Shown one piece after another: positions 1 to 64,000 of a stretch of DNA of 64,000 nt (position 1 is the first letter of the stretch; every line of letters starts with the position of its first letter). The position numbers were made by a program, and so were the translations under genes. The notes below the pieces were generated by a model. That model ran no database searches. It was given only the letters and a program-made list of their open reading frames with translations, and was not told the DNA's origin. Source of the stretch: Entoloma clypeatum (lineage: Eukaryota > Basidiomycota > Agaricomycetes > Agaricales > Entolomataceae); the NCBI GenBank assembly GCA_963565915.1, contig OY751491.1, positions 4,154,001-4,218,000 on the forward strand. The letters run 5' to 3'.

Positions 1-1192
1 GAACCCTTCATTCTTGACAACAATGAACTCAATCGGTGGGGTTCTTTCCCTGACTTCGTCTGACTTCTCCGCTCCGAGTTTGGTACCATTGATCCTCAGG
101 GCAAAGCCAAACAACAGTTGGACAATCTTTGGATAAAGGACAATCAAAAGATTCTGAAGTACAACATTGAATTTCAACATCTTGCTACCAAGACCAACTG
201 GGATGCAAACTCCCTCCAACACCGCTATTAGGTCGGACTTCCAGATTGGATCAAGGACATCCTCTCCCAACAACCCGAGATCAAGTATTTGACAGACTTA
301 TGATCTGCGGCTCATACTGTTGATGCTCGCTACTGGGAACATCAACGAGAGAAATCCAGAACCAATAAACACATTTCCAAGTCCAACAAGAAACCATCTG
401 CCCTGAACCAATCCACCTCACAAACATCATCATCCAAACCATCTGCTCCTGCTACCGCTTCCGCTTCCACTCCGAAACATGACCTCTCCAGTAAATTAGG
501 CAAAGATGGCAAACTGATGTATCAAGAATACAAACATTGTTTTGATAATAACCTTTGCTTATTCTGCGGTAGCATTGGACATGCTATCAAGGACTATCCC
601 AAGTACATCTCCTCTGCTTCCAAGGCTAAGGGGAAGGCCACCCAAGTTGGCACCGAAGCCAAGGATAAAAGGTAAGGAGATTGAGTCAAAGAAATATGCA
701 GTGGTCCTCATGAAGCACAGTCTGAGGACTGTGTTGACTCTCTCTGTGCCTCTGCTCCCATCCGGCTCAATGTGTCTGCTCTCTCTGATCTGAACTCTTT
801 ACATATCAATATATCATCTTCTTTTTTCTCTTCAGAGTCTGTCCCAGCACTTATTGATTCAGGCTCTATCCATTGTTTTATTGACAATAACTTTTTCTCT
901 GCTTATGACCTTCTGACCTCTGCTATTCTGTCTTTAGAACTAAAGCTTTTCAATGGTTCTTCTAACATGTTTATCACTCAAGTTGTAGCAATACCTATAT
1001 GTTTTCCTTCAGATGAATCTTTTGAACAGGATTTTTATGTTACTCTGCTCGACTCTGCTTCTTCTGTGGTGCTTGGATACAACTGGCTCACCTGCCACAA
1101 TCCTATGATTGATTGGGTATTGGGCAGTATCACTTTCCATCCACAGATGCAAAAAGAGCCATTTCCAACAGACGTCAACCCCCTCCCAAGGC
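1..1192 (+). pseudogene. Ty3/gypsy element H, decayed gag-protease (5' end outside window)
   Basis: Frame 1 from the first base reads a gypsy Gag interior, a basic serine/lysine-rich stretch and a zinc knuckle near 560-610 (CLFCGSIGHAIKDY, last Cys replaced by Tyr). From about 770 a retropepsin follows with ALIDSGSIHCFI and later VVLGYNWLTCHNPMIDW. In-frame stops occur near 58-60, 229, 300, 673 and 680, so the copy is dead. The reading is cut at 1192 by a LINE derivative and resumes at 3172. Only gag and protease remain; reverse transcriptase and integrase are not seen. Assignment to Ty3/gypsy rests on the protease-type sequence and the gag-protease order. Confidence 0.75.
1179..1192 (+). repeat. 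Target-site duplication of LINE 1, left copy
   Basis: The 14 bases CCCCCTCCCAAGGC stand directly before the T-run of the minus-strand LINE and recur exactly at 3158-3171. They belong to the gypsy H protease/connector sequence, so they mark where the LINE entered. Confidence 0.85.
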
Positions 1193-3157
1193 TTTTTTTT
1201 TTTTTTTTTTTGTGTCAACAATTTATATACCGGTACCCTGAGGGCAGTCCGGTCGCCTACTACTACAAGTCGGCAGTAAAGACTTTTAACGTGTGTGTGG
1301 GCTAGCACAGAAATGTCCAAAAAATAGAAAAGATGGTACAGCAATAAGATGCAATCAAGGGACTACAGAGGAGAGCATACACCAAAAGTAACACAATATG
1401 TAGAGAGAGACGACATACATGTAGCTGGATACTCCTTGAGGGGAGTATGACTTCAAGCGTCCCCATGACCAGTTCACACCTCCCCATCATCATGGCCGCG
1501 GCCAGAGGCAGGAGCTTTCCGACGAGTACCGGTTTCCCCGGTCAAGGGACGTACATGGAGGTCGAGCCCAGATGGCTCGCCCCTCGAATATCGGGCCATG
1601 ATCCAGCCCCGGTCAAAATGGTGCTGCCAAAACTGGCAGCGAGGAGAGTTGGCAGCGTGAGGTTTGCCGCAGTTCTTGCAATGAGCGTTGTGAGGACAAG
1701 GAGTCCCCTCGGCGGTGGGAGGAACGGGAGGGTTCGCATTAGGGCGTCCCTTGCAGCAGGTGGCAAGCGAGCGATGGTTTTCTTCGCGGTGAGGACCCCT
1801 ACAAATGGGGCAGAATACACGCGTGGAGTTGCAGAAGTTTGTGTTGTGTCCCCACGAACAGCAGCGGGTGCAGAGAGGCATATTTCCAACCTGGAGAGGT
1901 CGGAGGGGGAAGGGACGCTGGTTGTGGTGAGGCAGAGCCCACCATACGTAAGCCAGGCGGAAGGATTCGACCATGATTGAGCTCTGGAATGAGTTGACAT
2001 GGCGAGAGATGCGTGTGGCCAGTGGGAGAAGGTCTACCGTAGTATCCTTCGCATCCACGACAACAATGATGGAGCGGCGTGAGGGGCCGTTGGACGTGTT
2101 GTAAGGGCGACGCCTAGCAACAGGAGGTGTGTTCCACCCAGGTTGGGGGTTCACAGGGGGAGGAGGAGGCGGGGGGCCACTAGATGCCTGAGCAGCACGA
2201 GGCGGCCTCTTGCGACCAGAGGGAGGAGGGCGAGGGGGGCCCGCAGGGGCACGGTTCGGTCCGGGGGGTTCCACATCCAGGTCCAGGGCACCACCACCTG
2301 TAGCAGCACCAGCAGCCGGAATAACCGGCGCCGCCGCAGGGGCAGTGGGGGGAGGAGGTTGAGGAGGAGGGGGTCGGGGGGGCCGACGTGTCAGAGGAGG
2401 GGGAGGGGGAGGCAAAGCAGCCACAGCTTCCGCCGGGGTGTAAAAGCCGATGTCGTTAAACTTCATCGCCATGTGTTGGTAGACAGGACCAAAAAGGTCC
2501 TTCGCACCTGGATTGTCATGAAAATGTTGGAGAGTCTCGGGTTTACTCACCCACTCTACCAGATAGCCAAAGACCTGAGTGGCCGCTTCAATGTCGACAC
2601 TGTTGGGAACCGCCCCAGCACCAGAGGAGTTATTCTGAAGAAATTGATCCAGGCATTCAACCACGGATCCTAGGAGGGGCGAGAGGGCGGTAACTCGCTC
2701 GAGAGAGGACAGAGGAGAAGGAGAGGGAGAGGGGGAGCTGGGGCTCGACCCCTGTCAGGCCTTCTTTTGGACTTGAGGGGACACACTTGCGGATGGCGGA
2801 GTGCGAGCACGAGCTTCAGCTTGGGAGCGAGCATTATGTTTGGCAGAGGTTTTGTAGCACCAGTTGGTCATGCTAGAGAGAGCGGACAGCTCCTGGGGGA
2901 GTTAACTCCACATGAATTCGTCCTGTTGCGAAAGGCTGGGAGATGGAGCATGAGAGGGAGCAGGTGCCCCCCCCTGACCCCCCCGACCTCTGGATCGGCC
3001 TGATCTCGATGCCATTGTATAAACAATGACAGGGAGGAGGCCTGGAGAGTGTTTTGATACCAATCAGAGTGCTGGATGTCGCGCGATGTGGCGATAAAGC
3101 GAGGTGTTGGCTCTACTGGTGGCTGTGCACATGGTGGTAGCGGATCAAGAAGCGATC
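1193..3157 (-). mobile_element. LINE-type element carrying ORF1 only (LINE 1)
   Basis: A minus-strand non-LTR element bounded by a perfect 14-bp duplication. The T-run at 1193-1211 is the poly(A) tail read on the minus strand. It contains one gene, a CCHC ORF1 (1474-3015), then about 260 bases of 3' untranslated sequence and the tail; no endonuclease or reverse transcriptase is present between ORF1 and the tail. The last ~45 bases before the tail resemble those of LINE 2 at 21834-21880 (shared core GTCAACAATTTATATA), so the same reverse transcriptase may recognise both. About 140 bases upstream of the ORF1 ATG are left as 5' untranslated sequence. Confidence 0.75.
1474..3015 (-). pseudogene. 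LINE ORF1 (CCHC nucleic-acid binding protein) with two nonsense codons
   Basis: Reading down the minus strand from ATG at 3015-3013, one frame runs 513 codons to TGA at 1476-1474, broken only by TAA at 2904-2902 (codon 38) and TGA at 2757-2755 (codon 87). The N-terminus is Arg/Gly/Ser-rich, the centre is a long proline tract, and the C-terminal third carries cysteine/histidine clusters of LINE ORF1 type (CTRCCSWGHNTNFC, CPICRGPHREENH, CKNCGKPHAANSPRC). In the family this protein coats LINE RNA. The same-region plus-strand open frame at 2143-2673 is its antisense shadow. Confidence 0.75.
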
Positions 3158-3171
3158 CCCCCTCCCAAGGC
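3158..3171 (+). repeat. Target-site duplication of LINE 1, right copy
   Basis: Exact repeat of 1179-1192. It is followed at once by continuing gypsy H sequence. Confidence 0.85.
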
Positions 3172-3370
3172 AGGACAGCTACACTTCCTCCTCTGGAACC
3201 TCCGATTGTACCTCCGCAGATTTCACTCATTAACACAGCTGCATTTATGAGGGCATGCAAATTGCCTGGTACACAATGACTTCCTCCATTTCTGCTCACT
3301 CTGCTGATATGACCGCTGCATGGCTGTGCATGAAAATTCACTTTTCCCACAGTTTTGTCAATAAAAGAAT
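3172..3370 (+). pseudogene. Gypsy H continuation, protease-RT connector
   Basis: The peptide PPLEPPIVPPQISLIN at about 3190-3240, then AAFMRACKLPG, is the proline-rich connector that follows the protease in this type of gypsy polyprotein. It lies in a different frame from the upstream protease even after the LINE and one duplication are removed, so a frameshift had already occurred. Homology fades after about 3300. Confidence 0.55.
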
Positions 3371-3617
3371 ATAATACTAGCCCCATTCAAACATATTCTA
3401 TGGGAACTGATAGTACAAATGGCTATCCAGAGTGTCTAAGTACTACTGTTTCACCTTTGGTCATGATTTTGGAAACAGTTACCTTGAGGGCTTAACCAAA
3501 ACTTGACACAAAATATTTTATTTCTGAATGGATAAGACCATTGAGGGGACCAGTCATTAATAATGATACTCTATGACCCATGACTCTATCCATCCACTAT
3601 TGACTATGGGCCATCTG
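3371..3617. other. Unassigned sequence left of copia A
   Basis: No open frame, RNA gene or repeat recognised. It may be eroded gypsy H pol. Its last five bases, ATCTG, are the target-site duplication of copia A. Confidence 0.4.
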
Positions 3618-3959
3618 TGTTGAACATATCGCCAGATATGTTGCACCATGTGCTTGTCACAGGAAGTGACTATAAGTCACTATTACCATATATGTGAGTT
3701 TATGGTACAACCACGGACGCATGACTTGTTTATGTATTGTTTGTACAATGGTCCGTGCGCATATTGGATTGGTATAAATACCCATGTATTTAGTACGATG
3801 AATCCTAACTCTTGAACACCCCAGTTCTCTGAGACGTTGTAGCTAGTTAGCTTCTTCATTCCACTAACGTCTCTTAACCAGGTTAGTCTAGCTTCCATAT
3901 GCCTTCGTACTGCTACGTCTTGAGCGCCCTTTGGGCTGCCTACGTCGGATACATCATTA
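3618..3959 (+). repeat. Copia A 5' LTR
   Basis: 342 bp. Contents in order: palindrome GTGACTATAAGTCAC (3666-3680), TATA-like TATAAATA near 3774, splice-donor-like CAG|GTTAGT at 3882 and the hairpin GCGCCCTTTGGGCTGC at 3924-3939. The minus-strand open frame within it is an LTR artefact. Confidence 0.9.
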
Positions 3960-4291
3960 GGTTATGGGCCCCGGCCCTAGCGCCGCATGCTCTAAGTATC
4001 CTAGCTTTTGCGCTATTATTGGCAGCATCCGCTTTGTATGCTAGCCTGGAGACTGGTTTCCTCAGCATCGAGTACATCGAGCTCGACGGTTCCCTCGATG
4101 GTGAACCTCGCAGCATTCGAGGTATTGAATGTACCTTTCAATGGGCCATTCTTGATCGATTGCTTGAGAGAATCCCTGTTACAATGATCGTATCACGAGA
4201 GCAAGTCCATATGGTGCCAACGGCACAGGGCTCAGTCCCTTCAGGTCTTGATGACAATGGACGCATCGTTGCACGATGCGGGGTGTGTTGA
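3899..4291 (+). CDS. Small leader ORF of copia A (doubtful)
   Basis: A 130-codon ATG frame begins in the LTR and crosses the primer-binding site. It encodes a hydrophobic segment (ALAPHALSILAFALLLAA) and an acidic tail of unknown function. It lies inside the predicted leader intron. A decayed relative of the same stretch is seen in copia C near 38917-38985, where the hydrophobic reading is partly retained. It could be chance coding of a conserved RNA leader; I do not recognise a family. Confidence 0.3.
   Translation: MPSYCYVLSALWAAYVGYIIRLWAPALAPHALSILAFALLLAASALYASLETGFLSIEYIELDGSLDGEPRSIRGIECTFQWAILDRLLERIPVTMIVSREQVHMVPTAQGSVPSGLDDNGRIVARCGVC
3960..3974 (+). other. Primer-binding site, initiator-tRNA anticodon half type
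   Basis: GGTTATGGGCCCCGG directly abuts the 5' LTR. It complements the anticodon arm of initiator methionine tRNA (the CAU anticodon lies within the pairing), the half-tRNA priming known for Drosophila copia, rather than the tRNA 3' end. The identical 15 bases occur in copia C (34390-34404) and copia B1 (42898-42912, minus). Confidence 0.8.
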
Positions 4292-4824
4292 CAGCTTGTT
4301 GTTGACAGTCAGCATTGCCCAAGGCATTGCATAGACAACACCACCTTTGACTACTCGTGTACTACGTGTGATGCAGGATCAGCCAGGACTCGAGTTCTAA
4401 ACCGCAGACGGCGTAATCGCCGTACTGAGGTACCTGTTACGGTACCTACCCAAGATGGAGATCCCACGGATCCTCCGCCCGTGTATGTTGATGATGGGAC
4501 CATCCCTGAAGCACACGGGGCACCTCCTCTTTCGCCTCCGGCCCGACAAATTCGGTTGCCGGATAATGACCCCTTAATTGAGGCGGCAAACAGAGCAAAT
4601 GAAGTCATGCTCCCTGTTCAGGGAGGGTCTTGCACCTGTGGGCAACACAGCACTCAGGGCGCACATGACGATTGGGTAGAACTAGTGATGGCATTTCATA
4701 TGCTACCACTAGACCAAACAGAGAACGAAGAATGATGATTGACAAGGCAGCTCGTCTATTTGTTTTCTGATGCGCTTTTTCGATATTTCATATGCTGATT
4801 CTATTTATGTTTTGCAGCATCATC

Positions 4825-7800
4825 ATGTCTTCAAACTCAAAACTCGACCTCGCTTCCTCCGTTCCCAAGCTCACCACCACCAACTTCTCCGTCTATCAGG
4901 AGAAGATGAGCGCCTACCTGAAGGCAGCTAAAGTGTGGAGGATCGTCACCGGCGATAAGAAAATCCCGGGTGATCCTAAAGAGACAGATTTCCAAGACAA
5001 GTTAAACACTTGGCATGAGCAGGACGATCAGGCCCAGGGCCTAATCCAGATGTCCATTTCGGACTCTCTCGTCCATCACATCAAGGGAGCTAAAACCTCC
5101 AAGGAGATGTGGGACCTGATCGCCACTAAACTGTCTACGGTCGGCCCGTCCACCGTTTTTGCTGATTTCCAGCAACTCCTCCGCACCTCTCTTTCTCCCG
5201 CCGATCCTTTATCTGGCATCGATAAGATGCAGACCCTATTTCAGCGACTCGAGCACAACCACATAGATATCCCCAAGTTCGTCCGGATCATGATGATCCT
5301 GAATGGACTGCCTCAGGGCTATGATGGTCTAGTGCACAGCATCCTCTTTGATGCGGTACACTATGTGGCGCCTGGCGGCAATCAGTCCACTGTACTCGAA
5401 ATCGGGAAAGTAATCGAGCAGGTACGCTCGGAATACTTCCGTAAAAACCCACACGCTCCACAGTCCCGGGGAAGCGCTCACGCGAACAAAATCTCTGCAG
5501 TAAAACGCGCTCGTCCCAACCCCCCAAAGTACCAGCCTCGCACTGGACCCTCTCAGGGATCTTCGGAAGGACCGGCTGCTAACCAGCAGCATTCGCATCA
5601 GCACTCCAAGCCCTGGAAAGGCAAGGGACGTGGAACTTCCACCGGGAAAACCAAGGGCAAAGGACCCTGGAAAGGTACAGAGAAGGCGCATTTTGCCTCC
5701 TCTGCCATGGATAGCGCCCCTGATGGGCAGCTTCCAATCCAGACCTTACCCAACACGGTCATTTACGGAAATGGGTCTATCTTCACTCTGCACCCCTCAT
5801 CATCCACCGACTGGAGGATAAGGAACAACCAATCGCTTGTGATTGGTAATATTCCTGGCCCAGGCCCTTTCACGGACCTGGATGGAGCGCGCACACTAGC
5901 TAACAGCATTGGTGTCCCTCCAACAGCTCAGAATCTAACTCGCCTTGTCGAGGTCCCTGCACTTCAACGAAATGAAGCTGCAATGTCAAGGCCGCTCTCA
6001 GCGCCTCCGACAATGGACCCCCGGAATCACCGCATTCCGGTTTTTGAAGAAACGCTGAGTAGAATCAGCTGGGCCGATGAGATGGAGACAGAAGACATAG
6101 CCCCCACCATAAGGGGCTATTACGATGAAGGATACGTCAACGACTATATGGAGTATGAAGTTTCCCGTGGTGATGGAAACAACGACGACATGGGGTATGT
6201 TTCACATTCGACAGCACGTACAACGCAGTTGACAAATACTTCACAGAAGCCTCTTTGGAGACGAGTGAGTGGACGGCGGTCCAATGTATTTATATCACCT
6301 GCTGTACATGCGCTTATAGCGCAAATAAATTCTCATTATGCGAATTGTGCTGAATGTAAGAAACAGAATCAATCCAACTGGATTCTTGATTCAGGTGCAT
6401 CATTGCACTTTACTTATGATATCAATGATTTCATTGAGTATACCCCACTAAAAAATCGTCAATCTGTGCAAATTGCACAGAAAGGTCACACTATTCAGAT
6501 CCTTGGACAAGGGACGGTGTTGATTAATCACACCATCAAGAAAAACGGGCGAGAACAAAACAAAATAACTCGTCTATCACCCGTTTATTATATACCAGAT
6601 TTAGACGTTCGTCTTTTATCTGTAGGCGAGATCCTTAAACAAGGAAATGAAATTAGCGGACGATTTGGTTCGATCACGCTAAAGACCAATTCAGGTCTTC
6701 CTTTGTTTATGTGTTATCCTCATAAGGCAAATGAATCGATTTATTGGCTAAATGCCACGATCATTAAAGAGGAACGAATACACTTGGTTAGCCTTAGTGT
6801 CTCACAATCTGTTGATTATGACACCTGGCACAAGCGATTCGGACACCCTTCACATGAAGTACTGCGACATGCTTCTAAACATGTCAAAGGTTTCAATGGA
6901 GTGGACAAACCGTCCACTGAGCGACCCTGCAAAGGATGCGCTCTTGGAAAGATGCCTTCAAAATCTTTCCCACCATCTCAGACACGCGCTAAAGCACCTC
7001 TTGAGCTAATCCATTCGGATTTAAAGCAATTCAAGAAGGCAACTTATAGCAAATATAATTATTATATCAGCTTTGTTGATGACTACACATCACACGCCTG
7101 GATCTCTTTATTGAGACTAAAATCCGATGCACACTCTGCACTTCGTGATTTTAATGCCATGGTTAAAAACCAATTCAATACGACAATTAAAACTTGGCGT
7201 TTTGATGGCGGCGGTGAGTTTGTCCCTTTCCAAGCAGATATGCGTGAGATGGGAATCCAGGGTGAAGTTACTGTGCCGCACCAGCCACAACAAAACGGTC
7301 GAGCGGAACGTTTTAACAGAACTTTAATGGATAAAGCACTTGCTATGTTGCATGATGCTTGCCTACCCGAAATATGGATTCAATTTGCGGTAGAACATGC
7401 ACTTCACTTGTATAACCGAACTCCATTGAAAAGACATGGATGGCTTACTCCGTATGAGTCCCTTAAAAAGGAAAAGCCTGATGTGTCGAACCTACACGTT
7501 TTTGGATGTGGAGCTTACGTCTTTCTTCCAAAAGAAATTCGTACTACCACCGCTAAATCCGAGCTGATGATCTTCATCGGATTTAAAACTGGAACTAAAG
7601 GTTACCGGTTTATGCGAATTCCAAACAACGTAGTCTTCATAGGTGTCACAGCAATGTTTGATGAACAGCTGTTCCCAAAATGTTCTACAATGAACAAAAT
7701 ACCTTCGATAACACAATACCATGATCCAACATCAGACGATATGGGAAACGATGATGCAAATGGACATGATGGCCCGTCTGTTTTACCAACCGATGATTTC

Positions 7801-8163
7801 CATTCGGAAGATAATGATGCACATGGTCCTGGTGGTTCACGTTACCCGTCTAATCCAGGAACCCATGATGACAATCATAACCTCCCTGATATAAATAGCG
7901 ACCAAACTGGTCAGCTTCCCGAAGGTTCCAGTCAGACTTCTGATGGAACAAACAGACAGGACACCGCTGAGAATCAGCAGTGGGTTCCCCGGACTCGCAA
8001 TCCAGGGAAACGTGTGCGCATAGATGCACCAAACGATGATCGTGCCTTACCAGGCGATTATCGTCCACAAACTGATCGTCCTCGTCGTACTCGGGTTATA
8101 CCCCAGCGTCCTGGAAATGTTTATGGGAACAACCCGGCTGAGGCCTTGTCAAAATCAGCGTGA
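4825..8163 (+). CDS. Copia A Gag-protease-integrase polyprotein
   Basis: 1112 codons from ATG at 4825, placed just after a splice-acceptor-like site; an in-frame ATG at 4792 gives 11 more residues. Domains: copia Gag (about 1-230), Gly/Lys-rich basic tail without a CCHC knuckle, retropepsin with WILDSGASLHF (~519), GAG-pre-integrase HHCC (HKRFGH...CKGC, ~665-710), integrase core (Asp in HSDLK ~732, Asp in DGGGE ~794, Glu in GRAERFNR), with 33 residues between the second Asp and Glu. The frame ends with TGA at 8161-8163 after the Asp/Pro-rich linker; reverse transcriptase follows in the +1 frame. Confidence 0.85.
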   Translation: MSSNSKLDLASSVPKLTTTNFSVYQEKMSAYLKAAKVWRIVTGDKKIPGDPKETDFQDKLNTWHEQDDQAQGLIQMSISDSLVHHIKGAKTSKEMWDLIATKLSTVGPSTVFADFQQLLRTSLSPADPLSGIDKMQTLFQRLEHNHIDIPKFVRIMMILNGLPQGYDGLVHSILFDAVHYVAPGGNQSTVLEIGKVIEQVRSEYFRKNPHAPQSRGSAHANKISAVKRARPNPPKYQPRTGPSQGSSEGPAANQQHSHQHSKPWKGKGRGTSTGKTKGKGPWKGTEKAHFASSAMDSAPDGQLPIQTLPNTVIYGNGSIFTLHPSSSTDWRIRNNQSLVIGNIPGPGPFTDLDGARTLANSIGVPPTAQNLTRLVEVPALQRNEAAMSRPLSAPPTMDPRNHRIPVFEETLSRISWADEMETEDIAPTIRGYYDEGYVNDYMEYEVSRGDGNNDDMGYVSHSTARTTQLTNTSQKPLWRRVSGRRSNVFISPAVHALIAQINSHYANCAECKKQNQSNWILDSGASLHFTYDINDFIEYTPLKNRQSVQIAQKGHTIQILGQGTVLINHTIKKNGREQNKITRLSPVYYIPDLDVRLLSVGEILKQGNEISGRFGSITLKTNSGLPLFMCYPHKANESIYWLNATIIKEERIHLVSLSVSQSVDYDTWHKRFGHPSHEVLRHASKHVKGFNGVDKPSTERPCKGCALGKMPSKSFPPSQTRAKAPLELIHSDLKQFKKATYSKYNYYISFVDDYTSHAWISLLRLKSDAHSALRDFNAMVKNQFNTTIKTWRFDGGGEFVPFQADMREMGIQGEVTVPHQPQQNGRAERFNRTLMDKALAMLHDACLPEIWIQFAVEHALHLYNRTPLKRHGWLTPYESLKKEKPDVSNLHVFGCGAYVFLPKEIRTTTAKSELMIFIGFKTGTKGYRFMRIPNNVVFIGVTAMFDEQLFPKCSTMNKIPSITQYHDPTSDDMGNDDANGHDGPSVLPTDDFHSEDNDAHGPGGSRYPSNPGTHDDNHNLPDINSDQTGQLPEGSSQTSDGTNRQDTAENQQWVPRTRNPGKRVRIDAPNDDRALPGDYRPQTDRPRRTRVIPQRPGNVYGNNPAEALSKSA

Positions 8164-10006
8164 TTGGAGCAGAACCGTTCAGGAGGATTCACGGCGATAC
8201 GCCTATAATCCCCGATCGGAGACCAGACCCCAGCAATCTGGCGCTGTTCCATCAACTAGCTCCGCTGATCCTCAGATGTATCAGAACAATTCCAATCCGA
8301 ATCCGGATATAGATATGGAGGAATTACTCTATATTAGGGAAGGGGGAGGACAGTCACAAATGCTTGCGCACTTGCTATCTAAAGCAATCCCTGCATATGA
8401 CGAAATTCCACAAGACCCAAAGTCTTGGCAAATGAAGGACATAAATAAGCTACCTGAAAAGGAAAAGCTTGAATGGAAAGCAGCATGCCGTGGGGAACTA
8501 GAAGCCCTCCGGAAGCGCAATGTCTTTAAGTTGGTTGACCTGCCTAAAGGTCGTAAAACCATCAGAAATCGATGGGTATTCGACGTCAAAACTGACGGAC
8601 GAAAGAAGGCACGACTCGTTGCCAAGGGTTTCTCACAGATCGAGGGTATCGATTTTGATGAGATCTTCTCACCTGTGATACGTTTCGAGACTATCCGAAT
8701 CCTCTTCGCCGTAGCTGCGCTTGAAGGATGGGTGATTGAAGGAGTAGATGTCAAATCAGCTTTTCTCTATGGAGAGCTCGATGAGGAAATCTATATGAAT
8801 CAACCCGAAGGCTTTGTTGTCAAAGGCCAAGAACAGAAGGTCATCCGTTTATTAAAAGCACTCTATGGCCTAAAACAGGCTGCAAGAGCGTGGTGGATCG
8901 CGCTCAATGCATCAATGGAGAAGCTAGGTTTTACTCGATGTAGAACTGACTCAGGCGTCTTTGTTTACCACAACAAACAATCAGGTGATTTGATAATCGC
9001 TTTGATCTATGTTGATGACGGCCTGTTCATGGGATCAAACCCAGATCTTGTTCGCAAGATAAAATCTGACTTTAAAAATAAATGGGAAAGTCGTGATCTT
9101 GGTATTGCTAAAGAATTCTTGCGTATGAGAATACGACAAGATTCGGGAAAGCAGATCGTAACAATCAATCAGTCAGAATACCTGAAGAAGATCATTAAGC
9201 GCTTTGGCTTAGAAAATGCAAAGGCTGCTGACACTCCACTCCCAAAGGGTTATTACCCTGCACCAAATGAGGGGGAGGTGGATCCCACACTCAAAACAAG
9301 GTACCAAATGATCATTGGATCGTTGTTGTACTTGTCCATTGGAACGAGACCGGACATTGCTTTTGCAGTTGCAAAAATGTCACAAATGTCTGCAAACCCT
9401 TCCAAAGAGCATGAGAAATACGCTCTACGGATTATCAGATATCTTGTCGGTACTCAAGACTATTCTATAATTTATGATGGTCGATCCAAGGCTTCCTTTG
9501 AAGCATGGACAGATTCAGACTGGGCATCAGACCCATCTGATAGAAAATCCCAATCGGGATATTTCCTTAAGCTTGCAGGAGGACTTGTTCTTTGGAAAAG
9601 TCGCAAGCAAAAGACAGTGGCACATTCGTCCACTGAGGCGGAAATGGTTGCTGCCAGTGAATGTTCACGGGAGTGCGAATGGGTTACTCATCTCTTCAAA
9701 GAGCTTGGACTACAGGACATTACCAAAATGCCGTTCCATGTAGATAACCAAGGCGCGATTTTCAATGCGCAAAACCCAGTCACTGAAGGCAGAACCAAAC
9801 ATATAGCAATCCATCACTTTGCTATACGCGATAGAGTTAAAGATGGATTGATCGAACCACGGTTCGTTCCGGGAACAGAGAATCCGGCTGATATGTTTAC
9901 CAAGCCACTTGGTCGCCAGGAATTTGAGAAATTCCGTGCTCTACTCCGAATGGAGTTTAAAGAGCCTTATACTCCACTTACGAAACCTACCCGGGATTCT
10001 AAGTGA
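8146..10006 (+). CDS. Copia A reverse transcriptase-RNase H (frameshifted from upstream pol)
   Basis: Frame 2 carries copia RVT_2: RNRWVFDVKTDGRKKARLVAKGFSQ begins the palm, followed by VDVKSAFLYGELDEEIYM, ALYGLKQAARAWW and the catalytic YVDDGLF. RNase H follows with TDSDWASD, SSTEAEMVAASE and HVDNQGAIF. The product needs fusion to the upstream polyprotein, but the two are one frame apart, so this copy is either mutated or uses a frameshift. It ends at TAA 10004-10006, eight bases before the 3' LTR. In the copia B family the same junction is in one frame. Confidence 0.85.
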
Positions 10007-10013
10007 GGGGGAG
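10003..10013 (+). other. Polypurine tract of copia A
   Basis: GTGAGGGGGAG abuts the 3' LTR start TGTTGAAC. Copia C has the same GAGGGGGAG before its own TGTTGAG. Confidence 0.75.
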
Positions 10014-10355
10014 TGTTGAACATATCGCCAGATATGTCGCACCATGTGCTTGTCACAGGAAGTGACTATAAGTCACTATTACCATATATGTGAGTTTATG
10101 GTACAACCACGGACGCATGACTTGTTTATGTATTGTTTGTACAATGGTCCGTGCGCATATTGGATTAGTATAAATACCCATGTATTTAGTACGGAAAATC
10201 CTAACTCTTGAACACCCCAGTTCTCTGAGACGTTGTAGCTAGTTAGCTTCTTCATTCCACTAACGTCTCTTAACCAGGTTAGTCTAGCTTCCATATGCCT
10301 TCGTACCGCTACGTCTTGAGCGCCCTTTGGGCTGCCTACGTCGGATACATCATTA
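10014..10355 (+). repeat. Copia A 3' LTR
   Basis: 342 bp, about six differences from the 5' LTR by eye. It carries the same palindrome (10062-10076), TATA-like box and hairpin (10320-10335), and is followed by the duplication ATCTG. Confidence 0.9.
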
Positions 10356-10360
10356 ATCTG

Positions 10361-10737
10361 AGGGCTCGGGGGACTCATAATAATGAGCAGGGTGCCCAGC
10401 ATCACAGTGTACGACGTGTGATCGCAGATGCCATGATGCCAAGCATGTAACTTACCAGAAATAGACTGAACCCTGGAAACCGGTCCCTGACACTTTGGAC
10501 CCTTGATTGATGATGACTGGGAACTTGATCGACAACATCAATATTGATGCAGTGCTCTAGAATGCTCGCCCAGCAACACATTGACAATGCTCCTCTCCGC
10601 TAGGGTCTGTAACTGTCTTGATGCATGGAAAGCCATTTGATATAGTTTGTGGTGACCCTTTTCAAAGCTCACCATGAACAATAAACCTTGGACCAATTTG
10701 ATTTTACCCTCTTGCTTGTGATAAATTTTATTTATTC
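10361..10737. other. Unassigned spacer
   Basis: Before copia A inserted, this joined 3371-3617. No gene, tRNA or repeat is recognised. Confidence 0.4.
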
Positions 10738-10745
10738 TGAATTCC

Positions 10746-11935
10746 TAGTGATGGACAGGGGTAACCCATGGGTAAAGTTTTTGTATCCGTACCCTTACCC
10801 TTGAAAAACCATACCCCTGGTCAGGGGTAAGGGTTTCCTGCACCTGCAGGTGAGGGTTTTTGGGGGTGTGGGGGGGTACAGAATACCCGCGGGAGGGCAT
10901 TCAAGGGTGGGTGCACGCGCATGTCGCATTGTATCCCAATGCCCTACACTCATAATGTCATGGGTCTCCCAGCCCACCTCCCCCTCTCCGGCCACTGCCT
11001 TCACCTCCCGCGCCACTTGGCAGATGGGTAGGTGGTGACAGTGGGCGAGTATGGGATAGTGGACGATGGGGTTGCAGGTGGTGCATGCGTCTGGCCTCAT
11101 GTGCATCGGCAGAAGAGGGGGCCAAGTTGTTGGGTGCAAGAAGGGACGCTGGGCGTGAGACAAGGCCGTTGAGTGTGAGGAGGGGCGAAACGAGGCTGTT
11201 GGGCAAGAGGAGGGGTTGTTGGGCATGAGGAGGGGCGAGACAGGGCTGTTGGGCATTGTTGGGTGTGAGGAGGGGCAAAATAGGGCCGTTGGGCACGAGG
11301 AGTGGCCATTGGGTGTGAGATGAGGTTGTTGGGCAAGAGAAGAGGTCGTTGGATGTGAGGAGGGGTGAGATGAGGCCATTGGGCAAGAGGAGGGGTTGTT
11401 GGGTGTGAGGAGGGGTGAAACGGGGCCGTTGGGCATGAGGAGAGGCCGTTTGGCGCAAGATGAGGTTGTTGGGAAAGAGAAGGGGTTGTTGGCCTGAGGA
11501 GGGGTGAGACAAGGCCATTGGGCAAGAGAAGGGGGTCATTGGGTGTGAGGAGGGGCGAGGAGGGGTAATTGGGCAAGAGAAGGAGTTGTTGGGCATGAGG
11601 AGGGGTGAGACGAGGCCGTTGGGTAGGAGAAGGGGTTGTTGGGTGTGGGGAGAGGCAAGGAGGGGTCGTTGGGCATGAGGAGGGGCGAGACAAGGCCGTT
11701 GGGTAAGAGGAGGGGCTGTTGGGCATGAGGTGTGGCCATTGGACATGAGGCACGGCTGTTGTCACATCAACTTCAACTTGTTGATTGTTGATTGTTTGGC
11801 TCAACCTAATATCCACCCCCAACCTGTCCCAAAGGATAGGAGCTTTCGGAGGGTAAGAATTTCTTACCCTCACCCTTACCCTCCCTCACCCTTCCCCAAA
11901 ACCCTGAGGGTTTTGTGTACCCTTGTCCATCACTA
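10746..11935. mobile_element. hAT-like non-autonomous DNA transposon with internal minisatellite
   Basis: 1190 bp between exact 8-bp direct repeats TGAATTCC (10738-10745 and 11936-11943). The ends are inverted repeats: TAGTGATGGACA at the left and TGTCCATCACTA at the right, continuing into GGGGTA/TACCC-rich sequence. An 8-bp duplication with TAG-starting inverted ends is the hAT superfamily pattern. No transposase frame is present; the interior is a tandem repeat. It would depend on a hAT transposase elsewhere. Confidence 0.75.
11110..11760. repeat. Minisatellite inside the hAT-like element
   Basis: Degenerate tandem units built on GTTGGGCATGAGGAGGGG and GGCGAGACAAGGCC, about 30-36 bases each, repeat some 18-20 times. 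All three minus-strand frames stay open for 200-260 codons and read Pro/Ser/His/Leu repeats, an artefact of the repeat. Confidence 0.8.
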
Positions 11936-11984
11936 TGAATTCCTGTCTCATGTATAAAAACCTCTCAATATCGTCATGTACAGT

Positions 11985-12417
11985 TGTAAGGGCAACCTTA
12001 CGATCCAAGACTCGAACTCAGATACTTGCAAGGGAGATCCAAAGTTTAGATTGAGCAGTCTGATAAGTAATACAACACATACCTTGCAAGGGAGATCCAA
12101 AGAGAAAGTTCTAAGGATTCCCCTGCAAGCTAGCGAGATAAATAGTAAAATGAGATATGAAATAAGAGATAAAACGAGACGCATGAATGATGAGCAATGA
12201 TCGGGAGTAGCGATAAAAAATGAATGGAAACAAGATGAATGATAGTACCTGTGATCCGACGTGCGGAGTAGCAGATGGGGGCGGAGTCGTTGGATGCGGA
12301 GAGGTGGATAAGATGTCAGAGACAGCGGATACGATCGGAGGACGTCGGAGATGGTGGAATAGAAAGGAAAGGAAGAAAGGAAAGGAAAAGTGAAAAGTGA
12401 AAGTGGTTGCCCTTACA
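11985..12417 (-). repeat. Chromovirus D 3' LTR
   Basis: 433 bp with 9-bp inverted ends. On the minus strand a TATTTAT box lies about 32 bases before AGAACTTTCT, the predicted RNA start used for self-priming (see 48255-48264). A C-rich run at 12418-12430 (G-run on the minus strand) is the polypurine tract next to it. Confidence 0.85.
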
Positions 12418-12429
12418 TCACCCCCCCTT

Positions 12430-13389
12430 CAAGGCACAGTGTCTCGACATGTCAGGCGAAACAAGTCGAATATCGCGGAGCTCCCGGATGATGTCGGTAG
12501 AAGTCACGGACTAGGCGCGGAGCATGGACGTTGTCTTCTGCTTCCCAGGAATTCTCTTCGTAGCCATATCCCTTCCATTTGACCAAGAATTGAAGCTTGC
12601 CTCGATGCAGTCAGCTGTCCAAGAGGTTTTCAACATCGTACTCTAATTCTTCTGCGACTACCGTCGGAGGCAGAGGAGAGCGGACTTGGTGTCGGAAGGG
12701 GTCGTTGGGAACTAGTGAAAGTTTGACGACATGGAATACTGGGTGAACGTGGGACATGGAAGGGGGAAGGCGAATTTCATAGGCATGTGTTCTGACAGGT
12801 CGGACCACTGGGAAAGGGCCTACATATCGATGTGCAAGTTTTTTTGTGGGTCAGGTGGTTTTGAGGTCTGATGAGTCTAAAAAGACCTTGTCCCCCAGGC
12901 GGAATATCAGAGTGGTGCTCCAATGCTGGTTGTAGTATCGTGCCATGTCATCTTTTGCCTTTGTCAGTGCTGCATGAGCCTCCTCTAGAGCGGACTTCAT
13001 CCACTGGCTGAAATCCGCTACCGCCTCAATCTCCGTCCGCTTCTCGCGAGGTTCGAATCCCATGCGCGGATGGCGGCCGGTGTCAATGTAGAATGGAGTT
13101 TGATGTGTCGATGCATGAACATGGTTGTTGTATGCAAATTCAGCCATCGGAAGCCATTCGTCCCAATTGTCTTGACATTCATTGACGAATAGGCGAAGGT
13201 ATTGTTCCAATCCTTGATTGACCCGCTCCATCTGTCCATCTGACTGCGGATGGTAGGCTGTCGAGGCAGCAACCTTAATGTTAAGCAGCCTGTATAGTTC
13301 GCGTGTGAACTTGGCGACAAACTGTGGTCCTCGGTCGGAGACAATGGCCTCCGGTAGTCCATGGAGTTTCCAGACATTTTGAACATAGG
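12430..13389 (-). pseudogene. Chromovirus D pol 3' part: integrase and chromodomain
   Basis: Minus strand. It opens with VQNVWKLHGLPEAIVSDRG (second catalytic Asp), continues STAYHPQSDGQMERVNQG (catalytic Glu) and the C-terminal DNA-binding region at 12851-13230, then HPVFHVVKLSLVPND. The chromodomain at about 12440-12600 reads LQFLVKWKGYGYEENSWE in another frame, so at least one frameshift lies near 12610. Chromodomains in this clade guide integration to histone-marked chromatin. The 5' neighbour of this segment is at 19965, across gypsy 1. Confidence 0.8.
13385..13389 (+). repeat. Target-site duplication of gypsy 1, left copy
   Basis: ATAGG, repeated at 19965-19969; it lies inside the chromovirus D integrase. 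Confidence 0.85.
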
Positions 13390-13756
13390 TGTTACGGACT
13401 AACGACTACGGACGTATACGCTTACTTTTCATTTTTACTCATCGGCCCCCGCTTACACATATCGTATTATACTTTATTCCCTTTAGTATACTTCGCTCCC
13501 GCGCTGACTCGCTTTCCGCAGCCGGCTGACTCATTCCGCAGTCATCTTACTCAGACGCACTGCCTTCCGCAGTTATCTTACTCAGATACACTGCCTTACG
13601 CAGTACTGACTCATATGCTATCGCCTATAGTCAGTACCTATATAAACCCTTTGTACTATAGCTAGATTCCTTAGATTTAGCAATCACATTGCTCTTCGCC
13701 TTTCCATCTTCCTGCATACTCTGCCCGAACCTTGGAACGGTTTGTTACGCATAACA
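13390..13756 (+). repeat. Gypsy 1 5' LTR
   Basis: TGTTACGG...GCATAACA. TATATAAA at 13639-13646 stands 34 bases before AGATTTAGCAA (13673-13683), the probable RNA start. A repeated TTCCGCAG / CTTACTCA motif fills the upstream half. Open frames of about 100 codons inside it are artefacts. Confidence 0.9.
13639..13646 (+). promoter_or_regulatory. TATA box of gypsy 1
   Basis: TATATAAA, 34 bases before the predicted transcript start. It is kept as TATATAAA in gypsy 2 (about 25733) and in the solo LTR at 49173. Confidence 0.65.
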
Positions 13757-13758
13757 AG

Positions 13759-13769
13759 TTGCTAAATCT
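13759..13769 (+). other. Self-primer binding site (Tf1 type) of gypsy 1
   Basis: TTGCTAAATCT, two bases after the LTR, is the exact 11-base reverse complement of AGATTTAGCAA at 13673-13683. In fission-yeast Tf1 the first 11 bases of the RNA fold back onto the primer site and prime reverse transcription. The length, the 2-base gap and the TATA spacing all fit. No tRNA 3'-end match (TGG start) is present. Confidence 0.75.
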
Positions 13770-14547
13770 CGTTAGGTTCGCCCAGAGCGAAGAGAGCAAC
13801 TACCAGACGAGTCAAGACGTCGCGCTTCTTTGAAGACTTCACCAGTAACCCATTCAGCACGCCAGAAGCCCGACAGGAGGAGCTAAGTCCTCGAGACAGT
13901 ATCGATTTTACGCTTATCCAGCAGTACATCGAATCGGAGATCCGTCGCATCCTACAGCAGGTGCTTGACGAAGAACTAGACAACGACGAGCATCGCCCCC
14001 ACGGCGAGATAGCAGAGAGCATCCATCTTGCTCGGCAACACCAGATCGCGCGTTACAACGCCCGACAGAACGAACTCGAAAGCTTTCGCGTTCAAGAAGG
14101 ACCTCAGACAGGTCGGATCACAGAGATCAGAGAGTTTATCGGTGTCCAGACAACCGTTATCAGAAGATTGATTAGGACGCTCACATCGAGACGTCCCAGA
14201 GCCGCATCACCACGTCTTACTCGAAGCAGCAGATCTACGCCCACTTCACCGCCGACGAGCAACAGACCGAGTACAACCGTTGGGCACGAAACGAGAGACT
14301 TGACCCCTTCTCGCGACCAACAGACGCGCAGGAACAGAGATTCCTTAGAGATCTACAGAGGAAATACCCCGAACGTTTTGCCACCGATTCCGCCGACGAG
14401 TCCCCTGACGAATTTACTTTTGACTCCGCGCAGTCAGATACCGAACAAACGCCTAGAACAGGGACTGATTTTCAACCCCTACCTATATCCCGAACCCCAT
14501 CTTCATCCCAACAATCCGACACCTCTCCTACTCCGCAGGTTCTAGAC
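13766..14547 (+). other. ATG-free gypsy 1 leader with long open frames
   Basis: From the predicted RNA start (13673) to 14547 there is no ATG. Frame 2 is nevertheless open from 13766 to 14545, and its first part reads like protein (SPRDSIDFTLIQQYIESE, then Glu/Asp/Gln-rich helices to about 14180). From about 14179 frame 1 also opens and reads YNRWARNERLDPFSRPTDA into Gag. The leader may encode a non-AUG-started Gag extension, or may simply be cleared of ATGs for scanning. Gypsy 2 has ATG at 26182 where gypsy 1 has ACG. Confidence 0.5.
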
Positions 14548-15417
14548 ATGGCAGAAGCACCGACAGTACAAACAATGGATACATCCAAGATCATCAAAGA
14601 TCCTGGGATGTTCAAAGACAGACACACCTTCGACGAGTGGTGGAAAGCCACCAAATTATACATCAGGTTCCAGAAGGGCCTGTCCGATGATCAGAAGATT
14701 CTTGCGGTGTTATCCCGCATGATGGAAGGGTCCGGTAAACACTGGGCCAGCAACAAGTTAGACGCTCTTGCCACCGATGGCGAGAACATCACCTGGTTAG
14801 GATTCTCAGACGACATCGCTACGCGATTCTCTATTGCCAACAAGTCGGCAGCGGCCAAGGCGAAACTCGAAGTCCTGAAACAGGAAAAACGCACCATCGA
14901 CGAATTCTTGGACGAATTCGAAGAGATCTTGAAGCTGTCAAACCTTGGCGAAGAAACTGGGAAATACATCCTGGAAAAGAACGTCAACCGCAGAATTTCT
15001 GAACAAGTGGCTAGCGATGGCAAGACGTACACTGATTACGCAAAGGAGATCCGAAACAAGGGACGACAGATGGAGGGACATGCATTAGTCATCCGAGGGG
15101 GTGGCGACACACGCACCGGATCGGGTACCACTTATGGTGGTCAAGGCAAAGCCATGGAGATCGACAAAGCAGGAGTAGCCCGTTGCTACAACTGTCAGCA
15201 CTTTGGTCACCTTGCCAAAGACTGCAAAACCCCAAAGAAGAAAGATGGTCGTAAGTGTTTCAACTGCGACCAAGAAGGACATATCGCGCGCAACTGCCGC
15301 AAGCCGAAGAAGAACTCTGGAAAGATTAGAAAGGTGTCTGATGGAGATACCGATGATGACGATGAAACCATCACCATAGAGACCGATGAGAAGGATTTTC
15401 CCGAAGGGTCCGATTAA
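14548..15417 (+). CDS. Gypsy 1 Gag
   Basis: First ATG of the transcript, 289 codons. A retrotransposon-Gag helical domain (FDEWWKATKLYIRFQKGL... to about residue 170) is followed by two CCHC knuckles, CYNCQHFGHLAKDC and CFNCDQEGHIARNC, and an acidic tail. It forms the virus-like particle and binds RNA. The frame is open upstream to 14179, so Gag may be longer. It ends at TAA 15415-15417, 28 bases inside the open pol frame (-1 relative to Gag). Confidence 0.88.
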   Translation: MAEAPTVQTMDTSKIIKDPGMFKDRHTFDEWWKATKLYIRFQKGLSDDQKILAVLSRMMEGSGKHWASNKLDALATDGENITWLGFSDDIATRFSIANKSAAAKAKLEVLKQEKRTIDEFLDEFEEILKLSNLGEETGKYILEKNVNRRISEQVASDGKTYTDYAKEIRNKGRQMEGHALVIRGGGDTRTGSGTTYGGQGKAMEIDKAGVARCYNCQHFGHLAKDCKTPKKKDGRKCFNCDQEGHIARNCRKPKKNSGKIRKVSDGDTDDDDETITIETDEKDFPEGSD

Positions 15418-18400
15418 ACGACGCTAAGTCGCGACCCTTATCCATTAAACGAACTCGCTTGCCTGGTGCAGTTACAGACAATATAACTTATGTTATCCCT
15501 GCAAAGCGAGCCGTTGCGTCAACTAAGATTGTCAAGGGAGATAGACCTCCGAAACGACGAGAGATCAAGCTGCAAGCTCAGATCAAAACACGACGAGGAC
15601 CAAAGGCCATTCGACCCGAGGTCGATAGCGGATGTGAACGCACATGTATCCATCCCAGAATAGTACGTGAACAGAACCTTCCCACACGTGGAATAAAGCC
15701 CATATCAATCCTAAATGCGGATGGATCACCGAACCGACAACAGAAAGCAGAAAAACTTGCCGAAGTCAAGCTGGACTTGGGAACACACCAGGAAACCATG
15801 GAGGCAATGGTATTGGACATTGGGAGAACGGATATGCTTTTGGGACATGATTGGTTGGTGCACCACAACCCTACAATCAATTGGACGACCGGCGCCGTAA
15901 CATTCAACCGATGCCCATCAACGTGTCAAACCAAACACTCGGATTTCAGGGTTAACCTTAATGGTCGCAAACATCGGGTTCGCATGGTGGAAATACGAGA
16001 CAAGGACGCACCCAAGAAATCAGATCAGAAATGGAAGCCCGGAGACCCCATATTGGAAGCAGTTACTCCCACACCACCTCCCACAACCAAACGACCCTCA
16101 TATGTTGAACGTTTTGCCCATCTTTTTGAAAAAGAAAACTTTGACAAGATCCCAAAGGAAAGGGAATGGGACCACGGCATCGAACTTACACCGGACGCAC
16201 CAAAGGAGCTAGGGGGAAACACGTACCCTATGACCCAAAAGGAGCAAGAAGAGCTGGACGAATTCATCGACGAAGGCCTGACAACCGGAAAGATCCGACC
16301 GTCCAAATCACCTTATGCATCACCCTGCTTCTTCATTAACAAGAAGGACGGTTCCAAACGATTGGTACAGGACTATCGCACGGTTAACAAATTCACGGTT
16401 AAGGACAAATTCCCACTCCCACGCATCAACGACCTCTTGGATGTATTGAAGGACGCAGTCTACTTCAACAAAATGGACATCATGTGGGGATACAATAATG
16501 TGCGGATCAAAAAGGGTGACGAATGGAAAGCCGCCTTCTTGACCAGCCGAGGATTGTTTGAACCATTGGTCATGTTTTTCGGTCTCTGCAATTCCCCGGG
16601 AACGTTCTCTCGGATGATGGCCAGCCTATTCAGGGATCAGATCCGTCGGCGCATCTGTGTGATTTACATGGATGACATAGTGGTTATTGGTAAAACCAAG
16701 GAAGAACTCGCCCGGAATACCGAAGAGATCTTGCAGATCCTGTCGGACAATGACTTGTTCCTAAAGGAGAAGAAGTGTCTTTGGGAAGTAACGAAATGCC
16801 CCATATTGGGATATGTCGTGGGTGAAGGACGTGTCGAGATGGAAACTGAAAAGGTGGACACAATCCGGAACTGGCGAGTACCCACATCAAAAAAGGAAGT
16901 CCAGAGGTTCCTAGGATTTGCCAATTTTTATCGACGCTTCATTGAAGGATACTCAAACATCGCAAAGCCACTCACGACACTTACGGGAAATACAGCATTC
17001 ACATGGGGACCAGCGGCGCAAGAAGCATTTGAAGGTCTCATACGGGAAATCACGACAGCACCAGTCTTGGCATTGCCCAAACCGGACGGACAGTTCAGGG
17101 TTGAGACTGATGCATCGGGTTATGCAATTGGAGCGGTACTCTCACAGAAACAAGACGACAAGTGGCATCCTATCGCGTTCTTGTCGCGGACCATGTCCGC
17201 GGCCGAACAGAATTACGAGATATATGACAAGGAGCTCTTGGCGGTCATGGAAGCACTGAAGGACTGGCGACATTATCTACTTGAAGCCAAGGAACGTTTC
17301 GAGATCTTAACCGATCACAAAAACCTGGAGTATTTCCGGCGTCCTCAGGACCTAAACCAACGACAGAGGCGCTGGAAGATGAAGCTACAAGACTATGACT
17401 TCGAATTGCGACATGTACCTGGGAAGACAAACGCGAAAGCAGACATCCTGTCACGTTTACCCTGGTATGAAACGGAACTCGAGCCGCAGGATAGCGACCA
17501 AATGCTCAAGGAGGGACTATTTTTGAAACGATTGGAATCAGAAGATGTGATACAAATGGAGATGTTCACGGAGGAACAATTCTTTGAAGGGGGTGAAACA
17601 TCTGATTCCATCAAAATCGGAAACATCACAACCATCGAAAACCCATGGATCGCACGCATCAAGGCCTCGAATCGCATGGAGACAGAAGTAGCCCAGGGTC
17701 TGAAGAAGAATCCTCACTGGTACCAGCAGGAAAATGGCATCACCTACGCAGGAGAACGAGTCTATGTTCCACCAGATCCACAATTGCGCCAAGAACTGAT
17801 GTTTGAAGCACACGACGCACCAGTGGCAGGACATCCAGGACAATATCGAACACACGAACTCCTCACTCGCACCTACTGGTGGCCCACCATCCTACATGAC
17901 GTAAAGAAGTATGTGAAAGGTTGTGACACCTGTCAACGTAACAAGATCAGCCGCCAAAGAAGACACGCCCCTCTACACCCTAACGCCGCGCCAAGTCAAC
18001 CATGGGAAGACATAGGGATTGACGTCGTGGGACCGATACCAGAATCTGATGGGAAGAACGCAATTCTGGTCATCACGGACAGACATTCAAAGATGCTTCA
18101 TCTCATCCCGACAACCGTGGAACTATCGGCTGAAGGATTAGCCAAGATCTATCGGGACCAGATATGGAAGCTTCACGGGATCCCCAAGAAGATCATCAGC
18201 GATAGGGGACCACAGTTCGCTGCGAAGTTCATGGAGATACTTTGCCGCATGTTGGGGATCAAGAGGAACCTGTCCACCGCGTACCACCCACAGACTGATG
18301 GACAGGCCGAGCGATCGCATCAAGAAACAGAAGCGTTCTTACGAAACTTCGTCAACCATCTACAGGATGATTGGGCGGAATGGATCGCAATCGCAGAGTT

Positions 18401-19067
18401 CCAGTACAATGACAAAGAGCACCAGGCAACGAAGCACACCCCCTTCTACCTCAACTACGGTTTACATCCGTGGAAGGGAGAACTTGTGTTAGAGGATACC
18501 AATCCGGCTGCCAACGACTTCTTGAAAAAACTCAAACAGGCACGGGAAGAAGCCAATGCTGCGCTGAAACAAGCACAGGATCAGATGAAGAAGACAGTTG
18601 ACACACGGCGAAGTCCGTCTCGGGACTACCGCATCGGAGACAAGGTGTGGCTGGAAGGAACTAACATCAGGACCGATCGACCCTCAAAGAAACTTGATGC
18701 ACTCCGACATGGACCATTCAAAGTTCTAGAGAAGAAAGGGGCTAGCGCGTACCTTCTTGATCTTCCGAAGACTTGGAAGATGATTCACCCTGTGTTCAAC
18801 GAGACCCTGTTGTCACCATATGAAACGCCGAAGTACGCCATCCAGAAAAGGAAACCAGCCCCTGATCCGATCATCGTCGAAGGACGAGAAGAGTACCATG
18901 TGTCTACGATCCTGGACTCTCGAAAGTTCCGCGGAAAGATCCAGTACCTTGTCCAGTGGGAAGGATATGGCCCAGAAGAGAACACATGGGAACCGCGAGC
19001 TAATGTTCAGAACGCTCAAGATTTGATCCGTGATTTCCATCGGCAGAACCCGTCGCGTCCACGATAA
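15390..19067 (+). CDS. Gypsy 1 Pol: protease, RT, RNase H, integrase, chromodomain
   Basis: Open from 15390, with no ATG before the protease (first in-frame ATG near 15798), so it should be made as a Gag-Pol frameshift product. Numbered from 15459: protease EVDSGCERTC (~57), RT LVQDYRTVN and catalytic YMDD (~403), RNase H ETDASGYAIG (~550), integrase zinc finger HDAPVAGH...CDTC (~785-825), core Asp in GIDVVGP, Asp in SDRGPQF and Glu in QAERS with 35 residues between the last two, and C-terminal chromodomain [17 protein letters not shown]. All catalytic residues are present. Confidence 0.93.
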   Translation, partial: EGFSRRVRLNDAKSRPLSIKRTRLPGAVTDNITYVIPAKRAVASTKIVKGDRPPKRREIKLQAQIKTRRGPKAIRPEVDSGCERTCIHPRIVREQNLPTRGIKPISILNADGSPNRQQKAEKLAEVKLDLGTHQETMEAMVLDIGRTDMLLGHDWLVHHNPTINWTTGAVTFNRCPSTCQTKHSDFRVNLNGRKHRVRMVEIRDKDAPKKSDQKWKPGDPILEAVTPTPPPTTKRPSYVERFAHLFEKENFDKIPKEREWDHGIELTPDAPKELGGNTYPMTQKEQEELDEFIDEGLTTGKIRPSKSPYASPCFFINKKDGSKRLVQDYRTVNKFTVKDKFPLPRINDLLDVLKDAVYFNKMDIMWGYNNVRIKKGDEWKAAFLTSRGLFEPLVMFFGLCNSPGTFSRMMASLFRDQIRRRICVIYMDDIVVIGKTKEELARNTEEILQILSDNDLFLKEKKCLWEVTKCPILGYVVGEGRVEMETEKVDTIRNWRVPTSKKEVQRFLGFANFYRRFIEGYSNIAKPLTTLTGNTAFTWGPAAQEAFEGLIREITTAPVLALPKPDGQFRVETDASGYAIGAVLSQKQDDKWHPIAFLSRTMSAAEQNYEIYDKELLAVMEALKDWRHYLLEAKERFEILTDHKNLEYFRRPQDLNQRQRRWKMKLQDYDFELRHVPGKTNAKADILSRLPWYETELEPQDSDQMLKEGLFLKRLESEDVIQMEMFTEEQFFEGGETSDSIKIGNITTIENPWIARIKASNRMETEVAQGLKKNPHWYQQENGITYAGERVYVPPDPQLRQELMFEAHDAPVAGHPGQYRTHELLTRTYWWPTILHDVKKYVKGCDTCQRNKISRQRRHAPLHPNAAPSQPWEDIGIDVVGPIPESDGKNAILVITDRHSKMLHLIPTTVELSAEGLAKIYRDQIWKLHGIPKKIISDRGPQFAAKFMEILCRMLGIKRNLSTAYHPQTDGQAERSHQETEAFLRNFVNHLQDDWAEWIAIAEFQYNDKEHQATKHTPFYLNYGLHPWKGELVLEDTNPAANDFLKKLKQAREEANAALKQAQDQMKKTVDTRRSPSRDYRIGDKVWLEGTNIRTDRPSKKLDALRHGPFKVLEKKGASAYLLDLPKTWKMIHPVFNETLLSPYETPKYAIQKRKPAPDPIIVEGREEYHVSTILDSRKFRGKIQYLVQWEGYGPEENTWEPRANVQNAQDLIRDFHRQNPSRPR

Positions 19068-19191
19068 AAGACACCCGTTGAAATCAGCAAACAGCATCGA
19101 CCTTCATCAGTCAAAACCCACCGAGTTCCCCGCTCCGTCTCCAAACATAGCTACTCCATTCTTCCTCTATCTCTCCAACATCCTCCACACC

Positions 19192-19560
19192 ATGTCCAAC
19201 ATCACCGCCGCCTCCACCGATGCTTCCGATATCAACCCCACCATCACCACCCTCATCGGCGAAGCACTCTCCATGCGCGACCAGATCCATGCGCTCGAAA
19301 CCTCCGTTGCCGACATCCTCCACCGGCAGATGCACATCCGCCTTCATACCCTCTCCGATTTGCCAACCGCCCCCACCGCTGAGGAAAAACTCATCCTCAA
19401 AAACTATACCAACACCCTTGCTGTCGAGAATCGACGCCTTCGCCTCGCCGTTCGAGGTTTGGAGTTTGCCACGGCGGTAAACGACGAACTGATAAAGGAT
19501 TGGGGTAACCGAGTTGACCCTGCCTGGGCCGATCCAAATGGCAACGATGGATGGGAGTAG
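19192..19560 (+). CDS. Gypsy 1 ORF3, conserved accessory protein of unknown function
   Basis: 122 residues from ATG in CACCATGTCC, 124 bases after pol and in a different frame. The protein is soluble-looking and helical, with two probable coiled-coil stretches (ALSMRDQIHALETSVADIL; EEKLILKNYTNTLAVENRRL) and an Asp/Asn/Trp-rich tail. I do not recognise a family. The gypsy 2 copy (31157-31173 plus 43217-43568) differs at about ten synonymous sites and one replacement (Ser to Pro), while the spacers before the two copies differ in length and sequence. A pyrimidine-rich stretch precedes the ATG. It could act as an extra Gag-like or regulatory factor. Confidence 0.75.
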   Translation: MSNITAASTDASDINPTITTLIGEALSMRDQIHALETSVADILHRQMHIRLHTLSDLPTAPTAEEKLILKNYTNTLAVENRRLRLAVRGLEFATAVNDELIKDWGNRVDPAWADPNGNDGWE

Positions 19561-19584
19561 GTAGTCTGTGAGGACACAGACCTT

Positions 19585-19595
19585 GAGGAGGGGAA
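19585..19595 (+). other. Polypurine tract of gypsy 1
   Basis: GAGGAGGGGAA two bases before the 3' LTR; identical in gypsy 2 at 43593-43603. Confidence 0.75.
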
Positions 19596-19597
19596 CA

Positions 19598-19964
19598 TGT
19601 TACGGACTAACGACTACGGACGTATACGCTTACTTTTCATTTTTACTCATCGGCCCCCGCTTACACATATCGTATTATACTTTATTCCCTTTAGTATACT
19701 TCGCTCCCGCGCTGACTCGCTTTCCGCAGCCGGCTGACTCATTCCGCAGTCATCTTACTCAGACGCACTGCCTTCCGCAGTTATCTTACTCAGATACACT
19801 GCCTTACGCAGTACTGACTCATATGCTATCGCCTATAGTCAGTACCTATATAAACCCTTTGTACTATAGCTAGATTCCTTAGATTTAGCAATCACATTGC
19901 TCTTCGCCTTTCCATCTTCCTGCATACTCTGCCCGAACCTTGGAACGGTTTGTTACGCATAACA
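19598..19964 (+). repeat. Gypsy 1 3' LTR
   Basis: 367 bp, no difference seen from the 5' LTR; followed by ATAGG. Confidence 0.92.
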
Positions 19965-19969
19965 ATAGG

Positions 19970-20705
19970 AGTGTGCAGTCCCGAGTGCGGAGATATCGGA
20001 GTGCGTCGGGATGAAGTGTCCCCGCTTCCCTACTGAGTCCACTATGACCATGATAGCGTCGTAGCCATGGGCTTGTGGTAGTTCAGTAATGAAGTCAACA
20101 CTGGTTACTTGCCATCGCTCCGTGGGGACTGGTAGCGGATTGAGCTCTCTGGAGGGCGGAGTGTGTCGGACCTTGGTGCGGAGGCATGGGTTGCATGTCT
20201 TGCAATATTGACCTATTAAACGAGACATGTGTGGCCACCAGTAATTGCGTGACACCAGTTCCAAGGTTTTCCATCGTCCAGGATGTCCAGCCACTGGAGT
20301 GTCGTGGTGTTGTGTGAGGATCCGATGATGCAGTTGGGGATTGTTAGGAACATAGATATAATCCCTGAAGTAGAGCAAACCTTCCACTTGCCTCCACTCC
20401 GCACTGCGGATGGACCCCGCTCCGACAGTCGGAAGGGATTTGACAACCTCCGCCACACTATCTTCCAGTAACCCCTCTTGGATTCCCTGTTGGACCTGGC
20501 GGAGGACGTCGCATTCTTCCCCTTGAACAGTTACCCCCCGCATTGCTCGCACTGCAAACAATTCTGGTCGAAGAAGGATGATGTTTTCGTTGTCCCGCGA
20601 TCCGTCTCTGTGGTCCGCTCATCGGGACAAAGTGTCGGACTTGCCCATTGACTTGCCAGGTCGATGGTGCATTTTAAAATCGAAACGAGCGAGGTATAAG
20701 GACCA
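19970..20705 (-). pseudogene. Chromovirus D pol middle part: RNase H end and integrase N-terminus
   Basis: Minus strand from 20705: WSLYLARFDFKMHHRPGKS ends RNase H. After a stop (CGA to TGA type) near 20630, the integrase zinc finger follows (HHDTPVAGHPGRW...CKTCNPC), then the first catalytic Asp in SVDFITELPQ and the end AHSY at 19970. Gypsy 1 separates it from 12430-13389; transposon M separates it from the RT at 44661. Confidence 0.8.
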
Positions 20706-20712
20706 TCTAGCT

Positions 20713-21090
20713 CAGGTAGTCAACCTACACTGTATTGTAATTTATGGTCCAGCGAAGGCATACAATGTATGGTTATGGAAGCAGCGAATTCACTACAACA
20801 CCAGCAAATTTACCATGGCGAACGGCAAAATAATAATGTCACCGGTGAAGGAAAAATGTTGCCAGCGACAACATACAACAGATCGGCAAATAATTCACTG
20901 GCAAAAGACACCACGGCGAAAAACCGGCGACAAACCAGGGACACGGCGACAGGCCATCAGTGAATTGATGACCCATCAGCAGAAGTGAGCCTTGAGTGTC
21001 AGCAACACTCCATATACAAAGAACAATGCTAAGACAGATCTGCGAATAAACAGACACCATGGCGAAAAACCGGCGAATGTTGGATGATGT
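20713..21090. repeat. Left inverted-repeat end of M
   Basis: Starts CAGGTAGTCAACC. Contains about ten GGCGA/AGCGA/GGCAA words in one orientation (for example ACACCACGGCGAAAAACC). It pairs with 44321-44653. Confidence 0.65.
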
Positions 21091-21096
21091 GCAACC

Positions 21097-21445
21097 TAAT
21101 GAAGTAACCGACATAGGCAGCCCAAAGGGCGCTCAAGATGTAACGGTACGAAGGCATGAAGGAAGCTCAACTAACCTGGTTAAGAGTAACTAGAGAAATT
21201 CTAGAAGCTGTACTAGCTTGTTAGTTAACTCAAAGAACTGGGGTGTTCAAGAAGTTAGGATTCACTGTACTAAATACATGGGTATTTATACTAATCCAAT
21301 ATGCGCACGGACCATTGTACAAACAATACATAAACAAGTCATGCGTCCGTGGTTATACCATAAACTCACATATATGGTAATAGTGACTTATAGTCACTTT
21401 CTGTGTCAAGCACATAGTGCAACATATCTGGCAATATGTTCAACA
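21097..21445 (-). repeat. Solo LTR of a copia A relative
   Basis: About 349 bp matching the copia A LTR on the minus strand from TAATG (LTR end) to GTTCAACA (LTR start), with many substitutions. It keeps the inverted hairpin GCAGCCCAAAGGGCGC (about 21119-21134), the TATA region and the palindrome GTGACTTATAGTCAC (21383-21397). No 5-bp duplication is visible, so the insertion is old or its ends are altered. Confidence 0.75.
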
Positions 21446-21814
21446 AATTATAGTTTAAGCATTCCAACATATCCATGTTATATATATTACTATAATACAA
21501 GCACATGTAGAGGATATCTCAGGAAAGAGGGATGATATAACACTAAAGAAATTTGAGATTGGTAAAATTGCAGCAAATTTCACTGAAAGATGTCGGAATT
21601 CCATAGTAAATAATATCTGCAGGTCCTTGAAGTATTATTTTTAATGCACACTCATATGCGATTCGAATGACCCCTACCTCACGCCAAACAGCGCAGGTGT
21701 TCCTTCACTGTAAACAAAGAAAGGTGGAATTGTCACACTGAGTGATGGTGTCACACTACCTGGTGGATGACTGTATGACAGAACACTTCAATTTTCGACA
21801 TACTACTACTTGTC
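21446..21814. other. M interior, nothing recognised
   Basis: AT-rich sequence between the solo LTR and LINE 2; no coding or repeat signal seen. Confidence 0.4.
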
Positions 21815-23660
21815 TTTTTTTTTTTTTTTTTTTGGGTCAACAATTTATATAGCGGTATACTAGGGGTACAGTCCGCTTGACATAGAGTAAACTACATCGG
21901 TCCGAGGACCTACATACGCAAGAAGAACAAGCGGCGCAAAGCTCCGTCGAGTTGATAAGTCCTCGCGCCAGGACGGGGGAGTCTGTAATAAACAAACATG
22001 TTAGTATGCACACCCGAATATTCGGCCGCGCGATACAAGAGCACTCCAACCTTGTGAGGTTGGCCGTTAGCGGCGCTGGTGGGTGTCTGCGCCCTACCCA
22101 CCAAAGAAGCGCCTGTGCGGTTCTTATCCTTCAATCGTGTTCGCTTGCCAGAGGGGGCTGCACCCCTTTGAACCCAGCGCGCTACCACGCGATTACCGCC
22201 AACGGTTGTGCTGGGCATTGGACGATCCCTGAAGGCAAACGCCCCTGGGTTATCCATGATGAATTTCCCGAAGTTGTCCCAGGTGGGAGTGTTCCTCGAG
22301 AAGATGGGCATGTCTGGGGGCCTAGTGGGGTGGTGCAGACATTTGTATAGTACGTGGGCGAAGTCCTCAACGGACCCTGTTCCACAGTTGCATTGTTTGG
22401 TCTTGTTGCCAATATTGAACCTATGTCGATAGTGGCCAATTGGGGCATGACTGGTGAGGCCGCGAACCATTTGAGCCGTGAGGGATTGGGAGTGACCCAC
22501 ATCCTTAAGCCATGTACCGCCCTTGAGGTGGGACGGTTTCATTCTTTTGGCCCGAGCGTGGTCTTGGCGTCTAACGCACAACCTCGGGAATCGGTAGTGA
22601 CGGCCAACATACTTGGGGGACTGGTACAGGTTGTTCCAGTCGCCTAGCATATCGTCTGTGAATTGTTTCGTGTTGAAGTCGAGGGATCTGGAGGCCGATT
22701 CACCACACTCGATGTGAATCGAGGAGGCAAAGTCGTGCACTGCACGGTGGGGTTCGAAGCCATGGTCCGAGCAATCAGGGACATGGTGGAAGAAGACCTT
22801 GGATTTCAGGCCTGGTTCCTCAAACCAAGGGACCAGGTTACTGATGATAGCGAGCGCAGTTGCCTGCGAGGAGTGGAGGTCCGGGTCTGTGGCCCGCCGA
22901 ATGGCATTAACAGAGTCGGTGAAGATGTGGATTTCTTCCAGTTGGGATAGTCCCCCTAGCAGAGTGACCAGGTTGGAAAACCCGTGTCCTATTGCTAGAG
23001 TTTCAGTGTCGTCAGAGACTGCGAGTCCACCAGCCGCCCAGTCTTTATTGATGGAGTACCCCATGTGCCAGGTTTCCCAAGCTGCAACAGCTTGATGGCC
23101 CGAGACGAGGGAGGGAACAGCCGCGTCGGTGACAATGACAGCGGATTTGTTAGAGCAGATGTTGGCATCAAACACCTTGTTAAGGGTGATGAGGCGCAGC
23201 TTCCTGGCTTCGGCTCGCTCCTTAGCGGTTTATATCGTGGATGATACGGTTGGGGAAGCGGTCTAGGACGCGTTTCCCTGGCTCGTTGTAGTTGTTGAAG
23301 GGTGATAGGGGGACAGTCATGTTTGCACAGTATGCCCAGATATCAATGAGGGGGGATTTGAGGTTGTACATAAATTCTGGGGAGTACCATGGTCGCTTTG
23401 AGGGGTCTTCCTCATCGCAGACCATGACAGTCATGTGTCGTGGTGCAAGGGAGTGCATACGGACACGGTTTCTGCAGGAGAGCTTCTTCAGGTGCAGATG
23501 CACCGGGGGCAGGCCGGCAAGGGATTCGACCGCCCCTGTGGGGGTGGTACGGAAGGCGCCCAGGATCCATAGGGCAGCACGCCTCTGGACTCTGGAGATA
23601 GACTTGATGACGCCCTTATTACGGGCGCCGTCGAAGTTCCATAGATTGGCACCACACATC
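21815..23660 (-). mobile_element. LINE 2, 5'-truncated Tad1-like element
   Basis: The T-run at 21815-21833 is the minus-strand poly(A) tail. The 3' untranslated end shares GTCAACAATTTATATA with LINE 1. Coding sequence covers only the region after reverse transcriptase and RNase H, so the copy is 5'-truncated, as is usual for LINEs. No clear target duplication was found; the left end coincides with the start of an inverted-repeat arm (23661). Confidence 0.75.
21910..23659 (-). pseudogene. LINE 2 ORF2 C-terminal part with RNase H
   Basis: From 23659 the peptide NLWNFDGARNKGVIKSISRVQ and AALWILGAFRTTPTGAVE is the LINE segment after the RT domain. A frame change near 23200 leads to 21910-23175, which has RNase H landmarks (VIVTDAAVP, ETLAIGHGFSNL, HIFTDSVNAIRRA) and a C-terminal cysteine motif CNCGTGSVEDFAHVLYKC. 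The RT catalytic part is missing by truncation. Confidence 0.75.
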
Positions 23661-23871
23661 CATCAAACATGTCAAATACATGTAAACAAATCTCCAAAAA
23701 TATCGCACATCCTCCTCATTATCTCTACACAGGAACAAGTAATGTTTGCTACTATATCAGATGAGTAGGGGAGCATGTTGTATCATCAAGTATGTATTTA
23801 TTTTAAGAAAATTAGCCACAGATTCAAAGTTATAGAGGTCCTATGGTCTGAACCAAATAATAGAAAACAAT
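23661..23871. repeat. Inverted repeat inside M, left arm
   Basis: About 210 bases that recur as reverse complement at 25174-25385 with roughly 90 percent identity (for example ATATCGCACATCCTCCTCAT; GGGGAGCATGTTGTATCATC). Confidence 0.75.
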
Positions 23872-25173
23872 GCTAATGACAGATCAGCGAATAATTCACT
23901 GGCGAAAGACACCACAGCAAAAAACTAGCTGTGGTGACAATGTTCTTTTGCTGGTCAACGAGTCACCATCTCAACAGTTATCTAGGGCATGTGTGCAGTG
24001 CTAGCAAAGCTGTAGACACAGTTGAAAGTGAAGCTTACCAGTATATTTGTTCTAATACACCATAGAAAGTCTCTCCACACCACAGAACCATCTGGAGGTT
24101 CATTTCAGATTATGTGAGGATATGAATAAAGATATGCGGATACCATGTAGAGGTAGAACATGGTGAAAAAAGCTGAAATGTATGTCCTCATCTTTGGCAC
24201 AGATCATCATTTTATGCCTGCGGTGCAATCTGGGCACCTGTGTATGGCTATTCTCTAGTGTGAGTAGGTCTCAACACATCAATAGTAAATGGTGTGATGT
24301 ATAGATAGGTGTTAAAAAGTATCAGACAACTTGCACATCAAAAATGTCTATGTATTCATCATCTGGCATTATTATTGTATGGTCAATAAATCTATAGATG
24401 GTTGTATAGGGTGTATCAGATGTACATCTACTCAACACAAAAAGTTCCAAGAGAATCCATGCCATGTGGAAGACTGGAGATAAGACTTTGTCCAAAATAT
24501 ATCTCAGAATCCCATGTGCATAACAATGACAGTGTTGGGAACGAAATCATGTTTTCTACATTTTCCACTTGATGGGCCACAAATATGCTTGTTAACTAAT
24601 GGATAGATGCCTATGAACTCATGAAAAGTATATATACAGTTGGATACTCAAGCTATGTATGATAGAGAATCTGTATTCTGAAATGAGAGATCAAAACACA
24701 GGCAAAATCGTGATGCAACAGTGCATCATGGGTTACTCCAAACACCAAAACCAATGTTTTCCTCCTTTCCCCTTTCCAGAACCACTTTAGTCTACATGTA
24801 CTGTTTGTATACCATTGAAACATTGTATGTAAACCTCCTCAGACCATTCAACTAAAGTTCAAGGACTTGATAAGGTGAATATGAGCAAAATAGGTCGAAA
24901 ATTTGGCCAAAATCTTTTATTTCACCTTTGGATTCTCCACATTCAGGGGATCTCAGAACACCGTCATTTTTCAAATTTGGTTCATTCCTTAGTGAGATAT
25001 GACACTTTTCCTCAAATCTGCACATTTGATTATTTCTATGATATCTGGACTTCTAAAAATTATACAAAGTGTGTCACAAGGTGAATACATATGCAGTCAT
25101 GAGTCCTATTGCTTCAAACTATTATTAAATCATGAGGAAGGCACCGTGCATGCCTGCGCGATGTCTTTGGTGC
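23872..25173. other. Central loop of the inner inverted repeat
   Basis: About 1.3 kb, AT-rich, with only short frames. The first 70 bases repeat an M terminal unit (AACAATGCTAATGACAGATC...ACTGGCGAAAGACACCAC). Nothing else is recognised. Confidence 0.4.
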
Positions 25174-25385
25174 ATTGTTTACTATTATTTGGTTCAGACC
25201 ATGGGACCTCTATAACTTGGAATCCGTGGCGAAATTTGATAAAATAAATATATACTTGATGATACAACATGCTCCCCTACCTAACTGATATAGTAGAAAA
25301 GTTTACTTGTTCCTGTGTAGAGATAATGAGGAGGATGTGCGATATTTTTGGAGATTTGTTTACATGTATTTGACATGTGTGATGC
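25174..25385. repeat. Inverted repeat inside M, right arm
   Basis: Reverse complement of 23661-23871. The pair may be the ends of a further nested element or a fold-back part of M. Confidence 0.75.
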
Positions 25386-25482
25386 GTGTGTGTCGTGCAT
25401 CATGCAACATTGAACCCACACATCCACCCATTACTGACTGTGCAATGAGGAGCACACATGCTGAAAAGCTCAGAATATATAC

Positions 25483-25842
25483 TGTTACGGACTAACGACT
25501 ACGGACGTATACGCTTACTTTTTCACTTTTACTCATCGGCCCCCGCTTACACATATCGTATTATACTTTATTTCCTTTAGTATACTTCGCTCCCGCGCTG
25601 ACTCGCTTTCCGCAGCTGTCTGACTCATTCCGCAGTCAGCTTACTCATTAGTGCATAGCCTTCCGCAGTCGCCTTACTCATGCGCACTGCCTTCCGCAGT
25701 TACTGACTCATTCGCTACCGCTCATAGTCAGTAGTATATAAACCTCATGTACCATAGCTACATTCCTTAGATTTAGCAATCACATTGCTCTTTGCCTTTC
25801 CATACTCTGCCCAAACCTTGGAACGGTTTGTTACGCATAACA
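25483..25842 (+). repeat. Gypsy 2 5' LTR
   Basis: 360 bp; lacks ten bases (TCTTCCTGCA type) present near the end of the 3' LTR. Predicted RNA start AGATTTAGCAA at 25769-25779, complementary to TTGCTAAATCT at 25845-25855. Confidence 0.88.
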
Positions 25843-26181
25843 AGTTGCTAAATCTCGTTAGGTTTGCCCAGAGCTAAGTCCTCGAGACAGTATCGATTTT
25901 ACACTCATCCAGCAGTACATCGAATCGGAGATCCGTCGCATCCTACAGCAGGTGCTTGACAAAGAACTAGACAACGACGAGCATCGCCCCCACGGCGAGA
26001 TAGCAGAGAGCATCCATCTTGCTCGGCAACACCAGATCACGCGTTACAACGCCCGACAGAACGAACTCGAAAGCTTTCGCGTTCAAGAAGGACCTCAGAC
26101 AGGTCGGATCACAGAGATCAGAGAGTTTATCGGTGTCCAGACAACCGTTATCAGAAGATTGATTAGGACGCTCACATCGAG

Positions 26182-27405
26182 ATGTCCCAGAGCCGCATCA
26201 CCACGTCTTACTCGAAGCAGCAGATCTACGCCCACTTCACCACCGACGAGCAACAGACCGAGTACAACCGTTGGGCACGAAACGAGAGACTTGACCCCTT
26301 CTCGCGACCAACAGACGCGCAGGAACAGAGATTCCTTAGAGATCTACAGAGGAAATACCCCGAACGTTTTGCCACCGATTCCGCCGACGAGTCCCCTGAC
26401 GAATTTACTTTTGACTCCGCGCAGTCAGATACCGAACAGACGCCTAGAACAGGGACTGATTTTCAACCCCTACCTATATCCCGAACCCCATCTTCATCCC
26501 AACAATCCAACACCTCTCCTACTCCGCAGGTTCTAGACATGGCAGAAGCACCGACAGTACAAACAATGGATACATCCAAGATCATCAAAGATCCTGGGAT
26601 GTTCAAAGACAGACACACCTTCGACGAGTGGTGGAAAGCCACCAAATTATACATCAGGTTCCAGAAGGGCCTGTCCGATGATCAGAAGATTCTTGCGGTG
26701 TTATCCCGCATGATGGAAGGGTCCGGTAAACACTGGGCCAGCAACAAGTTAGACGACCTTGCAACCGATGGCGAGAACATCACCTGGTTAGGGTTCTCAG
26801 ACGACATCGCTACGTGATTCTCTATTGCCAACAAGTCGGCAGCGGCCAAGGCGAGACTCGAAGTCCTGAAACAGGAGAAACGCACCATCGACGAATTCTT
26901 GGACGAATTCGAAGAGCTCTTGAAGCTGTCAAACCTTGGCAAAGAAACTGGGAAATACATCCTGGAAAAGAACGTCAACCGCAGAATTTCTGAACAAGTG
27001 GCTAGCGATGGCAAGACGTACACTGATTACGCAAAGGAGATCCGAAACAAGGGACGACAGATGGAGGGACATGCATTAGTCATCCAAGGGGGTGGCGACA
27101 CACGCACCGGATCAGGCACCACTTATGGTGGTCAAGGCAAAGCCATGGAGATCGACAAAGCAGGAGTAGCCCGTTGCTACAACTGTCAGCGCTTTGGTCA
27201 CCTTGCCAAAGACTGCAAAGCCCCAAAGAAGAAAGATGGTCGTAAGTGTTTCAACTGCGACCAAGAAGGACATATCGCGCGCAACTGCCGCAAGCCGAAG
27301 AAGAACTCTGGAAAGATTAGGAGGGTGTCTGATGGAGATACCGATGATGATGAAACCATCACCATAGAGACCGATGAGAAGGATTTTCCCGAAGGGCCCG
27401 ATTAA
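26182..27405 (+). pseudogene. Gypsy 2 Gag, one nonsense codon
   Basis: Starts MSQSRITTSYSKQQIY and is collinear with gypsy 1 Gag. TGA at 26815-26817 replaces CGA of gypsy 1 (a C to T change in CG). After the stop the same frame continues through both CCHC knuckles (CYNCQRFGHLAKDC, CFNCDQEGHIARNC) to TAA at 27403. Confidence 0.88.
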
Positions 27406-30400
27406 ACGACGCTAAGTCGCGACCCTTATCCATTAAACGAACTCGCTTGCCTGGTGCAGCTACAGACAATATAACTTATGTTATCCCTGCAAAGCGAGCC
27501 GTTGCGTCAACTAAGATTGTCAAGGGAGATAAACCTCTGAAACGACGAGAGATCAAGCTACAAGCTCAGATCAAAACACGACAAGGACCAAAGGCCATTC
27601 GACCTGAGGTTGATAGCGGATGTGAACGCACATGTATCCATCCCAGAATAGTACGCGAACAGAACCTTCCCACACGGGGAATAAAGCCCATATCAATCCT
27701 AAATGCGGATGGATCGCCGAACCGACAACAGAAAGCAGAAAAACTTGCCGAAGTCAAGCTGGACTTAGGAACACACCAGGAAACCATGGAAGCAATGGTA
27801 TTGGACATTGGGAGAACGGACATGCTTTTGGGACATGACTGGTTGGTGCACCACAACCCCACAATCAATTGGACGACCGGCGCTGTAACATTCAACCGGT
27901 GCCCATCAACATGTCAAACCAAACACTCGGATTTCAGGGTTAACCTTAATGGTCGCAAACATCGGGTTCGCATGGTGGAAGTACGAGACAAGGACGCGCC
28001 CAAGAAATCGGATCAGAAATGGAAGCCTGGAGACCCCATATTGGAAGCAGTTACTCCCACACCACCTCCCACAACCAAACGACCCTCATACGTTGAACGT
28101 TTTGCCCATCTCTTTGAAAAAGAAAACTTTGACAAGATCCCAAAGGAAAGAGAATGGGACCACAGCATCGAACTTACACCGGACGCACCAAAGGAGCTAG
28201 GAGGAAACACATATCCTATGACCCAAAAGGAGCAAGAAGAACTGGACGAATTCATCGATGAAGGCCTGGCAACCGGAAAGATCCGACCGTCCAAATCCCC
28301 TTATGCATCACCCTGCTTCTTCATTAACAAGAAAGACGGTTCCAAACAATTGGTACAGGATTATCGCACGGTCAATAAATTCACGGTTAAGGACAAATTC
28401 CCACTCCCACTCATCAACGACCTCTTGGATGTATTGAAGGACGCAGTCTACTTCAACAAAATGGACATCATGTGGGGATACAATAACGTGCGGATCAAGA
28501 AGGGTGACGAATGGAAAGCCGCCTTCCTGACCAGCCGAGGATTGTTTGAACCATTGGTCATGTTTTTCGGTCTCTGCAACTCCCCGGGAACGTTCTCTTG
28601 GATGATGGCCAGCCTATTCAGGGATCAGATCCGTCGGCGCATCTGTGTGATTTACATGGATGACATAGTGGTTATTGGTAAAACCAAGGAAGAACTCGCC
28701 CGGAACACCGAAGAGATCTTACAGATTCTGTCAGACAATGACCTGTTCCTAAAGGAGAAGAAGTGTCTTTGGGAAGTAACGAAATGCCCCATATTGGGAT
28801 ATGTCGTTGGAGAAGGACGTGTTGAGATGGAAACTGAAAAGGTGGACACAATCCGGAACTGGCGAGTATCCACATCAAAAAAGGAAGTCCAGAGGTTCCT
28901 GGGATTTGCCAATTTTTATCGACGCTTCATTGAAGGATACTCAAACATCGCAAAGCCACTCACAACACTTACGGGAAATACAGCATTCACGTGGGGACCA
29001 GCGGCGCAAGAAGCATTTGAAGGTCTCATACGGGCAATCACGACGGCACCAGTCTTGGCATTGCCCAAACCGGACGGACAGTTCAGGGTCGAAACCAATG
29101 CATCGGGTTATGCGATTGGAGCGGTACTTTCACAGAAACAAGACGACAAGTGGCATCCTATCGCGTTCTTGTCGCGGACCATGTCCGCGGCCGAACAGAA
29201 TTACGAGATATATGACAAGGAACTCTTGGCAGTCATGGAAGCACTGAAGGACTGGCGACATTATCTACTTGAAGCCAAGGAACGTTTCGAGATCTTAACC
29301 GATCACAAAAACCTGGAGTATTTCCGGCGTCCTCAGGACCTAAACCAACGACAGAGGCGCTGGAAGATGAAGTTACAAGACTATGACTTCGAACTGCGAC
29401 ATGTACCTGGGAAGACAAACGCGAAAGCAGACATCCTGTCATGTTTACCCTGGTATGAGACGGAACTCGAGCCGCAGGACAGCGACCAAATGCTCAAGGA
29501 GGGGCTATTTTTGAAACGATTGGAATCAGAGGATGTGATACAAATGGAGATGTTCACGGAGGAACAATTCTTTGAAGGGGGTGAAACATCTGATTCCATC
29601 AAAATCGGAAACATCACAACCATTGAAAACCCATGGATTGCACGCATCAAGGCCTCGAATCGCATGGAGACAGAAGTAGCCCAGGGTCTGAAGAAGAATC
29701 CTCACTGGTACCAGCAGGAAAATGGCATCACCTACGCAGGAGAACGAGTCTATGTTCCACCAGACCCACAATTGCGCCAAGAACTGATGTTTGAAGCGCA
29801 CGACGCACCAGTGGCAGGACACCCAGGACAATATCGAACACATGAACTCCTCACTCGCACCTACTGGTGGCCCACCATCCTACATGACGTAAAGAAGTAT
29901 GTGAAAGGTTGTGACACCTGTCAACGTAACAAGATCAGCCGCCAAAGGAGACACGCCCCTCTACACCCTAACGCCGCGCCAAGTCAACCATGGGAAGACA
30001 TAGGGATTGATGTCGTGGGACCCATACCAGAATCTGATGGGAAGAACGCAATTCTGGTCATCACGGACAGACATTCAAAGATGCTTCATCTCATCCCGAC
30101 AACCGTGGAACTATCGGCTGAAGGATTAGCCAAGATCTATCGGGACCAGATATGGAAGCTTCATGGGATCCCTAAGAAGATCATTAGCGACAGAGGACCA
30201 CAGTTCGCCGCGAAGTTCATGGAGATACTTTGCCGCATGTTGGGAATCAAGAGAAACCTGTCCACTGCGTACCATCCACAAACTGATGGACAAGCCGAAC
30301 GATCGCATCAGGAAACCGAGGTGTTCTGACGAAACTTTGTCAACCATCTACAAGATGATTGGGCGGAATGGATCGCAATCGCAGAATTCCAGTACAATGA

Positions 30401-31055
30401 CAAAGAACATCAAGCGACAAAGTACACACCATTCTATCTCAACTACGGTCTGCATCCTTGGAAGGGAGAACTTGTGTTGGAAGACACCAATCCAGCGGCA
30501 AACGACTTCTTGAAAAAACTCAAACAGGCACGAGAAGAAGCCAACGCAGCACTGAAACAGACCCAGGATCAGATGAAGAAGACAGTTGACACACGACGAA
30601 GCCCGTCTCGGAATTACCGCATCAGAGACAAGGTGTGGCTGGAAGGGACTAACATCAGGACTGATCGTCCCTCAAAGAAACTTGATGCCCTCCGACACGG
30701 ACCGTTCAAAGTCCTAGAGAAGAAAGGAGCTAGCGCATACCGTCTGGATCTTCCCAAAACCTGGAAGATGATCCACCCTGTGTTCAATGAGACCCTGTTA
30801 TCGCCATACAAAACCCCAAAGTATGCCATTCAGAAAAAGAAGCCAGCCCCTGATCCGATCATCGTTGAAGGACGAGAAGAATACCATGTCTCCACGATTC
30901 TGGACTCTCGGAAATTCCGTGGAAAGATCCAGTACCTTGTCCAATGGGAAGGGTATGGCCCAGAAGAGAAGACGTGGGAACCTCGGACTAATGTTCAGAA
31001 CGCTCAAGACTTGATCCGAGATTTTCATCGGCAAAATCCATCGCGTCCACGATAA
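27378..31055 (+). pseudogene. Gypsy 2 Pol, one nonsense codon and catalytic loss
   Basis: Collinear with gypsy 1 Pol. TGA at 30327-30329 replaces a Leu codon in integrase just after the catalytic Glu; the frame then continues to the chromodomain and TAA at 31053. RNase H reads ETNASGY where gypsy 1 has ETDASGY, so the first catalytic Asp is lost. Other changes of CG type are FSRMM to FSWMM, KRLVQ to KQLVQ and LSRLPW to LSCLPW. Confidence 0.9.
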
Positions 31056-31156
31056 AAGAACAAACCACATCGACTTCTGTCACATTGAGTTCCCCGCTCC
31101 AACTCTTCTCGCCCAACACGCCGTTCTTCTTATACCTTTCAAACATCATTTCTGCC

Positions 31157-31173
31157 ATGTCCAACATCACCGC
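31157..31173 (+). CDS. Gypsy 2 ORF3, first 17 bases (split by copia B1)
   Basis: ATGTCCAACATCACCGC; the frame resumes at 43217 after removal of copia B1 and one ACCGC copy (31169-31173 / 43212-43216). Confidence 0.8.
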
Positions 31174-31456
31174 TGTTGAAGTTCCACCTGGGCGCTAGCC
31201 ACAGGTGTACTGAGCAACATAGCTACAGTGGAAGTACTCTATGATACCGCTATGGTCACTTACATGGTTTGGAGGGGGTAAGGCTAGTGAGAGCGGTTGA
31301 GGCTGGTGAGAGCGATGGAGCTGGTTAAGAGTCAAGAGACAGTTTCCTGGTCTTATATACCGTACTACTGTTTGTACCAACCAAACAAGTATGTAATGAA
31401 GATATGTAAAGGTCACATGATGTAATCTAATCTACGTGATGGGAAAAGTTTCAACA
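31174..31456 (-). repeat. Copia B1 3' LTR
   Basis: 283 bp, ends TGTTGAA...TTCAACA. It lacks about 16 bases (ACTTGTTGATATTGAC type) present in the 5' LTR, apparently lost between GACA repeats. TATATA lies near 31356 and the donor-like ATGTAAGT (minus) near 31256-31263. The C-run at 31457-31464 is the polypurine tract on the minus strand. Confidence 0.88.
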
Positions 31457-31532
31457 CCCCCCCATATTTAGTACATACTTCTAAATACATTTTTACTTTT
31501 TCCCACAGATATATATAGGTACTCTGTTTCGC

Positions 31533-32291
31533 CTAGTTTTTTATCAATCCGAAGTACGGGATAAACTTAGAAAAGAGGATTTTCCCCAGATTCTTAGTTA
31601 AAAGGTCTGCAGGGTTGTTCACTCCTTCAATGAATTCGACCGTAATTATCCCTTCGGAGACTTTTTCTCTGACGAAGTGGAATCGCACGTCAATGTGCTT
31701 GGATCGCTTCTCAGTTACAGGGTTGGATGCGATAAAGACGGAGCCGTTGTTATCTCCGTAGATCGGTACTGATCCGATCTGCATTCCAAGTTCGGCAAGC
31801 ATGCTTCTCAGCCATGTTGCTGCGCGACTGCAGTCTGATAACGCCATATACTCTGCTTCTGTGGAAGAGAGGGCGATGGTCTTTTGCGCCGATGATACCC
31901 ATGTTACTGCTCCAGACGCCAGTGATATGAAGAAGCCAGTGGTAGACCTCCTCGTGTTCTCATCTGACGCCCAGTCGGAGTCTGTGAATGCATAGATTCC
32001 TTTCCCTGAGTCGCCATCATACATGATTGCGTAATTTTTTGTCGCCTTCAGATACCTGCAAATATCCCTAGCCACTTCTAAATGGCGTTTGGTGGGATTT
32101 GCGGAAAACTGTGACATTTTAATCACGGCAAAACAGATGTCTGGCCTCGTTCCAATCATCAGATATAGAAGTGATCCGATGACGGATTGGTACTTTGATC
32201 GAAGTTCTGCATTGGGTTCATCTTCGGACATCATGGGTTTGTAGCCCGTAGGAAGTGGGGTATGGGTGGTGTTAGATTCGCTCATCCCCAT
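31533..32291 (-). pseudogene. Copia B1 RT end and RNase H
   Basis: Minus strand: GMSESNTTHTPLPTGYKP, then the copia RNase H block (TDSDWASDENTRRSTTGF, SSTEAEYMALSD, GDNNGSVFIASNPV, KHIDVRFHFVREK) to stop at 31533. Separated from the upstream frame by a one-base deletion near 32330. Confidence 0.88.
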
Positions 32292-33943
32292 TCGTTCGAG
32301 TATTTTCTCAAGGTAAGGTACTTGATGATGAAGATATGTTTCCCGCGTTGCCTTATTTGGATAGAGAGAAATTCTTTCGGTTCCCCATCAGGCACAAGGT
32401 GCCCTAGGTCCCTACATTCCCATGTGGTCATGAAGGCCTTCTTTTTCTCTAGTGTATATTCCTGGTTTGTGCCGAGAAAAGCAGAGTCGTCGACATAGAT
32501 GATGGCGATTACAATTTCCCCGTTGGTACTTTTGTGAATGAACACTCCCGCATCGGAGTGAAGCCAGACAAAGCCGAGCTTTTTCATGGAGGAATCAAGT
32601 TCCCTCCACCAGGCTAATGCGGCCTGCTTAAGTCCATATAGAGCTTTGAATAGTTGGTACACGAGGTGTTCTTTCCCTTTTACTATGTAGCCCTCAGGCT
32701 GTCGCATGTAAATGACTTCACGGAGCGTTCCATAGAGGAAGGCTGATGAGACGTCCAAAAGTGTCATGAACCACCCTTCAAGGGCTGTCAATGCCAGTAT
32801 TAGTCGGACGGTTTCATATCTTACGACTGGTGAGAAGATCTGATCAAAGTCGATCCCTTCTACCTGTGAAAAGCCTTTTGCGACAAGGCGTGCTTTCAGA
32901 CGCCCGTCGGATTTTTCGTTATAGACCCATTTGTTCCTTAGAGCTTTCCTCCCTGCAGGCAGGGGTACTAGCTCCGTGATCACCCCGCGGCGTTTGAGCA
33001 TGTCTAGCTCTTTACGTTCAGCCGCATACCAGTCTTCTTTATTTGGAAGAGGGTGTATGTCTTTATGGGACATTTCAATGATGCCAACTTGGACTGATAC
33101 TGCCTCCATCAGGAGGTCATTCATCCATGCCGTTTGACCGCCCAATCTCCGTCTCCGATCTAATTTTTCAAGATCAGACGCTGGAGTGTCTTCCCCATAG
33201 ATGCTTCCTGGCATCTTCCGAACTCGTCGTTCCCTGATCGGTCGATCTGGTACTTGCTCGGGTTCCGGAGTGGGTACTCGCGGCTCGTCATCAGGCTCAC
33301 TGGCAGGCAATTCGTTGTCTGATTCAGGTTGATCCTGTTCAATGGGAACTGGGTCATGAGGTGTTTCGTTGTGACTATCGTCATCATTGCTGCCGGGAAT
33401 GAGATCCTCAAACTCATCAGCCGGCTCTGGGTTTTCCATTTCTGGGTGGTTTTCTGGCAACGGGTCGATGTGGCATCTAGGGTACTTGCTTTCATCAAAG
33501 ATAGCTTTCCCGCCCATGAAAATCGTGTTAGTCTCAGGATCCATGAAGCGGTATCCTTTGACCCCTGGTTTCGATCCGAGATAAATCATCAATCGGGATC
33601 TTGATTCCAGGGAGTTCCTATGTTTCTCCTTTGGGATATATACATATGCCTGACATCCAAATACTCTGACGCTGGACATGTCGGGGATCTCATTGGTCAC
33701 CCTGAAGTAGGGGGTTTTCCATTCAAGACGCTGCATGGGGGTTCTGTTGTAGAGAAATGCTGCGTGTTCCAAACAGAATTCCCACCACATGGGCGGTAAG
33801 CATGCATCGAAGCGCAATGCCTGAGATTTTTCCCATAGTGTTCGATTGATCCTTTCTGCTCTACCATTCTGCTGGTGCTGATATGGGAGCGTGACGTCGA
33901 TCAGAATTCCATGATCGGCAAGTACATCCTTGTATTCATCAAA
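32282..33943 (-). pseudogene. Copia B1 integrase end and reverse transcriptase
   Basis: Minus strand from 33943: FDEYKDVLADHG, integrase Glu in GRAERINR, acidic linker, then RT (RNKWVYNEKSDGRLKARLVAK, LDVSSAFLYGTLREVIYM, catalytic YVDDSAF). The frame is lost after RQRGKHIFI because TTGAT became a 1-nt shorter form compared with copia B2. Confidence 0.88.
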
Positions 33944-33948
33944 TTCTC

Positions 33949-34389
33949 TGTTGAGAATACATTCTAGACGGATGTCTCGACAAGTCAATCACATGTCTAT
34001 AAACATGTGTATTCCCATATGGAGTTACATATGGAAGTGTTCTAGACTTAGAACAATCTAGACTCAATCTAGATCCCTGACTCATTAGATATGTGTCAGA
34101 CGTGCATAACATATGTCATGTTATGTCACATCATGTGCTTGTCACACTATGTGACTATAAGTCACATATTACCATATACGTGAGTTTATGGTTCTGCGAC
34201 AGAGCTCAGTTTGTACTTGTTTGTACATGGTCTGTGCGCATCCTTGTAGGTATAAATACTTGATGTATCTGTATCTGCAATAATAGGACTTTTACTAAGT
34301 ACCTTCATCGCTCAAGCTCTCTCTCTTCTTACCTCCAATGTGAGTACCTTACCCAGGCTTCCCTGTGTATGTAGGTGTGCTGTTCAATA
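33949..34389 (+). repeat. Copia C 5' LTR
   Basis: 441 bp, TGTTGAGAATAC...GTTCAATA (again ending TA). Contains the palindrome GTGACTATAAGTCAC at 34151-34165, TATAAATA near 34252 and splice-donor-like ATGTGAGT at 34338-34345. Confidence 0.92.
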
Positions 34390-34404
34390 GGTTATGGGCC
34401 CCGG
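34390..34404 (+). other. Primer-binding site of copia C
   Basis: GGTTATGGGCCCCGG, identical to copia A and B1, immediately after the LTR. Confidence 0.8.
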
Positions 34405-34501
34405 TTTGCCCGGTACAGTCTGCGCACTCTAACGGAGTTGCTGCGACTGTCTAGCCTGTTAGATACTAACCTGGCCTAGCCAGTGAGCGCGAGTCTTAAA
34501 A

Positions 34502-34805
34502 GCGCCCTTTGGGCTGCTACCGCCTCTTTAGCTAGTAGCATAGACTAGTCTAAGTTAGTTATCTGGTTTGATACTCGGAGGTTCCAGACTAGTGAGCGCC
34601 CTTTGGGCTGCACCTAGTTCTGATGTCCAAGACTAGCAAAGCGCCCCTAGGGCTGCATCTAGTTCTTGATCTAGACTAGGGCCTTTTATGGCCTATGTCT
34701 ATATTTGGACATTTTGTATAAAGCCTGTGGCTTGAGCGCCTTGATAGGCGGCCGCCACACCCCTGTGAAAAACCCTCTCTTGTATCTGCGCCTTCATTTG
34801 GCTGC
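34502..34805 (+). repeat. Hairpin motif cluster 1 in copia C (five copies)
   Basis: Copies of GCGCC-N-GGCTGC at 34502-34517, 34596-34611, 34641-34656, about 34736-34755 and 34788-34805, all on the plus strand. The first two are the exact GCGCCCTTTGGGCTGC of the copia A LTR. Each can fold as a GCG/TGC plus CCC/GGG stem with a bulged C and a 3-7 base loop. Confidence 0.7.
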
Positions 34806-35663
34806 GATCTAGATTTGGGGTTTTCTCACGCTGTGTCATGTCCTGTCTGGCATTTGGTTTCAAAACCAAATCGAGTATATCTCGATGTGCTGACATTCGG
34901 ACATTACGATTCTCAGGAACTTTCTGTTCCATGAACTTTTTCGTCGATCGATCTTGATCCATTGCACCCTGTACCTGATAGAAGCACCCTTTTTTGGGTT
35001 GCCTCAGGGACTTCCCATTTTTATGGTTGCACGATCTCAGATTTGATGCTGACTTAAAATCGTTCCTAGATGAAAGGATCTTGCATCTGCTTCCATTATG
35101 GTTTCATTCAAGCAAACCATTGGTCACACTGTGACATCCGCGTCATTCAGCGTGATGACGGTTTCCACAGACGACACCTCTGTACTCTGAATTGCATGGT
35201 CACACCACGCATTCGGAAGGTGAAAGTCACGCAATTGCGATACAGACGGCATGCACGCCATGTCTGTACTCGCAAATGTGGAAAGAAAAAAGCAGTATGC
35301 ATCCTCATCTACATTCTCTTCACTCGTTGAACTATGACTCTAGAATCCCTGGGCGCCACGCCCGAGTAATATCCAAAGAGCTCGAACGAGGGACTTACCG
35401 TCCCCCTTCAATCACAGTGACAATGAAGAAAGAAGAATCACACCCGAGGTTACACCCGGGGTAATAAAGATGGAGCAATCGCCTGAACTATAGGCGACCG
35501 TCTTTATGTAAATACCACAGCATTGTGACCCTTAGTCACATAAATAAAGGCTATTACATAAAACTCTCTTTGACATGTGTCACAAACAATTCAGACAATA
35601 CCTCTTATCGGTTCAAATTGGTCTTGAATATTTGCTGACCACTGTTTCTTTTTAGAAACAAAC

Positions 35664-36526
35664 ATGTCTTCAATCACTTCTTTGATTGCTGTTCCCGTTC
35701 TTGACAGCACAAACTACCCTGAGTGGGCGAACACCATGTGTTCGTTCCTTAGATCTCAGGATTTGTGGCAAATTGTTGATGGTGCTGAAAAGCGACCCTT
35801 GATGTCTGCTAACCTTACAAGGAAAGCCCATACAACTAAAGTCAAGGCATGGAACATTAGGGATCAAATGGCTTTAGCCAATATTTGACTTCGTGTCGAC
35901 CCGTCGATCAAACTCACCAAGAATATGTCTTCTGAGACTTGGTTTGAGTTGAAGAATAGGTTCGGACGAGCTGTTTATGAAACAGTTCTGTCTGACATTC
36001 GTGCTGCATTATCCTTCAAACTTTCTATGAAGCGACAACCTGCAAACCGAGATTGATTATCTTGATAAAATCTTTGATCATCTCGGCGCACATCATTCTA
36101 TTTCTCCATCGACTCGGGCCCTAATGCTTCTATCTGCCCTCCCGTCTCCTGATTGGGATGACTTTGCCATAGAAACCCTTCTTTACAATGATGATCTCAC
36201 CTATGATAAGGTTCGAGAATTGATTGTTGAAACATACAATCATCATCGTGTTGACCCTGTTCCCGATTTGTCACTTGAGGATTACCTTTACGGCATAGGT
36301 ATCTCCTATGATCCTCAACCGACATCGTGCGATGTTTTTCATCAGCCGTTTCGGAACTTATGGAAAAAGAAGCTTTTCTTATCTGCACCAACAGACCCTG
36401 GTGCTCTGCGCTACTCTAGCTGTGTCACCGGTCTGGTGCATGATGCCGTCATAACAGAACAATGCAAGGGTCCACCCGTCGACAATTACGACATAGCGTT
36501 TCCACGCCTGGACCTTATAACAGCAT
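35664..36526 (+). pseudogene. Copia C Gag, broken
   Basis: Starts MSSITSLIAVPVLDSTNYPEW, a copia Gag N-terminus (compare copia A MSSNSKLDLAS). TGA at 35886-35888 is likely a former CGA. A frameshift near 36035 precedes IDYLDKIFDHLGAHH and the Gag centre LLSALPSPDWDDFAIETLL to about 36280; the tail to the stop at 36526 is not recognised. There is no zinc knuckle and nothing of protease. No hairpin motif lies in this segment. Confidence 0.75.
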
Positions 36527-38490
36527 AATCATTGTGTAGAACGATTGTATTTTCTTTCTTTGCAATCAATACATTGATTTGCAATGTTCATATTTTGAAT
36601 GAAAGAAAGAGAGATTTAAAAATGCAAAAGGCATTTTATGTTCAAATAACTTATATCCAATCTGGAATAATTCCAATAAGTTGGATGTGCCGTTGAGCCA
36701 CCTACTATAAAGGAAACAGCTTAATAAGCTTGTTAAAAAGACTGCGCGAGTCATTAATTTGTCTTTCTGCTGCGTCTATCTTTCCTTTTCAGGAATTAAT
36801 ATTCCACCTTATATTGGATAAGACAAAAAATACTTTTAAAGTATTATATTTGTGCGCTATGGCATTTGCATAACACTAATTCTGCGCCTTGACAGGCTGC
36901 GATAGTGTTCAAAATTGTCATTCTGGCTGCCAATATATAATACTTTATTATCAGAAGAAGAGTTTTTCAACCCTTCAACCTAAATCGATTCAAATTGGTC
37001 TAGCCAACCAATCTTGTTCCTCCACTCTTTCACCAAAAAGTAGTGATGATTTGGGGCAATGCAAAGCTTCTTATCTGAACTCTCCATTTCTTGCATGGGA
37101 ATGATCTCTGATGCATCTTGCGCCTTTTAGGCTAGCATTGCATTTTGACTTATAAGGCATCTGCGCTTTAATCAAGCAGCGATGACCTTGTCACAGAATC
37201 ATATAGGGATGACCGTGATATTACACACCCTATGGCAAAAATGGATATAGTCAAAAAATCAGATTGTATCACAGCTTACAAATATTGCTGGAATAAATCG
37301 CCTGAGAGTAATTACCTCAGCATAACTTGGAGAGTAATTCCTCCGCAGTTTGCGATTATTTTTTCTGCATGAATTTCTGGTTTCCCAACCAAGTTCTGCA
37401 TCTATTTCAGTATATGCTCTTTGAAAGCCAAAGATACATGGGAAATGATTGCCATACTTGACTGTGAAAAGGGGGAGAATATAGAGAAGCATTTTAATGG
37501 CAGCATTCTGCGCTATTTGCTTTGCGATACCATTGCTAGAAGACTGATCTTTGATCTTTTGATCTCACTATCAGATGCATTGCTTCGTATACAACACTCT
37601 ATAGGTTGTACCATTAAAGGAGCGCCGTGACCGCTGCATACTTATCAAATGGTCAACTTGAACAAAAGAAAAAGCTTATCCCAGCTTATACCCCTATGAT
37701 TTCTCACCTAGAAACGATGAATTCTGGATAAAAGAGAATATCATATGAATCGATCCGTTAGTCTTATCAGACTATTGTTGGGTTCTATTCCCAAGTATAT
37801 CTTCTATGATTACTTGATGAAGCATCTTAATTGATGACTTACTAATAATGCATTAATTTGCATTATATGGTTCTTGGAATACCAAGATTACTATTTGATC
37901 ACATGAAACGCATCAGAGTGCTTGTTACACTCTTGAGATTTGGATCAACCCATCATCTGATCTGCGCCTTGTTTTGGCTGCGACAATGATCTGGTTCTTG
38001 CATTGAGTAGAGCGCCTGTGTTGGCTGCCTCCTTTGACAAACAAGACCAAATAACACCCTCACGCGTTATTGTTGTATCATGCAACAAACATAGTAAATC
38101 TGTGTTGATGTCTTAGAGTGGATTCTCTATTGACCTCTGAACATAAATCGGTTGTTCACCAACATAAGTATTGCCAACTACAAAGAACTACATCGCAAGT
38201 CATTTATTTGACTATAATCTGCAATATTGCTTGCACATCATCACATATAACAGTTGGCTTGGTTGCCTATAAAATCTGTAAAATGTACTCCATGGAATTG
38301 GTTTTCAGGGGGAGATAATTCATTCTCTATTAATCCTAAAACAATCCACATGATGTTTGCTTGTCTAGCCTTTGCATAACAATGTGCGCCCCTTTGGGCT
38401 TGCCACAGTTACTAGGCTTGATTATATCTGCGCTCAAATAATGGCTGCAATATCAATCATTGTGATTATATTTTGCAATAGCTTGGATAG

Positions 38491-38519
38491 TACGTCAGAC
38501 GATATGGGAAACGATGGCG
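38491..38519 (+). other. Fragment of copia A-type integrase tail inside copia C
   Basis: ACGTCAGACGATATGGGAAA and the next bases match the linker after integrase in copia A (about 7730-7755, ACATCAGACGATATGGGAAA), the only trace of pol in copia C. Confidence 0.55.
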
Positions 38520-38916
38520 AAACTACCAGCTGTCTCAGATATTATATTCTGAAGACTCAACATCCACTATGACGATAAACTAGGACCCTACTCCGGAACA
38601 GAGCATAAACTATCACAGTGGACTCTGAACCTAACTAGTTCATCCACATCCCTGAAGTCTGGAGTATTACACTCGACTCAGATGACATTATCTATGAGCA
38701 CACCTTAAGTGTTGCCATGATAATATTACATACTCAGGATAAAGGCACCCTTGTCTAAAAATCCATGGTTGTTAGCGCCTTATTTGGCAGCTTCCCAGAG
38801 TATTAATAAGCTATTTATAGCTTAGATCATGCCAAGCATGATATCATCAGTTGGTTAAATGACCCTTTGAGCCAGATCAAGTCTAACGAGCTCTTAATTG
38901 AGTTATGTCTTCTGAC

Positions 38917-39235
38917 TTATCCCCGGCCTTAGTGCCACATGCTCTTTCCATACTAGTTCTTGCGCTACTACTGGCTGCAACTACTATGTGATCCATAAAA
39001 AACTGAGTACCACTACGTCTTGAGCGCCTTCTGGGGCTGCCTGCATTGGTAGTCTCATTTTTGTGTGAATCATGGTCAAAACCATTGATACTCGTCTGGA
39101 ATGACAATAAACTATCACACGTGGTTCGCTGATGCAATCAGGCCAAACACCTGACTCAGCATGGTCCGTGCGAGATAGGCAAAGCCTTAAATACGCTCCT
39201 CAAAAGGAATTTTAGAGCAGGCTTCCAATGGCATT
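38917..39235 (+). other. Rearranged leader, U5 and promoter-like pieces of an A-type element in copia C
   Basis: 38917-38985 resembles the copia A leader just after its primer site (CCCCGGCCTTAGTGCCACAT...). 39005-39045 resembles the copia A LTR end (CTACGTCTTGAGCGCCTTCT). 39160-39235 resembles the LTR promoter (ATGGTCCGTGCG, then TTAAATAC and GCTTCCAATG). The order is scrambled relative to copia A, as from template switching. Confidence 0.5.
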
Positions 39236-39413
39236 CTTCGCCTACTTCTCCACCGCCTTCTACACTCGCTTCGCACATGCCAACCAGTTGGCGCATGTTG
39301 CCCCGACCAACGCCAGCACCACCACCACCACCACTACTGCAGCCTCCGCCGCTGCTTCCTCATCGCCCTCTAGCAGTAACACTGCTACGACCACCGACGA
39401 CAAGAAACGTTGA
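39228..39413 (+). CDS. Small Thr/Ala/Ser-rich ORF of copia C (doubtful)
   Basis: 61 codons, MAFFAYFSTAFYTRFAHANQ then a Thr/Ala/Ser run and a charged end DDKKR. It starts about 25 bases after an LTR-promoter-like stretch with TTAAATAC. The start context GCTTCCAATG resembles GCTTCCATATG of the copia A leader ORF. No family recognised. Confidence 0.3.
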   Translation: MAFFAYFSTAFYTRFAHANQLAHVAPTNASTTTTTTTAASAAASSSPSSSNTATTTDDKKR

Positions 39414-39783
39414 AGGAAAACTAAAGTAGATAGTGGTAGAAGTAATTAAATAATCAATTACTTCAGTGGCTGCTCTAAGCGCTACACTGGCTGCTTCAAG
39501 TGCCATTCTGGCTGCATGTTAATTGCGCTATTTCATATCTCTCAAAGGTATTTTTATCCTTTGATGATCTATTGATCTCAGATTGACTTCTGATGAGACC
39601 TGTCTATTCTTGTTTTGGAATTAGACTTGGGGTCTCTGATAAGACCTTAAATGACAGCGTATGCTAAACGACACAGCAGATCCCCTTTAGCGCCCTTACG
39701 GCTGCTGCCATTTATTTTGGCTCTTCACTAGGACTTGAATGTCTTCTTGTGAGCAAGTATTGAAACCTGAAGGAATCACACTT

Positions 39784-39792
39784 GAGGGGGAG
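39784..39792 (+). other. Polypurine tract of copia C
   Basis: GAGGGGGAG next to the 3' LTR, the same as in copia A. Confidence 0.75.
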
Positions 39793-40233
39793 TGTTGAGA
39801 ATACATTCTAGACGGATGTCTCGACAAGTCAATCACATGTCTATAAACATGTGTATTCCCATATGGAGTTACATATGGAAGTGTTCTAGACTTAGAACAA
39901 TCTAGACTCAATCTAGATCCCTGACTCATTAGATATGTATCAGACGTGCATAACATATGTCATGTTATGTCACATCATGTGCTTGTCACACTATGTGACT
40001 ATAAGTCACATATTACCATATACGTGAGTTTATGGTTCTGCGACAGAGCTCAGTTTGTACTTGTTTGTACATGGTCTGTGCGCATCCTTGTAGGTATAAA
40101 TACTTGATGTATCTGTATCTGCAATAATAGGACTTTTACTAAGTACCTTCATCGCTCAAGCTCTCTCTCTTCTTACCTCCAATGTGAGTACCTTACCCAG
40201 GCTTCCCTGCGTATGTAGGTGTGCTGTTCAATA
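39793..40233 (+). repeat. Copia C 3' LTR
   Basis: 441 bp, two differences from the 5' copy; palindrome at 39995-40009. Followed by TTCTC. Confidence 0.92.
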
Positions 40234-40238
40234 TTCTC

Positions 40239-42549
40239 CACCTCCATCAACCCGCCATTTTTTAAGGGTGGCGGCGAATTGATTCTGGATCATCGCAAGG
40301 AATTGTTTCAGCGCCGTGATGGCGCCTGACTTCTTCCTAAGCAAGACGACCCAGACATGGGAAGAAAAATCGTCCAAAAAGGTAAGGAAATACTTGTACT
40401 TGTGGTACGATGCCGTGGATATCTGTTTCAGGTTTGAATGAATCAGATCGAAGGGTTTGACAGCCCTGGTCATTGAATTGGGGTATGACTGATTCGGCAT
40501 TTTCCCTTTGAGACACCCTGTGCAGTTTTCCTGTGATTTCTCACGTACTAATGTTTTGGGTACTCCTTTGGTACTGGTGGGAATCTTATTGAGCGCCTGG
40601 TCATTTGGGTGGCCAAGGCGTTTATGCCAGGTTTCAACAGTGATTTCGCTAGAGATCGCATGGATTTGGTCATAGCGTATTTCAGTGTCTAACCAATAAA
40701 TGGTTTGTCCAAGAATGTGAGGCGAGAACTGTATTTTGTTCTGTCCTTTGGAGATGTTAATTTCTCCGCGCATTCCGTCTACTTTGTAACCGTGATTAAG
40801 GAAGACGCCTAGGGCCAATAGGCGTGTGTCCATGTCCGGAATGTAGAATACGGGTCGGAGAAGATGGGTTTTTATTTCCCCATTTAGGGTATGCCATACT
40901 GGAACAGCCCCAACTCCGAGAATTTCCAGTTTCTTTCCCTTTGCAGCTGTTTGGACAAATCGCTTAGCCTTGAGAGGCCTGTAGTACGCGAAGTCTTTAA
41001 ACTCATGGGTAAAGTGTAATGATGCGCCGGAATCTAAGATCCACTGAGCGCGTTCTTTTTCCTTACAGTGTGTACAAGAGGCAAAATGTTTAATATATTT
41101 TTTGTGTAGATCACTGCTGAAGTGATCTACGCACTCTGTAGTGGTACTGGCTAATATATTATACATCTGTTGAGAGACATAATTAGCTTTCCGCATTTGG
41201 TAAGGTTTGAGAGAAGAATGTGACGAACCGTCAAGTTCGATCAGTCCATCTTCGAATTGATCCGGCCCCATCCACTCGCTTTGATGGTCTATGTCCATCA
41301 TCTTCAGTGATTCTTCTATCGACGGGGCTACGCGACACTGTTTAGCCGGCCTTTCGTCGATGTCAGGAATGATGGTGTCTAGGATACGAAGGTTCGATCC
41401 AGAGGGACGAGCACCAATGTTCCACGCGAGTTTGCGGATGTGATCGTTCTTTTTCCACGCAGACGGCTTGCCCGAAGGAAGCCCGGTGTACTGGGATGGA
41501 GGCGGGTTCATTCGCTGAAGGAGCGACTGCATCCTTGCAGAATCGGGCTGTGCGGTACTTGTCGTTTTCCCGTGACCAGTGATGGTGGTGAAGGACAGTG
41601 CCGGATGAGGGGGGAAGTGAATGGCAGGAGCAACAAACTCAACTGTTTCTTCCACATGGTCGGACGTGTTGTCCACATTGTTAGCACTTTTCTTCTGATT
41701 GCGCCAGCGTCCCTTTCCCTTCTTCTTCTCAGAAGCGGTACTTGGGTCGGCCGAGTTAGGCTGCTTGTCAGCATCGTTCTGCGAGGTACTCGGCTTCTGC
41801 TGCCTTTCCCATTTGGGGTCCTGCCCCTTTCGCTTTGTCCCGGAAATTTTCCGGGCCTGCTCATTGGACGCACGAGTAGACCCGACCGCATACTTGCGCC
41901 GGTATTCAGAGATGATGCTTTCGGCGACGGCTTTGTAGGTGAAATCGTCGGCGTCGTAGACCTGGAAAAGGGCGGTGGAGAGTGACGACCAGGCGTCGGG
42001 AATTGCATTGGCCAGGATCATTGCCTGCATCAGATCGGGGACGACAAAGCTCGAATTGGCGAGCCGGGCGAAAAGAGACCCCAGGCGTTCAATTTCAGGC
42101 ACGGGGTCGCGTCCAGACAGTTTGTAGGTGGCGGCGGCCTTGAAATCGCCGAAGATGACGGCCGGGGATACCTTGGAGTAGGCATCCTTTAGCGTTTTCC
42201 ACGCGCCAAGTGCTGAGGTGCTGTCTTTGATGTGTCGCCTGATCGCCTCAGAGACTTTCAGACGGATCGCTCCAAGGGCTGTGTCGTCGTCCCTAATCCA
42301 GGCCTTTTCTTCCTTGCGGAAGCCGGGCTGGTCAACAGTGGTAACCAGCACAGGGGGAGCAGCAGCAGTGGCCCCAGGGGTGGAGACCGTGGTGGTGAAG
42401 TCGGCGATGACAGGGCGGGTGATATCGCCAGAGACAAGGCGCCAGACTCCTTGATGGAGGAGGTAGGACCTCATCCTTTCGGCCCAGCTTTGGTAGTCAA
42501 TGCCGTCGAAGACGACGATGGAGTCGAGGGCGGAGCGAGAGGTAGACAT
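40239..42549 (-). pseudogene. Copia B1 Gag-protease-integrase N-terminal part
   Basis: ATG at 42549 (MSTSRSALDSIVVFDG); open upstream to 42606. Copia Gag, then a Lys-rich tail (KKKGKGRWRNQKKS), protease WILDSGASLHFTH, HHCC domain (HKRLGHPND...CTGCLKGK), and integrase to DGGGE, where copia C cuts in. The integrase motif HSDLK of copia B2 reads HSNLK here, so the first catalytic Asp is lost. No stop in 770 codons. Confidence 0.88.
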
Positions 42550-42560
42550 TGTAGATGAAT

Positions 42561-43002
42561 CTAAAAAAGGGTTCCCAATCAGTGATGTGTTATGAATATG
42601 ATTCAAGAAAACAATTAAATGATTCCTTATGACATATTCCCTTTAGGAATAGCGGTCACGGGAAAACCCTTTATATGTCAGAAACGTATAAGGTGCGATC
42701 AATGTTTCCACATGGAGTGTACTAGGTCAATCCCCTTTAGGGACGTCTCATGACAGGTACTTGTCGTAATGACGTTCCCAGGTTCATATGTGAAGAAGTA
42801 AGACTCAGAACCTAGATCTTTCAATCGGTTCTTCGCCAACCAGGGTAGAGTGGGCAGGTACTCGCTGTTGCCAGCGTTTCCCAAGTCCCTCTGCTATCCG
42901 GGGCCCATAACCTGTTGAAGTTCCACCTGGGCGCTAGCCACAGGTGTACTGAGCAACATAGCTACAGTGGAAGTACTCTACGATACCGCTATGGTCACTT
43001 AC
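42561..43002 (-). other. Predicted leader intron of copia B1
   Basis: Minus strand: donor CCAT|GTAAGT in the LTR (43002-42997), branch-like CACTGAT and acceptor CCTTTTTTAG ending 42561, twelve bases before the Gag ATG. ATG followed directly by TAA overlaps the donor. The donor is kept in B2 (58205-58212) and B3 (minus, about 59730-59740). Confidence 0.5.
42898..42912 (-). other. Primer-binding site of copia B1
   Basis: CCGGGGCCCATAACC on the plus strand, i.e. the same initiator-tRNA half site, abutting the LTR. Confidence 0.8.
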
Positions 43003-43211
43003 ATGGTTTGGAGGGGGTAAGGCTAGTGAGAGCGGTTGAGGCTGGTGAGAGCGATGGAGCTGGTTAAGAGTCAAGAGACAACTTGTTGATATTGACAGTT
43101 TCCTGGTCTTATATACCGTACTACTGTTTGTACCAACCAAACAAGTATGTAATGAAGATATGTAAAGGTCACGTGATGTAATCTAATCTACGTGATGGAA
43201 AAGTTTCAACA
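42913..43211 (-). repeat. Copia B1 5' LTR
   Basis: 299 bp; the other LTR lacks about 16 bases. Followed by the target duplication ACCGC in gypsy 2 ORF3. Confidence 0.88.
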
Positions 43212-43216
43212 ACCGC

Positions 43217-43568
43217 CGCCCCCACCGATGCTTCCGATATCAACCCCACCATCACCACCCTCATCGGCGAAGCGCTCTCCATGCGCGACCAGATCCATGC
43301 ACTCGAAACCTCCGTCGCCGACATCCTCCACCGGCAGATGCATATCCGCCTTCATACCCTCTCCGATTTACCAACCGCCCCCACCGCTGAGGAGAAGCTC
43401 ATCCTCAAAAACTATACCAACACCCTTGCTGTTGAGAATCGACGCCTTCGCCTCGCCGTTCGAGGTTTAGAGTTTGCCACGGCGGTAAACGATGAACTGA
43501 TAAAGGATTGGGGTAACCGAGTTGACCCTGCCTGGGCCGATCCAAATGGCAACGATGGATGGGAGTAG
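43217..43568 (+). CDS. Gypsy 2 ORF3, main part
   Basis: Completes the 122-residue ORF3 begun at 31157. From MRDQIHALETSV onward the protein equals gypsy 1 ORF3 although the DNA differs at about ten third positions. Outside the split it has no stop or frameshift, unlike gypsy 2 gag and pol. Confidence 0.75.
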
Positions 43569-43605
43569 GTAGTCTGTGAGGACACAGACCTTGAGGAGGG
43601 GAACA

Positions 43606-43975
43606 TGTTACGGACTAACGACCACGGACGTATACGCTTACCTTTTCACTTTTACTCATCGGCCCCCGCTTACACATATCGTATTATACTTTATTTCCTT
43701 TAGTATACTTCGCTCCCGTGCTGACTCGCTTTCCGCAGCTGTCTGACTCATTCCGCAGTCAGCTTACTCATTAGTGCATAGCCTTCCACAGTCGCCTTAC
43801 TCATGCGCACTGCCTTCCGCAGTTACTGACTCATTCGCTACTGCTCATAGTCAGTACTATATAAACCTCATGTACCATAGCTACATTCCTTAGATTTAGC
43901 AATCACATTGCTCTTTGCCTTTCCATCTTCCTGCATACTCTGCCCAAACCTTGGAACGGTTTGTTACGCATAACA
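43606..43975 (+). repeat. Gypsy 2 3' LTR
   Basis: 370 bp, followed by TATAC; polypurine tract GAGGAGGGGAA at 43593-43603. Confidence 0.9.
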
Positions 43976-43980
43976 TATAC

Positions 43981-44653
43981 ATGGATTTTTATTCAATCAG
44001 TCATGAGCAGCACAAACTGGTCATAAGCATCAAAAATGGTAAAAAACCATTACATCGGCATGGATTAAAGGCTTGCTTTCACCAATGGCCTGTCGCTGGT
44101 TTGTCGCTGGTTTTTTGCCAGTTTTTTGCCATGGTGTCTTTCGCCAGTCAATGATATGCCGATCTGTCATTAGTATTGTTCTTTTAATTTGCAGTGTTGC
44201 TGGCCCTCAAGACTTGGTTTTGCCGGTGGCCCATTCATTCGCTGATGGCCTGTCGCCGGTCTGTCACCGGTCTTTCACTGGTTTTTTGCCGTGGTGTCTT
44301 TCACCAGTCAATGATATGCTGATCTGTCATTAGCATTGTTCTTTTAATTTGCAGTGTCGCCGACCCGCAAGACTTGGTTTTGCTGGTGGCCCATTCATTT
44401 GCCAATGGCCTGTCGCCATGTCGCCGGTCCTTCCCCAGTTTTTTGCTGTGGTGTCTTTTGCCAGTGAATTATTCGCCGATCAACATTTTTTCTTCGCTGG
44501 TGACATTATTATTTCGCCGTTCGCCGTGGTAAATTCACTGGTGCTGTAGCAAATTCGCTGGTGCTGTAGCAAATTCGCTGCTTCCATAATTTACCATACA
44601 CTGTATGTCTTTGCTGGACCGTAAATTACAATACAATGTAGGTTGAGTATGTG
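43981..44653. repeat. Right end of M with ~160-bp tandem units
   Basis: From about 44081 a unit of roughly 160 bases (CAATGGCCTGTCGC...GGTGTCTTTC...TTTGCAGTGT...CCCATTCATT) is repeated about 2.4 times, then the inverted end ends ...GTATGTG at 44653. Related units appear at 20850-21090 and 23868-23940 in reverse orientation. Confidence 0.65.
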
Positions 44654-44660
44654 TCTAGCT

Positions 44661-46922
44661 TGTCATCGATTTAGCTTTTGAGCTGTCATGAAATACTCAA
44701 GATTTTTGTGGTCCATCCAAATCTCCACTGTCTTCTCCGCTTCTTCAAGCAAGTGCCTCCACTCCTCCAATGCGCAGACCACCGCCAACATCTCCTTGTC
44801 GTAGATCTTGTAGTTGTGTTCCACCGGACTAAGGCTTTTGGAATAGAATGCGACAGGGTGCCACTTACCGTCCTCTGTTGGTTGGGACAGTACTGCTCCG
44901 GTTTGCTTATGCCTTGCCTACTGTGTGAGTCGTCCGTGATCCTTATCCGATTATCTACCAATGTCAACCGTCTCCCAGGGTGCGGATTTACCAGGCAGAG
45001 GGTGCTCAGCTCCTCCAAGAGCTGTCTACTCCCAACATGCAAAGTCCGAGCTATCCGCTTCTATCTGCCACTCCTTTCCATGATCAGCTAAGACCAGGAT
45101 CAGAGTGGATGTAATCCTCCGCTTCAGCTCCGCAAATGCGGACACTTCTCCCTCCTTCCAAGACCAGAGGTGCCCTTTCTTCGTGAGCCCAAAAAGAGGG
45201 CGCGTGATGTCCGAAAACCCTTCAATAAAACGGTGATAGAAGTTAGTGAATCCCAGGAAGGATTGTACTTCTCGGATGTTTGTTGGAGCGGGCCACTCCG
45301 CAATGCCTGCTACCTTCACCGGATCCATCTCTACGTGTCCTTGTTCAATAATAAGGCCTAGGTAGTCAATGTGTGTTTGTTCAAACTTGCATTTCTCTGG
45401 GTTTAGATATAGTTTGTGTTCGCGAAGTCGTTCCAGTACAATCCATGTGATGCTCCGCAAGGGTCTCCATGAAGATGAGTATATCATCGAGGTAAACACA
45501 AACTACACCTTCAGTGATAAGGTCCTGAAAGATCTCGTTCATCATAGTCTGGAATGTGGATGGACTATTAGTGAGGCTGAAGAACATCACCAATGGTTCA
45601 TAGAGTCCATGATTGGTCCGAAAAGCGGCCTTCCACTTGTCTCCAGGTTTTATCCGCACATTGTTGTAGCCCCAGCAGATGTTGAGCTTGGTGAAGTATT
45701 GAGCGCGTTGAAGTTTATTGATCAGTTCGGATATGAGCGGAAGCGGATACTTGTTTTTGATAGTTTTGGAGTTGAGTGACTGGTAGTCTTGTACAAGACG
45801 AAGGGAGCCATCCTTCTTCTTGATGTAAAATACCAGAGATGCCATCGGAGACTTGGAAGGGCAGATTCGACCAGTTGCAAGGTTTTCCTCCAAAAATGCG
45901 TCGAGTTCCTTCTGTTTGTTCAGAGTGAGCGGATATATCTTACAACCCACTGGGGAGGCCAGAACAAGTTCAATGGCGTGGTCCCAAGTCCGCTCTTCTG
46001 GTAAGGTGTCAAAAGAGGTCTTTGAGAATATGTCTTCAAAGTCAAACAAGTGGTCTGGTACAGAGTCACGGAAAGATTTAGGTTTTTGGTTACTGAGGAA
46101 GGCCTCCAATAGACGTTGCGAGATATTGGATGAAGCATGGATGAACTCCGCCTCCGCGGGTACTGTTCTGACAAAAAGGCAATCTCCCTCCTCAAACTCA
46201 TCCTCTTCCTCATTGTCTTCTGCTAACTCCTCCGCTTCCTCTCCTTCTGTGACATCCTCCACCCATGGGCCACGCAGAGCCTCCTCCACTAGACTGGATG
46301 TCGGAGTGGAACCCATCCGACAGGCTCGGATGCGGACTTGTTCAAACTTCCGCTCCTTCCACTCTTGGGCTGCCTCCTGGTGGCATGTCCGACATCGTGC
46401 AGGACACCGGCTCATCTTCACTTCCCCTGATGTCCAATCTACCTCGTGGTTGTGTTCTTTGAGCCAAGTGAAGCCTAACACAATTTCTTGTTTTCCCAAA
46501 CTTGTGACTGCAAGCTGGGTCCACTCTGTGTGATCCCGATAGCGGAGCACTACATCCAACACCTCCGTTATTGCTCTGGCCTCATTCGGAGTTCTGCCGA
46601 TATTGTATACCGGAATTGTGCGTTGTAGTTTTTGAGTAGAGAGTCAGTGTTTCTCAACCAGAGTACGTTCAATAAACGACCCTGTTGTCCCGCTGTTGAG
46701 TAAGGCCTTTTGTGATAGTATGTCTTTAGTGTCGGTAGTTTCAAGAACTATGTCTAGTTCAAGGGAATTGTCGGAGCGAGCAGATGCAGCGAGAACATAT
46801 TGTTTCGGAAGCCGACGCTCCCACTTAGAGAGGCGGATGCGGATAGGGTTTGCGGAGTTGGGTGCGACTATAGGATCATTTGCAGGCTTAGAGATGGAGG
46901 GTATAGGATTATATTGTTTCAT
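44661..46922 (-). pseudogene. Chromovirus D protease, reverse transcriptase and RNase H start
   Basis: Minus strand from ATG 46922. Protease reads ALLNSGTTGSFI, the catalytic Asp changed to Asn. A stop at 46646-46644 lies before EVLDVVLRYRDH. RT at 45381-46000 has LRLVQDYQSLN and catalytic YLDDILIF; a frameshift near 45480 leads into LNPEKCKFEQTHIDYLGL and the RNase H start ([24 protein letters not shown]). It ends at the M duplication. Confidence 0.82.
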
Positions 46923-46956
46923 AAATAAGGTTTAGCAGACAATGAGGGCGCACTGT

Positions 46957-48100
46957 TCACTCATTGTGGGGAGGAAAATCCTCCTGTCCTCCCTCTGACT
47001 CCGCAGACTCCGTGGGCGGAACGGAGTTGTCTTCCACTGCATCCTTGACCATGAGTTGTTCCATAACAAACTTGTCCTGCTCCTCCATTGTCATGAAGCG
47101 AACATCGAAGCGAAGGGGGCATTCATGACTAAAGTGGCCCGTTTTGTTACATCTGAAGCATGCATTGGCATTCTTGCCTTTGATGCGTGAAGTATCAATG
47201 TCCATTGCATTAGGGTCCCTTGTTGGCAGAGCGGATGCGGATGCAAGCGGAGCTGTATGCAAAGTGAATGGAATGTAGGGGCGAGGGAATACTGAGGTGC
47301 CAGGTACTCTTGGTCCAACAACGTTGCGGAAGGTGGATGTGCAGGTCAGAGCAGTGGCTTTAAAGGCTTTGTTGGCAATCCTATTGTTGTCATTGACTCG
47401 TGCTGCAGAGTACCACTCATCGGGGTTGTCATCCGCAGGCCGTCCGTGGGTCAGGGTGGCAATCTTGTTCTGAATGTCGGAACGGAGACCATGGTGGAAT
47501 TTGAGTACAATGTTGGTATCCTCCTGATAGCCCGCTTTGTCAATGTAGTCTTTGAACTCGTCAATATAGGTCTCGACATCCGGTTGACCTTGATAATAGG
47601 ATTCTCCTTTGAGGATCAGTCTCATGTCCTGTTCCTCATTCTTCGGAGTGAACTCCGCTGTAAAGACCACCCAAGTCCGATAAGGCGGAGCACCGGTTCT
47701 CCGCTCCTGTCGGGTAATGCGATCCGCAAAGCGTGCTGCGCGTCCACTCTTCATGAAAGATAAGGCCCAATAAATTTTAGCGTGGTCGTCTGCAAACTGT
47801 TCCAGAGCCAGCCCCATAAACAATTCACAGGAGTTTAGAAAGGTCCAGCCATTTGCGTGTGATCCATCAAAGTCCAACGGATTGGCAGGTTTTGCTCGAC
47901 ACACGCCTGGATTGGCCGGAGCGAGCGGGTGCAGGTATAATAGCGGGTGCGGGAGCAGCTGGGATAGGTGGCGGAGCTGGGGCAGGAATTGTGTTGAAGG
48001 CGAGGAGGAGTTGGTCAAGTTGAGTCGAGATATCAGCAAGAGTTTGACCTTGTTCCTGGAACTCATGCTCGAGCTGTTCAAGGCGATTGGGGTCGTCCAT
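46957..48100 (-). pseudogene. Chromovirus D Gag
   Basis: Minus strand from ATG 48100 (MDDPNRLEQLEHEFQEQ, coiled coil, then a Pro/Ala tract). A frameshift near 47900 leads into PANPLDFDGSHANGW and the retrotransposon Gag domain (QPDVETYIDEFKDYIDKAGY), then the zinc knuckle CFRCNKTGHFSHEC at about 47110-47160 and an acidic tail to 46957. Confidence 0.8.
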
Positions 48101-48254
48101 TACTATGCGCGGAGCAGAATCACCAGTTACGGAGAGGTAATTAGAAGAACTGGAAGGGGTGGGAGATGTATCGGAGTCGGACCCGGACCTGCACAAAGCT
48201 GCTCCGAAGCTGGAATCGTGACAACGATGCAATCGGACCCGGTCCAATTAGAAG

Positions 48255-48264
48255 AGAACTTTCT
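48255..48264 (-). other. Self-primer binding site of chromovirus D
   Basis: On the minus strand AGAAAGTTCT starts two bases after the 5' LTR and is the reverse complement of AGAACTTTCT, the predicted RNA start in the LTR (plus-strand 48385-48394), which lies 32 bases after a TATTTAT box. Same layout as gypsy 1. Confidence 0.65.
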
Positions 48265-48266
48265 AC

Positions 48267-48699
48267 TGTAAGGGCGACCTTACGATCCAAGACTCAAACT
48301 CAGATACTTGCAAGGGAGATCCGAAGTTTAGATTGAGCAGTCTGATAAGTAATACAATACACACCTTGCAAGGGAGATCCGAAGAGAAAGTTCTAAGGAT
48401 TCCCCTGCAAGCTAGCGAGATAAATAGTAAAATGAGATATGAAATAAGAGATAAAACGAGACGCATAAATGATGAGCAATGATCGGGAGTAGCGATAAAA
48501 AATGAATGGAAACAAGATGAATGATAGTACCTGTGATCCGACGTGCGGAGTAGCGGATGGGGGCGGAGTCGTTGGATGCGGAGAGGCGGATAAGATGTCA
48601 GAGACAGCGGATACGATCGGAGGATGTCGGAGATGGTGGAATAGAAAGGAAAGGAAGAAAGGAAAGGAAAAGTGAAAAGTGAAAGTGGTTGCCCTTACA
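48267..48699 (-). repeat. Chromovirus D 5' LTR
   Basis: 433 bp; about 97-98 percent identical by eye to 11985-12417, several differences being C/T or G/A. Confidence 0.88.
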
Positions 48700-49172
48700 G
48701 GAGGGGTGTTGGTGCAAGTTGGAGGGCAGTGCACGCAAAGGAAGGGCGTTGGGCGCCAGTGGATGCTGTTGGTCACTAGAGAGGGCCGTATCCGAAGTCC
48801 CACAACACATCTTCTTGCTTTCCCCCATCACCTCCCTGCATCTCTTCCTCCTCCTCCTCCATCTGTCCATCCTCCTCCTCCTCCATCCCCTCCATCCTCC
48901 TCCATTCACATGAGGGCCACAGAGCCATATATGTAAGTACCCTGCCTTTCACGGCATGTCAGACCACTGACAAAACACGCGAGAACGGCGGGAGATGCGC
49001 GAGCAACCGTATTAGGGAACGTGTGAGGAGAACGGCCAGATATGCTAGAAAGGTAAGCCCCTCGCCATTCATGTCATGTCACACCACTGACGAAACATGT
49101 GAGAAGGGCAGGAGACACGAGAACGGCGTGGTACGCACATGAGCTGACAGGGTACATGCGAAAACAGGTGCT
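48700..49172. other. Spacer with low-complexity and a two-copy repeat
   Basis: CTCCTCCTCC-rich tract near 48845-48905. Then two related ~110-base units (about 48930 and 49040, sharing ATGTCA-CACCACTGACGAAACA). No gene seen. Confidence 0.45.
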
Positions 49173-49574
49173 TGTTACGGACTCTATGGTATGAGGACCA
49201 CGTCATATCTTTTACTTATCGGCCCGACTCGGCGCCCTCTTACGAACTTACTATGTCTAATGTCTACTTTCGCAACCTTCGATTCCCAGTCTGACTCACT
49301 ACCTTACTTTGTCATCCCCTTTAGTATACTTTGCTCCCGCGCTGACTCGCTTTCCGCAGTCAGCTTACTCACTGTACATAGCCTTCCGCAGTCGCCTTAC
49401 TCATGCGCACTGCCTTCCACAGTACTGACTCATCCGCTACCGCCTATAGTCAGTACCTATATAAACCTCTTGTACTATAGTAGATCCTTTAGATTTAGCA
49501 ATCACTTTGCTCTTCGCCTTTCCACTTTCCTGCATACTCTGCCCGAACCTTGGAACGGTTTGTTAAGCATAACA
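49173..49574 (+). repeat. Solo LTR of the gypsy 1/2 family
   Basis: 402 bp, TGTTACGG...GCATAACA, flanked by GTGCT at 49168-49172 and 49575-49579. The 3' two thirds match gypsy 1/2 LTRs, including TATATAAA and AGATTTAGCAA; the first 130 bases diverge. Typical product of LTR-LTR recombination. Confidence 0.9.
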
Positions 49575-49579
49575 GTGCT

Positions 49580-50708
49580 GGAGGGACGGCGCGCTCAAGT
49601 GGAAGAGGGACAATGGGCATGTGAGGGACACGAGAAACGCCAGCACACGTGCGGTGCAGGGACTGACGAGACGTACTCCACGCAGGCGAGGTTCAGATGT
49701 CATAATACTATTGTCTATTGTAGTAGCATGGAAAAATATACATTTTTTATTATCAAACACATAGTATGCTGTAACAGAGTCTGGAGGCCTATGAAGGTGT
49801 ACACAATCTGTGGAGGCCAGAAAGGATGGTAGTAAAAGTGTGTAGAGCTGCAAAAGATAATAGTGAAGCTGCACAGAGCTTTTGCAGAGCTGCATGTAGC
49901 ATATACCTTGTCTTTGGAACTTCAGCCCTGCAAGAATCTGCACAGACCTGCACAGGGCTGCATAGTCCACCCAGGGTTTGCTGATGGCCCATAAAGGATG
50001 ATGTGTGCCAAAGCCTGGAGGTAGAAGTGGAATGTGGAAGGAGGTAGTTGAGATTTTCAAATACTGTTCGTGTTTCAAATACCTGGTCACTGATAGTACT
50101 TGGTGTGTAATCAGAGGCTCTGATTAATAAAAACAGGTTTGGCTTCGTTTGATGGGATCGACTTGGAGCAATCGAAAACAATGCATGAGCATGGGAAAGA
50201 ATTTTTTCAACCCATACCCACCGAACCTCTCGAACCCAAACCTCATGTTCAGATCCCAGATTCATGTTCGACGACACCCCGCCACCGAACCGAACTGCGG
50301 CCAGAAAGGGTTCAGGAATCAGGAGGTGGTTTGATGGCGCGGGAGGGCATAGCCGAGCAGTGTTGAAACGTTGATGGTGCATGAAATCGTCACACTCAAG
50401 TCAATGCATCACAATGTTTTCCCGGGAAAATACTCCTTCAACTCCCAAGCTTCGAGGCCCTGACTGTTTCCCCAACGTTTCCCCTTCGAAAAGAAACTTC
50501 TCCTCCCTTTTCCACGTTTGAGAAACATCATCACTGTCAGGAGCGGATGTGTTTGCTGGTTGCAATCGTACGTTAGGCTTCTCCCAAGCACTTACGGCTG
50601 CTGTGAAATTGAGGAAAATGCGGCCGGTGGAGTGTGTACACGCAGGCCTGTACTAGTATTACTTAAACCCAGGATTGCTGGTTAATTCTCTCCTCATCGC
50701 ACTCATAA
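49580..50708. other. Unassigned region
   Basis: CTGCA-rich stretch at about 49835-49970; no convincing coding signal on either strand. Possible host intergenic DNA or old repeats. Confidence 0.4.
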
Positions 50709-51350
50709 TGGTCATTGCCATTCACTCTGTGGCCTACGCCGGACAGGTCCTCACCCTCGCTGGCACTGGTGAAATATCCTCCTACTCTCCTTCGACGGTC
50801 GCCTAACCACTTCTTTACCTGGTATAGTTGTTGTTAGTTCGCATGAGATTCAAGCTGGAATGCCGGCGCCGCGTCGTGATGATAGACAGAGAGTATGTGC
50901 TCTCCTTGTAATAGTAGGTGGCTGATGATAAAATGCTTTTCGTCACGTAGTGGACATACGAGCCCTGGCATGACAATTTTGGACACCCACTGATTACCTT
51001 CAAAAACGTCGCAAATAATCAATACCTTGCCTTGGCTCCCGATTACCAAACAATTATCACAACTCCAGGACGCTTCGGTTGGACCTTAAGCTCAGTCGAC
51101 GGGCGGAACGTGTATGTCTTGCGGTACTCTTCTGGGACTTCTCGCTCATGCATTTTCTGCATGTCACAGGCTGTCCGACGAACATTACACGCATAAAGTT
51201 CTTGAACTATCTGGACGTTCTAACGGTACTAAACCAAACCTCGGCGTCTTCAACAGGCTTCCGGCACAGCAATGGGACTTCATCTCGGGTGAGTATATGC
51301 GTCTTATTGCATGCCGTGGAAATGAGTCATTAATATTGCTCTGTGATTGT
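50709..51350 (+). pseudogene. Relic of a ricin-B-like beta-trefoil gene (tentative)
   Basis: Plus-strand pieces in different frames resemble successive trefoil repeats: GQVLTLAGTGEISSYS (50739-50800), LITFKNVANNQYLALAPDY then GRFGWTLSSVDGRNVY (50985-51110), and HKVLELSGRSNGTKPNLGVF then AQQWDFISG (51185-51290), the last with the QxW signature of ricin-type lectins. A GGTGAGT donor-like site follows at 51290. Stops and frame changes between pieces imply decay, or introns I cannot place. Carbohydrate binding is inferred from the motif only. Confidence 0.35.
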
Positions 51351-53108
51351 TCTTGATGACCAGCCTGAGTTTACTGATTATGGCCCATGGGTCCTTGGCG
51401 TGATTTATGTACTACTGTATTTTTGGTTCACCCAATCCAGTCGCGTTTGGTTTTGGTTCGTCAATGCATGTCCACCAAGTTGTGCAAGTTGAAAAGGCAT
51501 CAAAGAGCGTAAGACTTGCCCGAAAAAAAAAAACGTTCGACCCCCGGTATATATTTTCTGTTCCGCCACCCCTTTGAGACCCACTAGAATGTTGCGACAT
51601 AGGTATTCTTTTTCCCCACATCCTTATGAACTCCATTGACGGGTACCCCTTGGGGCGGCGTTATCTGTATCCAAGTCTGTGTTCGTGTAAGAAAGAAAGA
51701 AAGAAAATAACGAGGTGGGGGCAAAGCAGCTTCAGGGTGTTCATCGAATATTGTTTGATATGCGGAAATCCTGAATAAAGGAAAAAGAAAGTCATGTTTG
51801 GGAGGTCGCCGAGAATACCAGGCGCGAGGCGGACTTGGCCGTGAAAAATGGCAGAAACCAAAAGGCTATACATCTTCAAGCTCGTGTAGTGACTCGGAGA
51901 AAGGGCGGAGCGTCTCTTGTCCCTGGTAGTCAAAGGATTCTTCGCCGGATGTATATCGGATTCCAAGGCCAGGGACACCCAAAAGCAATGAAAGAAAAGT
52001 ACCGCGACTGGGAGGAGAAAGAAAGTGAACTTGGAGGTGATGAAGCGCATGGGGCAGCGGTGTCGAAGAGAGCACTGGGAGACGGACACTCGTAAGGATG
52101 GGGAGGGCAGAGAAATCACACCAGCGAGCTTCGAGGACGAACCTGTAGAAATGCCTCCTCTAAAACAGTGCTGCCGCTGCAGCCCCCGTATCCGTCCACC
52201 GGCAACACACCCCCCGATCCCCAAAGATAGCGTCTACGCCCCCCCGCGGCCAACGCCAACGCCAAAATGAACCCCGCCCATAGGAGACCAGCCAAAGCCA
52301 CCAGGAGAGCAGTTACAAGAACGGATGTCCGGATATCGATGCCAGTGGTCGTTTACTGGAGTTGGTATCGAGGAGCGGCGGTGCACCAAGCTGCGTATGT
52401 CGTTCAGATTAGCTCAACATGAATACGGAGGCACACCCGCTTACATGCTTTGTAGGTCGTTGGAAATGACTGTATGTTGTCGCCGGAGTCTGGAGATCGC
52501 TCCGTTTGAAATTTCGACAGTGTCTGGGTTGTTGAAAGCGAGAAATAAAGAGTTGGTTGCCACTGGGAACGACATGTAGAAAGTCATATTGTAAGGTCAA
52601 TACACAAACCATATCTGCGAGGAGATCTTTCATATTTCTCGCACTGGATGAAAACTGAGCTCAGAATCATCGGGAAAAACCCGAAACCTTCATTTGGCTT
52701 CACAATGATCAACGAAGAAAATATGCACTCAGTGGACACGGTGAGCACTCATATTGCTCACTAAGTGCAATGATATTAAATTATAAAGGATTAAACTACA
52801 ATTAAATAGGATGAGGACTTGCTCTGAATAAAATATCACCGTAACGAAGGTCGGTCACAAATAGTATTTAATCATCAAACATTCTTTCCTCTGATTTAAC
52901 TGTGAGTAATTGACATTGTCTCCGAAGCACTGTGTCTGAGCCGCGCTTCGCTGCCTCCGCCTCCTCCGTCTCCACCTGCAAGGTGGACGACAAAGGCAAT
53001 CCGACAAGCTGAGTGTGAGTGTTGCAAACGCAGACACCAGACACAGAAATAAACGAGGAGGAGAGCAGTGTGGTTCTCGGCTGGCGTAGGAGCTCGAGCA
53101 TCAACGAG
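51351..53108. other. Probable host intergenic DNA, no gene assigned
   Basis: Contains an A-run at 51520-51531 and a GAAA microsatellite at about 51690-51712. A minus-strand stretch at 52180-52330 reads a hydrophobic segment (LLVALAGLLWAGFILALALA) but has no start and a TAA just upstream. Nothing is firmly supported. Confidence 0.35.
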
Positions 53109-53417
53109 ATGAGTATATCATTTAACTACATGAGGCAGAATGGTGATGGGGAAATGCGCCAAAACAGGGAGCCTGATGGCGAGGATATTGAGCCGGCGTC
53201 CACTGAGGAGGATTTTGTCCCTTCAGAGCCGAAGAAGTCGAGCGCGATGGTGAACCCTTCGCCCTGCGATGGTCGTTTCGGGCAGATTTTGGCGAGGGGC
53301 GATTTCGCATCTAAGGGAAAGTTTTGGGCACAGGCCCTGTGCCCCGCAGAAGTCGGGATATGGAGGTCAAATAAGTACTCCAAAAAGGCAATCACCAAAT
53401 CTGCCGTGCAGACTTAA
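53109..53417 (+). CDS. Hypothetical protein (weak)
   Basis: 102 codons from ATG, MSISFNYMRQNGDGEMRQNR, acidic middle, basic end (NKYSKKAITKSAVQT). No family recognised and no upstream control signal seen. It abuts the truncated copia B2 and may be chance. Confidence 0.2.
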   Translation: MSISFNYMRQNGDGEMRQNREPDGEDIEPASTEEDFVPSEPKKSSAMVNPSPCDGRFGQILARGDFASKGKFWAQALCPAEVGIWRSNKYSKKAITKSAVQT

Positions 53418-53492
53418 ATAGTCACAGCAAACTGCCCTTAAACGAGAACTTCTTGTCCTTCGCCCACCACCTACCTTCCTCTGCGACGTTCG

Positions 53493-56400
53493 ATCAGGCG
53501 CCACATCAAGGACAGCACCTCGGCCCTTGAAGCATGGGCAGCGTTAAAAGATGCCTATTCCAAGGTATCCCCGGCCATCATCTTCGGCGACTTCAAGGCC
53601 GCCGCCACATACAAACTGTCTGGACGCGACCCCGTGCCCGAAATCGAGCGCCTGGGATCCCTTTTCGCCCGGCTCGCCGATTCGAACTTTGTCGTTCCCG
53701 AGCTGATGCAGGCAATGATCCTGGCCAACGCGATTCCTGACGCCTGGTCGTCACTCTCTACTGCTCTCTTCCAGGTCTACGACGCCGATGATTTCACCTA
53801 CAAAGCCGTCGCCGAAAGCATCATCTCTGAATACCGGCGCAAGTACTTGATCGGGTCTACTCGTGCGTCCAATGAGCAGGCCAAGAAAATTTCCGGGACA
53901 AAGCGCAAGGGACAGGACCCCAAATGGGAAAAGCAGCAAAAGCCGAGTACCTCGCAGAATGACGCTGACGAACAGCCTAACTCGACCGACCATAGTACCG
54001 CTTCTGAAAAGAAGAAGGGAAAAGGACGCTGGCGCAATCAGAAGAAAAGCGCCAACACTGCGGACAATGCGTCCGAACATGTGGAGGAAACGGTTGAGTT
54101 TGTTGCTCCCGCTATCCACTTCCCTCCTCTTCTGCCACCATCCTTCACCACCGTCACTGGCCGTGGGAAAACGTCAAGTACCACCCAGCCCGATTCTGCG
54201 AGAATGCAGTCGCTCCTGCAGCGAATGAACCCGCCGCCATCCCAGTACACCGGGCTTCCTTCGGGCAAGCCGTCTGCGTGGAAAAAGAATGATCACGTCA
54301 GGAAACTCGCGCGGAAGATTGGTGCTCGTCCCTCAGGGTCAAATCTTCGGATTCTGGATACAATTATCCCAGAAGAAGACGAAAGACCGTCCAAGCAGTG
54401 TCGAATTACTCCACTGCTGGACCAAACCCTTAGGATGATGGACATAGACCATCAAAGCGAGCAGATGGGGCCGGACCAATTCGAAGATGGGCTCATTGAA
54501 CTTGACGGTTCGTCATCTTCCTCTCCTGAATCTGACCAATTAAGGAAAGCTAATAACACCTCCTTACAGACGTGTAAAATATTAGCTAGTACTAGTGCAG
54601 AATGTATGGATCATATTGACAACGATCTATATAAAAAATATACAAAGCACTTTGCGTCATGCACACACTGTAAGGAGAAAGAACGTGCACAATGGATCTT
54701 AGACTCCGGTGCCTCGTTACACTTTACCCATGAGTTCAAGGACTTCACGTACTACAGGCCTCTTAAGGCTAAGCGATTTGTCCAAACAGCTGAAAGGGGA
54801 AAGAAACTGGAAATTCTCGGAGTTGGGGCCGTTCCAGTACGGCATACCCTAAATGGGGAAGTAAAAACCCACCTTCTCCGACCTGTATTCTACATTCTGG
54901 ACATGGACACACGCCTATTGTCCCTAGGCGTCTTCCTTAATCACGGTTACAAAGTAGACGGAATACGTGGAGAAATCAACATCTCCAAAGGACAGAACAA
55001 AATACAGTTCTCGCCTCACATTCTCGGACAAACCATTTATTGGTTAGACACTGAAATACGCTATGACCAAATCCATGCGATCTCTAGCGAAATCACTGTC
55101 GAAACCTGGCATAAACGCCTTGGCCACCCAAATGACCAAGCGCTCAATAAGATTCCCACCAGTACCAAAGGAGTACCCAAAACGTTAGTACGTGAGAAAT
55201 CACAGGAAAGCTGCACGGGGTGTCTAAAAGGGAAAATGCCGAATCAATCTTATCCTAACTCGATGACAAGGGCTGTCAAACCCTTTGATTTGATCCATTC
55301 AGATTTGAAGCAGATATCCACGGCATTGTACCATAAGTACAAATATTTCCTTACCTTTTTGGACGATTTTTCATCCCATGTCTGGGTTGTCTTGCTTAGG
55401 AAGAAGTCAGGCGCCATCACGGCGCTGAAACAATTCCTTGCGATGATCCAGAATCAATTTGCCGCTACCCCTAAAAAGTGGCGGGTTGATGGAGGTGGAG
55501 AATTTGACGAATACAAGGATGTACTTGCCGATCATGGAATTCTGATCGATGTCACGCTCCCATATCAGCACCAGCAGAATGGTAGAGCAGAAAGGATCAA
55601 TCGAACACTATGGGAAAAATCTCAGGCATTGCGCTTCGATGCATGCTTACCGCCCATGTGGTGGGAATTCTGTTTGGAACACGCAGCATTTCTCTACAAC
55701 AGAACCCCCATGCAGCGTCTTGAATGGAAAACCCCTTACTTCAGGGTGACCAATGAGATCCCCGACATGTCTAGTGTCAGAGTATTCGGATGTCAGGCAT
55801 ATGTATATATCCCAAAGGAGAAACGTAGGAACTCCCTGGAATCAAGATCCCGATTGATGATTTATCTCGGATCGAAACCAGGGGTCAAAGGATACCGCTT
55901 CATGGATCCTGAGACCAACACGATTTTCATGGGCGGGAAAGCTATCTTTGATGAAAGCAAGTACCCTAGATGCCACATTGACCCGTTGCCAGAAAACCAC
56001 CCAGAAATGGAAAACCCAGAGCCGGCTGATGAGTTTGAGGATCTCATTCCCGGCAGCAACAATGACGATAGTCACAACGAAACACCTCATATCCCAGTTC
56101 CCATTGAACAGGATCAACCTGAATCAGACAACGAACTGCCTGCCAGTGAGCCTGATGACGAACCGCGAGTACCCACTCCGGAACCCGAGCAAGTACCAGA
56201 TCGACCGATCAGGGAACGACGAGTTCGGAAGATGCCAGGAAGCATCTATGGGGAAGACACTCCAGCGTCTGATCTTGAAAAATTAGATCGGAGACGGAGA
56301 TTGGGCGGTCAAACGGCATGGATGAATGACCTCCTGATGGAGGCAGTATCAGTCCAAGTTGGCATCATTGAAATGTCCCATAAAGACATACACCCTCTTC

Positions 56401-57914
56401 CAAATAAAGAAGACTGGTATGCGGCTGAACGTAAAGAGCTAGACATGCTCAAACGCCGCGGGGTGATCACGGAGCTAGTACCCCTGCCTGCAGGAAGGAA
56501 AGCTCTAAGGAACAAATGGGTTTACAACGAAAAGTCCGACGGGCGCCTGAAAGCACGCCTCGTTGCAAAAGGATTTTCACAAGTAGAAGGGATCGACTTT
56601 GATCAGATCTTCTCACCAGTCGTAAGATATGAAACCGTCCGACTAATACTGGCATTGACAGCCCTTGAAGGGTGGTTCATGACACTTTTGGACGTCTCAT
56701 CAGCCTTCCTCTATGGAACGCTCCGTGAAGTCATCTACATGCGACAGCCTGAGGGCTACATAGTAAAAGGGAAAGAACACCTCGTGTACCAACTATTCAA
56801 AGCTCTGTATGGACTTACGCAGGCCGCATTAGCCTGGTGGAGGGAACTTGATTCCTCCATGAAAAAGTTTGGCTTTGTCCGGCTTCACTCCGATGCGGGA
56901 GTGTTCATTCACAAAAGTACCAACGGGGAAATTGTAATTGCCGTCATCTATGTCGACGACTCTGCTTTTCTCGGCACAAACCGGGAATATACGCTAGAAA
57001 AGAAGAAAGCCTTCATGACAACATGGGAATGTAGGGACCTAGGTCACCTAGTGCCCGATGGGGAACCAAAGGAATTTCTCTCAATCCAAATAAGGCAACG
57101 TGGGAAGAGGATCTTCATTGATCAAGTACCTTACCTTGAGAAAATTCTGGCACGCATGGGGATGAGCGAATCTAATGCCACCCATACCCCACTCCCTACG
57201 GGCTACAAACCCATGGCGTCCGAAGATGAACCCAATGCGGAACTCCGATCTAAGTACCAATCCGTCATCGGATCACTCCTATATCTGATGATCGGAACGA
57301 GGCCTGACATCTGCTTTGCTGTAATCAAAATGTCCCAATTTTCCGCAAATCCCACCAAACGCCATTTAGAGGTGGCTAGGGATATTTGCAGATATTTAAA
57401 GGCAACAAAAAATTACGCGATCATGTACGATGGGGACTCAGGGAAAGGGATCTATGCATTCACAGACTCCGACTGGGCGTCAGATGAAAACACGAGGAGG
57501 TCTACCACCGGCTTCTTCATATCACTGGCGTCTGGAGCGATAACATGGGTATCATCGGCGCAAAAAACCATCGCCCTCTCTTCTACAGAAGCAGAGTATA
57601 TGGCGCTATCAGATTGCAGTCGCGCAGCAACATGGCTGAGAAGCATGCTTGCCGAACTTGGAATGCAGATTGGATCAGTACCGATCTATGGAGATAACAA
57701 CGGCTCCGTCTTTATCGCATCCAACCCTGTAACTGAGAAGCAATCCAAGCACATTGACGTGCGATTCCACTTCGTCAGAGAAAAAGTCTCTGAAGGAATT
57801 GTTACGGTCGAATTCATTGAAGGAGTGAATAACCCTGCAGACCTTTTAACTAAGAATCTGGGGAAAATCCTCTTTTCCAAGTTTATCCCGTACTTCGGAT
57901 TGATAAAGAACTAG
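53493..57914 (+). CDS. Copia B2 Gag(partial)-Pol polyprotein, open throughout
   Basis: 1473 codons without a stop and without the native start. From 53493: Gag part (RRHIKDSTSALEAW, DPVPEIERLGSLFARL), Lys-rich tail, protease WILDSGASLHFTH (~401), HHCC (HKRLGHPND...CTGCLKGK), integrase Asp in HSDLK (~603), Asp in DGGGEF (~665) and Glu 34 residues later, acidic linker, RT with YVDDSAF (~1154), and RNase H TDSDWASDENTRRS (~1325) and SSTEAEYMAL. Catalytic residues are all present. YGLKQAA of relatives reads YGLTQAA here. It serves as the reference for the B family. Confidence 0.9.
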   Translation: MRRHIKDSTSALEAWAALKDAYSKVSPAIIFGDFKAAATYKLSGRDPVPEIERLGSLFARLADSNFVVPELMQAMILANAIPDAWSSLSTALFQVYDADDFTYKAVAESIISEYRRKYLIGSTRASNEQAKKISGTKRKGQDPKWEKQQKPSTSQNDADEQPNSTDHSTASEKKKGKGRWRNQKKSANTADNASEHVEETVEFVAPAIHFPPLLPPSFTTVTGRGKTSSTTQPDSARMQSLLQRMNPPPSQYTGLPSGKPSAWKKNDHVRKLARKIGARPSGSNLRILDTIIPEEDERPSKQCRITPLLDQTLRMMDIDHQSEQMGPDQFEDGLIELDGSSSSSPESDQLRKANNTSLQTCKILASTSAECMDHIDNDLYKKYTKHFASCTHCKEKERAQWILDSGASLHFTHEFKDFTYYRPLKAKRFVQTAERGKKLEILGVGAVPVRHTLNGEVKTHLLRPVFYILDMDTRLLSLGVFLNHGYKVDGIRGEINISKGQNKIQFSPHILGQTIYWLDTEIRYDQIHAISSEITVETWHKRLGHPNDQALNKIPTSTKGVPKTLVREKSQESCTGCLKGKMPNQSYPNSMTRAVKPFDLIHSDLKQISTALYHKYKYFLTFLDDFSSHVWVVLLRKKSGAITALKQFLAMIQNQFAATPKKWRVDGGGEFDEYKDVLADHGILIDVTLPYQHQQNGRAERINRTLWEKSQALRFDACLPPMWWEFCLEHAAFLYNRTPMQRLEWKTPYFRVTNEIPDMSSVRVFGCQAYVYIPKEKRRNSLESRSRLMIYLGSKPGVKGYRFMDPETNTIFMGGKAIFDESKYPRCHIDPLPENHPEMENPEPADEFEDLIPGSNNDDSHNETPHIPVPIEQDQPESDNELPASEPDDEPRVPTPEPEQVPDRPIRERRVRKMPGSIYGEDTPASDLEKLDRRRRLGGQTAWMNDLLMEAVSVQVGIIEMSHKDIHPLPNKEDWYAAERKELDMLKRRGVITELVPLPAGRKALRNKWVYNEKSDGRLKARLVAKGFSQVEGIDFDQIFSPVVRYETVRLILALTALEGWFMTLLDVSSAFLYGTLREVIYMRQPEGYIVKGKEHLVYQLFKALYGLTQAALAWWRELDSSMKKFGFVRLHSDAGVFIHKSTNGEIVIAVIYVDDSAFLGTNREYTLEKKKAFMTTWECRDLGHLVPDGEPKEFLSIQIRQRGKRIFIDQVPYLEKILARMGMSESNATHTPLPTGYKPMASEDEPNAELRSKYQSVIGSLLYLMIGTRPDICFAVIKMSQFSANPTKRHLEVARDICRYLKATKNYAIMYDGDSGKGIYAFTDSDWASDENTRRSTTGFFISLASGAITWVSSAQKTIALSSTEAEYMALSDCSRAATWLRSMLAELGMQIGSVPIYGDNNGSVFIASNPVTEKQSKHIDVRFHFVREKVSEGIVTVEFIEGVNNPADLLTKNLGKILFSKFIPYFGLIKN

Positions 57915-57987
57915 GCGAAACAGAGTACCTATATATATGTGGGAAAAAGTAAGATGTATTTAGAAGTATGTACTAAATATGGGGGGG

Positions 57988-58297
57988 TGTTGAAACTTTT
58001 CCCATCACGTAGATTAGATTAGATTAGATTACATCACGTGACCTTTACATATCTTCGTTACATACTTGTTTGGTTGGTACAAACAGTAGTACGGTATATA
58101 AGACCAGGAGACTGTCAATATCAACAAGTTGTCTCTTGACTCTTAAACGCCTCCATCGCTCTTACCAGCCTCAACCGCTCTCACCAGCCTCACCCTCTCC
58201 AGTCTATGTAAGTGGTCAGAACGGTATCGTAGAGTACTTCCACTGTAGCCGGTTGCTTCAGTACACTTGCGGCTAGCGCCCAGGTGGAACTTCAACA
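57988..58297 (+). repeat. Copia B2 3' LTR
   Basis: 310 bp. Carries four TTAGA units at about 58011-58032 (two in B1), TATATAA near 58097 and donor-like CTATGTAAGTGG at about 58205-58216. Confidence 0.88.
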
Positions 58298-59016
58298 CAC
58301 TTCAACTCACTCACCCATAGTCAACCTATCCTCGCTATGCACATCTCCCGCGCTCTCAATATTTTCCTTTTTCGGGTTTCTCTGGGTATGTGTTTTATTG
58401 TTCTTGTTGCAAGGGTCGGGCAGAACCCTGTCACCACGTTCCCTGAATCTAGATAGCCGCCACAGGGTTCACGAGCTATTGCATTGCATAATGTGCATTG
58501 TAAGTCTCACATCGCTTTCTGATTTCGTCAACCCTGTCTCAGCCTTCTGTTCAGTTCCCCGGCGACGAGTCGGCGTAGCGTAAGTCTTTCACTTTGTACG
58601 CCAGCTTCGAGGTCGTCTGGTTTCATGTACGTACCACAGTTTAGTGTCTCTACAGCCTAAGTCATCCTAAGTAGGCAGTACTACTAGTTTTTGTTTGATA
58701 TCGATGTCCCTGTAAAGTTCTAGTACTTCGTTGCAATGTAAACATTTTTTGAACTACATATTTATATGAAGACAGGCCATAACTTGAAGATGCAATCAGT
58801 GAATATGCTTTTAAATACCCAACATTTATCGTCAGTAAATAAACAAAATGAGGTCTAATATTTATTTAGTGAGTTGCGGTAACTCGATACCCCTCGGATT
58901 GCATTCAGATAAACGCCATGAAGCTCGTGAGGGCGATAAATAAAAATTACCTTTCGTTATGTATAATCACGAGCTATGTGCTCACATTTAGGATTCAGGT
59001 TTTTCCCGATGATTAT
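58298..59016. other. Unassigned region
   Basis: A 99-codon frame (58284-58583) starts inside the LTR and is probably chance. The second half is AT-rich. Nothing firm. Confidence 0.35.
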
Positions 59017-59170
59017 AGTGATGTCCGGGCTCGGCTTGGGCCTGAAGCTTGAAGCCCGGGCTTGGGCTCGGCTTTGACAGGCTCGGGCTTGGGAAAAGTT
59101 CAGGCCAGGCCCTGAGCCCGCAAAGCCCTGAGCCAAGCCCAAGCCAGGGCTTCAGGCCTGGGCTTATTGC
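59017..59170. repeat. GC-rich imperfect palindrome, possible small hAT-like element
   Basis: TAGTGATGTCCGGGCTCGGC... to ...CAGGCCTGGGCTTATTGCTG is an imperfect inverted repeat of GGGCTTGGGC words. The start TAGTGATG equals that of the hAT-like element at 10746. No target duplication is clear. Confidence 0.35.
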
Positions 59171-59218
59171 TGAAAAACATCCAAGATGTGCATAAGATCG
59201 TAAACAGTAGTAACACAC

Positions 59219-59356
59219 CTTGCACGGGAGTGCTATTGAATCGGCGGAAATTCTCGGGAGGGCAGCCTGAGGTTTTCGTCATCTTGATGTTGTTAACATC
59301 TTGAATTTCGATATCAGGTGAGGGAGAGCGTGGAGTGCGCGCAGCTCTGCATGAAC
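59219..59356 (-). CDS. Host gene exon B (unknown protein)
   Basis: Minus strand, follows a 63-base intron (59357-59419, GTAAGT...TATCCAG). Reads CRAARTPRSPSPDIEIQDVN and ends at a GTGTGT donor (59218-59213). The next exon would start at or in the GC-rich palindrome. Function not recognised; the frame stays open across the splice. Confidence 0.45.
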
Positions 59357-59419
59357 CTGGATAGCACTCAACAAAAAACCCAAACGTAATGGGGAAAATA
59401 CCATAGATCCTGGACTTAC

Positions 59420-59597
59420 GACGGGACACTGGTACTGGTGCATCTTCGTCCTCCACCTCTTCAACCGTCGCCCACGATCTCGTGGAATTTGATCTCGCTG
59501 GTCCGGTGCTCAAGCGCATACTTCGATCTTCGCCAATGGTCTCACTTTCCTCAACATCGTCATCGGCGTTGTCGAGAGTAAATTCCGCAGGCCGGAG
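59420..59597 (-). CDS. Host gene exon A (unknown acidic protein)
   Basis: Minus strand. Preceded by a branch site and acceptor TGCTGACAATATCAG; reads LRPAEFTLDNADDDVEESET, then RSNSTRSWATVEEVEDEDAP; ends CGTC|GTAAGT. The upstream intron is interrupted at 59646 by copia B3, so the 5' exons lie beyond the window. An acidic Ser/Arg-containing segment without a known domain. Confidence 0.45.
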
Positions 59598-59646
59598 CTG
59601 ATATTGTCAGCACAGCACAGCAATGCCGAGATGATAATGAACATAC

Positions 59647-59958
59647 TGTTGAAGTTCCACCTGGGCGCTAGCCACAGGCGTACTGAGCAACACAGCTACA
59701 GTGTGGAAGTACTCTACTTAACCGTTCTAGCCACTTACATGGTTTGGGAGGGTGAGGCTGGTGAGAGCGGTTGAGGCTGATGAGAGTGATGGAGCTGGTT
59801 AAGAGTCAAGAGACAACTTGTTGATATTGACAGTTTCCTGGTCTTATATGCCATACTACTGTTTGTACCAACCAAATAAGTATGTAATCGAAGATGTGTA
59901 AATGGTCATGTGATGTAATCTAATCTAATCTAATCTACATGATGGAAAAGTTTCAACA
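59647..59958 (-). repeat. Copia B3 3' LTR
   Basis: 312 bp with four TAATC units near 59917-59937 and the donor-like ACTTACAT (minus ATGTAAGT). Confidence 0.88.
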
Positions 59959-60027
59959 CCCTCCCATATTTAGTACATACTTCTAAATACATCTTTACTT
60001 TTTCCCATATAGGTACTCTTTCTTAGT

Positions 60028-62119
60028 CTAGTTTTTAAGTAATCCAAAGTACGGGATAAACTTGCTAAAGAGGATTTTCCCCAGATTCTTAGTTAAAAGG
60101 TCTGTGGGGTTATTCACTCCTTTGATGAATTCGACCATAATAATGCCTTCGGATACTTTTTCTCTGACAAAGAATTCCTTCAGAGACTTTTTCTCTGACG
60201 AAGTGGAATCGCACGTCAATGTGCTTGGATTGCTTCTCAGTTACAGGGTTGGATGCGATAAAGACGGAGCCGTTGTTATCTCCATAGATCGGAACTGATC
60301 CAATCTGCATTCCAAGTTCGGCAAGCATGCTTCTAAGCCATGTCACTGCGTGACTGCAATCTGATAGCGCCATGTACTCTGCTTCTGTGGAAGAGAGGGC
60401 AATGGTTTTTTGCGCCGATGAAACCCATGTTACTGCTCCAGACGCCAGCGATATGAAGTAGCCAGTGGTGGATTTCCTGGTGTTTTCGTCTGACGCCCAA
60501 TCAGAGTCTGTAAAAGCGTAGATTCCTTTCCCGGAATCACCATCATATATGATTGCATAATTTTTTGTTGCTTTCAAATATCTGCAAATATCCCTAGCCA
60601 CTTCTAAATGGCGTTTGGTGGGGTTTGCAGAGAATTGAGACATTTTGATTACAGTGAAACAAATGTCGGGTCTTGTCCCAATCATTAAGTATAATAATGA
60701 TCCGATGACGGATTGGTACTTGGACCTAAGTTCAGCATTGAATTCATCATCGGACTTCATGGGTTTGTATCCTGTCGGGAGTGGGGTATGGGTGGCATTG
60801 GATTCGCTCATCCCCATATGTGCGAGTATTTTCTCAAGGTAAGGTACTTGATTGATGAGAATCCGCTTCCCATGTTGCCTTATTTGGATTGAGAGAAATT
60901 CTTTTGGTTCACCATCAGACACCAGGTGCCCTAGGACCCTACATTCCCATGTTGTCATGAAGGCCTTCTTTTTCTCTAGCGTGTATTCCTGGTTTGTGCC
61001 GAGAAAAGCAGAGTCATCGACATAAATGACAGCGATTACAGTTTCCCCTTTGGTACTTGTGTGAATGAAAACTCCCACATTGGAGTGAAGCCAGACAAAA
61101 CCGAGCTTTTTCATGGAGGAATCGAGTTCTCTCCACCAGGCTAATGCGGCCTGCTTGAGTCCGTATAGGGCTTTGAATAATTGGTACACGAAGTGTTCTT
61201 TCCCTTTTACTATGTAGCCCTCAGGCTGTTGCATGTAAATTACCTCACGGAGTGTTCCATAGAGGAAGGCTGATGAGACGTCCAAGAATGTCATGAACCA
61301 CCCTTCAAGGGCTGTCAATGCCAGAATCAACCAGATGGTCTCGTACCTCACTACTGGTGAGAAGATCTGATCGAAGTCGATCCCTTCTACCTGTGAGAAA
61401 CCTTTTGCGACGAGGCGCGCTTTCAAATGCCCGTCGGATTTTTTGTTGTAAACCCATTTGTTCCTTAGAGCTTTCCTCCCTGTAGGTAGGGGTACTAACT
61501 CCATGATCATCCTGCGGCTTTTGAGCATGTCTAGCTCTTTTCGTTCTGCCGCATACCAATCTTCTTTGTTTGGAAGAGAGTATATATCTTTGTGTGACAT
61601 TTTGATGATGCCCACTTGGATAGAGATTGCCTCCATTAGGAGATCATTCATCCACGCCGTTTGACCGCCTAATCTCTGTCTTCGATCTAATTTTTCAAGG
61701 TCAGAAGCGGGAGTGTCTTCCCCATAGATGCTACCTGGCATCTTCCGAACTCGTCGTTCCCTGATCGGTCGATCTGGTACTTGTTCAGGTTCCGGAGTGG
61801 GTACTCGCGGTTCATCATTGGGCTCGCTAGACAGCAAGTCATCGTCTGATTCAGGGTGATCCTGTCCAGTAGGAACTGGGTCGTGAGGTTTTTCATAATG
61901 GTTATCATTGTCATTATTTCCGGGGATGAGGTCCTCAAACTCATCAGCCGGTTCTGGACTTTCCATTTCTGGATGGTTTTCTGGCAGGGGATCGATATGG
62001 CATCTGGGGTATTTGCTTTCATCGAAGATAGCTTTTCCACCCATGAAAATTGTATTAGTCTCAGGATCCATGAAACGGTATCCTTTGACCCCTGGTTTTG
62101 ATCTGAGATAAATCATCAA
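60028..62119 (-). pseudogene. Copia B3 reverse transcriptase and RNase H
   Basis: Minus strand: GVKGYRFMDPETN, linker, RT with YVDDSAF, RNase H with TDSDWASDENTRKSTTGY. At 60160-60200 a duplicated CTTTTTCTCTGACRAAG block shifts the frame, so the last ~40 residues (EGVNNPTDLLTKNLGK type) continue in another frame to 60028. Confidence 0.85.
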
Positions 62120-63516
62120 TCAAGATCTAGACTCCAGGGAATCTCTACGTTTTTCCTTTGGGATATACATCCAAAGACTCTGATGCTTGACATATCGGGG
62201 ATCTCATTGGTCACCCTGAAGTAAGGGGTATTCCATTCGAGACGCTGCATGGGGGTTCTGTTGTAGAGAAACGCTGCATGTTCCAAACAGAATTCCCACC
62301 ACATAGGGGGTAAGCACGCGTCGAAGCGCAAGGCCTGAGATTTCTCCCACAGGGTTCGATTTATCTGTTCTGCTCTACCGTTCTGCTGGTGCTGATATGG
62401 GAGCGTGACATCGATCAGAACTCCATGATCGGCAAGTACATCCTTGTATTTGTCAAACTCTCCACCTCCATCAACTCGCCATTTTTTAAGAGTGGCGGCG
62501 AACTGATTCTGGATCATCGCAAGAAATTGTCGCAGTGCCGTGATGGCATCCGACTTCTTTCTAAGCAAGACAACCCAGACGTGGGATGAAAAATCGTCCA
62601 AAAACGTGAGGAAATATTTATATTTATGGTATGATGCCGTGGATATCTGTTTGAGATTGGAATGGATCAGATCAAAGGTTTTGGTTGCCCTTGTCATTGA
62701 ATTGGGATATGACTGATTCGGCATTTTCCCTTTGAGGCAGCCTGTGCAACTTTCCTGTGATTTCTCACGTACTAGTGTTTCAGGTACCCCTTTGGTACTG
62801 GTGGGAATCTTTCGGAGTGCTTGATCATTTGGGTGACCAAGGTGTTTGTGCCATGTTTCGACAGTGATTTCGCTCGAGATCGCATGGATCTGGTCATAGC
62901 GTATTTCAGTGTCTAACCAGTAAATGGTTTGACCAAGGATGTGGGGCGAAAACTGGATTTTGCTCAGCCCTTTGGAGATGTTGATTTCTCCACAAGTCCC
63001 ATTTACTTTGTAACCATGGTTGAGGAAGACACCTAGGGACAATAGACGTGTGTCCATGTCTGGGATGTAGAACACTGGTCTGAGAAGATGGGTTTTAACT
63101 TCCCCATTTAGGGTGTGCCATACTGGAACAGCCCCAACTCCGAGAATTTCCAGTTTTTTCCCTTTAGCTGCAGTTTGGACAAAATGCTTGACCGTGAGAG
63201 GTCTATAATATGCGAAGTCCTTAAACTCATAGGTGAAGTGTAAAGAGGCACCGGAATCTAAGATCCATTGCGCGCGTTCTTTTTCCTTACAATGTGTACA
63301 AGAGGCAAAATGTTTAATATATTTCTTGTGTAGATCACTGCTGAAGTGATCTACGCACTCTGTACTGGTACTAGCTAATATATTATACGTCTGTTGAGAG
63401 ATATAATTAGCATTCCGCATTTGGTAAGGTTTGAAAGAAGGGTTTGACGAACCGTCTAGTTTGATCTCGTTCACAAACTCGTCCGGCCCCATCCGTTCTT
63501 GGTCTATGTCCATCAT
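62116..63516 (-). pseudogene. Copia B3 protease and integrase
   Basis: Minus strand: protease WILDSGASLHFTYEF, HHCC (HKHLGHPND...CTGCLKGK), integrase with DGGGEFDKYKD and GRAEQINR. The first Asp of HSDLK reads HSNLK (Asp to Asn). A ~13-base deletion where B2 has QAYVYIP breaks the frame at about 62160. Confidence 0.85.
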
Positions 63517-63546
63517 CCACAGCGATTGGTCTAACGGCGGAGTTAC

Positions 63547-64000
63547 TCAATGCTGTTTAGTTGGCCTTTCGTCAATGTCTGTAATGATGGTGTCCAAGAT
63601 ATGAAGATTTGACCCAGAGGGTCGGGCGCCGATTTCTTGGGCAAGTTTTCTCACCTTCTTGTTCTTTTTCCACGCTGACGGCTTTCCAGAAGGAAGCCCG
63701 GTGTACTGGGAAGGAGGAGGGTTCATGTGTTGCAGTAGTGACTGCATTCTTGCTGATTCAGGTTGTTCAGTAAAGGAAGTCTTTCCACGACCGGTTACGG
63801 TGGTGAAAGACGGTGCATGATAAGGAGCAGGGCGACGAGGGGGTAGAGGACAAGGAGCAGGATGACGAGGGGGTAGCTCAATGGCCGGTGCGATGAACTC
63901 GACCATCTCCTTGGCGTGGTCGGAGTCGTTGTCTGCATTGTTGGCGCGCTTTTTCTGGTTGCGCCAGCATCGCTTTCCCTTCTTCTTTTCAGAAGCGGTA
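63547..64000 (-). pseudogene. Copia B3 Gag part (continues beyond window)
   Basis: Minus strand from the window edge: TASEKKKGKRCWRNQKK, a proline-rich insert (PPRHPAPCPLPPRRPAP) longer than in B1/B2, then PPPSQYTGLPSGKPSAWKKN. TGA at 63549-63547 interrupts the frame that continues at 63516; B2 has CGA there. Confidence 0.8.

Follow-up and report, generated by a model that had tools for sequence, protein, structure and literature searches.

The 64-kb window, the whole stretch of Entoloma clypeatum contig OY751491.1 (GCA_963565915.1) that was analysed, carries a copia-type element, C, at 33949..40233. As well as two LTRs, a primer binding site (PBS) and a polypurine tract (PPT), C has Gag as its sole conserved polyprotein domain, the gag of the window copy itself being broken.

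33944-33948 and 40234-40238: TSD TTCTC of C
33949..34389, + strand: 5′ LTR of C, with TG..TA ends, hairpin-free
34390..34404, + strand: primer binding site GGTTATGGGCCCCGG of C, identical to copia A 3960-3974
35664..36528, + strand: gag of C, broken in the window copy (first stop after 74 aa)
39228..39413, + strand: second short ORF of C, 61 aa in the window copy
39784..39792, + strand: polypurine tract GAGGGGGAG of C, identical to copia A 10005-10013
39793..40233, + strand: 3′ LTR of C, with TSD

An earlier note on this DNA had described C as flanked by a TTCTC duplication, with two differences between its LTRs and no pol, and all three observations were borne out (33949-34389 against 39793-40233 for the LTRs). 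A search with copia A and copia B pol at E<=0.01, in which the positive control was detected, found no similarity in the window copy or in 14 siblings. The insertion of C has split a copia B copy, and two copia B copies in the window are unbroken at that site.

The C family: age and coding capacity

Besides the window copy, 14 further full-length copies of C were analysed; six of 20 regions (L058-L063), which are cut by the stretch end, rearranged or solo, lie outside the copy counts. The LTR pairs are identical in seven of the 14 siblings and never differ by more than two substitutions. The C family is very young and has spread recently without pol, and these young pol-less copies point to probable mobilisation in trans by an autonomous element, the helper being presumed.

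Eleven of the 14 siblings have an unbroken gag ORF of 287-288 aa; the ORF reaches 74 aa in L049 and 168 aa in L045, and its start was not located in L053. The Gag domain PF14223 was matched in sibling L064, and a dN/dS of 0.26 points to purifying selection, so that the description of gag as a relic in the earlier note holds for the window copy (74 aa) and fails for the family. The final 90 residues of C Gag contain 8 K/R versus 11 D/E, and a CCHC knuckle was found neither in C Gag nor in A Gag. The second short ORF is kept open at 61-77 aa in 16/16 C copies, and its counterpart in C2, an older subfamily, is 72% identical. Among 627 candidates, no homologue of C Gag was found at E<=1e-3, and the 7990 best-sharing candidates scored against residues 1-480 of the copia A protein yielded one copia protein, 28% identical, at that threshold; these searches thus supplied no cross-species relatives for comparison. 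A search of viral contigs with copia A gag-pol returned no relative.

A bulged hairpin repeated along the sense RNA of C

Under a structural rule with the consensus GC-GCN..loop..NGC-W-GC, the sense strand of the window copy carries 15 hairpins, which are scattered along the entire C RNA and not confined to the leader. The catalogue below also holds variants and hairpins recovered with a covariance model.

34424..34441, + strand: hairpin alpha, weak (11.6 bits); compared with C2, the outer stem co-varies
34502..34517, + strand: hairpin beta GCGCCCTTTGGGCTGC; CCC/GGG becomes CCT/AGG in C2
34596..34611, + strand: hairpin gamma GCGCCCTTTGGGCTGC; lower stem CTAG/CTAG; inner pair C-G becomes G-C in L066 and L067
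34641..34656, + strand: hairpin GCGCCCCTAGGGCTGC
34736..34752, + strand: hairpin epsilon GCGCCTTGATAGGCGGC; bulge G
34788..34805, + strand: hairpin GCGCCTTCATTTGGCTGC
34984..35002, + strand: hairpin eta, 14.8 bits; absent from the earlier list; counterpart in C2
36408..36423, + strand: hairpin in gag; final base mutated in the window copy, but 10 of 14 siblings have the hairpin intact
36884..36900, + strand: hairpin; outer stem ACACTA/TAGTGT
37120..37136, + strand: variant hairpin, 2-nt bulge (covariance model)
37163..37180, + strand: hairpin GCGCTTTAATCAAGCAGC
37964..37981, + strand: hairpin GCGCCTTGTTTTGGCTGC
38012..38028, + strand: hairpin GCGCCTGTGTTGGCTGC
38386..38403, + strand: variant hairpin, 2-nt bulge (covariance model)
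38430..38448, + strand: hairpin GCGCTCAAATAATGGCTGC
38775..38791, + strand: hairpin GCGCCTTATTTGGCAGC
38962..38978, + strand: hairpin GCGCTACTACTGGCTGC
39024..39040, + strand: hairpin GCGCCTTCTGGGGCTGC
39479..39494, + strand: hairpin GCGCTACACTGGCTGC
39500..39515, + strand: hairpin, 13.4 bits here; GCGCCATTATGGCTGC in L044
39690..39705, + strand: hairpin GCGCCCTTACGGCTGC

The earlier note had listed 17 places, of which ten fit its written motif exactly and seven do not; the motif itself has 16 matches in the 64-kb window, against 0.12 expected. Fifteen of the 17 places fit the structural rule with a one-nucleotide bulge, the other two (37120 and 38386) having a two-nucleotide bulge. The covariance model recovers all 17, each at 12.6 bits or more, adds five on the plus strand of C (34424, 34984, 36408, 37622 and 39500) and also gives two weak minus-strand matches in C. 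One of the additions, at 36408-36423, refutes the claim that the hairpin is absent from gag.

A comparison with shuffled sequence, set beforehand as a possible refutation, failed to refute the array: shuffled C held a mean of 0.13 hairpins and a maximum of 2 in 500 shuffles, against 15 in the real sequence. The one-nucleotide bulge is specific, since bulges of 0, 1, 2 and 3 nt on the 3′ arm give 0, 15, 2 and 0 hairpins, respectively, and GCGC ranks top of the 256 possible five-prime tetramers, with 15 hairpins in the window copy against five for the runner-up. The opposite strand of that copy has three hairpins versus 15 on the sense strand, and under the strict rule every sibling (14/14) carries 15-19 on the plus and 3-4 on the minus strand. 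With anchoring at the ends only, the next inward pair forms in 16/18 matches in the window copy, 18/21 in L044 and 5/5 in copia A, but in just 4/9 in the C2 copy L066. Many stem-loops sharing one recognition feature are therefore present in C RNA. None of 4227 Rfam families matched 33949-40233 at E<=1.

Within the window, more than one hairpin occurs solely in copia A and C, the other LTR-element stretches having 0-1 per strand. Stray matches elsewhere were set aside as chance. The exact 16-mer occurs in 13 IMG/VR stretches with one exact match each, and the covariance model at E<=1 gave seven further matches over all 13. The window match at 2312 (minus strand) lies in a proline-rich frame with no Pfam match at E<=0.01, within a repeat; its 20-mer is found at 14 places.

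Stem constraint and the older subfamily C2

Across the 15 copies, one of 128 non-CpG G/C stem sites is variable, against 128 of 1350 such sites in other non-coding sequence, and p<=0.03 is obtained with any of the 15 copies as reference. This context-matched test is the one on which we rely. A context-blind test of stem diversity was not significant (pi 0.0127 versus 0.0223; 8.4% of random placements equally low), because CpG sites dominate the variation. The 12 nt flanks are not clearly conserved (pi 0.0198 versus 0.0224 and 0.0261).

For the 22 hairpins, the covariation score together with the cells changed on both sides was reached by 0/500 shuffles, a result to which the selection of rows itself contributed; for alpha it was reached by 1/500. 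Base pairs altered on both sides were not unusual (397/500 shuffles for the 22 hairpins, 93/500 for alpha), and nor were further pair types (192/500 and 484/500). The stems tolerate G-U pairs, which argues for a function at the RNA level.

Subfamily C2, for which dS in N-terminal gag is about 0.54, has kept the leader hairpins, several with paired changes; five hairpins were counted in two stretches (5.45 kb) of one C2 copy. Stem mutation without compensation had been named in advance as grounds for refutation. The C copies keep their stems and the C2 copies mostly keep or co-vary theirs, with some uncompensated changes (gamma in L068, eta and epsilon in L066, beta in L069). L072, from which the greater part of the LTR and leader is apparently missing, gave no covariance-model match at E<=5 and was excluded as evidence. 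No clean hairpin insertion was seen in the leader when C and C2 were compared; the 3′-half alignment is unreliable, and no inference is drawn from it on whether individual 3′ hairpins were gained or lost.

The case for a cis-acting RNA element under selection is good. Short GC palindromes occur as mobile clusters in fungal mitochondria, a precedent for regarding the hairpins as neutral or DNA-level features, whether they arose by chance, as debris of recombination or as GC-rich palindromes that move. We consider such an origin highly improbable in the face of the shuffle expectation and strand bias, the acceptance of G-U pairs, the near-invariant stems, the leader comparison with C2 and the scarcity of hairpins in other elements.

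Copia A and the likeliest role of the hairpins

Copia A, the presumed helper, lies upstream of C in the window.

3618..10355, + strand: copia A, TSD ATCTG
3618-3959 and 10014-10355, + strand: copia A LTRs
3924..3939, + strand: A hairpin in U5, repeated at 10320-10335
4010..4026, + strand: A leader hairpin GCGCTATTATTGGCAGC
4792-8163 and 8024-10006, + strand: copia A gag-pol ORFs
4910..4928, + strand: A hairpin within gag coding sequence
5714..5731, + strand: A hairpin in the Gag-Pol ORF, beyond the Gag domain match
21117..21132, − strand: A-type solo LTR hairpin

The exact hairpin form reported earlier in the U5 of copia A (3924, 10320) and in a solo LTR (21117, minus) is real, and A has three hairpins beyond it (4010, 4910 and 5714), giving four per unit, a number reached by 0/500 shuffles. 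The proposal of a cis-acting RNA element, mostly in non-coding parts and common to an A-like element, is supported; amplification of the hairpin within C, also proposed, is plausible (15-19 per C sibling, five in the partly read C2 copy, four in A). Two inner-stem synonymous sites of hairpin 4910 are invariant in 98/98, but the codons beside it are nearly as invariant (0-7 changes; 71 of 101 places), so that stem invariance alone is weak proof there. Hairpin 5714 hardly varies in loop or stem (92 places).

The LTRs of A and C are 78% identical over a 173 bp core, and PBS and PPT are identical, although such a PBS and PPT are frequent in copias. The two Gags share 27% identity over 157 aa, and residues 216-310 of A Gag form a basic tail (18 K/R versus 3 D/E). 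Six other copias on contig C1 show 36-41% identity to C2 Gag over about 80 aa only, which is not comparable with the 27% over 157 aa; no hairpin lies within 6 kb of them among the matches listed.

Packaging by A proteins is the likeliest role of the hairpins. We lean slightly towards a model in which C is a non-autonomous, Gag-encoding copia whose hairpins bind a protein supplied by A, sorting C RNA into A particles. The bulged hairpin, acting in cis on the sense RNA, would be bound by a protein of the autonomous element A, the basic tail of A Gag being the likeliest candidate, and the A reverse transcriptase and integrase would then copy and insert the C RNA carried in A particles. With 15-19 sites against four in A, C RNA may be favoured in competition. 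The role of A as helper is presumed from these shared features. As C makes its own selected Gag (dN/dS 0.26), A Gag is not necessarily needed.

That Gag invites two alternatives, each of which we judge improbable. The hairpins might bring A Pol, either its integrase or its reverse transcriptase, into particles of C's own Gag, so that C would be a satellite supplying its shell and borrowing the enzyme. This would suit a Gag intact in 11/14 siblings under purifying selection and hairpins common to elements whose Gags are only 27% identical; yet C Gag has no recognisable RNA-binding tail, and C RNA would need a route into C particles. Or C Gag might itself bind the hairpins, A retaining them through shared leader ancestry only. 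C2 Gag and the leader hairpins have long been kept together, as the dS of about 0.54 in N-terminal gag indicates, but neither a basic tail nor a zinc knuckle is present in C Gag, and the in-ORF hairpins of A at 4910 and 5714 occupy positions without counterpart in C. Binding of a host protein, also used by A, that exports the RNA from the nucleus, stabilises or localises it, or serves its translation, is unlikely, though less so: hairpins extend across the whole C RNA beyond the leader, a long 3′ non-coding region might require protection or export, and sharing with A fits a common host pathway as well as common packaging. Other LTR elements, however, would also need export and stability, and have 0-1 hairpins per strand.

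Comparison with known systems and implications

LARDs are thought to be mobilised in trans. C resembles them in its long non-coding internal region, but the LARD rule in the available excerpt of PMC6022998 (at least 2 kb long and devoid of coding domains) does not cover an element with an intact Gag ORF in 11/14 siblings. TR-GAG elements, as described in the same excerpt, have two LTRs and a Gag domain and lack pol, and C is like them in having two LTRs, PBS and PPT, Gag as sole domain and no pol in 15/15 copies. It differs in being copia-type and basidiomycete, in its long stretches of non-coding sequence, and in having 15-19 bulged hairpins as well as a second short ORF; the TR-GAG definition given there does not include RNA hairpin repeats. 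The barley copia subfamily BARE2, which parasitises BARE1, is packaged into particles of autonomous BARE1 and cannot make Gag, while the rest could be translatable (PMC3735527, in part). C, by contrast, keeps Gag and lacks pol, whereas a BARE2-like element has Gag abolished and pol retained.

Distributed packaging signals with demonstrated coat protein contact are described for MS2 and satellite tobacco necrosis virus, whose stem-loops are not all individually essential (PMC4836477, in part). In C, too, degenerate stem-loops with a recognition feature in common are numerous and occur both inside and outside coding sequence. C differs in being an LTR retrotransposon and in having a bulged stem, instead of a loop motif, as the common feature, and its protein contact is a predicted one. 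In the excerpts of PMC4974528 and PMC8396678, Ty1 donor RNA transposes with helper-supplied proteins and the 5′ signal region holds a pseudoknot whose packaging role is unsettled; the packaging sequences lie within the first 580 nt (PMC4974528). A and C belong to the same copia superfamily, and A hairpins 3924 and 4010 are likewise near the RNA 5′ end, with 4910 and 5714 lying 1-2 kb into the RNA, outside a Ty1-like region. Unlike C, Ty1 has no repeated hairpin array described in those excerpts. A bivalve TRIM has a conserved hairpin site, possibly a PBS (PMC6934838, in part), and titles and abstract openings in the literature gave no pointer to any LTR retrotransposon with an array of hairpins.

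More tentatively, and with some doubt, C may be a satellite that lacks a polymerase, encodes a Gag with a capsid role only, plus another small protein, and has multiplied the packaging hairpin of its helper four- to fivefold, outcompeting helper RNA for enzymes. The recent spread of a pol-less family that keeps a selected capsid gene follows a logic like that of satellite viruses. If the packaging model is true, C would exemplify a distributed packaging-signal array in an LTR retrotransposon, with a code readable from sequence: G-C/C-G pairs round a one-nucleotide U/A bulge, and a variable loop. One short structural code is present 15-19 times in the parasite, four times in its likely helper and fewer times in the older subfamily than in the parasite. 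With stems constrained and loops free to vary, the ligand, the code and the copy-number advantage are testable with short RNAs.

Structure and recent activity of the element C family

The window holds both chromodomain gypsy and copia elements, which point to a basidiomycete, and among them element C (33949-40233, plus strand) is a complete copia-type LTR retrotransposon. An earlier note had given it an LTR pair with two differences, a TTCTC duplication and no pol, and our analysis bore these out: at E<=0.01 nothing in C resembles the pol of either copia A or copia B. Its insertion interrupts a copy of copia B, and two further B copies in the window are intact at that site. Across the 60 Mb genome (20 contigs), the C LTR gave at least 41 matches (40 candidates scored). 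Twenty C regions were examined, and the 14 regions that hold a full copy (L044-L057) were used, with L058-L063 excluded. These siblings are 6191-6335 bp long and colinear with the window copy at 96-98% identity, with small internal gaps in three, and pol similarity was absent from all 14. Their LTR pairs carry no substitution in seven cases, one in one and two in six, one pair also having two gap positions. A perfect 5-bp duplication borders the boundaries used in 12 of the 14, the other two being cut with a different LTR end. Because the LTR pairs are almost identical even though the siblings differ by 2-4% from the window copy, several diverged C lineages have been recently active. Two longer copies contain nested sequence: a piece of the repeat located at 21.8-23 kb in L064, and copia B in L065.

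The gag had been described as a relic, which is true of the window copy (broken, 74 aa) and not of the family: 287-288 aa are kept in 11 of 14 siblings, and also in L064, whose gag matches Retrotran_gag_2. Codon positions 1, 2 and 3 have diversities of 0.0149, 0.0137 and 0.0292. Among 11 copies dN/dS is 0.26; in comparison with the two gag parts of L066, a copy of the older subfamily C2, it is 0.23 and 0.33. Another short reading frame lies near the 3′ end:

39228-39413, plus strand: short second ORF in C, MAFFAYFSTAFYTRFAHA.., rich in T/A/S, with D/K residues at its end

This ORF, of 61-77 aa and noted in the window copy, L044-L057, L064 and L071, stays open in all 16 C copies read; the matching ORF of C2 shares 72% identity with it. 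The 10 variable sites in its first 25 codons fall 3, 2 and 5 by codon position, a pattern weakly suggestive of coding constraint.

A repeated sense-strand hairpin

The pattern first noticed within C, GCGCC-N(3-9)-GGC(T/A)GC, has 16 matches in the window against 0.12 expected, and genome-wide 1206 against 208 for the reversed pattern. In structural terms it reads 5'-GC GCN(n) loop (n)NGC W GC-3', in which two G-C pairs are followed by a 1-nt bulge on the 3′ side and then by G-C and C-G. The bulge is U or A in nearly all hairpins, the third inner pair is C-G, U-A or U-G, the fourth changes freely, and the loop spans 3-8 nt. A structural scan of C found 15 hairpins on the sense strand and three on the opposite strand; the shuffle control that the earlier note had proposed gave a mean of 0.13 (maximum 2) over 500 dinucleotide shuffles, against the 15 in C. 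Altering the bulge to 0, 2 or 3 nt left 0, 2 and 0 matches, and GCGC ranks first of all 256 5′ tetramers (15, runner-up 5). Under a strict rule, each sibling has 15-19 sense-strand hairpins and 3-4 on the opposite strand. Five other window stretches, three of them LTR elements, gave 0 or 1 per strand in a simple scan.

When the outer ends alone were required, the next inward pair was present at 18/21 anchor matches for L044, 16/18 for the window copy and 5/5 for copia A, but at only 4/9 for the C2 copy L066. Minimum-energy folds with 18-nt flanks formed all four core pairs checked in 18 of 23 hairpins, and outer pairs stood at 9.0 with C's natural flanks versus 5.7 with shuffled flanks (combined energy z -5.7).

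A covariance model was built from 18 hairpins of a single C copy and four of L066, 22 in all, and run over the window. At E<=0.1, 14 of 20 hits lie on the sense strand of C, five on that of copia A or of its solo LTR, and one elsewhere; of 34 hits to E 10, the C plus strand holds 22, the C minus strand two, A or its solo LTR six, and other places four. Copia A was left out of model building, yet its U5 hairpin is identical to one C hairpin.

Tandem units of about 21 bp at 39463-39515 (GGCTGCTCTAAGCGCTACACTGGCTGCTTCAAG..), also present in C2 (L071), form two adjacent hairpins, possibly marking a site where hairpins arise by duplication. A well-paired form at 2312-2331 on the minus strand (GCGCCGGTTATTCCGGCTGC) lies within a repeat that occurs at 14 places in the genome, in a frame rich in proline, and is probably a chance match.

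Constraint and paired change in the stems

As CpG sites dominate diversity across 15 C copies, sites were matched by context. Variable non-CpG G/C sites number 1/128 in hairpin stems against 128/1350 in other non-coding C (p ~1e-4), and variable CpG sites 10/43 against 79/196 (p 0.04); without context matching, the stem test was not significant, 8.4% of random placements being as low. When each of the 15 copies in turn defined the hairpins and only the remaining copies were scored, stem rates ran from 0/116 to 3/116 and p from 4e-5 to 0.03. Loops, bulges and 12-nt flanks (pi 0.0216, 0.0212 and 0.0198) show roughly the diversity of the rest of C (3′ region 0.0224, leader 0.0261). The hairpin is a repeated sense-strand RNA structure under constraint in a young polymerase-less family.

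Subfamily C2, whose aligning pieces mostly share 75-88% identity with C, retains leader hairpins. There CCC/GGG becomes CCT/AGG in hairpin beta, and in L066 and L067 the inner pair of gamma is G-C instead of C-G. Compensation held in these cases and failed in the C2 copies L068 (gamma), L066 (eta and epsilon) and L069 (beta). For hairpin alpha (15 pairs, eight sequences, 98.3% of cells paired), doubly changed cells and the covariation score were equalled by 1/500 shuffles, pairs with change on both sides (three) by 93/500, and further pair types by 484/500. In an alignment of 22 rows, 0/500 shuffles equalled the covariation score or the number of doubly changed cells, a result partly built in because the scan that selected the rows requires inner pairs one to three and because the shuffles ignore relatedness; doubly changed pairs were equalled by 397/500 and pair types by 192/500.

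Copia A as a candidate helper of C

Within the window, LTR similarity to C at E<=1e-8 is confined to copia A, an autonomous gag-pol element (3618-10355, plus strand), and its solo LTR. The A and C LTRs are 78% identical over 173 bp, TATA region included, both start TGTTGA and end TA, and the PBS and PPT are common to both. Copia A carries four hairpins per unit, a number reached in 0/500 shuffles, and a further one on the opposite strand; the hairpin is shared by C and this autonomous family with related LTRs. Two of A's hairpins lie in coding sequence. In the one starting at 4910, over 98 genome places, the synonymous Leu third base of the loop is C15/G45/T25/A13 and the bulge A70/T25/G3, and two synonymous inner-stem sites are invariant in 98/98; the pattern is only suggestive of RNA-level constraint, as codons just outside the hairpin vary almost as little (0-7 changes in the 71 of 101 places read). 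In A-family Gag, the loop and bulge codons of this hairpin (4910-4928 in the window) are far more variable at synonymous sites than the codons just downstream.

C Gag matches A Gag at 27% over 157 aa, and six other copias of contig C1 match C2 Gag at 36-41% over ~80 aa. None of these six has a listed hairpin of either searched pattern within 6 kb. The hairpin therefore seems to accompany LTRs of the A type, and not the Gag lineage that is closest to that of C. By eye, the flanks of two C hairpins at 38953-39045 (CTACGTCTTGAGCGCC.., CTAG-TTCTTGCGCTA..) resemble those of the A U5 and leader hairpins (3915-4035), although the order is swapped, a hint that modules may have been exchanged.

By the rule in PMC6022998, C is a TR-GAG-type element, and the nearest packaging parasite found for comparison is BARE2 (PMC3735527). 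A hairpin array in an LTR retrotransposon was not found in the accessible portions of the open-licence literature; distributed stem-loop packaging signals are known in MS2 and STNV (PMC4836477). The hairpins might be bound by C's own Gag, which lacks both a CCHC knuckle and a basic tail, or might recruit A's Pol into C's own particles; alternatively, their putative ligand could be a shared host factor. The Gag of copia A has a basic stretch with 18 K/R and 3 D/E in 95 residues. Young pol-less copies cannot have moved alone, which argues strongly that C is trans-mobilized, and copia A is, with moderate confidence, its helper. A likely supplies the putative protein ligand of the hairpins, whose role would probably be in packaging.
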